From assembly GCF_000191065.1 (NCBI RefSeq), contig NZ_GL872282.1:793928-857927 (forward strand): a stretch of 64,000 bases of DNA, read 5' to 3'. This document shows, piece after piece, positions 1 to 64,000 of this stretch (within the stretch, counting starts at the first letter, position 1; every line of letters starts with the position of its first letter). The notes under the pieces were generated by a model. The model had not been told where the DNA came from and searched no databases. It saw only the letters and a list, made by a program, of their open reading frames with translations. The position numbers were made by a program, and so were the translations under genes. This DNA is from Prevotella multiformis DSM 16608. GTDB lineage: Bacteria > Bacteroidota > Bacteroidia > Bacteroidales > Bacteroidaceae.

Positions 1-59
1 GTCTGTCAGTTCTATAATCTTGATCTTTCCGATAGTTGTACTTCTTTTATATGTTCGCA

Positions 60-67
60 CAAAGGTA
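60..67 (-). promoter_or_regulatory. Bacteroidetes -7 box (TACCTTTG) reading off the left edge
   Basis: The minus strand reads TACCTTTG, a perfect TAnnTTTG box. It would drive a gene that lies mostly left of the window. The minus strand from 60 to 1 is open in one frame and could encode the start of a protein (RTYKRSTTIGKIKIIELTD), but the only near-cognate start, GTG at 60-58, overlaps the box, so the true start is unresolved. Confidence 0.45.
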
Positions 68-87
68 CGCAAAAAATATGATATAAA

Positions 88-375
88 GTGTTTTTCAACA
101 TCTACTTAGTATGTAAGGATGCTGAAGAAAAAACCATAGTTTCCCTCCTAAATCAGATAGGCTGGAAAAGCAAAATACAAAATATTGTCACAGAAAAAGA
201 GTTGATAAAATGGTATAAGAAAGCCTTAACAGGCACTTACTCTGAATTACTGGCAAGCAAGTTGCTTAACACATTATCAGAAGAGATGCAGTTAGAGTTC
301 CCTTCTCTTGATGCTTTACCAGATGCACTGACTCAAAGGCATTATGAAAAAATATCAAATGACTTTTGGCAATAA
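88..375 (+). CDS. small hypothetical protein, AT-rich, possible gene remnant
   Basis: A 95-residue frame opening with GTG just behind an in-frame stop. It is much richer in A and T than the genes that follow, which suggests recent acquisition or the decaying end of a larger gene. The product is soluble-looking, with no signal peptide or membrane segment; it is rich in Leu, Lys and Glu and ends in NDFWQ. I recognise no domain. There is no clear promoter or ribosome-binding site in front of the GTG, and no in-frame ATG near the start, so it may be the C-terminal piece of a longer ancestral protein. A hairpin at 460-506 could end its transcript. Confidence 0.4.
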   Translation: MFFNIYLVCKDAEEKTIVSLLNQIGWKSKIQNIVTEKELIKWYKKALTGTYSELLASKLLNTLSEEMQLEFPSLDALPDALTQRHYEKISNDFWQ

Positions 376-459
376 TATACAAAATAAAAGGGAAAGTAAA
401 AGCTAAAATTCAGAAAAGTCTCCTTTCATGTTGACAGTTTCAACCCCTCATAAATATCA

Positions 460-506
460 GAACAACCGCTATCATTGAGTTGTTGACTCTTTGGTAGCGG
501 TTGTTC
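460..506. terminator. hairpin terminator
   Basis: Arms GAACAACCGCTATC and GGTAGCGGTTGTTC pair over 14 bp with one G-T type mismatch and an 18-nt loop, followed by TTTA. It probably ends transcription from the small upstream gene. Confidence 0.6.
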
Positions 507-958
507 TTTACAAATGACTGCTGTCTTTAGTGGGAATCGGACTTTGACACACCCTCTTTCTCGTTCCGTCCAGGCCTCGACAGGACACCAGGCTGTGCCC
601 GCAGTCGGGACACAGAAAGCCGCAAGGGAATCCGGGAAGAGAAAATCCATCATGCAGATGTAAAACTTCAGGTCACGGCTCCGTCCATTTCGAAGCAGAT
701 TCTGGAGATTCCGCATTAGGCTTTTGTTTATATGGGCATTGTCAAATTGCGGCAGACCCCTGCCCATCAGTCGGACTGCAGATGCCGCACAAAAGGCCAA
801 AATCCATCAAAGGTATTTCTCATGACCTGTCGATGCAGGAATCCGGGACGAGACGGACAAAAAAACTGAAGTCCAACGGAATGAAAATAATCCGTATCTT
901 TCCTCTGAAGAAAAAAAACTTTCTTTGTCCGATGGGCTGATAAATCACAGTCTTTGTG

Positions 959-966
959 TAATTTTG
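959..966 (+). promoter_or_regulatory. -7 box TAATTTTG before the MORN-GH25 gene
   Basis: TAATTTTG matches TAnnTTTG and lies 24 nt before the ATG at 991. No TTTG at the ideal -33 distance is seen. Confidence 0.55.
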
Positions 967-990
967 CAGTGTTTTTAAATAATTAGACAG

Positions 991-2718
991 ATGTCTCAAC
1001 TGCGCCTTGGCAGGCGGCTCGCATACATAGGAGGCGGCATGACGGCCGTTCTCCTATTTGCCTGTCTCATCATCCGTAGTCTTCCTCCCTCGCAGCGGGA
1101 GGTGGAAGAGAGTGCCGTGTCTGTCGCCCAGACCTCGTACTACGTGCTGGAGGCGGACGGAAAGACGGCGGCCTGCTTCGCCGACTATGCCGATTCGGTC
1201 TTCACGGGCGGGACGGTCGGCCGGGACTCCATCCCTGCCCGGCGCATCGTACAGCGCGGCTACTGGGTGAACCGGCTGCCTGTCGTCCCCTCCTGCTTCG
1301 GCCGGATCGTCATCCGCTGGAACTGCCGTCCCGACCCGGTCGTCAATCTCAGGGACGCCGCTCTGCGCCGGGTGCTCTTCCGCACGCTGGCCAGGATGGA
1401 TACGGAGCTGGGCGGGCTGCAGACCGTGCGCAACGAGACGGGCTATTACCTCCGCGTACACAGCGTGCAGGACTACGGGTACAACAGAATCGCCGGCTAT
1501 CATGCGGAGGTCGTGCGCCGGATGGACTCGCTCCGCAGCGTGCTGAAGACGGTACACGACCTGTCCGCCTCGCCTGTCCGCCTCCGTGTCCGGCAGGTGA
1601 ACCGTTATTCCATCGCCTCCGGTCCGGGGGAGCGTACCGTCTGCAACCGCCTGAGAATCTACAAGGAACGCGGTGCCGTGCTCTTGCAGACGGCAGACGG
1701 CATGACACCATTCCGTGTCACGACCCGCCTGCGGTCCGGCAAGGCGATGGACGAGCTGGAGAAATACCGCCGGAAGCATCCTGCCGTGGCGGCGGGGCCG
1801 CAGCCCAAGGGCATCCGCGTGGCCGGCGGCCGCTACGACGGTGAGGTGCGGAAAGGGCTTCCTGACGGCTACGGACGGTTCTACGGCGATGACGGCGGCT
1901 TCTACGACGGCCACTGGAAGGGCGGCCGCCGTGACGGATTCGGGATCTATGTCGCCCCGCATGAGTATCTGCAGGTGGGCGAGTGGAAGGAAGACGTGTT
2001 CAAGGGCGAACGCCTCACGTACAATGCGGACCGCATCTACGGCATCGACCTCTCGAAGCACCAGCACGAGCAGCGCGGCCGGTACTATCACATCTATTGG
2101 AACCGGATCCGCATCACGCACCTCGGCACGCTGAGCAGCAAGACCGTCAGGGGCCGGGTGGACTATCCCGTCTCGTTCGCCTATGTGAAGTCGACGGAGG
2201 GCTGTACGGTGCGCAACGCCTATTATCTCACCGACTATGCCGAGGCGCGGCGGCACGGCATCCGCACGGGGACCTACCACTTCTTCTCCACCACGTCGCC
2301 CGGCGGGGCGCAGGCCGGCCATTTCCTGCAATGCAGCCGTTTCGGCAAGGGCGACCTCCCGCCGGTGCTGGACGTGGAGCCGAGCGACGCACAGATTGCC
2401 AGGATGGGCGGTGCGGCGGCGATGTTCCGCAGCATCCGTGCATGGATGACGCATGTGCGGCGGCGCACGGGTCGCCGGCCCATCCTGTATGTCAGTCAGA
2501 TGTTCGCCGACAATTACCTGCCGCTGGCACCCGACCTCGTCGACAACTACCTCGTCTGGATAGCCCGCTACGGCGAATACAAACCCGACATCAAGCTGGC
2601 TTACTGGCAGCTGAGCCCTGACGGGAAGGTGCGGGGCATCCACGGCGACGTGGACATCAACGTCTTCAACGGCTACCGCAACCAGTACGAGGATTTCCTG
2701 AAGCGGCACTGCTTCTGA
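991..2718 (+). CDS. MORN-repeat / GH25 muramidase-like membrane protein
   Basis: This 575-residue protein is anchored by an N-terminal hydrophobic segment (about residues 10-31). It then has a region of unknown fold, about three MORN-like motifs (about 280-345; YDGEVRKGLPDGYG and YDGHWKGGRRDGFG are the clearest), and a C-terminal GH25 lysozyme-type domain (about 350-575). The GH25 part carries YGIDLSKHQ at its start, AYVKSTEG, TYHFF, and the acidic pair in PPVLDVEPSD expected of the catalytic site that cuts MurNAc-GlcNAc links. It should act outside the inner membrane on peptidoglycan. A second GH25 gene follows 261 bp later on the same strand. MORN motifs in front of a muramidase are unusual; they may bind lipid or act as a spacer. 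GH25 assignment is firm; substrate and role are inferred. Confidence 0.85.
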   Translation: MSQLRLGRRLAYIGGGMTAVLLFACLIIRSLPPSQREVEESAVSVAQTSYYVLEADGKTAACFADYADSVFTGGTVGRDSIPARRIVQRGYWVNRLPVVPSCFGRIVIRWNCRPDPVVNLRDAALRRVLFRTLARMDTELGGLQTVRNETGYYLRVHSVQDYGYNRIAGYHAEVVRRMDSLRSVLKTVHDLSASPVRLRVRQVNRYSIASGPGERTVCNRLRIYKERGAVLLQTADGMTPFRVTTRLRSGKAMDELEKYRRKHPAVAAGPQPKGIRVAGGRYDGEVRKGLPDGYGRFYGDDGGFYDGHWKGGRRDGFGIYVAPHEYLQVGEWKEDVFKGERLTYNADRIYGIDLSKHQHEQRGRYYHIYWNRIRITHLGTLSSKTVRGRVDYPVSFAYVKSTEGCTVRNAYYLTDYAEARRHGIRTGTYHFFSTTSPGGAQAGHFLQCSRFGKGDLPPVLDVEPSDAQIARMGGAAAMFRSIRAWMTHVRRRTGRRPILYVSQMFADNYLPLAPDLVDNYLVWIARYGEYKPDIKLAYWQLSPDGKVRGIHGDVDINVFNGYRNQYEDFLKRHCF

Positions 2719-2966
2719 CCCGTGCCGGCATCCGCCGTCCTGTCCATTTCCCGTCTGTCATTGCCGGTTCTGCCGTCCTGTCCGGGCGTGGGGCAGGGTC
2801 TCTGCCAAAGGGAATTTATCGGATCTGCCGGACTTCCAAGGCAGAAGGGCAGTGCCTCCTTCTGTCCGCTCCCTCTCCCTTCCGTTCTGGAGATTCTGAG
2901 GATTCGGGCTGCCTTAAGAAAAACTAAATTATATCCTTTTCAATCCGCCGTCTCAACTTAAAATGT

Positions 2967-2974
2967 TACCTTTG
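2967..2974 (+). promoter_or_regulatory. -7 box TACCTTTG almost on the start codon
   Basis: TACCTTTG ends 5 nt before the ATG at 2980, so a transcript from this box would begin at or inside the start codon. Either the mRNA is leaderless or another promoter is used. Confidence 0.5.
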
Positions 2975-2979
2975 CATTT

Positions 2980-3687
2980 ATGGAATTGAAAAAACTATTG
3001 TTCTTTATCCTCTGCATATTCTCCTTCACAGGACTCCGGGCACAATACAACATCCAATGCGAAGACACCTGCAGCCACATCCACGGACTCGACATGAGCC
3101 ATTACCAGGGTGACGTATGGTGGGAGACGGTGGCCGAAAACAGCAACCACAAGCTCAACTATGTCTACCTGAAGGCGACGGAAGGCGGTTCGCGCACCGA
3201 CCAGCGTTACCTTGACAACATCGAGGCGGCGCAGCGCTACGGCATGAATGTAGGGTCCTATCACTTCTACCGGCCTGCCGTCCCGCAGGAAGAGCAGCTG
3301 CGCAACTTCCGTATGCAGTGCCGCCCGCAGGACCAGGACCTCATCCCGATGGTCGACATCGAGACGACGGGCGGCCTGGGACGCGAGGCGCTGCGCGACA
3401 GCCTGCAGCGGTTCCTCGTCCTCATGACGAGAGAGTACGGCGTGCGGCCGCTGGTGTACACCTACACCAATTTCTACGACCGCTACCTCAGCGGTGCGCT
3501 GGACGGCTACAAGCTGTTCATCGCACAGTACAACGGACGCGAACCGGTGCTGCAGGACGGCAGGGACATCTTCGCCTGGCAGTACACCGGAAAGGGACGC
3601 ATCAACGGCGTGAACGGCTACGTGGACAAGTCGAGGCTGATGGGAAAGCACAGCATGAGGGAGATACGCTACCGACGGCGGCGATAG
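2980..3687 (+). CDS. secreted GH25 lysozyme-type muramidase
   Basis: This 235-residue protein has a signal peptide (MELKKLLFFILCIFSFTGLR, cut near AQ) followed by one GH25 domain of usual length. Visible family signatures are HGLDMSHYQG near the mature N-terminus, YVYLKATEGG, GSYHFYRP, the acidic catalytic pair in IPMVDIETTGG, RPLVYTYTNFY and FAWQYTGKGRINGV. It should hydrolyse the glycan strands of peptidoglycan in the periplasm or outside the cell. It follows the MORN-GH25 gene and precedes the zinc-ribbon gene by 58 bp on the same strand. The start is the only ATG before the signal peptide. Whether it remodels the cell's own wall or attacks other bacteria cannot be read from the sequence; no immunity partner is evident. 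Confidence 0.9.
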   Translation: MELKKLLFFILCIFSFTGLRAQYNIQCEDTCSHIHGLDMSHYQGDVWWETVAENSNHKLNYVYLKATEGGSRTDQRYLDNIEAAQRYGMNVGSYHFYRPAVPQEEQLRNFRMQCRPQDQDLIPMVDIETTGGLGREALRDSLQRFLVLMTREYGVRPLVYTYTNFYDRYLSGALDGYKLFIAQYNGREPVLQDGRDIFAWQYTGKGRINGVNGYVDKSRLMGKHSMREIRYRRRR

Positions 3688-3745
3688 TATGCGTGGAGAG
3701 AGACTGCGACAATTGACAACACAACTATAATCTTACATTACGTAA

Positions 3746-5098
3746 ATGATCATCAAATGCCCTGAATGTGGCCATCAAGTGAGCGACAAGGCACCTGTCT
3801 GTCCGAGCTGCGGCGTGGAGATCGCCGGACACATCGTCAGATGTTCCCACTGCGGCGAACTCTACCTCAAGGAGGAACCGTCGTGCCCGAACTGTCACCA
3901 TACGGAGACGGAGAACCCGTCTGCCGGAAAGAGAGGCGGGACGGACGGGACGAAGGCGGCTGGACCGATTGTCGTCCTGCCTATGGAAGAACATCCGGCG
4001 GACGGGAAAGAGACTGCCGGCGCCGGCGCACAGAAGCCGGCCGGCGAAAGGAAAGAGGTTGTGCGCGATACTGTGCGTACTCCGTCCGCGGATGCCGATG
4101 AAGCGACGGTAGACGCCGATTTCCTCATGGAGGACGATGCCGATGAGGATGTGATCGCTGCCGCTGAGGCGGTGCAGGAAGCGGACGAAGCCGGTGCGGA
4201 GAAGCCGGCGCAGAAGCACGGCCATGTATCGCTGGCGGTGTCGCTGCTCATTGCGGCCATCACGGCCGCCGTCCTGCTGTTTCTGTACAACCAGGGAGCC
4301 GGGGTGAGCCGGGCGAACGGCGAGCAGGAGGCCTATGCGCTGGCGCTCTCCAGCGACGAACCGACCGTCCTTCAGAACTATCTCTCCGAGCATCCCGCTG
4401 CTCCGAAGACCCACCGGGACAGCGTCTCCGCCCGGCTGAAGAGGCTGGTGGCAGCCGACCGCAGCCTGCAGACTGCCGACAGGGAGCTGGCAGCCGCCAT
4501 GTCGGGCAATTCGACGGAAGAACTGAAGCGGTTTCTTGCGAAATATCCCGCCTCGAAGCACCGCAAGGAGGTAGAGGCGCGGATCGACGAGATGGACTGG
4601 GCGCAGGCGGCGGCGAAGGACGACGAGAATGCCTACCTCGGATACAAGGCGCAGCATGCGGACGGCATACACAGCAGGGAGGCGGATGAGAAGCTGAAGC
4701 GGCTTCTGGTACATACCGTCTCAGATGACGAGAAGTCGTCTGCCCTCGGGGCTGTCCGGCAGCTGCTGCAGGGTATGAACAGCAAGAGCAGCGACAAGAT
4801 AGCAGGCGCCGTCGCACCCTCGCTGAGTTTTCTCGGTGCAGGCGGTGCAACGGCGAAGGACATCCGCCGCTACATGACCGACAGGCTCTATCAGGCTGAT
4901 GTCAAGACCATCAACTGGCGCCTCGGATCGCCGGCCGAGATTACCAAGGACAGCAACGACGAGGGGGCGGAGCTCCGCCTGAAAGTGCCTGCCACGCTCG
5001 ACATTGAGCGTAAAGGCGGCAGGTCCAGACGGAGCTATGTCATTTCGGCCGTTGTCAAGGGCGGAAGAATCACAAGCGTGAACTGGAACCAGATATAG
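3746..5098 (+). CDS. double zinc-ribbon membrane protein of unknown role
   Basis: A 450-residue protein. It starts with two or three zinc-ribbon modules: CPECGHQ with CPSCGVE, then CSHCGE with CPNCHH within the first 50 residues. A low-complexity acidic linker follows, then one transmembrane segment (about residues 160-180, LAVSLLIAAITAAVLLFLY), then a long Ala/Lys/Glu-rich helical region resembling TPR or coiled-coil, and a C-terminal domain ending in beta-rich sequence. The zinc ribbons should be cytoplasmic and the C-terminal half periplasmic. Zinc-ribbon single-pass proteins of this plan are widespread in Bacteroidales with no fixed function. A strong terminator directly follows. It shares strand with the two GH25 genes, so a cell-envelope role is possible but unproven. 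Confidence 0.7.
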   Translation: MIIKCPECGHQVSDKAPVCPSCGVEIAGHIVRCSHCGELYLKEEPSCPNCHHTETENPSAGKRGGTDGTKAAGPIVVLPMEEHPADGKETAGAGAQKPAGERKEVVRDTVRTPSADADEATVDADFLMEDDADEDVIAAAEAVQEADEAGAEKPAQKHGHVSLAVSLLIAAITAAVLLFLYNQGAGVSRANGEQEAYALALSSDEPTVLQNYLSEHPAAPKTHRDSVSARLKRLVAADRSLQTADRELAAAMSGNSTEELKRFLAKYPASKHRKEVEARIDEMDWAQAAAKDDENAYLGYKAQHADGIHSREADEKLKRLLVHTVSDDEKSSALGAVRQLLQGMNSKSSDKIAGAVAPSLSFLGAGGATAKDIRRYMTDRLYQADVKTINWRLGSPAEITKDSNDEGAELRLKVPATLDIERKGGRSRRSYVISAVVKGGRITSVNWNQI

Positions 5099-5122
5099 AC
5101 AGACGGGACTTCAAGGAAGCTG

Positions 5123-5169
5123 CACACCGACAGGATTCATGACCGGATCCTCTCGGTGTGTTTCTTTTT
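5123..5169 (+). terminator. intrinsic terminator after the zinc-ribbon gene
   Basis: CACACCGACAGGAT pairs with ATCCTCTCGGTGTG (hairpin 5123-5160), followed by TTTCTTTTT. It starts 25 nt after the stop codon at 5098. Confidence 0.85.
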
Positions 5170-5582
5170 ACAGGGGGCTGTTCTGCGGGCGGTCTGCCTC
5201 TGCGGTTTATCCGTCCCCGGTCTCCCGGTGTGTTTACGGAGACCTGTTCCCTGGAAGAGGATGCTGTTCAGCCGTCTTTCCCATGGGTCTGCAGATGACC
5301 GCCCCCGTCGCCCGGAAAGACGGTCCGTCCTTTCAGCGGGAAGTGCAGTCCCGGACGTTGGCCTGCTGCGTCCTCTGCTCCACGCACTGGCAGTGCCTCT
5401 GTCATGGGTTCTTGCCTCCCTCTCTGCCTCTATGGGGTATTTCATCAAAGTCATCAACGCACGAGACAGACCTCATCGCTCCAAATCCCTGAAGTCCCTG
5501 ATTTCTCCCGATAAAATTTGCATCATTGTAAATTTGTTGCTATCTTCGCAGACAGGAAGTCCGTGCAGGAAGCCGGTAACCG
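5170..5582. other. non-coding stretch before the Rpn remnant
   Basis: No supported gene. The only signal is a promoter-like TAAATTTG at 5529-5536, probably a relic of the promoter of the nuclease gene whose tail survives at 5583-5727. Confidence 0.4.
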
Positions 5583-5727
5583 ATGTGGGCGGCCTGCAGA
5601 AGGGCATGCTGCGGGATGGGCCGAGGCGATGTCCGAGATTGTCAAGCGGATGCGGGAACTGGGAACACCGACCGACATCATCGCCCCGGCCACAGGCCTT
5701 GCACCGGAAGAGATAGCCCGTCTGTAA
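5583..5727 (+). pseudogene. C-terminal remnant of an Rpn/PD-(D/E)XK nuclease-family transposase
   Basis: The last 32 codons read MSEIVKRMRELGTPTDIIAP followed by ATGLAPEEIARL. This closely resembles the C-terminal tail of Rpn-type recombination-promoting nucleases (PD-(D/E)XK family 'transposases'), which end in a helix-turn-helix-like stretch, roughly 'KxMxELGxPxxxIAxATGLSxEEIxxL'. The nuclease domain itself is missing: sequence upstream cannot be aligned with it in any frame. The frame stays open back to 5518, just after a promoter-like box, so a large internal deletion from a complete gene is a plausible origin. The piece is probably non-functional. Family assignment rests on recalled family features, not on a search. 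Confidence 0.6.
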
Positions 5728-5843
5728 TCATCCCGTCACCCCCTGTCCTTCCATCCCCGGCTTCCCGGAAACTTCATCCCCCGTCACCCCGTCAGACATT
5801 CCTCTCCGTCGGAGGGGGGACTCTCTAAGACATCAAGAAAACA

Positions 5844-6947
5844 ATGACACTATATCCAAAACTCATCACAGAAGCCCTGGAGAAAGTAATCTACCCGGGC
5901 ACAAAGAAGAACATCATCGAGAGTGAGATGCTGGCGGACACCCCCAGCATCAACGGCAACAAGGTGCGCATCACGCTCATCTTCCCGCGTGAGACGGATC
6001 CGTTCCTCAAGTCCACCGTCAAGGCGGCCGAGGCGCAGATCCACTACTCCGTGGGCAAGGACGTGGAGGTACACATCACCACCGAGTTCCGCAATGCGCC
6101 GCGGCCGGAGGTGGGCAAGCTCCTCCCGGAGGTGAGGAACATCATCGCCGTCAGCTCCGGCAAGGGCGGCGTAGGCAAGAGCACCGTCTCCGCCAACCTC
6201 GCCATCGCCCTGGCACGGCTGGGTTACAAGGTGGGGCTGCTCGACACCGACATCTTCGGACCGAGCATGCCCAAGATGTTCGGCGTGGAGGACGAACGGC
6301 CGTACGGCATACGGAAGGACGGCCGCCAGCTCATCGAACCGATCGAGAAATACGGCGTGAAGCTCCTCTCCATCGGATTCTTCGTCAGTCCTGACACCGC
6401 CACGCTCTGGCGCGGCGGCATGGCGACGGCGGCACTGAAACAGCTCATCGCCGATGCCGACTGGGGCGAACTCGACTACTTCATCCTCGACACGCCGCCG
6501 GGGACGAGCGACATCCACCTCACCCTCATGCAGACGCTCGCCATCACGGGAGCCGTCATCGTATCGACACCGCAGAACGTCGCCCTGGCCGATGCGCGCA
6601 AAGGTATCGACATGTACCGCAACGACAAGGTGAACATCCCCATCCTCGGGCTGGTGGAGAACATGGCCTGGTTCACGCCGGCCGAACTCCCTGAAAACAA
6701 ATACTACATCTTCGGCAAGGACGGCGGCAAGAACCTCGCCAGGGAACTCGACTGCCCGCTGCTGGCACAGATTCCGATCGTGCAGAGCATCTGCGAGAAC
6801 GGCGACAACGGGACGCCGGCTGCCGCGCAGGTGGACACTGCGACGGGACGGGCTTTCCTCAGTCTGGCACAGTCGGTCGTGACGGTGGTGAACCGCCGCA
6901 ACAAAGAGCAGGCCCCGACGAAGATTGTCAATGTGAAGAACGAATGA
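5844..6947 (+). CDS. mrp: Mrp/NBP35-family P-loop ATPase (Fe-S carrier)
   Basis: 367 residues with an N-terminal MIP18/DUF59-like domain (about 1-90) and a ParA/MinD-type ATPase domain. The deviant Walker A SSGKGGVGKST lies at about residues 103-113, Walker B in LDYFILDTPPGTSD, and IVSTPQNVALADARKG follows. The family binds and delivers Fe-S clusters in the cytoplasm. The CxxC pair that holds the bridging cluster in E. coli ApbC is not present at the expected place (VENMAWFTPAELPENKYYIF has no cysteine), a feature I believe is shared by other Bacteroidetes homologues; it may bind clusters differently. It stands alone, with a terminator at 7080-7124 behind it. Confidence 0.93.
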   Translation: MTLYPKLITEALEKVIYPGTKKNIIESEMLADTPSINGNKVRITLIFPRETDPFLKSTVKAAEAQIHYSVGKDVEVHITTEFRNAPRPEVGKLLPEVRNIIAVSSGKGGVGKSTVSANLAIALARLGYKVGLLDTDIFGPSMPKMFGVEDERPYGIRKDGRQLIEPIEKYGVKLLSIGFFVSPDTATLWRGGMATAALKQLIADADWGELDYFILDTPPGTSDIHLTLMQTLAITGAVIVSTPQNVALADARKGIDMYRNDKVNIPILGLVENMAWFTPAELPENKYYIFGKDGGKNLARELDCPLLAQIPIVQSICENGDNGTPAAAQVDTATGRAFLSLAQSVVTVVNRRNKEQAPTKIVNVKNE

Positions 6948-7079
6948 TCCGTTGTCTCCGGAAATCCGGCAGACCTGCCTGAGACCGGTTCTGAGAAAGC
7001 ACAAAGAACCGGCAATCGCCCTCAGCGGCAGACCGACGTGAGGTGCCTTTGCATATTCCTTATGACATCCGTTCATCGA

Positions 7080-7124
7080 GAGCCTTGTCAGTACTCATCG
7101 TCAGAGGCTGGCAGGGCTCTTTTT
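7080..7124 (+). terminator. terminator behind mrp
   Basis: GAGCCTTGTCAG pairs imperfectly with CTGGCAGGGCTC (hairpin 7080-7119), followed by TTTTT. It lies about 130 bp after mrp and about 90 bp before repeat element A. Confidence 0.65.
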
Positions 7125-7216
7125 CCATGGAATCGGGACAGGGGCAGTTTCGTTTTGGCGGTATGGCGGCATGAAGCCTTCCGGACGGTCGCTGTCCGGC
7201 AGGAACTTGGAGGTCA

Positions 7217-7821
7217 TGGACTTCCCTGCGCTGCGTGGATGCTTTTCGTATAGCCTTGACGGATGAACCAAGGTGATTCATTCAACAAAGACATAGCCGG
7301 GACTGGCAGCGATCCATTCTGTGATCCTCCGCTGATACAAAGACCTTTTCATTTTAATACGTGAAAAAGACAGATAAGATTTTGAAAAAGCATTACATGA
7401 TTTCAAACAAATCATCTGCAAATATAAAAGGAACGTGTAAAAAGCAGGACTGTAACCAGCAGTCTATCAAATGGTTATTAATCCGTTCGTAAAAGATGAC
7501 TGATTGGCCTCCAAAAGGGCGTTGGCAACACCTCAAAAGAGCACCTGTTGCAAGCCAATCAGGCATCTTTCAGGAGCTAAAAGAGCATGTGTCAGCTTTG
7601 AACCGCATAAAAATTTTTACAAACACCGGTGGTAAGGGAATAAATTGTTTGTAGAAGATGGAAAGACAGGCTGATGGATGGACATTGTGTCAATTTACTT
7701 TTTCTGCATTTTTTCCTGTAGTCCATCCTCCTTTGTACGACCATCCGTTTTCGGAGAGTCATGCTATGCAAGTGCACAAGCCCTTTATTCTATCCCCGCC
7801 TATCCATTTAACGGAAGAACC
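7217..7821 (+). mobile_element. repeat element, copy A (about 605 bp, non-coding)
   Basis: First of three copies in this window (others at 26006-26597 and 49896-50502). The right end, rc GGTTCTTCCGTTAAATG, matches the ends of the other copies exactly; the left end (from about 7217, GGACTTCC then GCGTGGATGCTTTTCGTATAG) is the most decayed of all. Internal landmarks shared by all copies are GATGCTTTTCGTATAG near the left end, CTGCAAATATAAAA with ACGTGTAAAA in the middle, then three AAAAGRGC motifs inside an inverted repeat (CTGATTGGC at 7500-7508 with GCCAATCAG at 7554-7562). No transposase is encoded. Left boundary uncertain by some bases. Confidence 0.75.
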
Positions 7822-7866
7822 GGAAATGTCTGCCGGACAGCTGTCTGTCAGAACATCGTCTGAAAA

Positions 7867-7898
7867 TTTGTACGATCCGTTGTTTTTCCGTAACTTTG
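7867..7898 (+). promoter_or_regulatory. Bacteroidetes promoter of menC-menE
   Basis: TTTG at 7867-7870, a 20-bp spacer, then TAACTTTG at 7891-7898: an exact match to the -33/-7 consensus. It lies just outside the right end of repeat element A and gives a leader of roughly 120 nt before menC. Confidence 0.85.
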
Positions 7899-8027
7899 GA
7901 TACGGATTCGGCTGCACACGGGGGCTTCCGGATCCGACAGTTCTGTCCCCCCGTGCGCAGACCGGGACCTGCGTCTTGGACAGACGGAAAAGGAACGGGG
8001 ACCGGAACGGATGAAAAAGGAACAGAA

Positions 8028-9122
8028 ATGTACAGCATAGCAATCACCTCAAGGACGCTTCACTTTCTCCAGCCGGCAGGAACGTCAAGGGGGGTCTACA
8101 CTACAAGGAAGAGTTTTTACCTCACCCTGTCGGACAGCGGACGGCCGGGCGTGACGGGACTGGGAGAGTGCGCCACCCTCCCGGATCTGTCGTGCGACGC
8201 GCTGCCCGACGGGGAATACGAACGGACGCTGCGCCGCTTCTGCACCGACTTCTGCCGCACAGGCCGTCTGGACATCGATGCGCTGCGCCCCTATCCGTCC
8301 ATGCTCTTCGGTCTGGAGACGGCGAAGGCGCAGCTGGATGCAGGGGGCAGCACCGACTTCTTCGGCACGCCGTTCGGGCGCGGGGAGGAGGGGATTCCCA
8401 TCAACGGCCTCGTCTGGATGGGGACTTTCGACGAGATGTACAGGCGGCTGGAAGCGAAGCTCGAGGCGGGATTCCGCTGTGTGAAACTGAAGATCGGAGC
8501 CATCGACTTTGACAGGGAACTCGACCTCGTCCGGCACATCCGCCGGACGTTCCCCCGGGAACAGGTGGAACTGCGTGTAGATGCCAACGGCGGCTTCCGT
8601 CCGGAAGAGGCGCTGCAGCGGCTGGAAGCCCTGGCACCGTATGGCATCCACTCCATCGAGCAGCCCGTCCGGCAGCACCAGTGGCGGGAGATGGTGCGCC
8701 TGTGCGCCGCATCCCCCCTGCCGGTAGCCCTCGACGAAGAGCTCATCGGCGTGAACGATTCCACGGAGAAAGCGAGGCTGCTCGACACCCTCCGTCCGCA
8801 GTACATCGTCCTCAAGCCGAGCCTCCACGGCGGCATGGCGGGCACGAGGGAATGGATCCGGCTGGCCGGGGAACGCCACATCGGGTCGTGGATAACCTCT
8901 GCCCTGGAAAGCAACGTCGGGCTGAACGCCGTCGCCCAGCTCACGGCCGATGTCTACGGACCGCACATCAGCCTGCCGCAGGGACTGGGTACAGGCCGGC
9001 TCTTTGCAGACAACATTCCCATGCCGCTGGCGATAAGGGGCGACCAGCTGTGGGCATGCCGTCAGGAGAAGGATCGCCCGGACGTGACGGCGCCGGCTTC
9101 CGACAAAAACCGCTGGCAATGA
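8028..9122 (+). CDS. menC: o-succinylbenzoate synthase (enolase superfamily)
   Basis: 364 residues. The enzyme dehydrates SHCHC to o-succinylbenzoate in menaquinone synthesis. Muconate-lactonizing-enzyme subgroup residues are visible: the Lys pair in CVKLKIG (about residue 152), three metal-binding acids in VDANGG (about 184), IEQP (about 210) and LDEE (about 237), and the second catalytic Lys in VLKPS (about 261). The ATG at 8028 was chosen because the family starts near here and codons upstream read as non-family sequence. It overlaps menE by 4 nt (ATGA), so the two are translationally coupled. The earlier genes of the pathway (menF, menD, menB), often adjacent in Bacteroidales, are not in this window. 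Confidence 0.93.
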   Translation: MYSIAITSRTLHFLQPAGTSRGVYTTRKSFYLTLSDSGRPGVTGLGECATLPDLSCDALPDGEYERTLRRFCTDFCRTGRLDIDALRPYPSMLFGLETAKAQLDAGGSTDFFGTPFGRGEEGIPINGLVWMGTFDEMYRRLEAKLEAGFRCVKLKIGAIDFDRELDLVRHIRRTFPREQVELRVDANGGFRPEEALQRLEALAPYGIHSIEQPVRQHQWREMVRLCAASPLPVALDEELIGVNDSTEKARLLDTLRPQYIVLKPSLHGGMAGTREWIRLAGERHIGSWITSALESNVGLNAVAQLTADVYGPHISLPQGLGTGRLFADNIPMPLAIRGDQLWACRQEKDRPDVTAPASDKNRWQ

Positions 9123-10162
9123 CACTACAGGATTTCCTTTCCGAATGGCGGAACGACAGTCCGCGGCTTCTCGTCCATACAAGCGGATCGACCGGCCGGC
9201 CGAAACCGCTGTGGGTGGAGAAACGGCGGATGCTTAACTCTGCCCGCATCACCTGCGATTTCCTCGGACTGAAGGCCGGCGACACAGCGCTGCTCTGCAT
9301 GCCGCTCGACTACATTGCAGGGAAGATGGTCGTGGTGCGAAGCATCGAACGCCGGCTGCATCTGCTTTCCGTACCCCCTTCCGGGCATCCGCTCTCCGAC
9401 TCCTCACTGTCCCGGCTGCCCGACCCTGACGGCGAGATCACCTTCGCCGCCATGGTACCGCTGCAGGTTTACAATTCCCTGCAGGTCGCCGGGGAGCACG
9501 AGAGGCTGCGGCGCATCCGCCATCTGATCATCGGCGGCGGAGCGGTGGACGACAGGCTGGCTGCCGCCCTGCACGACTTCCCCCATGCCGTATGGAGCAC
9601 CTACGGGATGACGGAGACGCTCTCGCACATTGCCCTCCGGCGGCTGAACGGCCCCGGTGCCGACGGCTGGTACCGGCCTTTCGAGGGCGTGGAGGTATGG
9701 CTCGACGAGGACGGCTGCCTCGTCGTCAATGCCCCGGCGGTCTGCTCCCGTCCGCTGGTGACCCGCGACAGGGCCGAACTGCGCCCTTCCCGTCCGGCGG
9801 ATGCTTCTCCGCTCTGCGGCTTCCGCATCCTCGGGCGGAAGGACAATGTGATCGATTCCGGCGGCATCAAAATCCAGACAGAGGAAGTGGAACGCCGTCT
9901 GAAACCGCTCCTCGCAGGCGGTTTCGCCGTCACAAGCTGCCCGGACGAGCGGTTCGGCGAGGCGGTCGTATTGCTTACCACACAGACCGACACCCCTGCG
10001 GTCGATGCGCTCTGCCGGCGGTGTCTGCCTAAGTTCTGGCAGCCCCGCCGCATCCTCCATGCCGCCGTCATCCCGCAGACGGCGACCGGCAAACCTGCGC
10101 GGGCGGAAATCAAAGCCCTGGCCCTTGCGCTGTGCAGGGCGGGCGACGGCTCCATCCGCTGA
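9119..10162 (+). CDS. menE: o-succinylbenzoate-CoA ligase
   Basis: 347 residues, an ANL-superfamily adenylate-forming enzyme that activates o-succinylbenzoate to its CoA ester. The P-loop VHTSGSTGRPKP lies near residues 18-29, the STYGMTET motif about residue 160, the GRKDNVIDSGGIKI hinge about residue 240, and the C-terminal catalytic Lys in TATGKPAR. It is short for an ANL enzyme (usually 450-500 residues) because the N-terminal region is trimmed; short MenE proteins are usual in Bacteroidales. The start overlaps the menC stop (ATGA). A bidirectional terminator (10251-10285) separates it from the converging rubrerythrin gene. Confidence 0.92.
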   Translation: MTLQDFLSEWRNDSPRLLVHTSGSTGRPKPLWVEKRRMLNSARITCDFLGLKAGDTALLCMPLDYIAGKMVVVRSIERRLHLLSVPPSGHPLSDSSLSRLPDPDGEITFAAMVPLQVYNSLQVAGEHERLRRIRHLIIGGGAVDDRLAAALHDFPHAVWSTYGMTETLSHIALRRLNGPGADGWYRPFEGVEVWLDEDGCLVVNAPAVCSRPLVTRDRAELRPSRPADASPLCGFRILGRKDNVIDSGGIKIQTEEVERRLKPLLAGGFAVTSCPDERFGEAVVLLTTQTDTPAVDALCRRCLPKFWQPRRILHAAVIPQTATGKPARAEIKALALALCRAGDGSIR

Positions 10163-10250
10163 CGACGCTGCCGTCCGGTGACCGGTCCGCATACCGTCTC
10201 TCCGGACCGGCGTGCACGGCGGCGCAGCCCTTTTCGGCATAGACACGAGA

Positions 10251-10285
10251 AACCCCGGAAGTCCTTTTGTCAGACTTCCGGGGTT
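10251..10285. terminator. bidirectional terminator between menE and rbr
   Basis: AACCCCGGAAGTC pairs perfectly with GACTTCCGGGGTT around a 9-nt loop; A/T-rich flanks on both sides suit both converging genes. Confidence 0.85.
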
Positions 10286-10374
10286 TCTTCATGTCTGTTG
10301 CAGCCCCCGGCGGGTCGCCCCGCCATGTCCTTCTGCCGTCCCGGCGGCCGTGGGATGAGGCTGCCGCCGTGGTC

Positions 10375-11028
10375 TTAGAAGTTGTTCTCCTGTACCTGGA
10401 AGAAGCTCTGCGGATGGTTGCAGACCGGGCAGACAGCAGGTGCCTTCTTGCCGACTACGATGTGTCCGCAGTTGCGGCACTGCCAGATGCAGTCGCCTTC
10501 GCGTGAGAACACCACGCTGTCCTCGATGTTCTTCAGGAGTTTGCGGTAACGCTCCTCGTGGTGCTTCTCCACCTGGCCTACGCCGCGGAACTTGACAGCC
10601 AGCTCGGGGAATCCCTCCGCCTCGGCATCCTTTGCCATCTGGTCGTACATGTCCGTCCACTCCCAGTTCTCACCGGCAGCGGCGTCTGCGAGGTTCTGGG
10701 TCGTTGTCGGGATGTCGCCCTCGTGCAGGAACTTGAACCAGATCTTGGCGTGTTCCTTCTCGTTGCGTGCTGTCTCCTCGAAGAAACCGGCGATCTGCTC
10801 GTAGCCGTCCTTCTTGGCCTTGGAAGCATAGTAGAGGTACTTGGTGTGCGCCTGGCTCTCACCGGCAAAAGCATTCTTGAGATTCTGCTCGGTCTTCGTG
10901 CCCTTCAGGGCTGCCGGGTCGAAAGCCTTGAACTTGCCGGCTTTTGCGTGACATACCGGGCACTCTGCCGGTGCCTCTGTTCCTTCGTGGATATAACCAC
11001 AGACGGTGCAAATAAATTTCTTCTTCAT
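10375..11028 (-). CDS. rbr: rubrerythrin with rubredoxin modules at both ends
   Basis: 217 residues. A short rubredoxin-like iron site opens the protein (CTVCGY with CPVCHA, residues about 8-26). A four-helix diiron ferritin-like domain follows, with the expected Glu/His ligands in [19 protein letters not shown] and VEKHHEERY. It ends in a standard rubredoxin domain (CRNCGH with CPVCNH). Rubrerythrins reduce hydrogen peroxide to water in the cytoplasm of anaerobes, taking electrons through the rubredoxin centre. The common form is about 190 residues with only the C-terminal rubredoxin; the extra N-terminal FeS4-type site makes this one longer. A promoter box lies at 11153-11160 and a shared terminator with menE follows. 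Confidence 0.95.
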
Positions 11029-11152
11029 AATGTCTTTGTATTATAATGTAATCCAATCTTGTTCTTTTGTGGCTGCAGGCCGCTTCACCCTACTGGTGTA
11101 CAGCCGGATAGGGCATCGTCCGATTCCTGTAATTATTTCAACCTTTCGGGTG

Positions 11153-11160
11153 CAAAGTTA
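11153..11160 (-). promoter_or_regulatory. -7 box TAACTTTG before rbr
   Basis: The minus strand reads TAACTTTGCA 125 nt before the rbr start; no clear TTTG at -33. The long leader may carry control elements, but none is recognised. Confidence 0.6.
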
Positions 11161-11250
11161 GGAATTTAATCCGATACTATCCAGGTTTTCATCGATGTTT
11201 TTTCTCGGATCCGACCTATTTAGACGGTGGATAATTAAAAGGGAAAAGCC

Positions 11251-13416
11251 TCACGCCGGAATCACCTTGAAGCGGATGCGGAAGGCATGCTTCTGCTCGT
11301 CCCAGTTGGTGCCTAACAGCTCGAAGCGGCCGATCTGTGCAGTGGAGCGCACGTGCCTGCCGATGCAGGGGCACACGTCATAGTCGCCGATGCGGACAAG
11401 ACGCAGCATTTCCGATGCGTCCTCGGGCAGGCGGTCAAGGCTGACGCCTTCGGGGAGGCTGTCGCGGTCGACCAGCTCGAAGGTCACCGGCAGGTCGTCG
11501 GCGATCAGCCGGTTCATCTCGTCCTCTATCGCCTTCTCTTCCTTGCGGTCGGGCTTGTGGTCGAGGATGAAGGTCATCTTGCTCTTCTTCCGTTCGATGT
11601 GCGCATTGGTGCTGCGTGCCGCGCCGAACAGACGGAACATCACCTGGTTCAGCAGATGCTCGGCGGTATGCGCCGGCGGGAACTCCTCTTTGTTGTGCGA
11701 ATTCAATACGTATTCCACGGTCTTCTTCTTTATGTTGAACTTGTAAATCCGGCCATAGTTCCCGGGGACATCCAGTGCGATCTGTCCGTCACGTTTCAGT
11801 TCCGCTGTCTTCGTGAAGCCGGAAAGCAGGTCGGTCATCTCCACCTCCTGCTCGGGCAGACCGAGGAAATCGTAGGCATGGGCCGGCACGGTGACGCTGA
11901 TTTGTACACGGCGGTCGTCGAAGTTGGCGACGACCAGCAGCACCTCGTCATCGGCCTTGCGCAGGAAGGCGAACTGCCGGCGGGGATTGAACTGGTAGCT
12001 CTGGTTGTTGGCGTACATGAGGTCGAAGGTCTGTCCTTCACGCACGGCCTTCTCCCGGTTGCAGAAACGGAGGATGCCCTGGTAGACCAGCGACAGCTTC
12101 TTCTCGTCGGTCGTCAGCGTGTCACGGTGGAAGAATCCCTTGTAGACGGCCTCGCACGTCCAGTAGTCGAAGATGGTCGAACGGCCGTCACGCCCCGAGA
12201 AGCCTTCCTTGTCCATGCCCCTTTCGCCGAACTCCTGTCCTGCATAGACCATGACGGGGTTCTGCTGGAGGAGTGCGGAGACGATCATCCCCGGCACCCC
12301 TTTCCACGGATTGTCGGCGAAGAAGTCGGAGGCGATGCGCTGCTCGTCGTGGTTCTCGAGGAAGTAGAGCATGTGGTCGCGGATGTCGTCCACCTGCTGC
12401 CACTCGCGGGTGATGGACGATGCCGGCCGCTGGTCGCAGATCACGCCGCGGATGCAGTCGTACATCCCCACCTTGTCGTACAGATAGTCGAACCCGGACT
12501 CCACGTACATGCGGTACTGGCCGGGGTCATAGACTTCGCCGATGAAGAGGGTTTCCGGATAAAGGGCCTTGACCTGCCGCGTGGCGTATGCCCAGAACTC
12601 ATGCGGCACCATCTCGGCCATGTCGCAGCGGAAGCCGTCGACACCCTTCGCCGCCCAGAAGAGCAGGATGTCGGTCATCTTCTTCCACGTGGAGGGGACG
12701 GGATTATAGTGGCAGCTTCTGCCGCCCGCGTCGCAGTAATCCACACCGTAGTTCAGCTTGACCGTCTCGTACCAGTCGTTCTGCTGCGGATGGGCGTCGA
12801 AGCGGTCGTTGCCGGTACACTTCGCGGGGAACTCCTCGTAGGGTCCGGCACCATGGGCGTACTCGCTTTCGGAGATGCTGGAGAGGTCGAGCCGTTCGCC
12901 CGGACAGTAGTAAAAGTTGTTCTGCGCATCGAAATGCTTGCCGGTGTCGTCTCCCTCGCCGAGGTCCTCCACGCCCTGCGGCCGGGCGATGCTTCTGTAC
13001 TGGCGTGCGACGTGATTGGGCACGAAGTCCATGAGTACCTTCATGCCGGCCGCATGGGTGCGGCCGACGAGCGCCTCGAACTCTGCCATGCGTGCGTCTA
13101 CATCCACGGCGATGTCGGGGTCGATGTCATAGTAGTCGGTAATGGCATACGGCGACCCGGCACGTCCCTTCACGACCCGGGGGTTCTGGCACGGTATGCC
13201 GAAGGCGGAATAGTCCGTACACGTCGCATGGCGGATGATGCCGGTGAACCAGAGATGGGTGACACCGAGGTCATGGATGCGCTGCAGCACCTTGCCGTCG
13301 AAGTCGTTCATCTTCCCCGCACCGTTCTCCTCCAGCGTTCCGTATGCTCTGCGGGTAAGGTTGCGGTTGCCGAAGGTGCGGGTGAGGATCTGGTAGATAA
13401 CTAATTTAGTTTTCAT
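11251..13416 (-). CDS. GH13 alpha-amylase fused to an AlaX-type tRNA-editing domain
   Basis: 721 residues in one uninterrupted frame. Residues 1 to about 560 are a complete GH13 enzyme: region I DFVPNH (about 128), nucleophile in GFRCDMAE (about 263), acid in FIGEVYDP (about 294), and FLENHDEQ (about 355). No signal peptide is seen, so it should act on alpha-glucans in the cytoplasm. Residues about 567-721 are a different fold: HTAEH near 583 and CIGRH near 685, followed by VRSTAQIG, match the two zinc-binding motifs of the AlaRS/ThrRS editing (SAD) domain and of free-standing AlaX proteins, which remove Ser or Gly from tRNA-Ala. The junction holds an in-frame GTG (11718-11716) from which a 155-residue AlaX-sized protein could start. 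The fusion probably arose by loss of a stop codon between neighbouring genes. Confidence 0.88.
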   Translation of the reverse strand: MKTKLVIYQILTRTFGNRNLTRRAYGTLEENGAGKMNDFDGKVLQRIHDLGVTHLWFTGIIRHATCTDYSAFGIPCQNPRVVKGRAGSPYAITDYYDIDPDIAVDVDARMAEFEALVGRTHAAGMKVLMDFVPNHVARQYRSIARPQGVEDLGEGDDTGKHFDAQNNFYYCPGERLDLSSISESEYAHGAGPYEEFPAKCTGNDRFDAHPQQNDWYETVKLNYGVDYCDAGGRSCHYNPVPSTWKKMTDILLFWAAKGVDGFRCDMAEMVPHEFWAYATRQVKALYPETLFIGEVYDPGQYRMYVESGFDYLYDKVGMYDCIRGVICDQRPASSITREWQQVDDIRDHMLYFLENHDEQRIASDFFADNPWKGVPGMIVSALLQQNPVMVYAGQEFGERGMDKEGFSGRDGRSTIFDYWTCEAVYKGFFHRDTLTTDEKKLSLVYQGILRFCNREKAVREGQTFDLMYANNQSYQFNPRRQFAFLRKADDEVLLVVANFDDRRVQISVTVPAHAYDFLGLPEQEVEMTDLLSGFTKTAELKRDGQIALDVPGNYGRIYKFNIKKKTVEYVLNSHNKEEFPPAHTAEHLLNQVMFRLFGAARSTNAHIERKKSKMTFILDHKPDRKEEKAIEDEMNRLIADDLPVTFELVDRDSLPEGVSLDRLPEDASEMLRLVRIGDYDVCPCIGRHVRSTAQIGRFELLGTNWDEQKHAFRIRFKVIPA

Positions 13417-13560
13417 TTGAAATCGCCTTTCCGCTCTTCCGGGACGGCGGAGCGGAAAGGTCTGTGCTTACAATTCTTGCAGGTGCGCCGGCCGGCGGAC
13501 GGACCTCCTGTCCTGACAGACCTGCAAATCCATATTCTTGTTCTTGACTTTCCTGCGGCT

Positions 13561-13584
13561 CCTGCCCTCTCTCCAGAGGGCAGG
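13561..13584 (-). other. hairpin just after fabD
   Basis: CCTGCCCTCT pairs perfectly with AGAGGGCAGG around a 4-nt loop, 9 nt past the fabD stop on the minus strand. There is no T-tract, so it may be an mRNA 3'-end stabiliser rather than a terminator. A second hairpin (13427-13459, CCTTTCCGCT with AGCGGAAAGG) ends about 10 nt before the amylase start codon. Confidence 0.5.
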
Positions 13585-13592
13585 GTGGGGGC

Positions 13593-14480
13593 TTAATCTA
13601 TGCCGTGCGCATTGACATTGCGGTCGATGCGGGCGAGCATGCCCTGCAGGGCCTTGCCCGGACCGCACTCGATGAACTCGTCGGCGCCGTCGGCGATCAT
13701 GTTCTGCGCACTCTTCGTCCAGCGTACGCTCGAGGTGAGCTGTGCGATGAGGTTCTTCCGGATCTCGGCCGGATCGGTGTGCGGGAGGGCATCCACATTC
13801 TGATAGACAGGGCACTTCGGCGTGTTGAACTCCGTCGCCTCGATGGCTGCCTGCAGCTCGTCCTTGGCCGGCTGCATCAGCGGAGAGTGGAACGCACCGC
13901 CCACCTTCAGCGGCAATGCACGCTTGGCACCGGCAGCCTTCAGCAGTTCGCAGGCCTCCTCGATGCCTTCCTTCGAACCGGAGATGACCAGCTGGCCGGG
14001 GCAGTTGAAGTTGGCTGCCACGCAGACTTTCCCTTCCTTGGATACCGTTGCGCAGACTTCCTCCACCTTCTCGTCAGGCAGGCCGATGATGGCCGCCATC
14101 GTGCCCGGGTTCTTCTCGCAGGCCTTCTGCATGGCGTTGGCACGTGCCGCAACGAGTTTCAGTCCGTCCTCGAAGCTCAGCGCGCCGGCGGCGACCAGTG
14201 CGGAGAACTCGCCCAGAGAGTGGCCGGCCACCATGTCGGGTTTGAACGCATCGCCTAAGCAGAGGGCGGAGATGACGCTGTGGAGGAACACGGCAGGCTG
14301 CGTCACCTTGGTTTCCTTCAGCTGCTCGTCCGTTCCGGCAAACATGATGCCGGTTATCTTGAAGCCAAGAATCTCGTCTGCCTTGTCGAAAAGTTCCTTT
14401 GCCAGCGGGTTGCTCTCATAGAGTTCCTTGCCCATGCCGACAAACTGAGATCCCTGTCCTGGGAATACAAATGCTTTCAT
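13593..14480 (-). CDS. fabD: malonyl-CoA:ACP transacylase
   Basis: 295 residues. The enzyme moves malonyl from CoA to acyl carrier protein to supply fatty-acid elongation in the cytoplasm. It has the FPGQGSQFVGMG start, the active-site serine in AGHSLGEFSAL (about residue 91), the Gln/Arg region near FLHSVISALC, the catalytic His in GGAFHSPLM (about residue 198), and the late YQNVDALP motif. Length fits the family. A -7 box at 14520-14527 lies 40 nt before the start. The GH13-AlaX gene follows 176 bp downstream on the same strand, separated by two hairpins, so co-transcription is possible. Confidence 0.95.
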   Translation of the reverse strand: MKAFVFPGQGSQFVGMGKELYESNPLAKELFDKADEILGFKITGIMFAGTDEQLKETKVTQPAVFLHSVISALCLGDAFKPDMVAGHSLGEFSALVAAGALSFEDGLKLVAARANAMQKACEKNPGTMAAIIGLPDEKVEEVCATVSKEGKVCVAANFNCPGQLVISGSKEGIEEACELLKAAGAKRALPLKVGGAFHSPLMQPAKDELQAAIEATEFNTPKCPVYQNVDALPHTDPAEIRKNLIAQLTSSVRWTKSAQNMIADGADEFIECGPGKALQGMLARIDRNVNAHGID

Positions 14481-14519
14481 CTTTTGTCAATTGTTTAATT
14501 GTTAATACTCTACAGCGTG

Positions 14520-14527
14520 CAAAGATA
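14520..14527 (-). promoter_or_regulatory. -7 box TATCTTTG before fabD
   Basis: The minus strand reads TATCTTTGCA, matching TAnnTTTG, 40 nt before the fabD ATG in a locally A/T-rich stretch. Confidence 0.65.
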
Positions 14528-14581
14528 CAGAAAATAAAGCAGATAAAGAAGAAATCGTCCTGAAAAGCCCCTGCTTGTCCC

Positions 14582-16306
14582 TCACTTTACGAAGAGAATG
14601 CCCGACAGAAAGCCGTTCTCGTCCTTCTCTTCCTCGTAGCAGGTCAGACCCGTCAGGTACAGGCAGGTGTGCCGGCCGTAGAAAAGAGCCGGATGCTGTA
14701 TGCGGCTTTCGTTCAGTTCCTTCAGCTTCGCAACCGGCATCCGGACAGTGTCGGCCGTCTTTCTGCCCCGGTACTGATAAGGTATCGTCACGCTCAAGGT
14801 GTCATGCTTGACGTAACACGGCAGGAAGCCCGTTTCATAATCATACCTGACCGTCCGGAAAGCGGCATATCCCTTCGGTATCTCCAATACACTGTCGGAG
14901 GCAGAACACTGGATGTTGAAGTAATACATATCGTTGACTGTCGTGAAGGAAGGTTCGCCGGAAAGAAAATCCTGCATCGGGACCGCCTTCGCATCAACGA
15001 CCCTGCTGATGTCTGTTGTGTCATAATGGGTATAGAGATAGACGAGTTTGTCTTCAAGGAGCTGGGACTGCCCGTCCTCCGGACCCTCCCATATCTGTCT
15101 CAGCTCCGCATCCCGCATGGGGAAGTGACGGATGCCCTTCTTCTCCGCAAGGCTTCTGATGTCCCGGCACAGCTGGCCGCACGTGAACGAATAGACATTG
15201 TAAGGCAGGACCGAGAGGAGCAGCAGCACGCCGGCAAACGAGCCGCCTATCCACCACAGCCGTTTCGCCCTCGTCACACAGAGCCCTATGCAGACGGCAT
15301 AGCACCAGACGTTGAACGCCAGCAGATAGACACGCAGCACCGACACGCCGTAGTCGCTGAAACGGCGGACGATGCCGATGGTCATCAGCACCAGCAGCGG
15401 CAGCACGGCAAGCGGCAGCCAGCGGAGGACCCTCCTGTCGAACCGTCTGTCTTCCGCCTGGAAACGGACAGGATAGAGCAGATGGACAACAATGACGGTA
15501 AGGAACATCAGCGCCGTTACCAGCCAGCTTACCCATCCGTCGGGCAGTGTCCATTCGAGGATGATCTTGAAGACGTAGAGATACAGCGTGGCGAGATAGG
15601 CGAAGAGCAGGGGGAGGAGCAGGAAATGGATGACGCCGTTCATGAACCTGTGCTGCATCCAGTCGCGGGGCGTACGGTTCTTTTCGGCCGAAGGTGTCTG
15701 CACGACGACCAGCGTGGGTGCCAGGAACACGAAGCAGAAGACCAGAAGATAAAGGAAATGGCTGTCGCTGACCTGGGCATCGAACAGATAGAGAAAAGAC
15801 AGCACCAGCAGCTCCAGCCCCAGGAACAGGAGTCCCGAAACGGCTATGGCCAGCCCCGCACGCCCCAGGAATCCGATGGCAAAGCGGATGGCGGGCCGGT
15901 CGTCCCCCAGCCGGCGGAAAGGAACGATGAAGAGGCTCACCGCAACGGCCACGCAGCAGGCTATGCAGGCGGCCGTCATGGCACCGTCCAGCGGATAGTG
16001 GCAGGCGAAAAACGAGCAGACCGCAATCCACACGATGTTCGCCGACAGCATGACGACGTGCTGCCGGCCTCCCGCACGCCCCTCCATGAACAGATGGAGC
16101 ATATAGGAGAGTACGATTCCGCCCAGGGTCAGCAGGTCGGCCAGGAAATCGATACAGGTATAATCGTCCCCCGGCATCTTCCCGCAGACGAACCAGAGAT
16201 GCACCGTGGCAAGGACGATATACACGAAAGTAACCGGAAAGCGGCCGACCGTCTCCACAAGACGGCTGCTCCAGTCTGCAAGGCTTGGCTTCTTCAATGG
16301 TGTCAT
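14582..16306 (-). CDS. DUF4153 polytopic membrane protein
   Basis: 574 residues. The N-terminal two-thirds is a bundle of about ten hydrophobic segments (from FPVTFVYIVLATVHLWF to IGGSFAGVLLLLSVLPY), followed by a soluble C-terminal part of about 200 residues that should face the periplasm. Layout and sequence fit the DUF4153 family of Bacteroidetes, whose function is not known. The gene is monocistronic, with a -7 box (TAAATTTG) at 16385-16392, and diverges from mfd across a 700-bp gap that holds the first 22-bp palindromic repeat array. Family assignment is by recalled architecture. Confidence 0.75.
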   Translation of the reverse strand: MTPLKKPSLADWSSRLVETVGRFPVTFVYIVLATVHLWFVCGKMPGDDYTCIDFLADLLTLGGIVLSYMLHLFMEGRAGGRQHVVMLSANIVWIAVCSFFACHYPLDGAMTAACIACCVAVAVSLFIVPFRRLGDDRPAIRFAIGFLGRAGLAIAVSGLLFLGLELLVLSFLYLFDAQVSDSHFLYLLVFCFVFLAPTLVVVQTPSAEKNRTPRDWMQHRFMNGVIHFLLLPLLFAYLATLYLYVFKIILEWTLPDGWVSWLVTALMFLTVIVVHLLYPVRFQAEDRRFDRRVLRWLPLAVLPLLVLMTIGIVRRFSDYGVSVLRVYLLAFNVWCYAVCIGLCVTRAKRLWWIGGSFAGVLLLLSVLPYNVYSFTCGQLCRDIRSLAEKKGIRHFPMRDAELRQIWEGPEDGQSQLLEDKLVYLYTHYDTTDISRVVDAKAVPMQDFLSGEPSFTTVNDMYYFNIQCSASDSVLEIPKGYAAFRTVRYDYETGFLPCYVKHDTLSVTIPYQYRGRKTADTVRMPVAKLKELNESRIQHPALFYGRHTCLYLTGLTCYEEEKDENGFLSGILFVK

Positions 16307-16384
16307 ACGCTTTCAATGTTTCAGCACCGGCTTCCTGTCTGCCTGAAGGCAGGTGCGGAGCCGGACTTTGTGTTGATTCCGCAG

Positions 16385-16392
16385 CAAATTTA
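16385..16392 (-). promoter_or_regulatory. -7 box TAAATTTG before the DUF4153 gene
   Basis: The minus strand reads TAAATTTGC about 80 nt before the start codon at 16306; no clean -33 element. Confidence 0.55.
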
Positions 16393-16772
16393 CATAAAAA
16401 CCTTGGTTTATGAGCCGATTGGGTAAGGAAACTGCTTTTCTTCAGAGGAAAGTCGGGTAAAGGAAGTGTTTTCCTTATTTAGATCCAAGATGATCATTCC
16501 CGATGAATGCGGTCCCGATCAGTCCGTTCTTTAATGGAGGCTGCGTTTTTCACCGGCGTACCTGCTCTGCACCCTGTAAATCCCGGTCTTCCGCTGAATG
16601 TATAGGCAGGGATTAGAAAACGGCTCTCCCTCCCTTCTCGCTTCCCCTCCTCCTCTCTTTCCCTCCAGTCCTCCCTTCCTCTCCGCACCGGAGCTGCCTC
16701 CTTCTCCGTGTCCTCCGTGTCTCTGTGTGAGCAGGATTCCCGGCGGGGCCGCTGTCGTATTCTCCGGCGGGC

Positions 16773-16861
16773 TGCCGGGAGCTCGGATACCGGCGGCCGG
16801 GAACTCGGGTACCGGCGGCCGGGAATCCTGTTCCCAACCGGTCGGGAACCGTGTTCCCGCC
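16773..16861. repeat. 22-bp palindromic tandem array, locus 1 (four units)
   Basis: Four head-to-tail units of 22, 22, 23 and 22 bp (16773-16794, 16795-16816, 16817-16839, 16840-16861). Each starts GGCCGGGAA or a close variant and holds an inverted repeat such as GGGAACCGTGTTCCC. The same unit forms a second array at 38285-38373. Confidence 0.8.
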
Positions 16862-16955
16862 TGCCCGGGGACGTGCTCTGCCCTCCCGTCCGTTTCTTCC
16901 CCGCCGTGCCTCTTCCGCCGGAAAAGTGGCCGCCGTCCCTGAAAGGACGGGCCGT

Positions 16956-16990
16956 TTTGTGCCCTCTGTCTGAATTTTATTGTAACTTTG
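16956..16990 (+). promoter_or_regulatory. mfd promoter
   Basis: TTTG at 16956-16959 and TAACTTTG at 16983-16990, spacer 23 bp (slightly long). It lies 19 nt before the mfd ATG, so the leader is very short. Confidence 0.65.
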
Positions 16991-17009
16991 CACGCACAAC
17001 GCATTTGCG

Positions 17010-20000
17010 ATGAAGATACAGGATATACGGAAACTATACGCTATGCTGCCGCAGGCAGAAGCGGTACGGAAGGTACAGGAAGACGCGTCGGTGAAGACGG
17101 TTTTCCTGCAGGGACTCGTGGCGTCGGCGGCCCCGGTGTTCTTTGCATCGGTCGCTGAACGGTGGAAGGCGACGACCGTCTTCGTGCTGAACGACAGCGA
17201 TGAGGCCGGCTATTTCTATAACGACCTCAGGACGGTCGCCATGCCGGAAGACGGCGAGGACAGGGTGGCGGATGTGCTCTTCTACCCCTCGGCCTACCGG
17301 CGCGCCGTGAAGTACGGGCAGCGCGATGCCGGCAACGAGATACTGCGGACGGAGGTGCTGACGCGGCTCTCCGCCCTGGCTTCGGAGAAGGAGCGCCCGC
17401 TGCCGCTCTTCATCGTGACCGAGCCGTCGGCCCTGGCGGAGCTGGTGGTGTCGAAGCGGCAGCTGGACGAACGGCGGCTGACGCTGGCCGTCGGACAGCA
17501 CACCGGCATCGTAGAGGTGGAAAAGACCCTGCGGTCGTTCGGATTCAGCGAGACCGACTATGTCTACGAACCGGGGCAGTTCGCCGTGCGCGGCAGCATC
17601 ATCGACGTGTATTCCTACTCGAACGAGCTGCCGTTCCGCATCGACTTCTTCGGCGACGACATCGAGACCGTCCGCACGTTCGAGGTGGAGACGCAGCTCT
17701 CTGACAGGAAACTGGAGCGGGTGGAGATCGTACCTGAACTGACGACGCTGTCGGAAGAGAAGGTGCCGTTCCTGCATTTCCTGCCGGAAGACGCCGTGCT
17801 GGCTTTCAAGGACTTCCTCTATGTGCGCGATGCCATAGACCGGATTTACCAGGAGGGGTTCACCTCGCAGGCCGTGACGGAGAAGCTGGAGGGAAAGACG
17901 GAGATGGAACAGCGCGAGCTGGAGCAGGCCTTCCGCCGGGAGGGACTGCTCGTCCCGGCCTCGCGCTGGATGAGCGACGCCCTGGACTTCCGCCGCATCG
18001 AGTTCGGCGCCGGCCGTTCCGTCCCCGAACCGGCCGGGAAGGGCGACGGCAGCCGGGCGGCGGTCGGCTTCGCCACCTCCCCGCAGCCCCTCTTCCACAA
18101 GAACTTCGACCTCCTGTCGAAGACCCTCCGCGACTACCTCCTCCAGGGGTACAGGCTCTACATCTTCGCCGACAGCGAGAAGCAGACGGCACGCCTGAGA
18201 GATATTTTCGACTCCCGGTCCGGCGGCGGTCCGGCGGCAGACTCCGAGAACCTGTCGGTGGCGGACGGCGTCGCCGCCTCTGCCGGGGCGAACGGGGGCT
18301 CCATCCCCTTCACCCCGGTCAACCGCACGCTGCACGAGGGCTTCGTCGACGGCACGCTGAAGGTATGCTTCTTCACCGACCACCAGATCTTCGACCGTTT
18401 CCACAAGTACAGCCTCAAGTCGGACAGGGCGCGTCAGGGCAAGATGGCCCTGACGATGAAAGAGCTTCAGGAGATGGAACCCGGCGACTTCCTCGTCCAC
18501 GTGGACTTCGGCATCGGCCGGTTCGCCGGACTTGTCCGTGTGCCGGCCGGCGACTCCTACCAGGAGATGATCCGCCTCGTCTATCAGCACAACGACATCG
18601 TCGACGTGTCCATCCACTCGCTGTACAAGATCAGCAAGTACCGCCGCGGCGACACCGGCGAGCCGCCCCGCCTGTCGGTTCTCGGTTCGGGCGCATGGGA
18701 CCGGCTGAAGGAGAAGGCGAAGAAGCGCATCAAGGACATCGCGCGCGACCTCATCCGCCTCTATGCCAGACGGCGGCGGGAGAAGGGGTTCGCCTTCTCG
18801 CCCGACTCGTTCATGCAGCACGAGCTGGAGGCTTCGTTCCTCTACGAGGACACCCCCGACCAGCTGAAGGCCACGCAGGAACTGAAGCAGGACATGGAGA
18901 GCGCACGCCCGATGGACCGCCTCGTCTGCGGCGACGTGGGCTTCGGCAAGACGGAGGTGGCCATCCGCGCCGCCTTCAAGGCCGCCGCCGACAACAAGCA
19001 GGTGGCGGTGCTCGTGCCCACGACCGTGCTGGCCTTCCAGCATTACCAGACGTTCCGGAAGCGGCTGAAGGACATGCCGGTGCGGGTAGACTACCTCTCA
19101 CGGGCCCGCAGCCCGAAGCAGACCCGGCAGGTGCTGGCCGACCTGGCGGAGGGGAAGATCGACATCCTCGTCGGCACGCACAAGCTGATAGGGAAGTCCG
19201 TGAAGTGGCACGACCTCGGGCTGCTCATCATCGACGAGGAACAGAAGTTCGGCGTGGCGACAAAAGAGAAGCTGCGGCAGCTGAAGACGAACGTCGACAC
19301 GCTCACCATGTCGGCGACGCCGATCCCGAGGACACTGCAGTTCTCGCTGATGGGGGCGCGCGACATGAGCATCATGCGCACGCCGCCGCCCAACCGCTAT
19401 CCCATCCAGACCGAGATAGCCTCCTTCTCGCACGAGGTGATCGCCGACGCCGTCAACTTCGAGATGAGCCGCAACGGACAGATCTACTTCGTCAACGACC
19501 GGATCAGCAACCTGCAGGAGATCGCCGACCTCATCAGGAAGTACGTCCCCGACTGCCGAGTCGCCGTCGGGCACGGACAGATGAAGCCCGAGGAGCTGGA
19601 GGAGACCGTGATGGGGTTCATGAACTACGACTATGACGTGCTGCTCTCGACGACCATCGTGGAGAACGGCATCGACATCCCCAATGCCAATACCATCATC
19701 ATCAACGACGCCCACCGCTTCGGACTCTCCGACCTGCACCAGATGCGCGGACGGGTGGGACGCTCCAACAAAAAGGCCTTCTGCTACCTGCTGGCGCCGC
19801 CGCTGGCCGCTCTGAACCCCGAGGCGCGCCGCCGGCTGGAGGCGCTGGAGACCTTCTCCGACCTCGGCAGCGGCTTCAACCTGGCCATGCAGGACCTTGA
19901 CATCCGGGGGGCCGGCAACCTCCTGGGGGCGGAACAGAGCGGATTCATGGAGGACCTGGGCTACGAGACCTATCAGAAAATCCTCAGCCAGGCGGTGATG

Positions 20001-20558
20001 GAACTGAAGAACGACGAGTTCCAGGACCTTTATGCGGAGGAGATGGGCGAGGGGAAGCAGATCACGGGCGACGACTTCATCGACGACTGTGCCGTGGAGA
20101 GCGACCTCGAGATGTACTTCCCCGACAACTATGTGCCGGGCAGCTCGGAACGGATGCTGCTCTACCGGGAACTGGACAACATCGAGAAGGACAGCGACCT
20201 CGAGGCCTACCGCCGCCGGCTGCAGGACCGCTTCGGCCCCGTCCCGCGGCAGGGCGAGGAGCTGATGCAGGTCGTGGCCCTGCGCCGCGTGGGCAAGCGG
20301 CTGGGCTGCGAGAAGATCATCCTCAAGCAGGGACGGATGCAGATGCAGTTCGTGTCCAATCCCCGCAGCATGTACTATCAGAGTGCCGCCTTCGGCAAGG
20401 TGCTGGACTATATCGGGCAGCATCCCCGCCGCTGCAGCCTGAAAGAGAAGAACGGCAAGCGGTCGATGGTGGTCGGCGACGTGAAGACCGTGGAAGACGG
20501 CGTGAAGGTGTTGAGGGAGATCGAGAGCGGGACGCGCGCCCTGCCGTCCGCCGGATAG
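17010..20558 (+). CDS. mfd: transcription-repair coupling factor Mfd
   Basis: 1182 residues, usual length. Mfd is a DNA translocase that removes stalled RNA polymerase and recruits UvrA. The N-terminal UvrB-homology region is followed by the RNA-polymerase-interacting CarD-like domain (LVHVDFGIGRFAGL, about residue 495), the superfamily 2 motor with Walker A VCGDVGFGKTEVA (about residue 640), the DEEQ box (IIDEEQKFGV), SATPIPRTLQ, the TRG motif region QMRGRVGRSNKKAFCYLL, and a C-terminal TRCF domain. A promoter box sits 19 nt before the start. The restriction-modification pair follows 250 bp downstream on the same strand. Confidence 0.97.
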   Translation: MKIQDIRKLYAMLPQAEAVRKVQEDASVKTVFLQGLVASAAPVFFASVAERWKATTVFVLNDSDEAGYFYNDLRTVAMPEDGEDRVADVLFYPSAYRRAVKYGQRDAGNEILRTEVLTRLSALASEKERPLPLFIVTEPSALAELVVSKRQLDERRLTLAVGQHTGIVEVEKTLRSFGFSETDYVYEPGQFAVRGSIIDVYSYSNELPFRIDFFGDDIETVRTFEVETQLSDRKLERVEIVPELTTLSEEKVPFLHFLPEDAVLAFKDFLYVRDAIDRIYQEGFTSQAVTEKLEGKTEMEQRELEQAFRREGLLVPASRWMSDALDFRRIEFGAGRSVPEPAGKGDGSRAAVGFATSPQPLFHKNFDLLSKTLRDYLLQGYRLYIFADSEKQTARLRDIFDSRSGGGPAADSENLSVADGVAASAGANGGSIPFTPVNRTLHEGFVDGTLKVCFFTDHQIFDRFHKYSLKSDRARQGKMALTMKELQEMEPGDFLVHVDFGIGRFAGLVRVPAGDSYQEMIRLVYQHNDIVDVSIHSLYKISKYRRGDTGEPPRLSVLGSGAWDRLKEKAKKRIKDIARDLIRLYARRRREKGFAFSPDSFMQHELEASFLYEDTPDQLKATQELKQDMESARPMDRLVCGDVGFGKTEVAIRAAFKAAADNKQVAVLVPTTVLAFQHYQTFRKRLKDMPVRVDYLSRARSPKQTRQVLADLAEGKIDILVGTHKLIGKSVKWHDLGLLIIDEEQKFGVATKEKLRQLKTNVDTLTMSATPIPRTLQFSLMGARDMSIMRTPPPNRYPIQTEIASFSHEVIADAVNFEMSRNGQIYFVNDRISNLQEIADLIRKYVPDCRVAVGHGQMKPEELEETVMGFMNYDYDVLLSTTIVENGIDIPNANTIIINDAHRFGLSDLHQMRGRVGRSNKKAFCYLLAPPLAALNPEARRRLEALETFSDLGSGFNLAMQDLDIRGAGNLLGAEQSGFMEDLGYETYQKILSQAVMELKNDEFQDLYAEEMGEGKQITGDDFIDDCAVESDLEMYFPDNYVPGSSERMLLYRELDNIEKDSDLEAYRRRLQDRFGPVPRQGEELMQVVALRRVGKRLGCEKIILKQGRMQMQFVSNPRSMYYQSAAFGKVLDYIGQHPRRCSLKEKNGKRSMVVGDVKTVEDGVKVLREIESGTRALPSAG

Positions 20559-20780
20559 CGGTATTCTGTTCTGGCGGGTGTGTACAGCCTCCGGATAAGC
20601 ACGGCCTGGAAAGTCATCGGACTTCTGGCAGACTGTGCAAGACGGGCAATGGGAGCAAGGGAACAGGTGGAAGCATTGTCAGTGTCTGAAAGGCGGAAGA
20701 CAAGCGGAAGCCTGTGTCCTTGTTGCCCCGGGTATTTGAAACTTCAAAGGGAAAAACATACGAATACGGAATAAATTTAT

Positions 20781-20788
20781 TAAATTTG
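20781..20788 (+). promoter_or_regulatory. -7 box TAAATTTG before the restriction-modification genes
   Basis: TAAATTTG lies 19 nt before the restriction-endonuclease ATG in an A/T-rich stretch, quite unlike the GC-rich DNA to its left. Confidence 0.6.
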
Positions 20789-20807
20789 CCCGAAAAAACA
20801 GAAACGT

Positions 20808-21878
20808 ATGACACAGCCGCTACCCTCTTTGTTCGGGCAGAAACATTCAAGCCGTGATTACACGCAGAAGCGGAGCTGGGGAAAGAATATGTTCAACAGT
20901 TCGTTCCCTGCCTCTCTCATAGCTTATATGTATTCCCGGAACATCAAACCGGTCTATCTGAAAATAGACCGCAACTGCAAGGTCAGGCACGGGTATATAG
21001 CGGCTGACAAGCTCTTTGGCATTGACCCGCTCTCGGACAGCGCCTATTACAGCTACGAGGCAGAGTTTCCCTTTTATTCGACGCTTTACACCGGCCCGCG
21101 TGAGAAAATGGATCTTGTCATGATGAACAATGTCTCCAAAGAGGTTCTCTCGGGATTTGAGATAAAGCTTACTGCCATGCCCGACAATACCACCGCAGGG
21201 AAGAGGGAAGAAGAGTATAGCTGTGAGATCGTGGTGCGTCCGCCGACTGTCTGGAACATCGCCTGTAGTATCTGTTCAGCCTATGACACGGTAAACAGGC
21301 GAGAGAGACTGCGTAGGTTTCTCAATCGTGTCCCTATGATCAACAACTGGGCGGAGGCAGGTGAGGTGCTGCCGCATTTCGAGGAAATCAGACAGAGCAT
21401 CCTCGACATCTGTTCTGACCTCTCGGCCAGGCAGAGGCCCCTTGTCATTCAGCCTGTATGGAAAACGGACGGCAAGAAGATGCGTCTCAAAGACGATTGC
21501 ATGGATGTGTTTGTCTGGTCGAACCTCGCCGTCATACAGATGTGCGTCAAGGACGCTCCCGTCACGGAGATAGACCGTTCCGACCGTACCCTTGTCTGGA
21601 TTTTCCGGATGTTGCTGGAGTATGTCGCCCATGGCTGTTTCGACTACCGGCGCATCGTGCGCTTGCAGTCTTACAGCCTGGCCAATGACAAGGCTTTCTC
21701 CATTCCCGGCAACCGTTCCTATCACTTTCTGAAATCGGAAGAGCAGCATCATCCGAGAATCCGGAAGGAGGAAATCAAGAACGTCATCCTTGGAGGGGGG
21801 CAGAACCTGCTGAGTCCGGAGAGGAGGTTTGATGCGGTCTTGGTAAACAGTCCCGATTTATTGAAGAATAATAGATGA
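20808..21878 (+). CDS. type II restriction endonuclease, HindVP/HgiDI-like
   Basis: 356 residues. The N-terminus (SLFGQKHSSRDY then KRSWGKNMFNSSFPASLIAYMY and KPVYL) matches the HindVP family, whose characterised members cut GRCGYC. A conserved acidic/lysine patch (GFEIKLTAMPDN) has the FE-x-K form of a PD-(D/E)XK catalytic site. The gene overlaps the methyltransferase start by 4 nt (ATGA), so both are made from one mRNA, nuclease first. No controller gene is present. Codon choice and base composition are visibly less GC-rich than mfd upstream, pointing to horizontal gain. Family call is firm; the site GRCGYC is inferred from relatives. Confidence 0.85.
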   Translation: MTQPLPSLFGQKHSSRDYTQKRSWGKNMFNSSFPASLIAYMYSRNIKPVYLKIDRNCKVRHGYIAADKLFGIDPLSDSAYYSYEAEFPFYSTLYTGPREKMDLVMMNNVSKEVLSGFEIKLTAMPDNTTAGKREEEYSCEIVVRPPTVWNIACSICSAYDTVNRRERLRRFLNRVPMINNWAEAGEVLPHFEEIRQSILDICSDLSARQRPLVIQPVWKTDGKKMRLKDDCMDVFVWSNLAVIQMCVKDAPVTEIDRSDRTLVWIFRMLLEYVAHGCFDYRRIVRLQSYSLANDKAFSIPGNRSYHFLKSEEQHHPRIRKEEIKNVILGGGQNLLSPERRFDAVLVNSPDLLKNNR

Positions 21879-22837
21879 AAGCAGTTGATTTGTTTTGCGG
21901 ATGTGGAGGCTTGAGCCTGGGCTTCCAGCAGGCCGGATATAATGTCGTTGCAGCTTATGACAACTGGGATGCGGCGACCGATGTCTATCGCCTCAATTTC
22001 TCGCATCCTGTTCATAAAGCCGACCTGATGGATGCAGGCAAAGCATCGGAAAGCATTGCGCGGTATGCACCGGAAATAATCATAGGCGGGCCGCCGTGCC
22101 AGGATTACAGTTCGGCGGGAGGACGCAACGAGGAAGGCGGGCGTGCCATACTGACGGTGCGTTTTGCAGAGATTGTCGCTGCGGTACGCCCTGGATGGTT
22201 CGTCATGGAAAATGTATCCAACATCATGAAGTACGGCAAGGTCTTTGAAGCCATGCAGATACTTCACGATGCAGGGTATGGTCTGTCCTGCCATGTGCTC
22301 AATGCCGCCCTGTGCGGCGTCCCCCAGCGGCGCAAGCGTTTCTTCATGGTGGGACGGCTCGGTGCCGCCGATGGTTTTCTGGACAGGTATTTCATACGGC
22401 ATCTTGCAGGCCGGGAAATGACGATGCGCGACTATTTCGGGGACAGGCTCGGCATTGATGCCTATTATCGTCATCCTCGCAGCTATGCCCGCCGGGGCGT
22501 GTTCAGCATGGACGAACCGTCGCCGACCGTCAGGGGCGTCAACCGTCCCATGCCTTCGGGTTATACACTTCATCACAATGATCCTGTCAAGACCCTCGAC
22601 GGCATCCGTCCGCTTACGACGATGGAGCGTGCGGCAATACAGACTTTCCCGTCGGACTATCACTGGACGGGCAACAAGACGGCTGTGGAGCAGATGGTCG
22701 GCAATGCCGTTCCTGTAAGCCTGGCGGCTTATGTCGGTAATGCCATCAATGAATATATTGTTGAAAACGAGCAAAGGGCTGCCAGGCATGGAAAACAGGA
22801 ACCGTCAATGAGGACACATGGACATATTGCCGTCTAA
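21875..22837 (+). CDS. C5-cytosine DNA methyltransferase of the HindVP-like system
   Basis: 320 residues, typical for a minimal m5C methyltransferase. Motif I DLFCGCGGLSLGF (residues 4-16) binds S-adenosylmethionine, motif IV GGPPCQDYS (about 71-79) carries the catalytic Cys, motif VI MENVSN (about 110), motif VIII PQRRKRFF (about 150), and motif X QMVGNAVP (about 272-279). The short target-recognition region lies between VIII and IX. It should methylate the cognate site of the partner nuclease and so protect the host. It is coupled to the nuclease gene by a 4-nt overlap and followed by a strong terminator. Confidence 0.95.
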   Translation: MKAVDLFCGCGGLSLGFQQAGYNVVAAYDNWDAATDVYRLNFSHPVHKADLMDAGKASESIARYAPEIIIGGPPCQDYSSAGGRNEEGGRAILTVRFAEIVAAVRPGWFVMENVSNIMKYGKVFEAMQILHDAGYGLSCHVLNAALCGVPQRRKRFFMVGRLGAADGFLDRYFIRHLAGREMTMRDYFGDRLGIDAYYRHPRSYARRGVFSMDEPSPTVRGVNRPMPSGYTLHHNDPVKTLDGIRPLTTMERAAIQTFPSDYHWTGNKTAVEQMVGNAVPVSLAAYVGNAINEYIVENEQRAARHGKQEPSMRTHGHIAV

Positions 22838-22920
22838 GGCATTCCGTGCGATTCTCCGTCTGCATCCCTGCCGGCCGTCTCTGCATGGGCAGGGATGATT
22901 CTGCGGAAATATGCGAATGA

Positions 22921-22967
22921 GAAAAGCCCCTTCCGCTACTCGGGCTGAGTAGCGGAAGGGGCTTTTC
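22921..22967. terminator. strong bidirectional terminator
   Basis: A near-perfect hairpin: GAAAAGCCCCTTCCGCTACT pairs with AGTAGCGGAAGGGGCTTTTC. It separates the methyltransferase gene from the converging thioredoxin-like gene. Confidence 0.9.
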
Positions 22968-23095
22968 TCTGTTTTCCGGGGCCTGGCGGTCCTGCGGGGC
23001 GGAAGCTGTCAGGCTGCGGTTTCGCATTTGCCGTCTCGGCATCCCTGCCGGCACGTCCGGAAGTCCGGCCTGCCGGAGATGGCCGCGGAGGACGT

Positions 23096-23935
23096 TTACT
23101 GCTTCAGCTTCTCTGCCAGCACGTCCAGCAGTTTTGCCTCCCTGAGATCCATGGCGACGATCCTGCCTTCGGGATCCAGCAGGATGTTGGACGGGATGCT
23201 GCGGATGCCGTAGACGGCCCCGGCTGCCGACTGCCATCCCTTGAGGTCGGACATCTGCGGCCAGGTCATCCCCAGCTTCTCTACGGCAGCCGACCACTGC
23301 AGCTTGTTGCTGTCGAAGCTGACGCCGATGATTTCCAGCCCCTTGTCCTTGAAACGCTTGTAGGCTTCGACGACGTTCGGCATCTCCGCACGGCAGGGAC
23401 CGCACCAGCTGGCCCAGAAGTCCACCAGCACATATTTCCCTTTGCCTGCCCACTGGCTCAGCTTCACCTGCTTTCCGTTGAGGTCGTCCATGGTGAGGTC
23501 CTTGTACAGGGATCCCGGCTGGCGCAGCTTGTAGGAGTCGAAGAGCTGTTTCACCTTCGTCATCTCCGGCTCGTTGTAGTAGCCGGTCCCGGGGTCGCAG
23601 AGTGCCTTGAGCTGGTCGTACTCCACGTCGTACATGATGTCCGCCACATACTTTGCCGGGAACCTGGTGTTCCGGAACTTCTCCACGATCTCCAGTACGG
23701 TGGCCTTCTGCACCTTGTCGAGGGAGTCGGCCTTCACCATGATCTCGTTCATCCGGGCCTTTTCCGCATCGGTGAATGTCGTGGGGTCCTTCTTTCCGAA
23801 AGCCTTGAAATCGGCTTCCAGCGTCTTATACTGTGCCTCGATCCGGGACATTTTCTGCTCGTAGGGTTTCGTGTCCTGCGCCTTGGCCGTCCATGCGGCG
23901 GCGGCCAGCAGGGTCATTAAAAAGATCTTTCTCAT
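23096..23935 (-). CDS. TlpA-like thioredoxin-fold protein (periplasmic)
   Basis: 279 residues from the ATG at 23935. A signal peptide (MRKIFLMTLLAAAAWTAKAQ) precedes a helical N-terminal domain of about 120 residues typical of Bacteroidetes TlpA/AhpC-TSA proteins, and a C-terminal thioredoxin domain with FWASWCGPCRAEMP (active-site CxxC near residue 178) and the cis-Pro loop in IRSIPSNILLD. It should act in the periplasm as a thiol-disulphide reductase. An upstream start at 23977 would add 14 residues before the signal peptide and is less likely. A -7 box (TACTTTTG, 23975-23982) lies just before the gene. Confidence 0.88.
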   Translation of the reverse strand: MRKIFLMTLLAAAAWTAKAQDTKPYEQKMSRIEAQYKTLEADFKAFGKKDPTTFTDAEKARMNEIMVKADSLDKVQKATVLEIVEKFRNTRFPAKYVADIMYDVEYDQLKALCDPGTGYYNEPEMTKVKQLFDSYKLRQPGSLYKDLTMDDLNGKQVKLSQWAGKGKYVLVDFWASWCGPCRAEMPNVVEAYKRFKDKGLEIIGVSFDSNKLQWSAAVEKLGMTWPQMSDLKGWQSAAGAVYGIRSIPSNILLDPEGRIVAMDLREAKLLDVLAEKLKQ

Positions 23936-23974
23936 GTTCTTCCTTAAATTTAGTTCGATAATCTGATGAGGGTA

Positions 23975-23982
23975 CAAAAGTA
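23975..23982 (-). promoter_or_regulatory. -7 box TACTTTTG before the TlpA-like gene
   Basis: The minus strand reads TACTTTTG, matching TAnnTTTG, 39 nt before the chosen ATG; this placement supports the 23935 start over 23977. Confidence 0.6.
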
Positions 23983-24056
23983 ATGATTTTCCGCTTATCT
24001 CAAGGCCTTGTTATGTTTTTTTATGTGTTTTGTCCTGCCGGCCGGATAAAAATGCG

Positions 24057-24064
24057 TACCTTTG
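24057..24064 (+). promoter_or_regulatory. -7 box TACCTTTG before the preQ1 leader
   Basis: TACCTTTG, with a TTTG at 24029-24032 (spacer 24 bp, slightly long). Transcription would start near 24070, so the whole leader of about 50 nt is the riboswitch. Confidence 0.65.
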
Positions 24065-24082
24065 CAGCCGCTTAATTTCAAC

Positions 24083-24117
24083 AGGGGTACTTGCTCAACC
24101 CCCTTCAACAAAACAAG
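24083..24117 (+). promoter_or_regulatory. preQ1-I riboswitch candidate
   Basis: The leader folds as an H-type pseudoknot. Stem P1 pairs GGGGT (24084-24088) with ACCCC (24098-24102); the loop CTTG (24090-24093) pairs with CAAG (24114-24117) across an A-rich strand. The tail AACAAAACAAG is the same as in the Thermoanaerobacter tengcongensis preQ1-I aptamer as I recall it. The final strand ends 3 nt before the ATG of the queuosine-precursor transporter, so ligand binding would hide the start region. Size, fold, tail and gene context all agree. Confidence 0.82.
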
Positions 24118-24120
24118 ACA

Positions 24121-24813
24121 ATGACAAAGAACAGACAACAGGTGAGTGTGCTGTTTATGCTTTTCAGCATCCTCTTCTGCGTTTGCCTCATTGCGGCAAA
24201 CATTCTCGAGACAAAGCAGATTTCAGTGGCAGGCATCTCCTTGACAGGCGGTCTGATCGTCTTCCCGATTTCCTACATCATCAACGACTGCGTCTGTGAG
24301 GTGTGGGGATTCCAGAAGGCGCGCCTGCTGATATGGACCGGATTCGCGATGAACTTCTTCTTCGTGACGATGGGTGCGCTGTGCGACTGGATTCCGGGTG
24401 CGCCTTACTGGACGAACGACGCCGGTTTCCATGCCATCTTCGGACTGGCCCCGCGGGTGGCGGCAGCCTCTTTCGTGGCGTTCATCGTGGGGTCGTTCGC
24501 CAATGCCTACGTGATGAGCCGGATGAAGATCCGCGACGAGGGCCGTCACTTCTCCTGGCGCGCCATCCTGAGTACGGTCGCCGGCGAGAGCTGCGACTCG
24601 GTCATCTTCTTCCCCCTGGCGCTGGGCGGCGTCGTGCCGGCCGAGGAACTCCCGAAGCTGATGCTGTGGCAGGTGCTCCTGAAGACCGTCTATGAAGTCA
24701 TTGCCCTCCCGGTCACCATCCGCGTCGTGAAGGCGATGAAGGCGCATGAGGGGGAGGATGTCTACGACAATGACGTGAACTACAGCATCTGGAAGATATT
24801 TGCATTGAACTGA
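24121..24813 (+). CDS. queuosine precursor transporter (YhhQ/QueT-like)
   Basis: 230 residues from ATG 24121; about six transmembrane helices. Family signatures visible are the second helix region ANILETKQI, SYIINDCVCEVWGFQKAR, and SWRAILSTVAGESCDSVIFFPLA. YhhQ/QPTR proteins import 7-deazaguanine precursors (preQ0 or preQ1) or queuine for the tRNA wobble modification queuosine. It sits behind a preQ1 riboswitch candidate and before queF on the same strand. A TTG at 24091 would extend the protein by 10 residues but lies inside the aptamer, so ATG 24121 is preferred. Confidence 0.92.
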   Translation: MTKNRQQVSVLFMLFSILFCVCLIAANILETKQISVAGISLTGGLIVFPISYIINDCVCEVWGFQKARLLIWTGFAMNFFFVTMGALCDWIPGAPYWTNDAGFHAIFGLAPRVAAASFVAFIVGSFANAYVMSRMKIRDEGRHFSWRAILSTVAGESCDSVIFFPLALGGVVPAEELPKLMLWQVLLKTVYEVIALPVTIRVVKAMKAHEGEDVYDNDVNYSIWKIFALN

Positions 24814-25002
24814 GGGACGCCAAGGGCGTTGGAGGGGCAGGCCGGCGGCTCTGGCCGCCCTGTCGTGCAGGAATCCGCTGCCGGCCTGCCCCCTTCGGCT
24901 CCTTGACTACCCCGGATTCCTCACACCCCTCCCTCCCTTCCCGGGCGGCCGCCGATTCCTTTGAATCCCCCCACCGCCCAACTCCTATAACTCCTGAAAC
25001 AG

Positions 25003-25458
25003 ATGGAAAGAAACGAAGAAGGTCTGAAGTCCTTGGGGACGAAGACCGCATACAAGACGGACTATGCACCCGAAGTGCTGGAGACTTTCGCCAACAGACA
25101 TCCCGGGAACGACTACTGGGTACGGTTCAACTGTCCGGAGTTCACGAGCCTCTGTCCGATTACCGGGCAGCCCGACTTCGCCGAGATCCGCATCTCCTAT
25201 GTCCCCGATGTCCGCATGGTGGAGAGCAAGAGCCTGAAACTCTACCTCTTCAGCTTCCGCAATCACGGCGACTTCCACGAAGACTGCGTGAACATCATCA
25301 TGAAGGACCTCATCCGGCTGATGGATCCCAAGTATATTGAGGTGACGGGACTGTTTACTCCCCGCGGCGGCATCAGCATCTACCCGTACGCCAACTACGG
25401 CCGCAAGGGTACGAAGTACGAGAAGCTGGCCGAACAGCGGTTTGTGGATCACGTGTAG
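25003..25458 (+). CDS. queF: NADPH-dependent preQ0 reductase
   Basis: 151 residues, the short unimodular QueF form. The enzyme reduces the nitrile of preQ0 to the amine preQ1 in the cytoplasm. The nucleophilic Cys lies in [13 protein letters not shown] (about residue 51), the QueF signature [15 protein letters not shown] follows, and HGDFHEDC with the Asp/His pair is near residue 90. It follows the transporter by 190 bp on the same strand. The queC gene that often lies between these two in Bacteroidales is absent here, and no other preQ0-synthesis gene is in the window. Confidence 0.95.
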
Positions 25459-25540
25459 CCGGAGCTGTCTGGTGCGGAGACTGTCTGCCGGACGGCAGCA
25501 GCCGCGCATCGCATGGTCGGGAATGCACCAGAAAAATCCC

Positions 25541-25571
25541 TTTGGAAATTTGTATATATTATATATATTTG
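25541..25571 (+). promoter_or_regulatory. promoter of the antitoxin gene
   Basis: TTTG at 25541-25544, a 19-bp A/T-rich spacer, then TATATTTG at 25564-25571: a full consensus promoter 22 nt before the ATG at 25594. Confidence 0.85.
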
Positions 25572-25593
25572 CAGTGGATTAAAAGCAAAGTCT

Positions 25594-25845
25594 ATGGAAA
25601 CAGCCGTATTACCCAACAGAAGAAAGGTCATAGACCTGAAAGGCGACACTTTCCGTTCCCTCTCTCTAATGGCAGCGAACAAGGGGACGAACCTGAAGCG
25701 TCTCATCGAGGGGCTTCTCGACAGAGTGGCGGAAGACTATGACGACAGCAAAGCATATACGTGGCTGGTAGAAAACCGTCCTGACGGACAGGTATTCTTG
25801 AACGAAGAGGAAAAGAAAGACTTTGAAAACTGGCTTGGGGTATGA
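25594..25845 (+). CDS. orphan antitoxin-like protein (type II TA)
   Basis: 83 residues, METAVLPNRRKVIDLKGDTF at the start, then an amphipathic helical region (MAANKGTNLKRLIEGLLDRV) and an acidic C-terminus (NEEEKKDFENWLGV). Size, the ribbon-helix-helix-like N-terminal half, the acidic tail and a 4-nt ATGA overlap with the next frame fit a small antitoxin of the RelB/ParD kind common in Bacteroidales. The downstream frame starts like a RelE/ParE toxin but is broken after about 15 codons, so the antitoxin is now alone. It keeps a perfect promoter and an intact frame. Family assignment is by layout and general resemblance, not by a search. Confidence 0.65.
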   Translation: METAVLPNRRKVIDLKGDTFRSLSLMAANKGTNLKRLIEGLLDRVAEDYDDSKAYTWLVENRPDGQVFLNEEEKKDFENWLGV

Positions 25846-25886
25846 AAGTCGAATATTCAAAGGACTTCGAGCGTACCGTCAGGAAA
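25842..25886 (+). pseudogene. 5' stub of a RelE/ParE-type toxin gene
   Basis: The frame overlapping the antitoxin stop begins MKVEYSKDFERTVRK, the usual opening of RelE/ParE-family toxins of Bacteroidales (beta strand then a basic helix). After that the sequence turns into non-family, A/T-rich DNA (PPFARTSIYPLM and so on), and no rest of the toxin is found before the next gene. Repeat element B starts 120 bp further on. The toxin has therefore been deleted, leaving its first 15 codons. Between the stub and the element, GATGTCTTTGCCTTT occurs twice (25919-25933, 25985-25999), 66 bp apart. Confidence 0.6.
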
Positions 25887-26005
25887 CCCCCTTTTGCAAG
25901 AACTTCCATTTATCCTTTGATGTCTTTGCCTTTGTTATCTCCTGCAAGTCCATGTTACAATCAAATACAATATACTTTCCCATGGATGTCTTTGCCTTTA
26001 TTTTC

Positions 26006-26597
26006 GGGTCTTCCGTTCAATGCGCGGATGCTTTTCGTATAGCTTTGACGGGAGAACCGGCGTGGGTCGTTCAACGAAAACATAGCGAGGCTGTCAACTG
26101 CCTGTTCTGTCATCATCCTCCGATGCAAAGACCTTTTCAATTTAATATGTCGGGAATACAGACAGGATTTTGAAAAACCATTACACCGTTTCGGACAGAT
26201 CATCTGCGAAAATGAAAAACACGTGTAAAAAGCAGGTTCGTAACCAGCAGTCAGTCAATGGGTTATTGAGCCGTTCGGAAAAGGTGCCTGATTGGACTTC
26301 AAAAGGGCGTTGGTAACGGCTCAAAAGAGCACCGGTTGCAAGTCAATCAGGCATCTTTTAGAAGCTAAAAGAGCATGTGCCAGCTTTGGACTGCATAAAA
26401 ATGTTTACAAACGCCATTGGATGTCTGTAAAAGACGGAAAGACATGCTGATGGACAGACATCGTATCAATCTGCCTTTTCTGCATTTTATCCTGTAGTCT
26501 ATCTTCCTTTGTAAGGCCATCTGACCTTGGATAATCCCACCCTGCAAGCGCATGAGCCTTTATTCCATTTCCCATCTGCGCATTTAACGGAAGAACC
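26006..26597 (+). mobile_element. repeat element, copy B (592 bp, non-coding)
   Basis: Best-defined copy. The left end starts GGGTCTTCCGTTCAATGCGC then GGATG; the right end, read on the minus strand, is GGTTCTTCCGTTAAATGCGC then AGATG. The two ends pair over 24 positions with three mismatches. The left end also carries a sub-terminal inverted copy (TTTGACGGGAGAACC at about 26044-26058), so it can fold on itself. Inside are the shared landmarks ACAGATCATCTGC, ACACGTGTAAAA, three AAAAGRGC motifs, and the inverted repeat GCCTGATTG (26286-26294) with CAATCAGGC (26344-26352). No transposase. Its right end lies 5 bp from a terminator hairpin. No clear target-site duplication. Confidence 0.85.
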
Positions 26598-26602
26598 ATG
26601 AA

Positions 26603-26648
26603 AAAAGACCCTTCCGGCACTCGCTTTTGAGTACCGGAAGGGTCTTTT
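26603..26648 (-). terminator. terminator of the DUF349 gene
   Basis: AAAAGACCCTTCCGG and CCGGAAGGGTCTTTT form a long hairpin with an inner ACTC/GAGT stem. On the minus strand it is followed by a run of T and then directly by repeat element B. Confidence 0.88.
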
Positions 26649-26778
26649 CCTGTTCGGGGAGGAGCTGTCTGCGGCCGGTGGCCGGCACATTGCCCGGCAA
26701 TGGCGCCGCCTTCAGGCGGATGCCGCATCTGCCGTTCTGAAGGGGCGGATGCCCCGTCAGAGGCAGTGCCGTCCCCCC

Positions 26779-28668
26779 TTATTTGTTCTCGGCATCGATG
26801 GCCTTGATCTTCTGCTTCACTTCCTCCATGTCGTCCTTGAGCTTCTGGATGCGGCGGTTCATCTCGTCGATGAGGCTGTTCCCTTTCTTTGAACTGATGT
26901 TGAGGAATCCGAGGTTGTTCTCGTAGGTGTTCACCTCCTGTTTCAGCTGTTCAAACCGGCGCATGAGCCTGCCCCGCTCGTTGTCGAGGGCGTCAGCTCC
27001 CCGGTCGGCCACCTTCTTGAGGTTGTTGCGGAAGTTGTCCATGCGTCTGCGTGCGGCAGTCACATGGAGGTCTTTGTACAGTCTGTCCAGCACCTCATGG
27101 TATTCCTTGTAGAGCTTGTCCTTCTCCTTGTAGGGTACATGGCCGATCTTGCCGTACTGTTCGGTCAGCTGCTGTACCTTCTCCTGGAGGTCGTCGCCTG
27201 CATCCTCGAGGAGCTGCTGCAAGCGGGCGATGATGTCACGCTTCCTGTTCAGGTTCTCGTGTTCCTCGTTGCGTGTGCCGGCGTGTACGGCGTTGCGTGC
27301 CTCGAAGAAATGGTTGCAGGCCGTCAGGAAGTCGTGCCACAGCTGGTCGCCCAGCTTCTTGGGCACCATGCCGATGGTCTTCCATTCTTTCTGCAGGGCG
27401 ATGAGCTTGTCGGAGGTCGCCTTCCAGTCCGTGGAGTCGGTCAGCGCCTGCGCCTTCTCCACGAGCGCCTTCTTCTTCTCCGCATTCTCGGCGAACTGTG
27501 CCTTGAGCTGCTTGAAGAACTCTCCTTTTCGTCCGAAGAAATCGTCGCAGGCGGCGCGGAAGCGTTCGAAGATCTTGACGTTCATCTTCTGCGGGGCGAA
27601 GCCGATGGTCTTCCATTCCTGCTGGACGGCGATGATCTCCTTGGTGTGCTTCTCCCAGTCGGCCGAGGTCTTGTTCTCCTGTCTGGCGATCTCCTCGACC
27701 TTCTCGCAGAGTGCGGTCTTCTTCGTGAGGTTCTCCTCCTCACGGCTCCGCAGTTCCTCGAAGTGCTGCTGGTGGCGTTTGTTGATGACGGTGCTGGCGG
27801 CCTTGAAGCGTGCCCAGATCTGTTCGCGGAGTTCTTTGGCGACAGGCCCCGTCTCCCGGTATTCCTGGTGCAGCTCCTGCAGCTGGTGGAAGGCGCTGAT
27901 GACATCCGGCTCGTCGGCCAGTTTCTCCGCCGCCTCGCAGAGGCGGGTTTTCTTCTCGAGGTTCTTCTTGAAGTCGTATTCGCGCGCCTCCCGGTTGAGG
28001 TTCAGCAGGTCGTAGAACTGCTCGACGTAGAGCTGGTAGTTCCGCCACAGTTCGTTCGCTTTCTCTGCCGGCACCATCTTGATTTCTTTCCATTCCTGCT
28101 GCAGCTTCTTGAGCTGGTCGAAGTTCTTGTTGGCTTCCTCGGGTGTCGTCACCATCGCCTTGATCTGTTCGATGATGCCCTCCTTCCTCTTGAGGTTCTG
28201 CTGTTTCTCCTCTTCGAGGGCGAGGAACGCTTTCTGGCGTTTCTCCTTGATGATGGTCATCTCGGCCTTGAAGGTCTCTTCGTCCTCGTCGGGCAGCACC
28301 TGGAATTTCTCCGGGTCGCCTCCGTCTTCGAGGTAGGCCTTCTGCTGTGCTTCCCGCTCGGCGAAGTGCAGCTTGTAGAAGGCCGTCTTGAGATGGTCCA
28401 CTTCGGCCTTTTCGGGTGTCTCGTCGCTGCCGGCGATTTCCTTCAGGCGTTCTATGATTTCCTTCTTGGAACCGTATGCCTTCGCCGCGGGGTTTTCCTT
28501 CCCGTCTTCAGGTTGTGTTTCAACTGGCTGGTCCTGGCTTTCATCAGCCGTGTCAGCCTGTCCGTTCTGTGCCCCGGCCTCTTCTGCGGCTGCGGGTCTG
28601 GCAACTTCTTCAGACAGTTTAGCTTCTTCCGTACCCTGGTTCAGGGCATTCTCTTGAGAGTCCATCAT
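26779..28668 (-). CDS. DUF349-repeat coiled protein
   Basis: 629 residues from MMDSQEN at 28668. An acidic, low-complexity N-terminal stretch of about 90 residues is followed by long alpha-helical, charged sequence with several DUF349 units of about 70 residues. Repeated cores are LQQEWKEIKMVP, VQQEWKTIGFAPQK and LQKEWKTIGMVPKK, each followed by WxxF-type helices (LWRNYQLYVEQFYD, IFERFRAACDDFF, LWHDFLTACNHFF). DUF349 proteins are highly conserved in Bacteroidetes but of unknown biochemical role. The frame is open further upstream, and an ATG at 28749 (MVDDCC) lies closer to the -7 box (28765-28772); the 28668 start is preferred because relatives begin MMDSQE. Confidence 0.85.
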   Translation of the reverse strand: MMDSQENALNQGTEEAKLSEEVARPAAAEEAGAQNGQADTADESQDQPVETQPEDGKENPAAKAYGSKKEIIERLKEIAGSDETPEKAEVDHLKTAFYKLHFAEREAQQKAYLEDGGDPEKFQVLPDEDEETFKAEMTIIKEKRQKAFLALEEEKQQNLKRKEGIIEQIKAMVTTPEEANKNFDQLKKLQQEWKEIKMVPAEKANELWRNYQLYVEQFYDLLNLNREAREYDFKKNLEKKTRLCEAAEKLADEPDVISAFHQLQELHQEYRETGPVAKELREQIWARFKAASTVINKRHQQHFEELRSREEENLTKKTALCEKVEEIARQENKTSADWEKHTKEIIAVQQEWKTIGFAPQKMNVKIFERFRAACDDFFGRKGEFFKQLKAQFAENAEKKKALVEKAQALTDSTDWKATSDKLIALQKEWKTIGMVPKKLGDQLWHDFLTACNHFFEARNAVHAGTRNEEHENLNRKRDIIARLQQLLEDAGDDLQEKVQQLTEQYGKIGHVPYKEKDKLYKEYHEVLDRLYKDLHVTAARRRMDNFRNNLKKVADRGADALDNERGRLMRRFEQLKQEVNTYENNLGFLNISSKKGNSLIDEMNRRIQKLKDDMEEVKQKIKAIDAENK

Positions 28669-28764
28669 TTCACTTGTTGTTTGTGATTCGGGTTTTTCCG
28701 CATTTAAGGTTTCCGGCTGCTGCGCGAAAGCGCAGCAGTCGTCCACCATCTTATATATCAACTG

Positions 28765-28772
28765 CAAACTTA
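28765..28772 (-). promoter_or_regulatory. -7 box TAAGTTTG before the DUF349 gene
   Basis: The minus strand reads TATATAAGTTTGCAG; the box lies about 100 nt before the preferred start at 28668 and 16 nt before the alternative ATG at 28749. Confidence 0.55.
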
Positions 28773-28826
28773 TATAAAAAGTTTGAAAATACCTAATATT
28801 ACGTTGATTTTTTTCGTTTCTTCGTT

Positions 28827-29753
28827 CTAAAGCAGGCGTTTGCGGCGCAGGAACCACCAGGAGGCGGCTGAGACGACCACCGACATCAGCAGTGCGATGG
28901 GGAATCCCCAGGAGTAGGTTTCCATGCCGTTGATGAGGTTCATTCCGAAGAGGGAGGAGATGAGCGTCGGCAGCATCATCACGATGGAGACCGAGGTCAG
29001 CGTCCGCATCACGGTGTTCATGTTGTTGTTGATGATGCTCGAATAGGTGTCCATGGTGGATTCGAGGATGTCCGAGTAGATGCTCGTCGTCTCCCTGGCC
29101 TGCGACATCTCGATGTTCACGTCTTCGATCAGGTCGGCATCCAGCTCGTCTACCTGCAGTTTGAACTTCAGTTTCGCCAGCAGGTTCTCGTTGCCCCGGA
29201 TGGAAGTAATGAAGTAGGTGAGCGAGTCCTGCAGCCGGCTCAGTCCGACCAGGCTCTCGTTGTCCACTCCCTTGTCCAGGTTGCGCTTGGCTTTCTCTAT
29301 CAGGGTGTTGATCTGCTTCAGCCGTTTCAGGTACCACACGGCGGACGACAGGAAGAGGCGGAAGATCAGGTCGACGTAGTCGGTGAATCCCTCCCCCCGT
29401 TTCTGCTGGTAGCTGACGAAGTCGAGCATCATGTTGGTCTCGAAGTTGCACACCGTGATCGTCACGTCCTTCTTGTGGATGATGCCCAGCGGCACGGTGG
29501 TGTAGGGGGTGCGCGAGCGTATCTCCTTCACGTAGGGGATACGGAGGATGATCAGCATCCATCCGTCGTCGTACTCGTAACGTGCACGCTCGTCGGTATC
29601 GCTGATGTCCGAGAGGAAGTAATCGGGGATGTGGAAGGTGTCTTCAAGCTCCTGCTGGTCCTGCTCTGTCGGGCAGGTCACCTGAATCCAGCAATTCGGC
29701 TGCCATTCCTTAATGACATTCAGGTTTCCGTTGATGTTCCAGTATGTCTTCAT
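28827..29753 (-). CDS. corA: CorA-family magnesium/divalent-metal channel
   Basis: 308 residues from MKTYWNIN at 29753. A large N-terminal cytoplasmic domain is followed by a long helix and two C-terminal transmembrane segments. The CorA signature GMN appears in SLFGMNLINGMETY (about residues 269-272), at the periplasmic loop that forms the selectivity mouth; the basic tail WWFLRRKRLL is typical. CorA proteins are homopentameric channels, usually for Mg2+. An ATG at 29768 would add five residues. It has a consensus promoter at 29881-29912 and precedes the DUF349 gene on the same strand with 158 bp between them, which holds that gene's own -7 box. Confidence 0.93.
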   Translation of the reverse strand: MKTYWNINGNLNVIKEWQPNCWIQVTCPTEQDQQELEDTFHIPDYFLSDISDTDERARYEYDDGWMLIILRIPYVKEIRSRTPYTTVPLGIIHKKDVTITVCNFETNMMLDFVSYQQKRGEGFTDYVDLIFRLFLSSAVWYLKRLKQINTLIEKAKRNLDKGVDNESLVGLSRLQDSLTYFITSIRGNENLLAKLKFKLQVDELDADLIEDVNIEMSQARETTSIYSDILESTMDTYSSIINNNMNTVMRTLTSVSIVMMLPTLISSLFGMNLINGMETYSWGFPIALLMSVVVSAASWWFLRRKRLL

Positions 29754-29880
29754 TTTGCTAATCTCCAAAGTTAGGGATGGTGTGGGGATCAGCAGCTCAC
29801 GGTTGCGGTCCTCACGCCTACAGATTGAAATTCTCCGCGTGATAATCGTCCATTTATAATGAAGTATTGGTTTGTGACTG

Positions 29881-29912
29881 CAAAATTAGACAAAAAAAAC
29901 GGTTGGGGCAAA
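29881..29912 (-). promoter_or_regulatory. corA promoter
   Basis: On the minus strand TTTG (29912-29909), a 20-bp spacer, and TAATTTTG (29888-29881): a full consensus match. The leader is about 120 nt. Confidence 0.85.
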
Positions 29913-29963
29913 CAAACGCATAAGTTTTTCGCAGGGGGAGGATTCTTAAGGCTTCTGGGGGGA

Positions 29964-30029
29964 GGGTAGGCGGGGATAAGCGGTGATAGGCGGGGATGTG
30001 CGGGGGAAGGCGGTGATAGGCGTTGATAA
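29964..30029 (-). repeat. 10-bp tandem array 1 (about six units)
   Basis: Plus-strand units GGGTAGGCGG, GGATAAGCGG, TGATAGGCGG, GGATGTGCGG, GGGAAGGCGG, TGATAGGCGT, TGATAA, in exact 10-bp register. On the minus strand, which is the transcribed direction here, it reads as CGCCTATCAC-like units. It lies directly behind the rpsA terminator. Confidence 0.85.
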
Positions 30030-30031
30030 AA

Positions 30032-30064
30032 AAAAGTACCAGGCCGGAACGGCCTGGTACTTTT
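30032..30064 (-). terminator. rpsA terminator
   Basis: AAAAGTACCAGGCCG, GAA loop, CGGCCTGGTACTTTT: a perfect hairpin 21 nt after the rpsA stop, followed on the minus strand by T-rich DNA. Confidence 0.92.
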
Positions 30065-30085
30065 ATGATAGGTGATGGGGCAGGA

Positions 30086-31867
30086 TTACTTGCCTTCCTC
30101 CATTTTCTTCTTCAGGTCGGCCAGTACGCCGAGGTCGCCGAGAGAGGTGCCGGCAGCGATGTTGTTGATGGCTGCTGTCTCGTTCTTCTGCGGCTTGTTG
30201 CTGTTGCGCTGGCGGCGCGGTTCGTCCTTCACCTCCTCGAACGTGCGGGAGTGGGAGAGGATGATGCGCTTGGTGTCCTTGACGAACTCGATGACCATGA
30301 ACGGCAGTACCTCGCCCAGCTGTGCCTGCGTGCCGTCCTTCTTGACGAGGTGCTTCGGCGTGGCGAAGCCCTCACCGCCTTCGTTCAGCGTGATGACGGC
30401 GCCCTTGTCCATGGACTCGGTGATCTTGCCCTCGTGAACGGAGCCCGGCGTGTAGATGCGCTCGTACTCGTCCCAAGGATTGGTCTCGAGCTGCTTGTGG
30501 CCGAGGCTCAGACGGCGGTTCTCCTTGTCTATCTCGAGTACGATGACGTCGATGTCGGCACCCTGTGTGGTGAACTCTGAAGGATGCTTTACCTTCTTCG
30601 TCCAGGAGAGGTCGCTGATGTGGATCAGGCCGTCGACGCCTTCCTCAAGCTCTACGAAGATACCGAAGTTGGTGAAGTTGCGTACCTTTGCCGTGTGCTT
30701 CGAGCCTACCGGGTACTTCACCTCGATGGTCTCCCACGGGTCTTCCTTGAGCTGCTTGATGCCGAGCGACATCTTGCGCTCCTCGCGGTCGAGGGTCAGG
30801 ATGACAGCCTCTACCTCGTCGCCCACCTTCAGGAACTCCTGTGCGGAACGCAGGTGCTGGCTCCAGCTCATCTCGGATACGTGGATCAGGCCCTCTACGC
30901 CCGGCTGGATCTCGACGAATGCGCCGTAGTCGGCCATGACGACAACCTTGCCCTTGACGTGGTCGCCCACCTTGAGGTTCGGGTCGAGCGAATCCCATGG
31001 GTGCGGTGTGAGCTGCTTCAGGCCGAGTGCGATGCGCTTCTTCTCCTCGTCGAAGTCGAGGATGACGACGTTGATCTTCTGGTCGAGCGAAACGACTTCA
31101 TGCGGATCGCTTACGCGGCCCCATGACAGGTCGGTGATGTGTACGAGTCCGTCGACACCGCCGAGGTCGACGAATACACCGTAGGAAGTGATGTTCTTGA
31201 CGGTACCCTCGAGGATCTGTCCCTTCTCCAGGTGGGAGATGATTTCCTTGCGCTGTGCCTCCAGCTCGGCCTCGATGAGTGCCTTGTGTGAAACGACTAC
31301 GTTGCGGAACTCCTGGTTGATCTTGACCACCTTGAACTCCATGGTCTTGCCGACGAATACGTCGTAGTCGCGTATAGGATGAACGTCGATCTGGCTGCCG
31401 GGAAGGAAGGCTTCGATGCCGAACACGTCAACGATCATGCCGCCCTTGGTGCGGCTCTTGATGTAGCCCTGGATGACCTCGTCGTTCTCCAGTGCCTTGT
31501 TGATGTTCTCCCAGCTCTTCTGCAGGCGTGCCTTCTTGTGGGAGAGGACGAGCTGTCCGCGCTTGTCCTCCTGGTTCTCTACATAGACCTCGACCTTGTC
31601 GCCGGGCTTGAGCTCCGGGTTGTAGCGGAACTCGGAAGCGGGGATGATGCCGTCGCTCTTGTAGCCGATGTTGACGACTACTTCCTTCTTGTCGACCGAA
31701 ATGACAGTCCCTTCAACTACCTGGTGTTCCTGGATCTTGTTGAGCGTCTCGTCGTATGCCTTGGTGAGGTCGTCCTTGCTGGCCTCGTTCTTGGCACCGT
31801 TCTCGAACTCGTCCCAGTTGAAGTCAGCTAAAGGCTGTACATTCTGGACGTCTTTGAAATTTGTCAT
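30086..31867 (-). CDS. rpsA: 30S ribosomal protein S1
   Basis: 593 residues with six S1 (OB-fold) domains in a row: VVEGTVISVDKKEVVVNIG, IQGYIKSRTKGGMIVDV, LEGTVKNITSYGVFVDLGG, VKGKVVVMADYGAFVEI, HTAKVRNFTNFGIFVELEEG and HEGKITESMDKGAVITL. S1 binds mRNA leaders and helps the ribosome load, of special weight in Bacteroidetes, where Shine-Dalgarno pairing is little used. Length and domain count fit Bacteroidales S1. A -7 box (TAACTTTG) is at 31950-31957, and the leader contains a small hairpin (TGGGC with GCCCA near 31924-31940) that could be a site for autogenous control, though this is only a guess. Confidence 0.97.
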   Translation of the reverse strand: MTNFKDVQNVQPLADFNWDEFENGAKNEASKDDLTKAYDETLNKIQEHQVVEGTVISVDKKEVVVNIGYKSDGIIPASEFRYNPELKPGDKVEVYVENQEDKRGQLVLSHKKARLQKSWENINKALENDEVIQGYIKSRTKGGMIVDVFGIEAFLPGSQIDVHPIRDYDVFVGKTMEFKVVKINQEFRNVVVSHKALIEAELEAQRKEIISHLEKGQILEGTVKNITSYGVFVDLGGVDGLVHITDLSWGRVSDPHEVVSLDQKINVVILDFDEEKKRIALGLKQLTPHPWDSLDPNLKVGDHVKGKVVVMADYGAFVEIQPGVEGLIHVSEMSWSQHLRSAQEFLKVGDEVEAVILTLDREERKMSLGIKQLKEDPWETIEVKYPVGSKHTAKVRNFTNFGIFVELEEGVDGLIHISDLSWTKKVKHPSEFTTQGADIDVIVLEIDKENRRLSLGHKQLETNPWDEYERIYTPGSVHEGKITESMDKGAVITLNEGGEGFATPKHLVKKDGTQAQLGEVLPFMVIEFVKDTKRIILSHSRTFEEVKDEPRRQRNSNKPQKNETAAINNIAAGTSLGDLGVLADLKKKMEEGK

Positions 31868-31949
31868 AAAGTGTTTAAAAAATAATTGAATTAATAAAGT
31901 TCGACTTTATATTGCCTGTGAAATGGGCTGAAACGGCCCAAGTCGGCTG

Positions 31950-31957
31950 CAAAGTTA
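31950..31957 (-). promoter_or_regulatory. rpsA promoter -7 box TAACTTTG
   Basis: The minus strand reads TTGACG, about 18 bp, then TAACTTTG. The upstream element is closer to a classical -35 TTGAC than to TTTG, as might suit a highly expressed gene. Confidence 0.65.
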
Positions 31958-31975
31958 CGAATAATATTCTGAACG

Positions 31976-34900
31976 TCAACGTTCTTGCCGGGCTTTTTTT
32001 GTCTTTTTCTTCCTGTGCCCGAAGATGTCGCCCAGGTTGTTGAAGTCTTTTTTCAGGATCAGTCCTATGCCCTGCGTGGTCAGCGAGTTGCGGGTGAAAT
32101 AGCGGTCGTTGGTCTGGTTGTAGACGCGGAAGGCGACGTTGCCGCTCGGGAAGAGGAGGTAGCGGATGTCGAAGTCGCCGATGAACGACGCCTTGTCCTT
32201 CGCCACGTTGTTGCGGTAGCCGAACTGTCCGTTGAAGAGGAGGCGGTTGTTGAACATGCTTCCCGAGAGCATTCCCTCGTATTCGGCGTTGTCGAATCCC
32301 TCGTTGCCGGTGGCGATGTTCGCGCCGAAGTTCCAGTTGTTGTCCTTCACGACGTTGGACAGCACGGTGTTGATCTGCTGCGAGAGCGTCCCCGAGAGGA
32401 GGCTCTGCATGGCGAGCGCCGCGCCGCTGTGTTCCTCGTTCTTCTGCGCCGTGCTGTTGTTGTTGGTCTGCGGATAGAAGCGTCCCACGGCGAGGAGGTA
32501 GAGCACCTGCTGGTTGAGCTCCTGTTCGGAGTTGAGGACGGAGCGCACCATCTGCTGCGCGTCGGGCGAGAGGGAGGGGAGGTCGAGCCCGAAGGTGACG
32601 GCCGGCGCGCCCGGTGTCCCCCCGATGTCCAGCAGGCAGTTCACCTTCGTGTTGTTGCCCGAGAAGGTGCTGCCCAGCCCGAGGTCGCCCAGCGGGACGG
32701 AGTTGATGATGTAGCTGGCCTTCAGGTTCAGGGCGGCGTTGAACGGGTCGCCGCCGAAGGCGATGGTCGAGCCGGGCTGGAAGACGAACTGCTTCTTGAT
32801 GATGTCCTGGATGGTGAGGTTGTATTGTCCCCGTCCGACGTTGTAGTTCCCGTAGAGCTGGAAGGCCCCCTTATTATAATAGGTGGCGCGGATGATTCCC
32901 GATCCGTTCAGGCGGATGTTGTCGCCCGTCGTCTCGTCGAGCAGCACGCCGAGGGTGAGGTCGGGGGTGGTGTGCAGGAGGAAGTTCATGCGCAGGTCGC
33001 TCGGGATGTCGTCATATCCCGGGAGGACGACCGCCGCCTTTTCCGGGCTTCCGGCGGCATCGGCCGTTGCGGCGTCCGGCAGTCCGGTGCTGTCCTTGGG
33101 CAGTCCGGTCCACCGGATGAAGTTGTTCGGCCCCGCATCGCCGGCCGCGGCGGCATCGTAGGTGAGGCGGGTGTTCTTCTCCGGCGTGAGTTCTATGTCC
33201 ATCGTCGTCTCTCCCGGGCCGCCCTTTATGCGGCAGTCGCCGGTCCCGTAGACGACTCCCCAGAACGTCTCCTTTCCCTGTTTCTTCGGGTAGTTGTAGG
33301 CCAGGAGATTCTTCGCCTCGATGTTGATGTCGTAGGTGAGGTGTCGCAGGCTGTTGTGGTGCAGTCCGCCGGTGACGATGCCGATGTGCGACTGCGGGTC
33401 CGTGAGGGTGTCCCTGTCGAAGAGGATTTCGTCCGGGATCATGCGGATGCGTGCGTTGCGCAGGGTGTAGACGGCTCCCGCCGGCTTGACGAAGACGCTG
33501 CCGCAGGCCTCCATGTCGCCTTCGAGGTTGACGTTGCTGAGCGGCCCGACGACCTTGCACCATCCGTTCGCCCGCACCTGGATCCGGTCCATGAACGACC
33601 CGCAGAAGCTCCGGAGGAAGTAGAGGTGGGTGTCGTGGGCGTAGACGGGCAGGTTGATGTAGCTGTTGCGGAGGTCCACGTAGCCCTTGATGTCCGTGCG
33701 GGCGTCGCCGTCGTCGGCCCGTGCGTCGATGTGGATTCTTCCGTCGCGGCCGTTGTATCCGACGCTGGCGGTGAGCGTGCCCATGTCGCCTTTCTCGAAC
33801 TGGAAGCCGTTGACCTTGAGGCGGGCCTCCATCTGCGGGCGGTGGAAGAACGACCTGACGGAGGCCGTCCCTGTCGCCGTCCCCGAGAAGCTGACGCTGT
33901 GGAAGTTGACGAGGTTGAGGACATACGGGATGTCGATCTCCCTGAACCTGATGAGGATGGAGTCCTCGGGGTTGCCGGAGGTCTGTCCGTTGACGATGAT
34001 GTGCTGGTTGCGGTTCGACAGTTCGAAATGGTCGATCATGAGCCTGTTCCGGTGGCAGGAGAGGTCGGACGGCTGCACCTGCAGGGCGATGGAATCGAAG
34101 TGGATGGTCGAGGGGTTGAAGTGCAGGCGGGTCTCCAGTCCGCCCCGGCGGCGTTCGAAGGCGGCGGTGCTGCTGATGTGTCCGCGGACCGGCGACGGCC
34201 CCGGCAGCTGGAAGTCGATGTCCGAGTCGATGCGGTTTCCGGCGATGTGTCCCTGTGCCGTCATGCGGACGTGCGGCCCTGTCCCGCCTTCCCGTTCGGC
34301 GGAGAGGACGGCATGCAGCCCCTGCGGCCGGCTGCCGACATCCAGCAGCAGGTGGCGGAGGCGCTGTCCGGCGCAGGTGAGGTCGGGTGCGTCGACGTGC
34401 AGGTCCAGGCCGTTGTGCCGTTCGTCCACCTTTCCCTCCACCCGGACGGGGCGGGATGCGTCGAGCGGTGTCCGCAGCAGGCGGTTGAGCATCCGTGTGT
34501 CGTCCAGCTGCAGGGAGAAGGCGTAGGCCGCCCGCCCCTTTGCGATGCTGTACTCCGGACGGGGGTAGACGATCCCGGGGAGATAGTGCCCCAGCACCCG
34601 GAGGAGGCTCTGCGGCAGCGTCGCCGGGTCGTACTGTCCTGCCAGGTGCGCCTCGCCGAAGTCAGTGCGTACGTCGAGCGACCTGCCGAGGAGGCCGTTG
34701 TCCGCCGTCGCCTCCAGCCGGTCGAGGGCGATGTCCTGCCCCTCGCCTGCCAGATTGAATCCGCTGACGGCGAGGCTTCCGGTCAGGTCGTCGAGACCGG
34801 TCCCCTGCCCTTTGATCACGGATCTGAACGACAGGGTGCGGTCGCCCAGTGCGTCCGTCAGCTGCAGACGGTGCAGGTTGACGGCCCGGGCGTCGACCGT

Positions 34901-36472
34901 GAGGTCGGCCTTCAGCTTTCCTTTCCGGTGCAGGAAGGCGAGGAGGTTGGCGGCCCTGCCGTCGATGGCGAGGCTGCCGTTCGGGTCGTCTATCGATGCC
35001 TTCCCGCTGAAGGCATCCCCGGCGTAGACACCGTCCAGCCGGATGTTGCGGTAGGTATAGCCTTTGTAGCGGAACGACCGTATGTCGCCCTTCGCAAGGA
35101 GGCGGGAGAGGTCGGTGCTCCCCTCCGCCAGCAGGTCGGCGCTGACCTGCCCGAAGTCGGGATTGTCAAGCACTTTCGCCATGTCGAATCCCTGTGTGCG
35201 GACGCTCGCCCGGACGTTCTTCCCCTGTACGGCGGCCGTCAGCCGGATGTCGCCGGCTCCTGTCCTGAGCAGTCCCTTTGCGCTGTATCTGCCTGTGGCA
35301 TGGGCGAAAGAGCCGTGGTAGAAGATGCCGCCGAGGGACTCCAGCGGCTTCGGCAGCGGCTGCCGGAGCGCCTGTGCGATGCGTAGGATCATGGGGCGGC
35401 TGATGCGCAGCGGCGTAAAGGAAATGTCCCATGCGGGGCGGGTGTCGAGATGCCGTATCCGTCCTTTCGCCCTGACCTGTGTGGCCAGTGTCCTGTCGGC
35501 GACGGAAAGGCTTTCTATGCGGAGCGAGCGGCGCGTGCCCTGTGCCTCCAGGGAGGCTTCGCAGGCGGTCGTGAAAGGGCGTAGGGCGGGCAGGAGAGCG
35601 GCGAAGTCGGCCGGCGTGACGGTCGCCTTGAAGCCCCTGACGGCATAGTGCAGCGTGCTGCCGTCAGGCCGTCCCCTTTTCATGCGGTAGTCGGCCGACA
35701 GTTCCTTCAGGGCGATGCGGCTGGCGGGAGTCTCGAGGCGGAAGCCGTGCAGCGAGGCATGGCGGCGGTCGGCCTTCAGGCCGAACGTCAGCTGCCGCAC
35801 CTCCAGGCCTGCCGCTTCCCTGAACGCCAACGTACAAAGGTCGGCCCACAGGCTGGTGTCCTTCAGCTCGTGGAGGACGAGATAGGCCGAGATGCCGCTC
35901 ACGTCGATGTGGTCCGGATTCAGCCGGCCGGGCGTGCGGGGGGCATCCAGCCGGTCGTAGCGGATGCTTCCGTGGCGGACGACAAGGCTGTTGATGGAGA
36001 GGCGGAGCGGGGTATGGGCGGTGGTGTCTTTCGAGGCCAGCGAGTCCAGGGCGAACTGGAAGTTGGGGCGGGCGTTGCGGCCCGTCTTGTAGAAATCCGC
36101 CTTCAGGCCGAATACCTGTGCCGACGAGATGTCGATCTCTCCCGTGCGCAGCAGGTGCCAGAGGTCGACCTTCGCTCCGATGCGCGAGGCGGAGAGCATC
36201 CGCTTCTTCTGCTGGTCGTAGATGAGGACATCGTCCAGCACGAAGCGGTTGAAAACGCCCAGGTCGATACGTCCTACACGCACCTCCGTGCCCAGCTTCC
36301 GGCCTGCCGCACCGGCCGCCTTGCGGGCGAGGAAGTCCTGTACTGCCGGCAGGTGCAGCAGTACGATGGCGGAGAGGTAGAGACCTGCCACGGTCCATAC
36401 CATCCACCGGATAAATGTCCTGAGTTTCTTCAATTCGTCTACAAAACTACTAAAAAAACGTTTTATGCTCAA
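31976..36472 (-). CDS. tamB: TamB/DUF490-family envelope protein
   Basis: 1498 residues. One N-terminal transmembrane anchor (FIRWMVWTVAGLYLSAIVLL, about residues 19-38) is followed by a very long beta-rich periplasmic region and a C-terminal DUF490/TamB domain (about the last 400 residues; LQLYGNYNVGRGQYNLTIQD, LNLKASYIINSVPL, CLLDIGGTPGAPAVTFGL). TamB-like proteins form a hydrophobic groove between inner and outer membranes and take part in lipid transport or outer-membrane protein assembly. In Bacteroidetes TamA partners are usually elsewhere, and none is here. The protein ends in a basic tail (KKKTKKARQER). The start MSIKRFF is 40 nt from the first 66-bp repeat unit. Confidence 0.88.
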   Translation of the reverse strand: MSIKRFFSSFVDELKKLRTFIRWMVWTVAGLYLSAIVLLHLPAVQDFLARKAAGAAGRKLGTEVRVGRIDLGVFNRFVLDDVLIYDQQKKRMLSASRIGAKVDLWHLLRTGEIDISSAQVFGLKADFYKTGRNARPNFQFALDSLASKDTTAHTPLRLSINSLVVRHGSIRYDRLDAPRTPGRLNPDHIDVSGISAYLVLHELKDTSLWADLCTLAFREAAGLEVRQLTFGLKADRRHASLHGFRLETPASRIALKELSADYRMKRGRPDGSTLHYAVRGFKATVTPADFAALLPALRPFTTACEASLEAQGTRRSLRIESLSVADRTLATQVRAKGRIRHLDTRPAWDISFTPLRISRPMILRIAQALRQPLPKPLESLGGIFYHGSFAHATGRYSAKGLLRTGAGDIRLTAAVQGKNVRASVRTQGFDMAKVLDNPDFGQVSADLLAEGSTDLSRLLAKGDIRSFRYKGYTYRNIRLDGVYAGDAFSGKASIDDPNGSLAIDGRAANLLAFLHRKGKLKADLTVDARAVNLHRLQLTDALGDRTLSFRSVIKGQGTGLDDLTGSLAVSGFNLAGEGQDIALDRLEATADNGLLGRSLDVRTDFGEAHLAGQYDPATLPQSLLRVLGHYLPGIVYPRPEYSIAKGRAAYAFSLQLDDTRMLNRLLRTPLDASRPVRVEGKVDERHNGLDLHVDAPDLTCAGQRLRHLLLDVGSRPQGLHAVLSAEREGGTGPHVRMTAQGHIAGNRIDSDIDFQLPGPSPVRGHISSTAAFERRRGGLETRLHFNPSTIHFDSIALQVQPSDLSCHRNRLMIDHFELSNRNQHIIVNGQTSGNPEDSILIRFREIDIPYVLNLVNFHSVSFSGTATGTASVRSFFHRPQMEARLKVNGFQFEKGDMGTLTASVGYNGRDGRIHIDARADDGDARTDIKGYVDLRNSYINLPVYAHDTHLYFLRSFCGSFMDRIQVRANGWCKVVGPLSNVNLEGDMEACGSVFVKPAGAVYTLRNARIRMIPDEILFDRDTLTDPQSHIGIVTGGLHHNSLRHLTYDINIEAKNLLAYNYPKKQGKETFWGVVYGTGDCRIKGGPGETTMDIELTPEKNTRLTYDAAAAGDAGPNNFIRWTGLPKDSTGLPDAATADAAGSPEKAAVVLPGYDDIPSDLRMNFLLHTTPDLTLGVLLDETTGDNIRLNGSGIIRATYYNKGAFQLYGNYNVGRGQYNLTIQDIIKKQFVFQPGSTIAFGGDPFNAALNLKASYIINSVPLGDLGLGSTFSGNNTKVNCLLDIGGTPGAPAVTFGLDLPSLSPDAQQMVRSVLNSEQELNQQVLYLLAVGRFYPQTNNNSTAQKNEEHSGAALAMQSLLSGTLSQQINTVLSNVVKDNNWNFGANIATGNEGFDNAEYEGMLSGSMFNNRLLFNGQFGYRNNVAKDKASFIGDFDIRYLLFPSGNVAFRVYNQTNDRYFTRNSLTTQGIGLILKKDFNNLGDIFGHRKKKTKKARQER

Positions 36473-36512
36473 ATTATTACATTCAAATATGCCAAATCTA
36501 TTTAAATTTTGC

Positions 36513-36750
36513 TACATTTGCAGAAAATAAGCTGCGCTCGGCAAATTGAAAACAAGTTTTCTTTGCCCTCGCTTGCATTATTTTTGCAGAAAATAAGCTG
36601 CGCTCGGCAAATTGAAAGCACGCTTTCTTTGCGCTCGCTTGCATTATTTTTGCAGAAAATAAGCTGCGCCCGGCAAATTGAAAGCACGCTTTCTTTGCGC
36701 TCGCCTGCATTGTTTTTGCAGAAAATAAGCTGCGCCCGGCAGGGCGGGGC
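36513..36750 (+). repeat. 66-bp tandem promoter-hairpin array before nqrA
   Basis: Three full 66-bp units (36513-36578, 36579-36644, 36645-36710) and a partial fourth (from 36711). Each opens with a -7 box, TACATTTG, TATTTTTG, TATTTTTG and the weakened TGTTTTTG, followed by CAGAAAATAAGCTGCGC. Each full unit holds a hairpin: GAAAAC-AA-GTTTTC in unit 1, GAAAGC-AC-GCTTTC in units 2 and 3, with outer GCAAA/TTTGC pairs. The change from A-T to G-C on both arms keeps pairing. It should supply several start points for the nqr operon. Confidence 0.82.
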
Positions 36751-36820
36751 GCTGTGCGGCTTGTTCCGAAAGAGGAATCTTAAAGATGAAATAATATAAA
36801 AAATCGGATTTATCATTGTT

Positions 36821-38173
36821 ATGGCAAATGTAATTAAGTTGCGGAAGGGCTTAGACATTCACCTTGCAGGACGTGCGCAGGAACAGCTGCTGCCCGTGAA
36901 GGCAGCCGTGGAGTATGCGCTCGTGCCCGACGACTTCGTGGGCGTGACCCCCAGGGTGACCGTCCGTGAAGGCGACCACGTCCGTGCCGGCGATCCGCTG
37001 TTCGTGGACAAGGGCTGCCCGGAGGTGAGCTTCGCCTCCCCCGTGAGCGGCACCGTCTCGGCGGTCGAGCGCGGAGAACGGCGCAAGGTGTTGCGTGTGA
37101 AGGTGACTGCCGATGCGCAGCAGGAGTATGCTGACTTCGGCGTGAAGGACGTGGCGGGCCTGTCGGCAGACGAGGTCAAGGACGGGCTGCTGAAGGCGGG
37201 CCTGTTCGGGTATATCACCCAGCTGCCGTATGCCGTCGCCACGCGTCCCGACACGGCGCCGAAGGCCATCTTCGTGTCGGCTCTTCGTGACAAGCCCCTG
37301 CAGGGCGACTTCGAGTATGAGCTGAAAGGGCAGGAGCACGACTTCCAGACGGGGCTTACGGCACTGTCCAGGATCGCCCGGGTCTGCCTCGGCATCGGTG
37401 CGCGGCAGACGGCGGAAGCCCTGACCGGGGCGAAGGATGTGGAGGTGAACGTCTTCGACGGTCCGTGTCCGGCCGGCAATGTCGGCGTGCAGGTCAACCA
37501 CGTCGCACCGGTCAACAAGGGCGAGGTGGTGTGGACGGTCGATCCCACGGCCGTCATCTTCTTCGGCCGCCTGTTCAACACCGGGCGGGTGAACCTCATG
37601 CGCCGTGTCGCCGTGGCCGGCAGCAGGGTGAAGCAGACCGGTTATGCGGACGTGCTCGTGGGTGCGCCGCTGAAGCAGATTCTGGCCGGCAACGTCGCCG
37701 ACGGCGGCCGCCATGTGCGCATCCTCAACGGCAATCCGCTCACCGGTGCCGTCGCCGACGAGGCCGCCGTGCTCGGTGCCCACACTTCTGAGGTGACGGT
37801 GATTCCGGAGGGCGACGACGTACACGAGGCGTTCGGCTGGATGCTCCCCCGGCTCGACGACTTCTCCACCTCGCGCAGCTACTTCAGCTGGCTGCAGGGC
37901 GGAAAGACGTACGACCTCGACGCCCGCATCAAAGGCGGCGAACGCCACATGATCATGAGCGGCGAGTACGACAGGGTGCTGCCGATGGACATCTACGGCG
38001 AGTACCTCGTCAAGTCGATTCTCTCCGGCAACATCGACAGCCAGGAGCAGCTGGGCATCTACGAGGTGAGTCCGGAGGACTTCGCCCTCGCCGAGTTCGT
38101 CGACAGCTCCAAGCTGCCGCTGCAGAAGATCGTCCGCCGGGGACTGGATATCCTTAGGAAAGAAAACGCATAG
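36821..38173 (+). CDS. nqrA: Na+-translocating NADH:quinone reductase subunit A
   Basis: 450 residues, usual length. NqrA is the peripheral cytoplasmic subunit of Na+-NQR, the complex that oxidises NADH, reduces quinone and pumps Na+ outward. The N-terminus IKLRKGLDIHLAG is the family signature; other markers are GDPLFVDK, VSFASPVSGTVSAVERGERR, LPYAVATRPDTAPKAIF and FNTGRVNLMRRVAVAG. It is the first gene of nqrABCDEF; the only unusual feature of the operon is the 261-bp gap that follows, filled partly by 22-bp palindromic repeats. Expression probably comes from the tandem promoter units upstream. Confidence 0.96.
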   Translation: MANVIKLRKGLDIHLAGRAQEQLLPVKAAVEYALVPDDFVGVTPRVTVREGDHVRAGDPLFVDKGCPEVSFASPVSGTVSAVERGERRKVLRVKVTADAQQEYADFGVKDVAGLSADEVKDGLLKAGLFGYITQLPYAVATRPDTAPKAIFVSALRDKPLQGDFEYELKGQEHDFQTGLTALSRIARVCLGIGARQTAEALTGAKDVEVNVFDGPCPAGNVGVQVNHVAPVNKGEVVWTVDPTAVIFFGRLFNTGRVNLMRRVAVAGSRVKQTGYADVLVGAPLKQILAGNVADGGRHVRILNGNPLTGAVADEAAVLGAHTSEVTVIPEGDDVHEAFGWMLPRLDDFSTSRSYFSWLQGGKTYDLDARIKGGERHMIMSGEYDRVLPMDIYGEYLVKSILSGNIDSQEQLGIYEVSPEDFALAEFVDSSKLPLQKIVRRGLDILRKENA

Positions 38174-38284
38174 GGGACTTGACGGACCCGCAATGATGTC
38201 AACTTCAGCTCCCTGTCCGGCCTCCGCAGCCGTCTGTCCGGCAGCCTGCCGTCATTCCTCGGCGCGGACGGAAGATTCCCGGAC

Positions 38285-38373
38285 GGCCGGGACCGGGATT
38301 CCCGACGGCCGGGAACACGGTTCCCAAGGGTCGGGAACAGGATTCCCAACCGGTTGGGAACAGGATTCCCAAC
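38285..38373. repeat. 22-bp palindromic tandem array, locus 2 (four units plus part)
   Basis: Units 38285-38306, 38307-38328, 38329-38350 and 38351-38373 (22, 22, 22, 23 bp), then a partial GGCCGGGACGGTTCC. Each holds a palindrome such as GGGAACAGGATTCCC. Same unit as at 16773-16861. It fills the gap between nqrA and nqrB. Confidence 0.82.
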
Positions 38374-38434
38374 GGCCGGGACGGTTCCGCCGGAGAGGAG
38401 CTTCAGACTTTAAGAACCCTGTAACAAAAGTAAT

Positions 38435-39586
38435 ATGAGTTTAAGAAATTATCTCGATAAGATACGCCCGAACTTTGAAGAGGGCGGAAAGCTGCATGCT
38501 TTCAAGAGCGTCTTCGATGGTTTCGATTCGTTCCTCTACGTCTCCAGCGAGACTTCCAGGAGCGGCGTCTCCATCCACGATGCGATCGACTCGAAGCGAA
38601 TCATGAGCCTGGTGGTGCTGGCGCTGGTGCCCGCCATGCTGTTCGGAATGTACAACATCGGCTACCAGAATGCCGCCGCCGCCGGGAAGCTGGCGGAAGC
38701 AGGCTGCTGGGGGATGTTCCTCTACGGCCTGCTGGCGCTGCTGCCGAACATCCTCGTCTCTTACATCGTCGGCCTGGGCATCGAGTTCGCCTGGGCACAG
38801 TGGAAGGGCGAGGAGATCCAGGAGGGCTATCTGGTGTCGGGCATCCTGATTCCGCTGATCATCCCCGTGACCACGCCGCTGTGGATCCTCGTGCTCGCCG
38901 TGGCCTTCGCCGTCATCTTCACCAAGGAGATTTTCGGCGGTACGGGCATGAACATCTTCAACGTGGCACTGGCGGCGCGCGCCTTCCTCTTCTTCTCCTA
39001 CCCGAGCCGGATGACGGGCGACAGCGTCTGGGTGGCCCGTGACTCCATCTTCGGACTGGGCTACACGCTCCCCGACGGCTTCACCATGGCGACGCCGCTG
39101 GGGCAGATAGGGCAGGGCGTGACGGTCAATGCCTCGCTCCAGGACATGATCACCGGACTGATTCCCGGCTCCGTCGGCGAGACGTCAGTCATCGCCATCG
39201 CCATCGGTGCGGCCATTCTTCTCTGGACGGACATCGCCAGCTGGAAGACCATGCTCAGCGTGTTCCTCGGCGGGACGGTCATGGGACTCCTCTTCCAGGC
39301 GACGGGAGCGACCCCGGTACAGTGGTACGAGCACCTCGTGCTGGGCGGCTTCTGCTTCGGCGCGGTCTTCATGGCGACCGACCCCGTCACCTCGGCGCGC
39401 ACCGAGACCGGCAAGTGGTTCTACGGCTTCTTCATCGGTGCGATGGCCATCATCATCCGTGTCCTCAACCCCGGTTACCCAGAGGGCATGATGCTCGCCA
39501 TCCTCTTCGGTAATATGTTCGCACCGTTGATCGACTACTGTGTCGTACAGTCCAACATCAGCAAGCGCGCCAAGCGTGCCAAATAA
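38435..39586 (+). CDS. nqrB: Na+-NQR subunit B
   Basis: 383 residues, membrane-integral with about ten hydrophobic segments. NqrB carries covalently bound FMN and riboflavin and forms part of the Na+ channel. Family marks are HDAIDSKRIMSLVVLALVPA, MFGMYNIGYQN-like sequence, EIFGGTGMNIFNVALAARAFLFFSYP, and DGFTMATPLG, the probable site of FMN attachment at Thr. The N-terminal cytoplasmic part (KSVFDGFDSFLYV) is as expected. Starts at ATG 38435 after the 22-bp repeat array and is followed closely (15 nt) by nqrC. Confidence 0.96.
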   Translation: MSLRNYLDKIRPNFEEGGKLHAFKSVFDGFDSFLYVSSETSRSGVSIHDAIDSKRIMSLVVLALVPAMLFGMYNIGYQNAAAAGKLAEAGCWGMFLYGLLALLPNILVSYIVGLGIEFAWAQWKGEEIQEGYLVSGILIPLIIPVTTPLWILVLAVAFAVIFTKEIFGGTGMNIFNVALAARAFLFFSYPSRMTGDSVWVARDSIFGLGYTLPDGFTMATPLGQIGQGVTVNASLQDMITGLIPGSVGETSVIAIAIGAAILLWTDIASWKTMLSVFLGGTVMGLLFQATGATPVQWYEHLVLGGFCFGAVFMATDPVTSARTETGKWFYGFFIGAMAIIIRVLNPGYPEGMMLAILFGNMFAPLIDYCVVQSNISKRAKRAK

Positions 39587-39601
39587 ACAAGGAGAAACGA
39601 A

Positions 39602-40315
39602 ATGAAAACAAACAGCAATTCCTATACAATCATCTATTCCGCCGTCCTCGTGCTGGTGGTGGCCTTCCTGCTGGCCTTCGTGTTCCAGGCGCTGAAGCCG
39701 ATGCAGGATGCCAACGTGCAGCTCGACCAGCAGAAGCAGATTCTCTTCGCGCTCAACCAGGACCGTGACATGACCGACGCGCAGGCGGTGGAACTCTGGA
39801 AGAAGATCATCGTCGCCGACGACGTCATCGACGCCGGCGGCAAGGTCGTCGAGACAGGACGGCCGGGCGGCGTGGAGGCCGGCTTCCGGCTCGACAGCAA
39901 GGATGCCAAGGCCGGACGGCTCGCCCTGTACCGCTGCAAGGTGAACGGCGAGGAGAAGTATGTCATCCCCGTCTACGGCAACGGCCTCTGGGGTCCCATC
40001 AACGGCTTCATCGCCATCAACGGCGACCGGCGGACGGTCTTCGGGGCCTATTTCAACCACGAGAGCGAGACGGCCGGCCTGGGCGCGGAAATCAAGGACA
40101 ACGCGGCCTGGCAGGCGAAGTTCAAGGGCAAGCACCTCTTCGCCGGCGGCAACGACAGGCAGATAGCCCTCTCCGTGGAGAAGAAAATCTCCGACCCCGG
40201 CACGCAGGTGGACGCCGTGACCGGCGCCACGCTCACCAGCAACGGCGTGACGGAGATGCTCCATGCCGAAAAAGGCGGTCTGCAGCCCTACGTGAAATTC
40301 CTGAACAGCAAATGA
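39602..40315 (+). CDS. nqrC: Na+-NQR subunit C
   Basis: 237 residues. One N-terminal transmembrane helix (TIIYSAVLVLVVAFLLAFVF) is followed by a periplasmic FMN-binding domain. The flavinylation motif appears as DAVTGATLTSNGV near residues 203-215; FMN is joined to its Thr by the ApbE transferase, which is not encoded in this window. GNGLWGPINGFIAI is the other family mark. The spacing to nqrB (15 nt) and nqrD (30 nt) indicates one operon. Confidence 0.95.
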   Translation: MKTNSNSYTIIYSAVLVLVVAFLLAFVFQALKPMQDANVQLDQQKQILFALNQDRDMTDAQAVELWKKIIVADDVIDAGGKVVETGRPGGVEAGFRLDSKDAKAGRLALYRCKVNGEEKYVIPVYGNGLWGPINGFIAINGDRRTVFGAYFNHESETAGLGAEIKDNAAWQAKFKGKHLFAGGNDRQIALSVEKKISDPGTQVDAVTGATLTSNGVTEMLHAEKGGLQPYVKFLNSK

Positions 40316-40345
40316 AAATCCCAACCATTCAGAACGTAAAGAAAA

Positions 40346-40975
40346 ATGGATTTATTCTCAAAGCAAAATAGAGAGGTGTTCAGCAATCCGCTGAACCTGG
40401 ACAACCCCATCCTGGTCCAGGTGCTCGGCATCTGCTCCGCCCTCGCCGTCACTTCGCAGCTGAAGCCGGCGATTGTCATGGGGCTTGCCGTCACCATCAT
40501 CACGGCATTCTCCAACGTGATCATCTCGCTCATCCGCAACACCATCCCCAACCGCATCCGCATCATCGTGCAGCTCGTGGTGGTGGCGGCGCTGGTGACC
40601 ATCGTCAGCCAGATACTCAAGGCCGTGGCCTACGACGTGAGCGTGCAGCTCTCCGTCTACGTCGGGCTGATCATCACCAACTGCATCCTCATGGGACGGC
40701 TCGAGGCGTTCGCCATGACCAACCGGCCGTGGCCCAGCTTCCTCGACGGCATCGGCAACGGACTGGGCTATGCCCTGATCCTCGTCACCGTGGGGGCCGT
40801 GCGCGAGTTCTTCGGCCGCGGGTCGCTGCTCGGCTTCAAGATCCTCCCGCAGCGTTTCTATGACGCCGGCTACATGGACAACGGCATGATGACGATGCCG
40901 GCCATGGCGCTCATCCTCCTCGGGTGCGTCATCTGGGTACACCGTGCTTATTTCTATAAAGAAGACAAGAAGTGA
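40346..40975 (+). CDS. nqrD: Na+-NQR subunit D
   Basis: 209 residues with six transmembrane helices. NqrD pairs with NqrE as an inverted-topology couple that holds an Fe-S centre in the membrane. Visible marks are [40 protein letters not shown], and [17 protein letters not shown], where the Cys is a cluster ligand. It ends 2 nt before the nqrE start codon. Confidence 0.96.
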
Positions 40976-40977
40976 TT

Positions 40978-41604
40978 ATGGAACATCTTATCAGTTTATT
41001 CTTCCGGTCCATCTTCGTGGACAACATGATATTCGCTTTCTTCCTCGGCATGTGCTCGTTCCTCGCCGTGTCGAAGAACGTGAAGACATCGCTCGGGCTG
41101 GGTGCGGCCGTCACCTTCGTGCTGCTCGTCACCACGCCGGTCAACTACCTGCTGCTGACGAAAGTGCTCGGACCCGACTGTCTGGCCGACGGCGTCGACC
41201 TGACCTATCTCAGTTTCATCCTCTTCATTGCGGTCATCGCCGGCATCGTGCAGATCGTGGAGATGGCGGTGGAGAAGTTCTCGCCCTCCCTCTACGGCGC
41301 ACTGGGCATCTTCCTGCCGCTGATCGCCGTCAACTGCGCCATCATGGGCGCGTCGCTCTTCATGCAGCAGCGCATCGGCCTCGACCCCTCGAGCACGCAG
41401 TACATCGGCTCCGTGTGGGACGCGCTCGTCTACGGCCTCGGCTCCGGCCTCGGCTGGACGCTGGCCATCGTGGCGATGGGCGCCATCCGCGAGAAGATGG
41501 AATATTCCGACGTGCCCAAGCCGCTGCAGGGACTGGGCATCACTTTTATCACCGTAGGACTGATGGCAATGGCAATGATGTGCTTCTCAGGTCTTAAAAT
41601 CTAA
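40978..41604 (+). CDS. nqrE: Na+-NQR subunit E
   Basis: 208 residues from MEHLISLFF; six transmembrane helices. Partner of NqrD. The cluster-ligand Cys residues are in [17 protein letters not shown] and [36 protein letters not shown] is a further family mark. A GTG six bases earlier is in frame but overlaps nqrD; the ATG at 40978 is preferred. nqrF follows after 10 nt. Confidence 0.96.
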
Positions 41605-41614
41605 GCGAACAATC

Positions 41615-42883
41615 ATGGGACAATTCATAACAACAAGTATTGCGGTATTCCTGATTACCATCCTCGTGCTGGTAATCCTCCTGCTCGTGGCGAAGAAGTA
41701 CCTCAGCCCGAGCGGAAAGGTGACGATAACCATCAACGGCGACAGGCAGCTGACCGTCGACCAGGGCAGCTCCGTCATGGCGACGCTGAACGAGAACGGC
41801 GTCTTCCTGCCTTCGGCCTGCGGCGGCAAGGCCAGCTGCGGACAGTGCAAGGTACAGGTGGTGGAAGGCGGCGGCGAGATACTCGACTCCGAACGCCCGC
41901 ACTTCAGCCGCAAGGAAATCAAGGACCACTGGCGGCTCGGATGCCAGTGCAAGGTGAAGGGCGACATGGCGCTGAAGGTGCCGGAGTCGGTCATGGGCGT
42001 CAAGGAGTGGGAGTGTACCGTCATTTCCAACAAGAACGTGTCCAGCTTCATCAAGGAGTTCAAGGTGGCGCTGCCACCGGGCGAGCACATGGACTTCCTG
42101 CCCGGATCCTACGCGCAGATCAAGATTCCGGCCTACGACTGCATCGACTACGACAAGGACTTCGACAAGAACGACATCGGTGAGGAGTACCTCGGGCCGT
42201 GGAAGAAGTTCAACATCCTCTCGCTCAAGGCACACAACCCCGAACCGACCGTCCGTGCCTATTCCATGGCGAACTATCCGGCCGAGGGCGACATCATCAT
42301 GCTGACCGTCCGCATCGCCTCGACACCGTTCCTGCCGCGCCCGCAGGTGGGCTTCCAGGACGTGCCGACGGGCATCGGGTCGTCGTACATCTTCTCGCTC
42401 AAACCGGGCGACAAGGTGATGATGAGCGGCCCTTACGGCGACTTCCATCCCAACTTCACTTCCGGCAAGGAGATGATATGGATCGGCGGCGGCGCCGGCA
42501 TGGCTCCGCTGCGGGCGCAGATCATGCACATGACCAAGACGCTGCACGTGCGCGACCGTGAGATGCACTTCTTCTACGGGGCACGCTCGCTCGGCGAGGC
42601 GTTCTTCCTCGAGGACTTCTGGGAACTGGAGAAGGAATATCCTAACTTCCACTTCCACCTCTCGCTCGACCGTCAGGACCCGAAGGCCGATGAGGCCGGC
42701 GTGAAGTACTACACCGGTTTCGCCGTCAACTGCATCCGTGACGAATATCTCAGCAAGCATGAAGCACCCGAGGACTGCGAGTATTACCTCTGCGGACCTC
42801 CCATGCTCATCAAGACCGTCACCGACTATCTCGACAGTCTGGGCGTAGACCAGGATGCCATCATGTACGACAACTTCGGATAA
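41615..42883 (+). CDS. nqrF: Na+-NQR subunit F (NADH-oxidising)
   Basis: 422 residues. An N-terminal membrane helix (TSIAVFLITILVLVILLLVA) is followed by a 2Fe-2S ferredoxin domain with the Cys cluster SACGGKASCGQC (about residues 68-78) and a later Cys in RLGCQCK. A ferredoxin-reductase-like module follows, with the FAD motif RAYSMANYP and the NADH motif GGGAGMAPLRAQIMH, ending in LCGPPMLIKTV. It takes electrons from NADH in the cytoplasm and passes them to the membrane subunits. Last gene of the operon; a perfect palindromic terminator lies at 43017-43048. Confidence 0.97.
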   Translation: MGQFITTSIAVFLITILVLVILLLVAKKYLSPSGKVTITINGDRQLTVDQGSSVMATLNENGVFLPSACGGKASCGQCKVQVVEGGGEILDSERPHFSRKEIKDHWRLGCQCKVKGDMALKVPESVMGVKEWECTVISNKNVSSFIKEFKVALPPGEHMDFLPGSYAQIKIPAYDCIDYDKDFDKNDIGEEYLGPWKKFNILSLKAHNPEPTVRAYSMANYPAEGDIIMLTVRIASTPFLPRPQVGFQDVPTGIGSSYIFSLKPGDKVMMSGPYGDFHPNFTSGKEMIWIGGGAGMAPLRAQIMHMTKTLHVRDREMHFFYGARSLGEAFFLEDFWELEKEYPNFHFHLSLDRQDPKADEAGVKYYTGFAVNCIRDEYLSKHEAPEDCEYYLCGPPMLIKTVTDYLDSLGVDQDAIMYDNFG

Positions 42884-42910
42884 CAGGTCGCCGGTCTTCA
42901 GGAAGCTGCC

Positions 42911-42975
42911 TGCCGGACTTCAGACGGCAGATTCGCTGATTTCCCAGACGGCCGTCTGCCGGACTTCAGACGACG
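42911..42975. repeat. inverted-repeat cluster after nqrF
   Basis: CTGCCGGACTTCAGACGGCAG (42911-42931) is a hairpin with 6-bp arms; CAGACGGCCGTCTG (42946-42959) is a palindrome; CTGCCGGACTTCAGACG recurs at 42957-42973. No known element recognised. Confidence 0.5.
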
Positions 42976-43016
42976 GTCTGCCGGTTTCCGGGCGATCTGT
43001 TTTCCTGATAACGAAC

Positions 43017-43048
43017 AAGCGGGGATGCCACCGGTGGCATCCCCGCTT
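43017..43048 (+). terminator. nqr operon terminator
   Basis: AAGCGGGGATGCCACC is followed at once by its reverse complement: a perfect 32-bp palindrome, about 130 nt after nqrF. Confidence 0.8.
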
Positions 43049-43136
43049 GCTGTTCCTTCCGCCTTTCCGTCTTTCCTCCGTGCGCCTTCTGCTGCAAAAT
43101 AATGTCTGTGACTACACGCATTCCAACAATTATTCG

Positions 43137-43144
43137 TAATTTTG
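43137..43144 (+). promoter_or_regulatory. -7 box TAATTTTG before the LacI gene
   Basis: TAATTTTG matches the consensus, 37 nt before the ATG at 43182; no good TTTG at -33. Confidence 0.6.
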
Positions 43145-43181
43145 CACCGTGTAAGGTGAAATCATTTATCCCTTTCTACCT

Positions 43182-44246
43182 ATGGCGGAAAAGATCAGAA
43201 TCAAAGACATCGCGGAGCGCGCCGGCGTAAGCGTCGGGACGGTTGACAGGGTGCTGCACAAACGCCCCAACGTGTCGGCGGCAGCCCTGAAGCGGGTGGA
43301 GAAGGTGCTCAAGGAGATGGACTACCAGCCCAACGTCTATGCCAGTGCGCTGGCCTACAACAAGAGCTACACCTTCTACTGTCTCCTGCCGAAGCATGCC
43401 AGTGAGACTTACTGGGAGGAGATAGAGACGGGGGCACTGAAGGCGGTCGAGATGCGCAGGGACTTTGACGTCGACCTGGAAATCATGTATTACAGCCGGC
43501 TGGACTCCCATTCCTTTATCACGACCTACCAGAAATGCCTGGAGAAGAACCCGGACGGCGTGATTCTCGTTCCTACGACGCTGGAGCTGACGCGTCCCTT
43601 CACCGACGAACTGCACGAACGCAACATCCCTTTCATCCTGCTCGATTCCTATATGCCGTCCCTGCAGCCGCTGTCGTTCTACGGACAGGACTCCATTCAG
43701 AGCGGACGGTTTGCGGCGAGGATGCTCATGCTCGTGGCGGGAAAGGAACAGGCCGTCATGCTCATGCGGCAGACGAAGGACGGGAAGATGGCGAGCCGCC
43801 AGCAGGAGAACCGGGAGGTGGGATTCCGGCGTTACATGGAAGAGAACTGTCCGGAAACGGAAATCCTCGAGGTGAACCTGCCGCTGGACGAGGAGCGCAA
43901 ACGCTACGACCGCATCCTGGAGAAGTTCTTCTCTGCCCATCCGGAGGTAAGGCACTGCATCACGCTGAACTCTAAGGCGCACATCGTGGGCGAGTTCCTC
44001 CTGAAGACCGGACGCCGCAATGTGCAGATTATGGGCTACGACATGGTACACAAGAATGCCGACTGCCTGCGTGCCGGGAGCATCTTCTTCCTCATCGCAC
44101 AGCATGCCTACCAGCAGGGGTTCTTCAGCGTCGATTCCCTCTTCCATGCCATCGTGCTGAAGAAGAAGGTGGAGCCGGTCAACTACATGCCCATCGACCT
44201 GCTGACCCCCGAGAACATCGACTTCTACCACCGCTCCTGGGGCTGA
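43182..44246 (+). CDS. LacI-family transcriptional regulator
   Basis: 354 residues. The N-terminal DNA-binding helix-turn-helix reads IKDIAERAGVSVGTVDRVLH (residues 6-25) with the hinge KRVEKVLKEMDYQPNVYAS. A periplasmic-binding-protein-like sensor domain follows (YTFYCLLPKH, GVILVPTT, PFILLDSYMP). In Bacteroidales such proteins mostly sense sugars or nucleosides and repress or activate neighbouring uptake genes. No sugar-use gene is adjacent; the next gene is a Na+/H+ antiporter behind a 10-bp repeat array, so the target is not evident and the ligand cannot be predicted. Confidence 0.92.
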   Translation: MAEKIRIKDIAERAGVSVGTVDRVLHKRPNVSAAALKRVEKVLKEMDYQPNVYASALAYNKSYTFYCLLPKHASETYWEEIETGALKAVEMRRDFDVDLEIMYYSRLDSHSFITTYQKCLEKNPDGVILVPTTLELTRPFTDELHERNIPFILLDSYMPSLQPLSFYGQDSIQSGRFAARMLMLVAGKEQAVMLMRQTKDGKMASRQQENREVGFRRYMEENCPETEILEVNLPLDEERKRYDRILEKFFSAHPEVRHCITLNSKAHIVGEFLLKTGRRNVQIMGYDMVHKNADCLRAGSIFFLIAQHAYQQGFFSVDSLFHAIVLKKKVEPVNYMPIDLLTPENIDFYHRSWG

Positions 44247-44274
44247 TCGGTATCCCCTCTCCCCCTTTTGTAAT

Positions 44275-44364
44275 CGCTTATCCTCTCTTATCATCGCCTA
44301 TCCCCGCCTATCCCCGCTTATTATCGCCTATCATCGCCCATCCCCGCCTATCATCGCTTATCCC
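44275..44364 (+). repeat. 10-bp tandem array 2 (nine units)
   Basis: Nine exact 10-bp steps, from CGCTTATCCT through CGCCTATCCC, CGCCTATCAT and CGCCCATCCC to CGCTTATCCC. Starts 29 nt after the LacI stop and ends 21 nt before the antiporter start. No hairpin can form from such C-rich, G-poor RNA. Confidence 0.9.
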
Positions 44365-44385
44365 CTCCCACAAATATCCCCCCCA

Positions 44386-45669
44386 ATGACAGAAAACAAA
44401 AAAGGCCTCCTCGCCCTGAGTCCGCTCATGGTATTCATCGTGCTCTATCTGGTCACGTCCATCGTGTCCGGCGACTTCTACAAGGTGCCGATTACCGTGG
44501 CATTCATGGTCTCCAGCATCTTCGCCATCGCCGTCTCCGGAGGCTATCCGCTCTCGAAGCGCATCGAAATCTACAGCAAGGGAGCCAGTACGGACAACAT
44601 GATGATGATGCTCTGGATATTCGTGCTTGCCGGGGCTTTCGCCAATTCGGCCAAGGAGATGGGCAGCATCGACGCCACCGTCAACCTGACGCTGTCGGTC
44701 CTGCCGGGCAGCCTGCTGCTGCCGGGGCTCTTCCTTGCCGCCTGCTTCATTTCCATCAGCATCGGGACGAGTGTCGGGACCATCGTCGCTCTGACACCCA
44801 TCGCTGCCGGCGTCGCCACCTCGACAGGCAGTTCGCTGCCCTTCGTCGTGGCGGTGGTGGCAGGCGGGTCGTTCTTCGGCGACAACCTCTCCTTCATCAG
44901 TGACACGACGGTCGTCGCCACACGGACGCAGGAGTGCAAGATGGCCGACAAGTTCAAGGTCAACTTCTTCATCACCGCACCGGCGGCCGTCCTCATCCTC
45001 CTTGTCTATGTCTTCATGGGCGAAGACCTGCATACGACGGGGCAGGCGGCATCTGTCAGCATTTACAAAATCATCCCGTACATGGCCGTCCTCCTCTGTG
45101 CCGTCTTCGGCATGAACGTCATGGCGGTACTGACGATCGGCATCACCCTGACAGGCATCATCGGTATCGTCGACGGCACTTACGATGTCTTCGGCTGGTT
45201 CTCGAGCATGGGGACAGGCATCACGGGCATGGGCGAACTGATTATCATCACGATGATGGCAGGCGGAATGCTGGAAATCATCCGTGAGAACGGCGGCATC
45301 GACTATCTCATCCGCATCATCACACGCCACGTCAACGGCAAGAAGGGGGCGGAGCTGACCATTGCCTTCCTCGTGAGTCTGGTGGACATCTGCACGGCCA
45401 ACAACACGGTGGCCATCCTCACCGTGGGCGGCATAGCACGGCAGATCGGCGACCGGTACGGCGTGGACAGGCGCAAGGCGGCCAGCATCCTCGACACCTT
45501 CTCCTGCTGTGCGCAGGGCCTGATTCCGTACGGCGCACAGCTGCTGATGGCTGCCGGACTGGCCAAGCTCAATCCCGTGAGCATCATTCCTTATCTGTAT
45601 TATCCCATGGTGCTGGGCATCGCAGCCCTGCTGTCGATCCTCTTCCATTATCCCCGCCGCTACTCATAG
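44386..45669 (+). CDS. NhaC-family Na+/H+ antiporter-like transporter
   Basis: 427 residues with about eleven transmembrane helices. It fits the NhaC/ion-transporter superfamily: LSPLMVFIVLYLVTSIVSGDF near the start, SISIGTSVGTIVALTPIAAG, the FFGDNLSFISDTTVVATRTQ stretch with acidic residues in the membrane, and a repeat in the second half (DICTANNTVAILTVGGIARQ). Members exchange Na+ for H+ or import amino acids or dicarboxylates with Na+. Together with the Na+-pumping NQR nearby, Na+ cycling is likely. It lies between two 10-bp repeat arrays. Confidence 0.85.
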   Translation: MTENKKGLLALSPLMVFIVLYLVTSIVSGDFYKVPITVAFMVSSIFAIAVSGGYPLSKRIEIYSKGASTDNMMMMLWIFVLAGAFANSAKEMGSIDATVNLTLSVLPGSLLLPGLFLAACFISISIGTSVGTIVALTPIAAGVATSTGSSLPFVVAVVAGGSFFGDNLSFISDTTVVATRTQECKMADKFKVNFFITAPAAVLILLVYVFMGEDLHTTGQAASVSIYKIIPYMAVLLCAVFGMNVMAVLTIGITLTGIIGIVDGTYDVFGWFSSMGTGITGMGELIIITMMAGGMLEIIRENGGIDYLIRIITRHVNGKKGAELTIAFLVSLVDICTANNTVAILTVGGIARQIGDRYGVDRRKAASILDTFSCCAQGLIPYGAQLLMAAGLAKLNPVSIIPYLYYPMVLGIAALLSILFHYPRRYS

Positions 45670-45696
45670 TGTCCCTCTCTCATCCCTTCTTATTAC

Positions 45697-45736
45697 CGCC
45701 CATCATCGCCCATCATCGCCTATCCCCGCCTATCAT
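45697..45736 (+). repeat. 10-bp tandem array 3 (four units)
   Basis: CGCCCATCAT, CGCCCATCAT, CGCCTATCCC, CGCCTATCAT, starting 28 nt after the antiporter stop and ending one base before the ATG at 45738. If translation began further upstream the array would be read as PPIIAHHRLSPPII. Confidence 0.88.
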
Positions 45737-45737
45737 C

Positions 45738-46577
45738 ATGCAGACAATCGATTCTTCTTCAATGGACATCATACAGCGTAATTTCTTCCGCATCCTCTGC
45801 TCAGGAGCGTTCGGCACGCAGTCGAGCATCGAACCGATGTCGCCTTTCAAGTGGCGGAGGCTCATGCAGATGGTGGAGGCGCAGCAGGTCATGCCGGTCT
45901 TCATCAACGGCATTGCCCAGCATGCCATGGACGAGGGACTGAACCTCCCGGAGGGGATCATCGCCGACCTCAGGGGAAGGCAGGACGAGCGCAAGTCGCT
46001 GGCGGCGAGGATTCCGAAGACCGTCAGGCTCAGCAATGCCTTTCTGAACCGGCGGCTGAAGAATCTCATCTACAGCGAACTGCACAGCATCGACACCTCT
46101 GTGGAGGCGCTCGATATGCTGAAGCTCATTGTCTCCAACTCCGAGGTGATGTTCACACGGGGGATGAACCTGGGGGGAATCATCACGATGGGCGAATACC
46201 TCCGGACACGCGGCGACAAGGTGGACTTCGTGAAACTCGACAACTGGCTGACGGCTCTTCAGCTGCACGGGATGGCGGAACTGCAGGGCAACGTCCTCAT
46301 ATCGGTCTTCGGCTTCGAGCAGGACGAGCTGCCTTTCGTCACCAAGAGCGATCCGAAGGCATACCGGCTGACCCTCCGCAGTGTGTCGGACCTGGCGAAG
46401 GACACGGCGCAGGAGTGGCATTTCAGACAGAACTCCGCCGGCTTCGTGCAGAACAACAATGCCGTTCTCCGTCGCAACCTCAGCCGGAGTCTGCGTTACG
46501 TGGGCTATGCCCCTGTCGAGACCACCAGCAATTTCTTCCACAACTTCGTGAAAAGCCTGTCTGAAATCGAAGAGTAG
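45738..46577 (+). CDS. hypothetical protein, Bacteroidales-type
   Basis: 279 residues from MQTIDSSS, or 271 from the next ATG (MDIIQRNFFRIL). It is a soluble protein with no signal peptide, mixed alpha/beta, starting with a helical segment (FFRILCSGAFG, MSPFKWRRLMQMVEAQQVMP). The opening resembles that of uncharacterised nucleotidyltransferase-like proteins of Bacteroidales, but I cannot see a GSx-DxD nucleotidyltransferase motif, so no function is assigned. The frame is open back to 45669, but that stretch is the 10-bp repeat and is unlikely to be translated. It sits between two 10-bp arrays and could share a transcript with the antiporter. Confidence 0.75.
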   Translation: MQTIDSSSMDIIQRNFFRILCSGAFGTQSSIEPMSPFKWRRLMQMVEAQQVMPVFINGIAQHAMDEGLNLPEGIIADLRGRQDERKSLAARIPKTVRLSNAFLNRRLKNLIYSELHSIDTSVEALDMLKLIVSNSEVMFTRGMNLGGIITMGEYLRTRGDKVDFVKLDNWLTALQLHGMAELQGNVLISVFGFEQDELPFVTKSDPKAYRLTLRSVSDLAKDTAQEWHFRQNSAGFVQNNNAVLRRNLSRSLRYVGYAPVETTSNFFHNFVKSLSEIEE

Positions 46578-46609
46578 ACCGGCGGCAACACGCCGTGATG
46601 TTTTCCTGT

Positions 46610-46727
46610 TGTCTATCCCCGCCCATCGCCGCCCATCCCCGTCTATCCCCGCTTATCATCGCCCATCATCGCCCCTCCCCGTCCCCCTCTTATCCCCGCC
46701 CATCATCGCCCCCTCCCCGCCTATCAC
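46610..46727 (+). repeat. 10-bp tandem array 4 (about twelve units)
   Basis: From TGTCTATCCC and CGCCCATCGC to CGCCTATCAC, 10-bp register with one or two slips. It starts 33 nt after the preceding stop. A weak hairpin (CGGCG with CGCCG, near 46580-46596) precedes it. Confidence 0.87.
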
Positions 46728-46811
46728 CCCTGAAAAACTCCCCCCTTGATTAAACCTTATCCCCTCTCAGACGTCATATTTCACGTTTAGATCATCAAAA
46801 AGGAGACATTT

Positions 46812-49763
46812 ATGGTAAAAAGACTGTTGACACTTGTCCTCCTGCTTCCCGTCACCGTGGCGGTGCTGGCGCAGAACAGGACAATTACAGGAACGCTCTA
46901 TGACGGAGAGATGAAGGAACACGTGCCCTTTGCCGTCGTCCAGCTGCTGAAGCAGGACAGCAGTTACGTAGTAGGAGCCACCTCCGACGAGACCGGTACG
47001 TTCAAGGTGACTGCCCCGGCAAACGGCAGATATATCCTGAAGGCATCGTATGTAGGCTACAGGACGATCTTCCAGAACGTGACGATTGCCAATGAGCAGG
47101 ATGTCTCCGTCGGACAGCTTGACTTCCAGACAGACACACACATGCTGAAGGAGGTCAAGGTGGTGGCGAGCGCGCCGAAGGTGGTCGTGAAGGCCGACAC
47201 CTTCCAATACAACGCCTCGGCCTACCGCACACCGGAGGGCTCGACCATCGAGGCACTGGTGAAGAAGCTGCCCGGGGCGGAGGTGTCGGACGACGGGACA
47301 ATCAAGATTAACGGCAAGGAAGTGAAGAAGATCCTCGTCAACGGAAAGGAATTCATGGTGGGCGACACGAAGACCGCCATGAAGAACCTCCCCACTTCCA
47401 TCATACAGACCATAAAGGCCTACGACCAGCAGAGCGACCTCACCCGTGTGACGGGCATCGACGACGGCAACGAGTCTACGGTCCTGGACTTCGGCGTGAA
47501 ACAGGGGATGAACAAGGGGCTTTTCTCCAACATCGACCTCGGCATCGGGACGAAGCACCGTTATTCCGAACGCGGCATGGCGGCCTACTTCAACGACAAG
47601 TTCCGGATGATGGGATTCGTCTCGGCGAACAACGTCAACGACATGGGCTTCGGCGGCGGACCGCGCGGCGGCTTCGGCGGTGTACGGCAGGGACTGAATG
47701 CGACGAAGATGGTCGGTCTGAACATGAACTACGACAACGGACAGTCGCTGCAGTGGGATGGCAGTGTTCGGTGGAATCATGCCGACGGCGACCTGAACGC
47801 ACGCATCGCAGCGGAGAACTTCGTGGCGCAGCAGGGCTCTTTCTCCAACCGCCTCTCACAGCAGTACACCCGGACCGACTCGTGGGATGGCCGGTTCCGT
47901 CTGGAGTGGCGGCCCGATTCGGTCTGGAACATCATGTTCCGCCCGAACATACAGGTCAGCAAGAACGACGGACAGACTGTCAGCACGTCGGCTGCCTACA
48001 GCGCCGATCCTTACGAGACCGTCGACGACCCCTTGTCGGCAGCGGCCGTCGCACAGCTCAAAGCCAAGGGACTGATGGTGAACAGCCAGCAGAATACGAC
48101 CATCACCTACGGCGACAACACCTCGCTGGGGGCGATGCTGCAGGTGAACCGCCGGCTGGGGAAAAAGGGACGGAACGTGACGCTGCGCATGGACGGTGAC
48201 TATACGGATGCCGACTCCAGGACTTTCTCGACACAGGACCTCCAGTATTTCCAGCTGCGGGACGCACTCGGCAACGATTCCACCTACCGGGCGTACCGGT
48301 TCAACCTCATGCCGACGAGGAGCTGGGACTATGCCGTGCAGGCGACTTACAGCGAGCCGATAGCCCGGAAGACCTACCTGCAGTTCAGCTATCAGTTCAA
48401 GTACGGTCTCTCGAAGAGCAACCGCGACACCTACGATTTCTCGGCACTGCCCGCAGCGACATTCAGCTGTGTGCATCCGGCTTACCGCTCGTGGAACAGC
48501 TATCTCGGTCTGCTGGCACAGCCGGTGGACAGTTACCTGGACGGCAGTCTGAGCCGCTATTCGGAATACCGCACCTACACACACGACGTGCAGGTGATGC
48601 TGCGCATGATCCGCAGCAAGTGGAAGATGAACGTGGGCGTGATGCTGCAGCCCCAGCGTTCCACCTATAGGCAGGATTATCTCGGTGTACACGTCGACAC
48701 GGCACGGACGGTGGTGAACTGGAGCCCGACGTTCGACTTCCGTTACCGTTTCAGCGAGCAGAGCAACCTGCGCATCAATTACAAGGGAACGGCGACACAG
48801 CCGACGATGAGCCAGTTGCTCAATATCACCGACAATACCGACCCGCAGAACATTTCCGTGGGCAACCCCGGGCTGAAACCGGCCTTCACCAACCGTTTCC
48901 GACTCTTCTACAACACTTTCCGGCAGAGCCATGCACAGGCACTGATGACCTTTGCCAATTTCTCCGCCACACGCAACGCCATCGGCAACAGCGTCAGCTA
49001 TGATGCGGCGAGCGGAGCACGTACGGTGAAACCCGTGAACGTGGACGGAAACTGGGATGCCGATGCGGCTGTGATGTACAATACGAGCATCGATTCGGCC
49101 GGTGTATGGAACATCCATACCTTCACGCGTGCCGGTTTCAACCGTTATGTCAGCTTTCTGCAGCCGGACTTCGCAAGCAGTCTGCAGAAGAACATCACGA
49201 AATCGCTGACGCTGGGCGAACGCCTCGCCGGCAGCTACCGCAACAGCTGGCTGGAACTGGAACTGGACGGGTCGGCCGACTTTACCCGGACGAAGAACAA
49301 CCTGCAGAGCTTCAGCAACCTGCATACCTGGCAGTTTGCCTACGGCGGCACGTTGAGCCTGAGCCTGCCGTGGAACATGAGCCTGTCGACCGATCTTCAC
49401 CAGACCAGCCGCCGCGGTTACAGCGACGCCTCGCTGAACACGAACGAGCTGCTGTGGAATGCACAGCTGTCGCAGAGCCTGCTGAAAGGCAATGCGCTGA
49501 CGGTCAGCCTGCAGTTCTATGACATCCTGCACCGCCAGAGCAATCTGTCACGGGTCATCAGCGCCGTGAGCCGTACCGACACGGAGTACAACAGCATCAA
49601 CAGCTACATCATGCTGCGTGCCACCTACCGGCTGAACCTGTTCGGCGGCAGGAATGCCATGCCGAGACCGAAGGATGCGCCGCCTTTCGACCATCGCGGA
49701 CCGGGCATGAGACCGGGCGGCCCGGGTCCTGGCGGTCGTCCGCCTGTGGGGGGAGGGTTCTGA
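46812..49763 (+). CDS. outer-membrane beta-barrel protein with carboxypeptidase-like N-domain
   Basis: 983 residues. A signal peptide (LLTLVLLLPVTVAVLAQ) is followed by a CarboxypepD-regulatory-like beta-sandwich (ITGTLYDGEMKEHVPFAVVQ, DETGTFKV, YVGYR), a plug-like region (IEALVKKLPGAEVSDDGTIK, NGKEVKKILVNGKEF) and a long beta-barrel, as in TonB-dependent-receptor-like 'outer membrane beta-barrel' proteins of Bacteroidetes. No SusD partner is adjacent. Odd points are a Gly-rich loop (FGGGPRGGFGG, about residue 280) and a Pro/Gly-rich tail (GMRPGGPGPGGRPPVGGGF) after the last barrel strand, ending in Phe. Substrate unknown. Confidence 0.85.
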   Translation: MVKRLLTLVLLLPVTVAVLAQNRTITGTLYDGEMKEHVPFAVVQLLKQDSSYVVGATSDETGTFKVTAPANGRYILKASYVGYRTIFQNVTIANEQDVSVGQLDFQTDTHMLKEVKVVASAPKVVVKADTFQYNASAYRTPEGSTIEALVKKLPGAEVSDDGTIKINGKEVKKILVNGKEFMVGDTKTAMKNLPTSIIQTIKAYDQQSDLTRVTGIDDGNESTVLDFGVKQGMNKGLFSNIDLGIGTKHRYSERGMAAYFNDKFRMMGFVSANNVNDMGFGGGPRGGFGGVRQGLNATKMVGLNMNYDNGQSLQWDGSVRWNHADGDLNARIAAENFVAQQGSFSNRLSQQYTRTDSWDGRFRLEWRPDSVWNIMFRPNIQVSKNDGQTVSTSAAYSADPYETVDDPLSAAAVAQLKAKGLMVNSQQNTTITYGDNTSLGAMLQVNRRLGKKGRNVTLRMDGDYTDADSRTFSTQDLQYFQLRDALGNDSTYRAYRFNLMPTRSWDYAVQATYSEPIARKTYLQFSYQFKYGLSKSNRDTYDFSALPAATFSCVHPAYRSWNSYLGLLAQPVDSYLDGSLSRYSEYRTYTHDVQVMLRMIRSKWKMNVGVMLQPQRSTYRQDYLGVHVDTARTVVNWSPTFDFRYRFSEQSNLRINYKGTATQPTMSQLLNITDNTDPQNISVGNPGLKPAFTNRFRLFYNTFRQSHAQALMTFANFSATRNAIGNSVSYDAASGARTVKPVNVDGNWDADAAVMYNTSIDSAGVWNIHTFTRAGFNRYVSFLQPDFASSLQKNITKSLTLGERLAGSYRNSWLELELDGSADFTRTKNNLQSFSNLHTWQFAYGGTLSLSLPWNMSLSTDLHQTSRRGYSDASLNTNELLWNAQLSQSLLKGNALTVSLQFYDILHRQSNLSRVISAVSRTDTEYNSINSYIMLRATYRLNLFGGRNAMPRPKDAPPFDHRGPGMRPGGPGPGGRPPVGGGF

Positions 49764-49849
49764 AAAGGGAATCGCCCCCGAGGAGGCAGACTGCAAAGCG
49801 GCGGCCTGACAGCTTCCGGCGTGTAAGTTGAATTTTCTGAAAACAAGGA

Positions 49850-49893
49850 AAAGTCCATTTCTCTGCTCACAGACGGGTTTTGAAATGGACTTT
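49850..49893 (+). terminator. terminator of the beta-barrel gene
   Basis: AAAGTCCATTTC pairs with GAAATGGACTTT. The left end of repeat element C begins 3 bp later. Confidence 0.82.
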
Positions 49894-49895
49894 CC

Positions 49896-50502
49896 GGTTT
49901 TTCCGGTCAATGCGTAGATGGGAAACAGAAGAAAGGCTTCTACGCTTGCAGGGCATGGCCGTCCAGAATCAGATGGGGTCTTGCAAAGGGGGATGAGCTA
50001 CAAGGTAAGATGCAGGAAAGGCAGATTGATACGATGCCGGTCCATCGGCAGGCCTTTCCGTCTTCTACAGACAGCTTATTCCCATACCGCCGGTATTTGT
50101 AAACTGTTTTCATGCAGTGCAAAGCAGCACACGCCCTTCTGGCTTCTGAAAGATGCCTGACTGACCTGCAGAAGGTGCTCTTTCAGCGTGTTGCCAACGC
50201 CCTTTTGAAGTCCAATCAGGCACCTTTCAGAAATGAATTGATAACCAGTTGATTGACTGTCGGTTACAAACCTTCCTTTTGCACGTTTTTTTTATATTTG
50301 CAGATGATCTGTTTGGAATTATGTAATGGTTTTTCAAAACCCTGTCTGTATTCCCGACAGATTAAACTGAAAAGGTTTTTGTATCAAAGGATGATGACAG
50401 AACAGGCAGTTGACAGCCTTGGCTATGTTTTCGTTGAATGAATTACTCCGGTACTTCCGTTGAAGCCATACGGAAAGCATCCGCGCATTTAACCGAAGAA
50501 CC
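49896..50502 (-). mobile_element. repeat element, copy C (607 bp, non-coding)
   Basis: Third copy, in reverse orientation to A and B. The ends are GGTTTTTCCGGTCAATGCG (49896) and, on the minus strand from 50502, GGTTCTTCGGTTAAATGCGC then GGATG. The sub-terminal inverted copy at the second end reads CAACGGAAGTACC on the minus strand, giving a hairpin of about 15 bp. Internal landmarks include AAAAGGGCGTTGGCAAC and the inverted repeat near 50151-50169 and 50207-50225. It fits exactly between two terminators: 3 bp from the one to its left and 3 bp from the one to its right. No transposase and no clear target duplication. Confidence 0.85.
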
Positions 50503-50505
50503 AAA

Positions 50506-50549
50506 AAGAGCCCTGTCAAAACTCGCCGTCCGAGTCTGACAGGGCTCTT
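50506..50549 (-). terminator. terminator of the SusC-to-DUF4302 operon
   Basis: AAGAGCCCTGTCA and TGACAGGGCTCTT-type arms with an inner ACTCG/CGAGT stem; on the minus strand followed by TTTTT and then directly by element C. Confidence 0.88.
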
Positions 50550-50696
50550 CCCGTTATAATGGGTATCGGCAAAGCCCTATACCCTGTGATTTGCTTGCGG
50601 AGGAGTTCTGCAGAGATTCCCGTCTGTGTTGTTCCCTGTCATCCCTCCTGTCCGTCTTCCTTGTCCCGTTGGTTCTTTCTTCCGGGGGATGGGGTG

Positions 50697-51977
50697 TCAG
50701 AAGTCTGCGCTCCAGATTCCTCTGTAGAAGACGAAGGACACCTCGTCGTGGCTGTTGCTCGTCATGCGCAGCCACAGCGGATGCTTCGGGTCGTCGATCG
50801 ACAGTGTATAGTCTGTCGCCTGTCCGTTGACGAGGAAGGTATTGGCGATGTCCTTCAGCTTGTACTGGTTGTAGTAGACGGCGCCGTTCCTCTCGTTGGC
50901 CGTACCTTTCGGATTGGGCCTGAAGCCCTTGATGGTGATCTGGTTCTTCCCGCTGGTGCTGTAGAGCGTGCGGAGGTTGCCCCAGTCGTCGCCCACATAG
51001 GATGACAGGCTCAGGAAACCCGGTGTAGTGCTGAAGAAGACGGTGACGATCTCCATGTTCTTGCTTGCGGCATAGGCGGCGGCGGCCTTCCATATATTCA
51101 TTTCCGCCGTGCTGCTGTAACCCACGTTGATGGTCCAGTTGTCGCTGAAGAAAGCTTCGAGCGGCGTGATGTCGCGCGGGGACAGCATGACGCCCTTGTC
51201 ATTGGGGTCGACCCACTTGTCGTCTGTGGAATAGGTGAATGCCGTCAGTTTCCTTCCGTTCAGCGAGTCGCCCTTCAGCACCTCGATGCCCTGCGGCGTG
51301 TAGATGAACGGAATGGCGACGGCCTTTCCGTTCTTGTCCGTCGTGTGCAGGGTATGCAGGTTCATCCTGGCAGGCAGCGTGTCCTTGTCGATGATGATGT
51401 TGTAGCGTTCGGAACTCATGCCCGACGCAACGGTGGCAATCTGCGTGAAGAAGCTGTCCCACGTGAGGTCTTCCGGCATAGGGGTCATGACGACCCGGTC
51501 GCCGTGCTTGCGCCCTTCCAGGACGATGCTGTCCTTCGTGCAGGACATGACGCGGAACTCGAAGTCGCCCTGGAAGCCTTTCCCGTCCTTGCCGACGGAC
51601 TTCCCGTTGATCTTCCCGACAGGGTCTGAATACTTGTGCAGGGCGGCATTGAAGGAGTCGAAGGACAGCAGCACGCCCTGTCCCTGCTGTACGGTGTAGT
51701 GCGAGGTGCCCTTGGCGTGATCGCTTTCCTCTTCGCAGAACACGTTGTCCTCCTTGTCGAATCTGCAGAGGATGTTGAATCCGCCGAATCCGCCGGAGCC
51801 CTGGTAAGCCATTTTCCATCCGTTCGGGGCAGCCGTGAGGATATCCTTTGTCTCGCTGATCGCCTCGGCGATGCGGTCGGGAGACGGCTTGTCGAAGGCA
51901 TCCTCCACCTCCGGCGTGCAGGAAGCCGTGAAGACGAGTGCCGTCAATGCAAACAGTAATCGATATGTCTTTTTCAT
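50697..51977 (-). CDS. DUF4302 lipoprotein
   Basis: 426 residues. The signal peptide ends in a lipobox (ALVFTASC), so it is a lipoprotein, probably on the outer membrane. The body matches DUF4302 of Bacteroidetes: SPDRIAEAISETKDILTAAP with NGWKMAY near the mature start, then a two-domain beta-rich region. The function is unknown; the family travels with SusC/SusD pairs and the HExxH lipoprotein encoded just upstream. It is the last gene of a four-gene operon; the gap to the gene before it is 10 nt. Confidence 0.88.
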   Translation of the reverse strand: MKKTYRLLFALTALVFTASCTPEVEDAFDKPSPDRIAEAISETKDILTAAPNGWKMAYQGSGGFGGFNILCRFDKEDNVFCEEESDHAKGTSHYTVQQGQGVLLSFDSFNAALHKYSDPVGKINGKSVGKDGKGFQGDFEFRVMSCTKDSIVLEGRKHGDRVVMTPMPEDLTWDSFFTQIATVASGMSSERYNIIIDKDTLPARMNLHTLHTTDKNGKAVAIPFIYTPQGIEVLKGDSLNGRKLTAFTYSTDDKWVDPNDKGVMLSPRDITPLEAFFSDNWTINVGYSSTAEMNIWKAAAAYAASKNMEIVTVFFSTTPGFLSLSSYVGDDWGNLRTLYSTSGKNQITIKGFRPNPKGTANERNGAVYYNQYKLKDIANTFLVNGQATDYTLSIDDPKHPLWLRMTSNSHDEVSFVFYRGIWSADF

Positions 51978-51987
51978 AACTTAAGTC

Positions 51988-52923
51988 TTAATTTAATGTT
52001 TCCAGATCCAGTGTGCTTACTTCGCTTGCACGGCGCAGCACGATGGTGCGCAGCTTGTCGATGTCCACGCCCCACGCATCCTTCAGGTAGGTGCGGATGA
52101 TGCTCAGCTTGGCAAGGATGGCCTTTTTGCCGCTCTCGTCGCCGTTGGCTGCCGTGACGGCCTGTGCGAGCCGTTTCTGCCACATGGCGTCGGTGTCGGT
52201 CACGTAGCAGGAGAACACCTCGGCGAAGTCCTCGTTGTATTCGCTGCTGGCATAGCCCGTGACAAATCCTTCCGCTCCCGAGTTCAGGTCCTTCACGTTC
52301 ACCCAGTCGGCCGTGTGGTACTTGCCGGCGGAGATGCCGCGGAAGTCGGTCGAGTAGTCCTTGAGCTGGGTCAGGATGTGTGCGAACTCATGGTGCATCG
52401 TGTGGAAGTAGGCCCGGTTCAGGTCGAAGGCATCCGACGTGCCGTAAGGTGTCGTCTGCTCGATGTAGATGTGGGTGGGGTCGAGTGCGTTCACCTGGAA
52501 GAGGTTGACACGGATGCCGCCCTCGGCGAATCCCAGTACGATGGAGCCGTTGCTGGTGTATTCCGCCGATCCGATGAGCTGGAACTCACGGAAGCAGTGC
52601 TGCTTGAGGAAGTCGGGACCCATCAGTTCGGTATAGGCGTCGAGCCACACGTGCTTGATGATCTTTGCCAGGGCGATGGACTTCTTGATGTCCGCCGGAC
52701 TGACGTTGTATGACATATCGCTGTTCTGGTCGATGTAAAGGTAGTCGAACCGGATGTTGTACGGGTCGGCGAAGTTCTTCCGCAGCCATTTGTCGAAAGC
52801 CGTGCTGTCCGCCTTTGCCTCTCCTTTCTGGAAGATGGAGCGGGACGTGTCGACATCGTCGTTTGAACAGGCGGCAGCCAGGGCTACGACGACTGCCATG
52901 AGCAGGAATTTTATTGTTTTCAT
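51988..52923 (-). CDS. SusC/D-associated zinc metallohydrolase lipoprotein
   Basis: 311 residues. Signal peptide with lipobox (VVVALAAACS). The zinc site HEFAH in YFHTMHHEFAHILTQ is an HExxH motif with flanking His. The pattern fits the 'substrate import-associated zinc metallohydrolase lipoprotein' family (recalled as TIGR04549), whose genes sit beside TonB-linked receptors. It probably trims a peptide or another substrate at the cell surface before uptake. It lies 20 nt after susD and 10 nt before the DUF4302 gene. Actual substrate unknown. Confidence 0.87.
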   Translation of the reverse strand: MKTIKFLLMAVVVALAAACSNDDVDTSRSIFQKGEAKADSTAFDKWLRKNFADPYNIRFDYLYIDQNSDMSYNVSPADIKKSIALAKIIKHVWLDAYTELMGPDFLKQHCFREFQLIGSAEYTSNGSIVLGFAEGGIRVNLFQVNALDPTHIYIEQTTPYGTSDAFDLNRAYFHTMHHEFAHILTQLKDYSTDFRGISAGKYHTADWVNVKDLNSGAEGFVTGYASSEYNEDFAEVFSCYVTDTDAMWQKRLAQAVTAANGDESGKKAILAKLSIIRTYLKDAWGVDIDKLRTIVLRRASEVSTLDLETLN

Positions 52924-52943
52924 ACGTATAGTCCTCCTTTTGT

Positions 52944-54506
52944 TTAATTTTCTCGTGGGTTAGGTTCCATTCCGGCCTCGATGACGTCGCCCGGCAGCTG
53001 CAGGGCACCGCGGAGGTCGCCCGTCTTGAAGTAGATGGGGTTCTCGCCGTCGAGCAGATGGGTGAAGGCGATGCCGTAGCGTTTGAGGTCCATGAAGCGC
53101 AGTCCCTGCATGCAGGTCTCCAGCCGGCGCATCTGCAGCAGGGCGTAGAGCAGGTTGGTCTGGGTCTCGTCAATCGTGAATCCCTGTGGGTGCAGTGCCT
53201 TCTTGACGCCCATCTGGTCTTTGCTTTCCATCTTCTCCGGCACCGTTTCCTGGCTGTCGAAGAACGCCTTGATGGACGCGATGGTCAGCGTCGGACGTGT
53301 CGCCGTACCGGAGGACGGGGCACAGTGTACGGACACCCATGTGTTCATGTCGGCCAGTGCCTCGGTGTATTTCTTCAGCAGGATCTCCGCCTCGGCACGC
53401 ACGAGGAGGGTCTCGTCAGCCGTGAGGACGGGGTCGACGACATGGATGTAGCCTCTCGTCTTGGCGGCATTGGTGTATTCCCATTCGTCCGCCAGCTTCG
53501 GATAGACAACCACCTGGTTGGGTCCGTAGAGGAGCTTCGTCTCATAGAGCGTGTTGTTGATCGAGCCGGTGCCCCAGGGCATCTCCGCCCAGTACAGCTC
53601 TCGGTCGACGAGGTAGTTGGCGTAGTTGTAGCGGTTGAAGGCGCCTGAGGTGGTCGCATACCCGAGGTAAGAGACCGCCGTCTGGAGCATGAAGTTGGCA
53701 TTCTCGCTGGAACTGATGTAGTTGTTGTGTATTTCTCGGCGGCCGCCCGACAGGCTCTTGTAGTGCGAGACGGTGCGCATGAGCGACGCCGGCTGCGTGC
53801 CGAGTGCCTTGGTGGCATACTCCAGTGCCTTGTCCCACTTGTGGTAATAGAGGTTGAAGCGTGCGGCGAAGGCATAGGCGGCCCTCGGGTTGAAGTGATA
53901 CTTGGGCACCGTCATGTACTCGTCGCTGACATGGGGCAGTGCCGCCTCGATGTCGGCGTTGATGTTCTCGTAGAGTTCGCGCAGTGTACCCCGCTTGTCC
54001 ACCGACCGGTTCGCCTCCTTGGGGTAAGGCAGTCCGAGATACTGGTCGGCTTTCGACTCGTCGTAGGCCATGCAGAAGGCATTGGCGATGCTGAAGACCG
54101 CCCATGCCCGGCAGAGCAGCGCCTCGGCGCGTACGGCTTCGATGTTGCCGCTCTTCACCTTGCCGAGGTCTTCCAGCGCCTGGTTGGCGTTGCCGACGGC
54201 GTAGTAGGCGTAGCCCCATACGTGCTGCGGGTCGTCGTTTCCGGTCGTGTTGACCGCCTTCCAGCGGTACACCTGGTCCTGGTCGGTCTGGTAGTAGAAG
54301 GTCTTTCCGTTGTCGGTGACGTTGTCGCTGCTCCACTCCATCATGAAGGCCGGAGAGGCTGTGGAGTAGGCGGAGGACACGAGCTGAGTCGCTTTCTCGA
54401 AGTCGTTCACCTCGGCACGGTCGTCAGGCAGACGGTCCAGGAAATCGTTGCAGGAGGAAAGACCGAGGAGGCCTGCCCCCAGAAGCAAAACACTTATCTT
54501 TTTCAT
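52944..54506 (-). CDS. SusD/RagB-family substrate-binding lipoprotein
   Basis: 520 residues from MKKISVLLLGAG at 54506. The lipobox is LLGLSSC, followed by NDFLDRLPDDRAEVNDFEKA, the usual SusD N-terminus. A helical TPR-rich core follows (AEALLCRAWAVFSIANAFC, YENINADIEAALPH, NPRAAYAFAARFNLYYHKWD KALEYA). The C-terminal RMKETCMQGLRF-like region (LQMRRLETCMQGLRFMDLKR YGI) is the classical SusD ending. It should cap the adjacent SusC barrel and hand over the substrate. An ATG at 54548 overlapping susC is less likely. Confidence 0.94.
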   Translation of the reverse strand: MKKISVLLLGAGLLGLSSCNDFLDRLPDDRAEVNDFEKATQLVSSAYSTASPAFMMEWSSDNVTDNGKTFYYQTDQDQVYRWKAVNTTGNDDPQHVWGYAYYAVGNANQALEDLGKVKSGNIEAVRAEALLCRAWAVFSIANAFCMAYDESKADQYLGLPYPKEANRSVDKRGTLRELYENINADIEAALPHVSDEYMTVPKYHFNPRAAYAFAARFNLYYHKWDKALEYATKALGTQPASLMRTVSHYKSLSGGRREIHNNYISSSENANFMLQTAVSYLGYATTSGAFNRYNYANYLVDRELYWAEMPWGTGSINNTLYETKLLYGPNQVVVYPKLADEWEYTNAAKTRGYIHVVDPVLTADETLLVRAEAEILLKKYTEALADMNTWVSVHCAPSSGTATRPTLTIASIKAFFDSQETVPEKMESKDQMGVKKALHPQGFTIDETQTNLLYALLQMRRLETCMQGLRFMDLKRYGIAFTHLLDGENPIYFKTGDLRGALQLPGDVIEAGMEPNPREN

Positions 54507-54537
54507 TTTCGTTTTCTCCTTATAGTTTTTGTATGTA

Positions 54538-57500
54538 TCAGATTCCAAGCCGCAGCGTCAGGGTGAACTGGCGGGGTACAGGCAGGGCCACGCCTCCTGA
54601 ATTGAAGAACTCCGGATCCTGTCCGTTGAGTTTCTTGTCAGAGTAGATCAGGAAGAGGTTGGTCGCCTGCAGCTTCAGGCTCATCGAGCTGAGTGCGATG
54701 TGCCGGATCAGCTGTGCGGGGAAGTCATACGCCAGGGAAATCTCCTTCATGCGGATGAAGTCGCCCTTGGCGATGCGCTCTGTAGAGTAGTTGTATGCGT
54801 TGTAGGCACGGTGCAGATAGCCGTCCTGCTGGATGGAGCGGAGGTCGGCGATGGCGGGGATGGTGGTGTGGGCCTCGTCGCCGGTCTTTGTCCATCGGTT
54901 GCGGAACTCCTTGGGCATGGCGGACATATCCGAATAGCTCGTGCTGAAGAAGGGGTCGAGGCGCACTTTGTTGCCGAAGGCGTAGGTGGTGAAGATGCTC
55001 AGGTGCCAGCCCTTGTAGGAGAAGGTGTTGCCGAAGGAGCCGGTGACGGTCGGGTCGGTGGGGCCTTCATACTTCAGGTGGTCGAGGTCGTAGCTCTGGA
55101 AGTCTACGCCGCTGGTGGTGAGTTCACCGTCCTGGTTGATGACCTGCGGTATGCCGTGCTTGTTGAGTCCCTTGAATTCCCAGGAGAAGAGGGCGCGGTA
55201 GGGATAGCCCACCATGGTGAATCCCGACCCGCTGACCATCGACATGATGCGCGAGCGGCTGTCGAGGTCGGTGACGCGTGTCTTCACGTGGGAGAAGATG
55301 AAGTCGGTTGTCCACTGGAAGTTCTTTGTCAGGATGTTCTTGCTCGAGATGGAAAGCTCCTCTCCGTGCGACTTCATGCTGGCCACGTTGGCATATTCGG
55401 TGATCGTACCCTTCGTGCCGTTCGTCGTGCGCGGCCCGATGAGGTCGTAGTTGTTGCGGGTGTACCAGTCGAAGACGACGTTCAGGCGGTTGTTGAGGAA
55501 GCCGAGGTCCATGCCGATGTTGAACTCGTGCTTCTTCTCGTAGGTCAGGTCGGGATTGGCGAAGCGGGAGATGTAGAGTCCCGTCTCCTTGTCGACGGCG
55601 AAGGGCCGCCAGATGTTCGAGCTGCGGATGATGACCTGCGAGTTGGTGACGGCCGGTTTGTCGCCCGTCAGCGAGTAGGAAGCGCGCAGCGTGGCGTGGG
55701 TCATGGCGTTCTTGAAGGTCTTCTGGAACCACGGCTCTTCATGTGCGTTCCACACGCCGGATATGTTCCACGTAGGCAGCCATCGTGCCGTGCGCGCCTT
55801 TCCGAGGCGGTTGCTGCCCTCGTAGCGTGTGGTGAAGTTGGCGGCATAGCGTCCTTTCCAGGAGTAGTTGGCCGTCCCGAAGAAGGAGACGTCGCGGTTG
55901 TACGAGTTGTAGAGGTCGTAGTACAGGTTGTTGTCCTCGATGGCATGCTTGAAGTAATGGTAATCGTAATTGGGGAGATAGCCCATGCCGTACTGCATGC
56001 CCACACCCTCGAAGTAGCTCTGCGTGCGGACGGTGTTGTTGATTTCCATACCGCCGTAGAAGTTGACGATGTGCCGCTCGTTGAAGACATCGTTGTAACT
56101 TGCCGTTGCACGGAAGTCCCAGCTGTTCATGCGGTACTTCGTCTCGTCGTAGAATCCGCCCTTCGGCAGCACCGAGAACTTCAGCGAGTTGGGCTGGTCG
56201 GGGTCGAGGTAGAGCCAGGGGTTGGCGTTGCGGATGGTGGCATCGTCCATGGCACGGTAGGCCATCGCCATGTTGGAGCCCTCACGGATCTGTGTGGCCT
56301 GCGAGGTGATGGAGTATTTGTAGGCCCCCAGCACGGACAGCTGCACTTTGCTGACGGGCTTGTACTTCAGTTCCGCCTGCATCTTGAGGTCGAGGACATC
56401 GAAGTCGATGAAGTTGTTCGCCAGCTCGTGGTGGATGTTGAACGGTGCGTAGTTGCGCACGTAGAATGTGTTGGGATCCAAGGCCCTTGAGGAGTTGATG
56501 GCATAGGAATAGGGGTTGATGTCGAAGTTGCGGTTCACTGCCCCCGACACGACATCCACGTCCTGGTTAACCGATCCCGGTGCCCGCTGCTTGCGGTAGG
56601 CGGTGTTGCCGATGAGGTTCAGCGTCACCTTCTTGCTGATGTTGTAGTTGGCGTTGATGGAGTAGGTCAGACGGCGTACCTTGCTCTGCTCGGCCCATCC
56701 GGGGTCGTCCATGAAGGAGAAGGAGGTGTAGTACTGCGCCTTGTCCGTACCCGACGACATGGAGATGGAGTGGTTCATCGAGATGGAATTGCTGAACAGC
56801 TCCTTGAACCAGTTGGTGTTGCGCATTTCCGCCTCCCGGAGGTAGGCGTTGATGGCGTCGTCGTTGTGGGCGATGCCGAAGCGGCCGTTGGTGGTGTCGT
56901 AGGTGTTGAGGAGGTTGTACATCTTCCCGTAGACACCGCTGGTGGATGCACGCAGCGTGCGCGAGAAGGAGAACAGTCCGTCTGCGGCCATCTCCTTGTA
57001 GATGCCCATCTGCTCCTGGGAGTTCATGATGTTGAACTGCGAGTAGCTCGGGCGGAGCCGCATGGTGTATTCTCCGGTGTAGCTGATGCGGTTGCTGCCG
57101 GCCTTGCCCTTCTTCGTCGTGACGACGATCACGCCGCCCATGGCGCGCGCACCGTAGATGGAAGTGGCGGAACCGTCCTTGAGAATCTGGAAGCTCTCGA
57201 TGTCGTCGGCGTTCAGTCCGGCGATGGCAGAGGAGATCAGCGTGGCCGCATCACCCGAGGAGAGGTTGTCGGCATCGACTTCGGTGACGTCTTCCATGAT
57301 GACTCCGTCGACCACCCACAGCGGTTTCGACGAACCGTAGATGGACGTGGCGCCGCGCACACGGATCTTCGGTGCCGTTCCGAACGTACCCGAGACGTTC
57401 TGGACGCTCACGCCGGCGGCGCGGCCTTCGAGCGACCGGCTCACGTCGGCCATGCCGTCGAGTTTCGCCTTCGAGGCGTCGATCTTCGTGGCGGCACCCG

Positions 57501-57846
57501 AGAAGAGGCGTTTGTCCTGCTGGGTCATACCCGTCACGACGACCTCCGTGAGCTGGTGGTTGTCGTTGGTGAGGCCCACCTTCATGCCGTCCTTGGGCGT
57601 GAGGGTCTGCGTGACCATGCCGATGTAACTGACTACGATTTTCTTTCCTGCAGGCACGTCCAGCGTGAACTTTCCGTCGATGTCGGTGACGGTTCCCGCC
57701 GTGGTACCCTGTACCATGACGGATGCGCCGATGATGGGTTCGCCATCGTCCTGAGAAAATACAGTACCATTGATCTTTGTCTGACCGAACGCCGTGCCGA
57801 TTGACAGGACGAGCCCAAACAAAAAGAGCGCAAATCTTTTCTCCAT
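54538..57846 (-). CDS. SusC/RagA-family TonB-linked outer-membrane receptor
   Basis: 1102 residues from MEKRFALFLFGL at 57846. Signal peptide, then a carboxypeptidase-like domain (INGTVFSQDDGEPIIGASVM, TVTDIDGKFTLDVPAG), a TonB plug (RSLEGRAAGVSVQNVSGTFG, IRVRGATSIYGSSKPLWVVD, LKDGSATSIYGARAMGGVIV) and a C-terminal barrel ending in FTLTLRLGI with a terminal hydrophobic residue. It imports a bound substrate with TonB energy. First gene of the operon susC-susD-metallohydrolase-DUF4302. No glycan-degrading enzyme is present, so peptide or another non-glycan substrate is more likely. An upstream in-frame ATG at 57981 lies in unrelated sequence. Confidence 0.94.
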   Translation of the reverse strand: MEKRFALFLFGLVLSIGTAFGQTKINGTVFSQDDGEPIIGASVMVQGTTAGTVTDIDGKFTLDVPAGKKIVVSYIGMVTQTLTPKDGMKVGLTNDNHQLTEVVVTGMTQQDKRLFSGAATKIDASKAKLDGMADVSRSLEGRAAGVSVQNVSGTFGTAPKIRVRGATSIYGSSKPLWVVDGVIMEDVTEVDADNLSSGDAATLISSAIAGLNADDIESFQILKDGSATSIYGARAMGGVIVVTTKKGKAGSNRISYTGEYTMRLRPSYSQFNIMNSQEQMGIYKEMAADGLFSFSRTLRASTSGVYGKMYNLLNTYDTTNGRFGIAHNDDAINAYLREAEMRNTNWFKELFSNSISMNHSISMSSGTDKAQYYTSFSFMDDPGWAEQSKVRRLTYSINANYNISKKVTLNLIGNTAYRKQRAPGSVNQDVDVVSGAVNRNFDINPYSYAINSSRALDPNTFYVRNYAPFNIHHELANNFIDFDVLDLKMQAELKYKPVSKVQLSVLGAYKYSITSQATQIREGSNMAMAYRAMDDATIRNANPWLYLDPDQPNSLKFSVLPKGGFYDETKYRMNSWDFRATASYNDVFNERHIVNFYGGMEINNTVRTQSYFEGVGMQYGMGYLPNYDYHYFKHAIEDNNLYYDLYNSYNRDVSFFGTANYSWKGRYAANFTTRYEGSNRLGKARTARWLPTWNISGVWNAHEEPWFQKTFKNAMTHATLRASYSLTGDKPAVTNSQVIIRSSNIWRPFAVDKETGLYISRFANPDLTYEKKHEFNIGMDLGFLNNRLNVVFDWYTRNNYDLIGPRTTNGTKGTITEYANVASMKSHGEELSISSKNILTKNFQWTTDFIFSHVKTRVTDLDSRSRIMSMVSGSGFTMVGYPYRALFSWEFKGLNKHGIPQVINQDGELTTSGVDFQSYDLDHLKYEGPTDPTVTGSFGNTFSYKGWHLSIFTTYAFGNKVRLDPFFSTSYSDMSAMPKEFRNRWTKTGDEAHTTIPAIADLRSIQQDGYLHRAYNAYNYSTERIAKGDFIRMKEISLAYDFPAQLIRHIALSSMSLKLQATNLFLIYSDKKLNGQDPEFFNSGGVALPVPRQFTLTLRLGI

Positions 57847-58050
57847 AGATTTTTTAAAATTAACTGATTTGTTTACTAAGGCATTGTTTTCAAGGCATCT
57901 TCCTCCTCCCTTCCTGGAGGCGCACAAGGCGGACGGCATGATGCGGCGGCAGATGCGGGTATCATGGGGGTGCGGCGGCACCTCGTCGATATTCCGGCAT
58001 TGAAGCGTGATTGTTTAGGTTTCTTTATGCTTTGTTACTGCCGTTGGGTG

Positions 58051-58058
58051 CAAATGTA
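58051..58058 (-). promoter_or_regulatory. -7 box TACATTTG before susC
   Basis: The minus strand reads CGCTACATTTGCAC; about 205 nt before the susC start. No regulator gene is adjacent. Confidence 0.6.
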
Positions 58059-58117
58059 GCGAATATTTATAAAAGAACCAAGAAAAAAACGAAAAAATGT
58101 TGTGGGGGGAGGAGAGG

Positions 58118-58227
58118 GATAGGCGGTGATAGGCGGCAATAAGCGGGGATAGGCGGTAATAAGCGGCAATAAGCGGGGGTAGGCGGTGATAGGCGGCAAT
58201 AAGCGAGGGTAGGCGGTGATAAGCCTT
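58118..58227 (-). repeat. 10-bp tandem array 5 (eleven units)
   Basis: Plus-strand units GATAGGCGGT, GATAGGCGGC, AATAAGCGGG, GATAGGCGGT and so on to GATAAGCCTT in exact 10-bp register. On the transcribed (minus) strand it reads CGCCTATC-like. It starts 62 nt after the feoAB stop. Confidence 0.9.
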
Positions 58228-58289
58228 ATCCCACCTTACCCACCGCATCCCCTCCTTCGGAGGCCTTCGGAGGGGCTTGGGGAGATTCT

Positions 58290-60770
58290 TCACATCACCC
58301 ACATCCCCACCTGGAACACGGCGGCACTGACCACCCAGGCCAGCACGGTGGTGTAGCCGGCGGCGAAGAGCGCCCACCGCCAGCTGCCGGTCTCGCCCTT
58401 GATGGCGGCGATGGTGGCGATGCAGGGGAAATAGAGCAGTACGAAGAGGAGGAAGCAGAACGCCGTCAGCGTGGCGACCGGCTCTGCCTCACGGTAGCTG
58501 ATGCCGTGCAGCTTGGCGACATCCTGCGTGATGAGGCGGTGCAGTTTGGTGTATTTACCCGTCTCGTCGCTGTAGCCGTTGTCGTCGGAGAAGCTGTCGT
58601 CATCGGAATAGAGCACGCCCATCGTCGAGGCCACGATTTCCTTCGCCCCTACGCCGGCCAGCAGTCCCACGTCCAGTTTCCAGTTGAATCCCTGCGGCCG
58701 GAACAGCGGCTCTACCGTCTTGCCCAGCTGTCCGATGTAGCTCTGTTCCTGCCGTGCCTGCCGGTCCATGTGCGGGTCGTCGGGCAGGGGGAAGTAGCCC
58801 AGTGCCCATACGATGATGGATGCCACGAGGATGATGCCGCCCATCTTCTTGAGGTACTGCTTGCCTTTCTCCCAGGTGTGCCGTCCGATGGCCTTCCACG
58901 TCGGGAAGCGGTAAGGCGGCAGCTCCATCACGAACGGCGTGTCCTCGCCCTTGACGACGAAGACCGAGAAGAGACGGCTAATGACGACCGCCATCACGAT
59001 ACCTATTATATATAAGGAGAGCATGGCGAGCGACCGGTACTTCATGGCGAAGAACGATCCGGTGATCATGACGTAGATCGGCAGGCGCGCCGAACAGCTC
59101 ATCAGCGGCAGGATGAGCATCGTCACCAGGCGGCTGCGCCGGCTCTCGATGGTGCGTGTCGCCATCACCGCCGGCACGTTGCAGCCGAAGCCCATGATGA
59201 GCGGTATGAACGATTTTCCGTGCAGTCCCATCTTGTGCATCAGGCGGTCCATGATGAAGGCGGCGCGCGACATGTAGCCGCTGTCCTCCATGTAGGAGAT
59301 GAAGAAGTAGAGGATCAGGATCTGCGGCAGGAAGACGATGACCGCTCCCACGCCGCTGATGATGCCGTCTACGAGCATGTCCTTCACCGGTCCGTCGGGC
59401 ATGTGGGTGGCGATGAAGCCGCCCAGCCGGCTGACGGCGGCGTCGATCCAGTCCATCGGGTACTGCCCGATGACGAACGTGGCGGTGAACATCACCAGCA
59501 GGATCAGGAAGAAGATGGGGAAGCCGAGGTACTTGTTCGTGAGCACCTTGTCGATGAGGTGTGTCGTCTGGTACGTGTCCTTCTTGTCGCCCGTGGAGAA
59601 GTCCGCCTCTTCCAGCGCACCGTGGATGAAGCCGTACTTGGCATCCATGATGGCCGTCTCGCTGTCGCTGCCCGTCTCCTCTTTCACGCGTGCGGCGGCG
59701 TTGTCGCGGTGCCGGAAGATCTCGGCCGAGTCGCCCAGCGGTGCGATGAGCTGCTCCACGTCCTTGTCGTGTTCGAGGAGTTTGATGGCGAGGTAGCGGG
59801 TGGAATACCGCTGGCGCAGCTCGGGGTATTTCTTCAGGTGCTCCTGCATCTCCCGGATGCCGTTCTCTATCTCGTGTCCGTGGTTGATGTGGATGTGGCG
59901 GAAGCAGGGCGACTCGTCCTCCTTGCCCTCGTAGACGGCGATGACCTGCCTGAAAAGCTCCTTCACGCCGCGTCCGCTGGTGAACACCGTCGGCACCATC
60001 GGCGCGCCGAACAGCTCGGAGAGCTGCCGGACGTCGATGTTGTCGCCGCGCTGTTCGGTCTCGTCGAACATATTGAGTGCGCAGACCATGCGGACGTGCA
60101 TGTCGATGAGCTGTGTGGTGAGGTAGAGGTTGCGCTCCAGGTTGGACGAATCGATGACGTTGATGACGACGTCCGGCGTCTTGTCTACGAGCTGCTTGCG
60201 CACATAGAGTTCCTCCGGGCTGTAGGCCGAGAGACTGTACGTGCCGGGGAGGTCGACGAGGTTGAACTGGTAGCCGTCGTATGCGGCGTGGCCCACCTTC
60301 GCGTCGACCGTCACGCCCGAGTAGTTGCCCACCCGCTCGTGTGCCCCGGAGGCGAAGTTGAAGAGCGATGTCTTGCCGCAGTTCGGGTTGCCCACGAGTG
60401 CCACGCTGATGGTACGGCTCTTGCGGTCGGCGGCATCCGACAGCTCGGCGGGGGTCAGCTCCTTGTCGCTGCCGTCTCCCGGGTCGGCAGGCAGGGCGGC
60501 GTTGCGGGCCGTACGGACCTCCGCTTTCTCCAGCCTGCGGGCCTCCTCCTCCGAGAGCACTTCGATCTGGTCGGCCTCGCTGTGGCGCAGACTGACTTCA
60601 TAGCCCATGATCTTGTATTTCACGGGGTCGCGCAGGGGAGCGTTGAGCAGTACCTCGACGGTCTTGCCCTTGATGAACCCCATTTCGATGATGCGTTTCC
60701 GGAATCCGCCGTGTCCCGATACCTTCACGATGACGCCGGTCTCGCCGGTCTTTAATTCTGATAGTTTCAT
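58290..60770 (-). CDS. feoB: FeoA-FeoB fusion, ferrous iron transporter
   Basis: 826 residues. An N-terminal FeoA SH3-like domain (about 1-75) is joined to FeoB: a G domain with G1 GNPNCGKTSLFN (about 126), G3 DLPGTYSLSAYSPEE, and G4-like NMFDE, followed by about ten transmembrane helices with Gate motifs (GCNVPAVMATR, SCSARLPIYVM) and LFCFLLFVLLYFPC-type C-terminal segments. It imports Fe2+ across the inner membrane. The FeoA-FeoB fusion is usual in Bacteroidales. A -7 box (TACCTTTG) lies at 60950-60957; no Fur or DtxR box was recognised. It is followed by a 10-bp array and no clear intrinsic terminator. Confidence 0.96.
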   Translation of the reverse strand: MKLSELKTGETGVIVKVSGHGGFRKRIIEMGFIKGKTVEVLLNAPLRDPVKYKIMGYEVSLRHSEADQIEVLSEEEARRLEKAEVRTARNAALPADPGDGSDKELTPAELSDAADRKSRTISVALVGNPNCGKTSLFNFASGAHERVGNYSGVTVDAKVGHAAYDGYQFNLVDLPGTYSLSAYSPEELYVRKQLVDKTPDVVINVIDSSNLERNLYLTTQLIDMHVRMVCALNMFDETEQRGDNIDVRQLSELFGAPMVPTVFTSGRGVKELFRQVIAVYEGKEDESPCFRHIHINHGHEIENGIREMQEHLKKYPELRQRYSTRYLAIKLLEHDKDVEQLIAPLGDSAEIFRHRDNAAARVKEETGSDSETAIMDAKYGFIHGALEEADFSTGDKKDTYQTTHLIDKVLTNKYLGFPIFFLILLVMFTATFVIGQYPMDWIDAAVSRLGGFIATHMPDGPVKDMLVDGIISGVGAVIVFLPQILILYFFISYMEDSGYMSRAAFIMDRLMHKMGLHGKSFIPLIMGFGCNVPAVMATRTIESRRSRLVTMLILPLMSCSARLPIYVMITGSFFAMKYRSLAMLSLYIIGIVMAVVISRLFSVFVVKGEDTPFVMELPPYRFPTWKAIGRHTWEKGKQYLKKMGGIILVASIIVWALGYFPLPDDPHMDRQARQEQSYIGQLGKTVEPLFRPQGFNWKLDVGLLAGVGAKEIVASTMGVLYSDDDSFSDDNGYSDETGKYTKLHRLITQDVAKLHGISYREAEPVATLTAFCFLLFVLLYFPCIATIAAIKGETGSWRWALFAAGYTTVLAWVVSAAVFQVGMWVM

Positions 60771-60949
60771 AAGCTCCTGATTCTGTGATCCGGCCTGCAG
60801 CGTCCCTCATCCGGAAGAATGGTTCCGCCGCCGTCTCCTCCTTTGCTTCTTGCCGCTGCTCCGGCCTTGCGGCCGCCGCATGCGGCGGTGTCTGTCCGTC
60901 CGCCGTCCTGCTCCTGTCCGCTGCGCAGGGCTTCGTCCGGCTTGACAGG

Positions 60950-60957
60950 CAAAGGTA
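60950..60957 (-). promoter_or_regulatory. -7 box TACCTTTG before feoAB
   Basis: Exact TAnnTTTG match on the minus strand, 180 nt before the feoAB start. Confidence 0.6.
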
Positions 60958-61549
60958 ATGAAAAAAATCAGAACGGCCATTCCCGACAGTCTAAATACCT
61001 AATAATGGGGATGCCGGTTGCGGCCGGTCGTGTGCCTGCGGGCAGACTGCGTTTCAGACCGTGTGCGGAAGCCTGCCGGCCGTCCTGGCCACTTCGTTCC
61101 CTTCCATTTTATATCAGTCTGTCTCACAGAAGGTTGCAGACTGCAATCGAACAGGTGCTTACTTGCACTGCAACTAACGCCTGATTGAACCCTGGGTAAG
61201 CCTTGGTTGCAATGCAGTTGACGGCCGTTTGTCAGGTGAGTGGTTATCTGCAATAGGCCATTCTATCCAGACAGGAAAAATCAATCACGAAAGATGCCTG
61301 AGTAAGGCAAAGAAACCATATGAAAATACAGATGTTCCCTAGTCTGTGAGAATGATAAATGGCGTTTATCCGGAAAGCAAAGGAAATCCGTACCTCTCTG
61401 TCGCTCTTTTGTGCCGCCGGCACTGCCGTGACGGTTTTCCTCTGTTTTCTCCGTGTGCCTTGTTATGGGCGGGCTTGCTTTTTCACTCTCTGTTTCGGAA
61501 GAAACAGGTGGAATCCTCCGGGAGACCTTCCGCCACATGGAGAAAACAG

Positions 61550-61597
61550 GGAAGCCCTGCCGGGCAATCACCGGAATGATTGTCTGACAGGGCTTCC
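61550..61597 (-). terminator. trxA terminator
   Basis: GGAAGCCCTG with CAGGGCTTCC, and an inner CAATCA/TGATTG stem; followed on the minus strand by CCTGTTTTCTC. It lies 22 nt past the trxA stop. Confidence 0.85.
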
Positions 61598-61618
61598 GCT
61601 TATCCGCAATGCCGCGGC

Positions 61619-61933
61619 TTACAGCAATGCCTTGAACTTCTCGTCCAGCACATTCTTCGGAGCCGCGCCGACGAACTTGTCGACCAGCTTGCCTCCCTTG
61701 AAGAAGAGGATGGTCGGGATGTTGCGCACGCCGAAGTCGATGGCGACGTCATCGTTCTCCTCGATGTCGCACTTGCCGACGACGATCCTGCCGTCATACG
61801 CTTCTGCCAGTTCTGAAATGACAGGACCCAGCATCTTGCAGGGGCCGCACCAGGGCGCCCACAAATCAACTACCAACGGCAGATCGCCGTTCTTGTAAGT
61901 CTCCAGATTCTCGGATGTGATCTTTACTTCCAT
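61619..61933 (-). CDS. trxA: thioredoxin
   Basis: 104 residues, standard thioredoxin length and fold. The active site is LWAPWCGPCKML (Cys pair near residues 31-34), with the cis-Pro loop VRNIPTILFFKGG. It reduces protein disulphides in the cytoplasm. It follows dnaE on the same strand after 137 nt, the usual order in Bacteroidales, so it may be co-transcribed. A terminator ends the unit at 61550-61597. Confidence 0.97.
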   Translation of the reverse strand: MEVKITSENLETYKNGDLPLVVDLWAPWCGPCKMLGPVISELAEAYDGRIVVGKCDIEENDDVAIDFGVRNIPTILFFKGGKLVDKFVGAAPKNVLDEKFKALL

Positions 61934-62070
61934 GTTTGTCTTCTTTTTATGATTCTGTTTATTATCGTGATGATTCTTCTTTCTTGTCTTCTATCAAAGA
62001 CCGTGCCACTTTCTTTCCTCCGGCGGCTTCTTCTCACGCTGCGCCTTGCCGGCTCCAGACCGGCCTCCCG

Positions 62071-64000
62071 TCAGTTGATGTGGAACTCCATCTTCTGATT
62101 GGCGTCGATGAAGTCGACCAGCTTGCGGTCTACGTTCACACCGCCGCCGCGGCTCTTCAGCACGACCGTCGTGTTGTCGGGCGTGCGGAGCTGGATGAAG
62201 AGCTGCGTGCTGCCCTTGTGCTGCTCCACGAAGGTCGACAGCTCCGATACCAGCGCGTCGTCCATGGCGGCCGCGTCCATGGAGACGGTAAAGCGTTTCA
62301 GCCGGTGTGCCTTCACGTCGTAAAGCTGTTCGATGCTCTGCACCTTCAGTTCGAGTACCGACGGATTGTTGCGGTAACGGGGCTGGCATCTTGCCGTGAA
62401 GTAGACGGTGTAGTTCACCTTCAGGAGGTTGTTCCACCGTGCCCAGTCGTCGCCGAAGAGCGCCAGTTCGCCCGAGCCGTTGAAGTCCTCGATGGTCACG
62501 AACCCGAACGGCTTTCCGGTCTTCTGCGAGAACCGTTCGTTGACTGCTGTCACGATGCCGCCGAACGTCACCTCGTCCAGCGCCGAGAGGGCGGCGAGGT
62601 CGGCATCGCGCCCTATCTGCGGGCATCGGGTGTTGCACATGTTGTTCAGTATGACGCTGTATTCGTCGAGCGGGTGGGCCGACAGGTAGATGCCCACCAG
62701 CTCGCGTTCCTTGTTCAGCTTCTCTATGGCGGGCCAGTTCTCGGTCTTCGGTGCGACAGGGTGCATTACCTCTACGGCATCCATGCCGCCGAAGAGAGAG
62801 TTCTGCTGCTCTGCCTTCTCCGCCTGGTAGAGCTGCCCGTAACGGACGATGGTGTCAAGGAACAGGCTTCCTTTCCCCGTCTCGGCAAAGTACTGTTCAC
62901 GCTGCAGGCCGAAGCTGTCGAAGCCGCCGCTGTAGGCCAGGCTCTCGAAGGCCTTCCGGTTCACATTGCTGAGGTCGACGCGCTCGGCGAAGTCGTAGAT
63001 GTCCTTGTAGGGGCCGTTCGCCTCCCGTTCCCGGACGATGCTCTCGGCGGCGCTGGCTCCCATCCCTTTGATGGCGGCCAGTCCGAAGCGGATCTCGCCC
63101 TTGCCGTTCACGCCGAATCCCGTCCGGCTCTCGTTGACATCCGGCCCGAGCGTGGCGATCTTCATCGCCTTGCACTCCTCCATCAGCTTCGTGATCTCGG
63201 TGATCTGGCTGAAACGGCGCGTCATCAGCGCGGCCATGTATTCGGCAGGATAATGCGCCTTCAGGTAGGCCGTCTGGTAGGCCACCCAGGAATAGCAGGT
63301 GGCGTGCGACTTGTTGAAGGCGTAGCTGGCGAACTTCTCCCAGTCGCTCCATATCTTCTCCAGGATCTGCGGGTCGTGTCCGTTCTCCTGTCCCTGCCGT
63401 ATGAACTTCGGCTTCATCTGGTCTACGATGGCTTTCTTCTTCTTTCCCATCGCCTTGCGGAGCGCATCGCTCTCGCCGCGCGTGAAGTTGGCCAGCTGGC
63501 GGCTGAGGAGCATCACCTGCTCCTGGTAGACGGTGATTCCGTAGGTGTCCTTGAGGTACTTCTCCATGCAGGGGATGTCGTACTTAACCAGAGAAGGGTC
63601 GTGCTTGCGCTTGATGAAGTCGGGGATGTAGTCCATCGGCCCCGGCCGGTAGAGGGCGTTCATGGCGATGAGGTCCTCGAAGACCGTCGGGTGCAGCTCC
63701 CGGAGGTACTTCTGCATGCCGGCCGACTCGAACTGGAAGGTGCCGACGGTCTGTCCGCGCTGATAGAGCCGGTAGGTCAGCTCGTCGTCGATCGGGATGT
63801 TGTCGAGGTCGACCACGTCGCCCGTCGTCTGCCTGATGACCTTGCAGGCCTCCTTCAGCTCGGAGAGGGTCTTCAGCCCGAGGAAGTCCATTTTGATGAG
63901 CCCGGTCGATTCGATCACGTGTCCGTCGTACTGTGTCACAGGCACTTTCTGCTCCGGGAAGTCGGGGTCGGAGGCCGTCGACACCGGCACCCAGTCGTCG
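62071..64000 (-). CDS. dnaE: DNA polymerase III alpha subunit, 3' part only
   Basis: 643 codons in the window; the gene runs off the right edge and its 5' half is missing. The visible part covers the end of the palm/fingers (GLIKMDFLGLKTLSELKEAC, FQFESAGMQKYLRELHP, ALYRPGPMDYIPDFIKRKH, ITVYQEQVMLLSRQLANFTR), the helix-hairpin-helix region (IRFGLAAIKGMGASAAESIV) and the C-terminal OB-fold (VTFGGIVTAVNERFSQKTGKPFGFVTIED, split by the usual loop). DnaE is the replicative polymerase. Length and sequence fit; no frameshift seen. trxA follows downstream. Confidence 0.97.
   Translation of the reverse strand, partial: DDWVPVSTASDPDFPEQKVPVTQYDGHVIESTGLIKMDFLGLKTLSELKEACKVIRQTTGDVVDLDNIPIDDELTYRLYQRGQTVGTFQFESAGMQKYLRELHPTVFEDLIAMNALYRPGPMDYIPDFIKRKHDPSLVKYDIPCMEKYLKDTYGITVYQEQVMLLSRQLANFTRGESDALRKAMGKKKKAIVDQMKPKFIRQGQENGHDPQILEKIWSDWEKFASYAFNKSHATCYSWVAYQTAYLKAHYPAEYMAALMTRRFSQITEITKLMEECKAMKIATLGPDVNESRTGFGVNGKGEIRFGLAAIKGMGASAAESIVREREANGPYKDIYDFAERVDLSNVNRKAFESLAYSGGFDSFGLQREQYFAETGKGSLFLDTIVRYGQLYQAEKAEQQNSLFGGMDAVEVMHPVAPKTENWPAIEKLNKERELVGIYLSAHPLDEYSVILNNMCNTRCPQIGRDADLAALSALDEVTFGGIVTAVNERFSQKTGKPFGFVTIEDFNGSGELALFGDDWARWNNLLKVNYTVYFTARCQPRYRNNPSVLELKVQSIEQLYDVKAHRLKRFTVSMDAAAMDDALVSELSTFVEQHKGSTQLFIQLRTPDNTTVVLKSRGGGVNVDRKLVDFIDANQKMEFHIN

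Follow-up and report, generated by a model that had tools for sequence, protein, structure and literature searches.

What are the three sequences of about 600 bp that recur without a transposase gene in a 64,000-nt stretch of the Prevotella multiformis DSM 16608 genome (contig NZ_GL872282.1, positions 793,928 to 857,927; hereafter the window), and how did they come to be there? We conclude that they are very probably copies of a high-copy non-autonomous DNA transposon, a long MITE, which was moved in trans by a DDE transposase of the ISL3 family and which would most simply have acquired its interior module by capture. The MITE part of this reading is well supported, and the interest lies in the function of the repeat array that the interior carries. 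The three copies, and the ends of copy B, lie as follows.

7217..7821, + strand: element copy A, matching positions 3-605 of a 605-position profile, with a decayed left end.
26006..26597, + strand: element copy B, full length (592 bp), profile match 1-605/605, 620 bits.
49896..50502, - strand: element copy C, full length, profile match 1-605, 639 bits.
26006..26029, + strand: left terminal inverted repeat (TIR) of copy B, the same terminal sequence as the ends of Prevotellaceae ISL3-type insertion sequences (IS).
26574..26597, - strand: right TIR of copy B, read in the sequence and by a search with the 19-bp end.
26044..26058, - strand: subterminal inverted copy of the end, within the left end of copy B, read in the sequence.

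Copies A, B, and C are homologous over their whole length in an end-to-end alignment, as a sequence-only reading of the window had claimed, and the profile, which was built from 33 copies including these three, agrees with the alignment and scores them at 616-639 bits. The description of the ends in that reading was also confirmed: B and C carry an inverted terminal repeat at both ends, in A the right repeat is kept and the left one is decayed, and a second, inverted copy of the end is present about 50 bp in at the left end (consensus positions ~40-53). The right end of the IS in Leyella and P. pectinovora contains a near-match to this subterminal inverted copy. No transposase gene was found in the element consensus, as had been noted for the copies, and its longest stop-free stretch is 63 codons in any frame. 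A coding interior was rejected on this limit of 63 codons and on a variability without a steady third-position pattern, and a known RNA was rejected on 0 Rfam matches above the gathering score in the window and five loci. The GC content of the 33-copy set is 41%, and that of the window is 58.7%.

Three copies in 64 kb had been taken to imply many in the genome, and the family indeed comprises 83 copies, 57 of them with both ends, in the 3.06-Mb genome (~1 copy per 37 kb; 25 contigs in the assembly). With copy B as the query, at least 40 places were found in its own genome, itself included (best 40 of 111 candidates scored); the other matches show 78-82% identity and are nearly all full length, together with shorter ones. 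R1, a covariance model for the 96 nt at the centre of the element, finds 85 places above 50 bits, comprising the 83 element copies and two array matches without transposon ends (L139 and L142). Both ends are present in 57 of the 83 copies, the left end alone in 16, the right end alone in 7, and neither in 2, and one further copy is interrupted by other insertion sequences; for the 85 R1 places, the counts are 57 with both ends, 23 with one, and 5 with neither. L138, L140, and L141 form a more diverged group within the 83. The similarity might have stopped inside the proposed ends in most copies, which the earlier reading had named as speaking against a mobile element, and it extends to both ends in 57/83. 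With up to 3 mismatches, the 19-bp end occurs at 152 sites in the genome and its reversed control at 1, which excludes chance as the source of the ends. The mean identity among the copies of this genome is 82%, their divergence from the consensus is ~11%, and closely related copy groups exist among them. Changes from A/T to G/C (2016 sites vs 1167 in reverse) are in excess, as expected for A/T-rich DNA settling in a G/C-rich host.

Some further observations were made in this genome. One element copy (L033/L099, C1:457354 onward) is interrupted by another insertion sequence with ends GAGGGTGTGTCAAAATGCAAAT, which itself holds ISL3 remnants with ends GGTTCTTCCGTTTTTCRGGTTGATAAG. A solo copy of the 19-bp end (C1:753183-753201) begins 27 bp ahead of the complete copy L129, with a further AAAAGAT alongside; this might reflect the loss of an earlier insertion or a nested event. 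Locus L146 (C1:181040-185140) contains at least 17 direct repeats at a spacing of ~72 bp, beyond a frame that is Cas2-like by eye, and these repeats are probably a CRISPR array.

The ends of the element lead to a family of transposases. An exact search with the 19-bp end in named genomes returned 24 stretches, 23 of which are in Prevotella, Hallella, Leyella, Segatella, and Hoylesella, and 1 in a Deltaproteobacteria MAG. Hallella multisaccharivorax has three elements of 1306-1309 bp between these ends (L049, 1309 bp; L054, 1306 bp; and L051), and the transposase frame is uninterrupted in two of the three and interrupted in L051. The 401-aa protein of L049 matches PF01610 (8.9e-69) and NF033550 (2.2e-91), indicating an ISL3 transposase. 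L051 has the exact 8-bp duplication GACTAATA, and no target duplication was found at L049 and L054. Pieces of this transposase also adjoin the end at P. jejuni, P. histicola, P. pallens, P. pectinovora, Leyella, and Hoylesella loci. The element and the ~1.3-kb ISL3-family IS of Prevotellaceae agree in their terminal ~24 bp. The right end of the Leyella IS aligns with the element left end over ~52 bp (9-bp and 1-bp gaps) with a score of 70, against a maximum of 50 and a mean of 34 for 300 versions shuffled beyond base 24, and the right end of the P. pectinovora IS, which matches likewise, scores 66; past ~24 bp, the likeness of the P. jejuni (48) and Hallella (38) right ends is inside the shuffled range. 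Because the Leyella alignment pairs TTTAACGTGAAGA with the element's TTTAACGGAAGAACC, inner inverted copy included, the left-end hairpin probably came from such an IS and was then sharpened.

PF01610 has 4 matches at 3 places in the P. multiformis genome, and no ISL3 transposase was found between these ends (within 1.5 kb) in this assembly. The one match close to an end is a remnant that sits inside an element copy, and its own ends share only the first 12 bp. The partner transposase is missing from this assembly, or was lost. An autonomous copy with a transposase between the same ends, which the sequence-only reading had suggested looking for, is thus present in Hallella (L049 and L054) and was not found in the genome itself. 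Because its ends are common with an ISL3-family IS, we classify the element as non-autonomous and ISL3-type. Duplication of an 8-bp A/T-rich target is a property of the ISL3 family, and the element has both this duplication and ends shared with an ISL3 transposase gene. Two related structures were seen elsewhere: a 62-bp palindrome in Segatella copri (L052, 1341-1402) that resembles only the element left end with its inner inverted copy and is perhaps a minimal mobile unit, and a 638-bp ISL3-type IS derivative in P. histicola (L070, 7125-7762) with both ends, apparently deleted internally.

The two flanks of the same copy have a mean identity of 0.618 over 8 bp, compared to 0.337 for mixed pairs, and length 8 is the highest among 4-13. 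The flanks match at 7-8 of the 8 bases in 18/57 copies, where 1000 shuffles give 0.81 on average and never more than 5, and at 3 or fewer in 14/57 copies, B and C among them. The window copies have no clear target duplication (A 4/8, B 1/8, C 1/8); the duplication is visible only across the genome-wide copy set. Its positions 2-7 are 73-94% A/T, within the 58.7% GC of the window. Recombination between copies was rejected as a general cause of lost duplications: the swapped-flank test gave 1 left-right match at 7+/8 vs 5 in the control, and no reciprocal pairs among the mismatched copies.

An empty site also supports insertion. Copy L125 has TTTTTTAT on each side. In the relative G496 (91% over 325 bp across the junction), TTTTTTAT occurs once and the element is absent, and in the relative G519 (84%, reaching 5 bp past the junction), TTTTTTAT likewise occurs once, uninterrupted, without the element; the match of G494 ends before the junction. 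Four sites were queried for the empty sites that had been proposed as a check, and this one gave a clean answer, the others being rearranged (L129), one-sided (L025), or obscured by repetitive matches (L021).

By a simple ORF rule applied per flank, the nearest called ORF lies at a median of 171 and 142 bp from the 57 full copies, and some genes may be interrupted since an ORF reaches within 2 bp of an end in 12/57. The same rule gives 18 convergent, 28 tandem, and 11 divergent gene contexts. Flanks that are T-rich going into the element have a mean hairpin energy of -10.5 vs -6.4 kcal/mol for base-shuffled sequences (43 flanks), and A-rich flanks have -6.0 vs -4.7 kcal/mol (38 flanks); such hairpins and T-runs would fit insertion at terminator-like sites. 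In both G496 and G436, the gene to the left of copy A (by eye an Mrp-type ATPase) and the one to its right are found on separate contigs, and the element is absent from both stretches fetched from G496. Copy A gives no readable empty site because its flanking genes are on different contigs in G496. It is the one copy with independent support for recombination and may lie at a rearrangement junction, in line with its missing duplication, which suggests from one case only that the family may take part in genome rearrangement.

The element is also found in other genomes. R1 matches in 23/298 genomes of the family, 21 of them of the same genus (P. multiformis itself included). The full-length query, with 40 candidates scored per genome and some matches partial, gave at least 47 matches in G170, 53 in G196, 50 in G320, 50 in G358, 40 in G413, and 56 in P. 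jejuni (G259, which has the same contig coordinates as G121), and no match in G301 and G387. Among the matches listed in six other Prevotella genomes, identities are 68-82%. Fetched loci with both ends have lengths of 564-652 bp, and outside P. multiformis 8/22 distinct two-ended loci have 8/8 duplications (L182, L183, L185, L187, L190, L192, L197, and L201). Five main-type rows from P. jejuni reduce to three distinct copies (L050 = L072, L059 = L080), which are 93-95% alike and appear to nest among the P. multiformis copies in the FastTree topology. Passage between species is likely, as judged from these sequences. No record in the plasmid and phage collections searched has the element, and carriage by a plasmid or phage was rejected on this result.

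The earlier reading had also called the element more structured than usual, and its interior proves to be a second repeat module, which is found alone elsewhere too. Its positions in the window copies are given below.

26172..26411, + strand: array module of copy B, ~240 bp, with limits from consensus offsets -107 to ~+132, not base by base; its parts are outer anchors, TTTGTAACC, the array, and TTTACAAA.
26279..26388, + strand: array of five 22-bp units in copy B, with unit borders by reading; R1 108 bits.
7384..7623, + strand: array module of copy A, with limits from consensus offsets.
50096..50335, - strand: array module of copy C, with limits from consensus offsets.

The five units begin AAAAGGGC-like by reading, and the conserved centre coincides with the array start. 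Relative to this start, the element consensus has GAAA-N5-TTACA at -107 and again at +117, TTTGTAACC at -42, GGTTA at -18, and TTTACAAA at +125. Because these anchors sit at fixed offsets matching those of the arrays found alone, consensus positions ~168-406 have the whole module layout. The interior can be aligned across 20 copies from eight other genomes, a set in which three main-type P. jejuni rows are left out of the conservation mean. Conservation in 11-bp windows is 0.86-0.90 for the left end and hairpin (1-55), 0.89 at 89-99, 0.87 and 0.94 within 166-187, 0.86 at 232-242, 0.98 and 0.90 within 287-308, 0.90 at 353-363, 0.85 at 397-407, 0.85 at 496-506, and 0.84 and 0.88 for the right end; positions 452-484 are largely without conservation. 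Several of the conserved interior blocks, not all, coincide with the module. Such conservation of the interior is unexpected if only the ends matter.

R2, a sequence model of the ~240-bp array module, finds 133 separate places in P. histicola; ends were examined in 20 (L243-L262, chosen from a match list, not at random), and none has transposon ends. Five consecutive units at 22-bp spacing are present in 18/20 of these loci and four in 2/20, with L244 and L259 seemingly read in the opposite orientation. The P. histicola consensus has a GAAA-like motif followed by TTTACA, with TTTACA/CTTACA at -100 ±1 in 15/20, TTTGTAAC at -42 (exact in 9/20), GTTACA at -17 (exact in 7/20), and TTTACA/CTTACA at +124 ±1 in 15/20, and the sequence between the anchors is variable. 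In G301, G387, and P. multiformis (G000), 150/150 scored candidates for R2 pass E 0.001; these passes are not locus numbers, and both strands of one array may count twice. Among 25 other loci, R2 matches in P. jejuni, Leyella, and G496, and in Segatella maculosa at 12 bits; it has no match in four Hallella loci, an S. copri locus, and the Deltaproteobacteria locus. The unit sequence varies by species, being AAAAGGGCATCTTTTACAATGC-like in P. histicola and more G/C-rich in P. multiformis, where the standalone loci are diverged. One lies in the window.

61108..61249, + strand: array-module match outside the element copies, diverged, 29.7 bits; the only such match in the window.

Further standalone modules of P. 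histicola were seen at L078, L081, L084, L087, L089, and L091, the last with short repeated CATCCTAG-like motifs upstream of the array.

Four alternative readings were weighed. In the first, the array would be a functional site of the host, such as a set of binding sites for a nucleoid or regulatory protein; copies would be kept for the sites that they provide, and the transposon would be the vehicle that spreads them. We take this seriously and yet judge it somewhat less probable than its negation. The array core is more conserved than the ends: in 31 copies of this genome and 2 from P. jejuni, positions 286-315 have the lowest internal variability (0.026 and 0.038, against a mean of 0.113 and against 0.065-0.081 in the first 30 bp), and across the 20 copies of the eight other genomes conservation in the array peaks at 0.98 in an 11-bp window, compared to 0.87-0.90 for the left end. 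The 133 P. histicola places, the many matches in G301 and G387 where the full-element query gave none, and the anchors fixed at -100 and +124 in 15/20 P. histicola loci each also favor a site with its own role, and a period of 22 bp is close to two turns of DNA. However, we know of no binding protein or phenotype for the array, variability is lower still in the final 5 bp of the right end (0.019), and blocks outside the module are well conserved too (12-55, 89-99, and 496-506). The ~11% divergence of the P. multiformis copies with its AT-to-GC excess fits largely drifting DNA, and conservation within the family may partly reflect recent common descent.

A second alternative, which we consider rather unlikely, is that the array hairpin ends transcription in both directions or stabilises RNA, which would let insertions close to the ends of genes be tolerated or make them useful. 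The core has an A-run, a long stem, and a T-run, and its fold z is -5.3 in B (96-nt core), -3.9 in A, and -6.5 in C, with -9.4 and -11.1 in two P. histicola arrays. Unit 1 can pair with unit 4 to form an outer stem, in which 97.1% of cells are paired and 8/16 pairs change on both sides among 26 distinct sequences (elements and standalone arrays; the rows of alignments A5 and A6, 27 and 24, were hand-picked). The stem covariation score is 0.343, compared to 0.171 shuffled and at most 0.111 slid, and slid pairing reaches at most 61.1%. The hairpins that precede T-rich flanks entering the element (-10.5 vs -6.4) point the same way. On the other hand, the gene contexts are not mainly convergent (18/57), and folding is weaker at other loci (z -4.3 and -2.4 for two standalone loci of P. 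multiformis, -2.2 for a G003 copy, and -2.7 for the opposite strand of a G358 copy). Within the 31 copies of P. multiformis, none of the pairs differs on both sides, which places the covariation between lineages, and inverted duplication of units could give the same pairing pattern as RNA constraint. The flanking anchors would also be superfluous for a terminator.

It is improbable that the standalone arrays are merely decayed old copies of the element, with no independent module. The array is the best-conserved internal part and could outlast the ends, and the standalone loci of P. multiformis are diverged, as decay would have it; yet 0/20 P. histicola loci have a TIR-like sequence (up to 2 mismatches in 14) within 600 bp, 18/20 of them keep five regular units, and G301 and G387 have many array matches with zero full-element matches. 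A repeat that is inherited vertically and does not move, or an artefact of assembly, to which the old divergence (82% mean identity) and the 25-contig assembly might point, can be practically dismissed, being contradicted by the empty site, the target duplications, the closely related copy groups, and the same elements in genomes of 2-3 contigs.

We therefore return to the non-autonomous MITE-like element that the sequence-only reading had proposed, which is upheld by the common ends, the 8-bp duplications, the empty site, and the transposase-bearing relative in Hallella. Copy number, occurrence in several species, the likeness of the module, and the ends held in common with a transposase-bearing IS are likewise observed directly. 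Transposition in trans is well supported by the sequence evidence; movement by the transposase of this particular IS, the order of capture, and any function of the module are what we infer beyond it. An ISL3-family DDE transposase would recognise the ~24-bp inverted ends and act in trans. Insertion would occur into A/T-rich 8-bp targets, duplicating the 8 bp, often by a hairpin followed by a T-run, that is, a terminator-like site. The ends would derive from the ~1.3-kb Prevotellaceae ISL3-type IS, with the left end of the element corresponding to the right end of the IS, and capture would be the simplest explanation for the ~240-bp module with its five 22-bp repeats.

High-copy MITEs are known, and an interior that matches a separate, regular, multi-copy module is unusual. 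A module inside a MITE suggests either a host functional site captured by a transposon or selfish use. We put forward, as a speculation that is more doubtful than probable, that the array represents an undescribed class of genome-wide functional site in Prevotella, used by a species-matched protein or through its own RNA in organising or insulating parts of the chromosome or in terminating transcription, and that an ISL3-type MITE has captured one and spreads it. The 83 natural insertions, together with the many standalone arrays elsewhere, offer material for finding out which partners the array binds or what it does, and naming the likely partner transposase makes mobility directly testable.

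In the literature searched, which was mainly open-access with ISfinder outside its scope, neither the element family nor the array is described. REP sequences, which are associated with RAYT transposases, are palindromic and high-copy, with a unit sequence that differs between species, and the standalone arrays resemble them in all three respects. Unlike REP sequences, they have a ~240-bp architecture with five 22-bp units, and the P. multiformis genome has no Y1_Tnp. A REP/RAYT system was rejected, with 0 matches to PF01797 in this genome and a positive control in 5/14 genomes. ERIC sequences (30 to 711 copies) and Correia elements (over 120 copies), as given in PMC10969869, are likewise high-copy short intergenic bacterial repeats. 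They belong to other organisms, whereas here an IS with the same ends has been identified and an internal array module is present.

BrickBuilt of Porphyromonas gingivalis is, like the present element, a Bacteroidales MITE with an internal tandem repeat (23 bp in BrickBuilt, 22 bp here). According to PMC4596501, it is intergenic, with a leader and a tail around its 23-bp repeat, and has 19 copies in ATCC 33277, 4 of them with both ends; its duplications differ in length, and its TIRs resemble those of the IS5-family ISPg1 and ISPg9. The same paper reports no matches of the repeat outside P. gingivalis and element homologues in P. gulae. On this description, membership in BrickBuilt was rejected (TIR GGTTCTTCCGTTAAATG here vs GAGACCTTTGCA-like, and a unit of 22 bp vs 23 bp); the present element differs in having ISL3-type ends, 8-bp duplications, and 83 copies, and its array is also found alone. 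Compared to the ISL3-family IS (DDE_Tnp_ISL3, transpos_ISL3; ~1.3 kb in Hallella), pieces of which also occur in Prevotella, Leyella, and Hoylesella loci, the element lacks the transposase gene and has about half the length and another interior, and the terminal ~24 bp of the two are the same.
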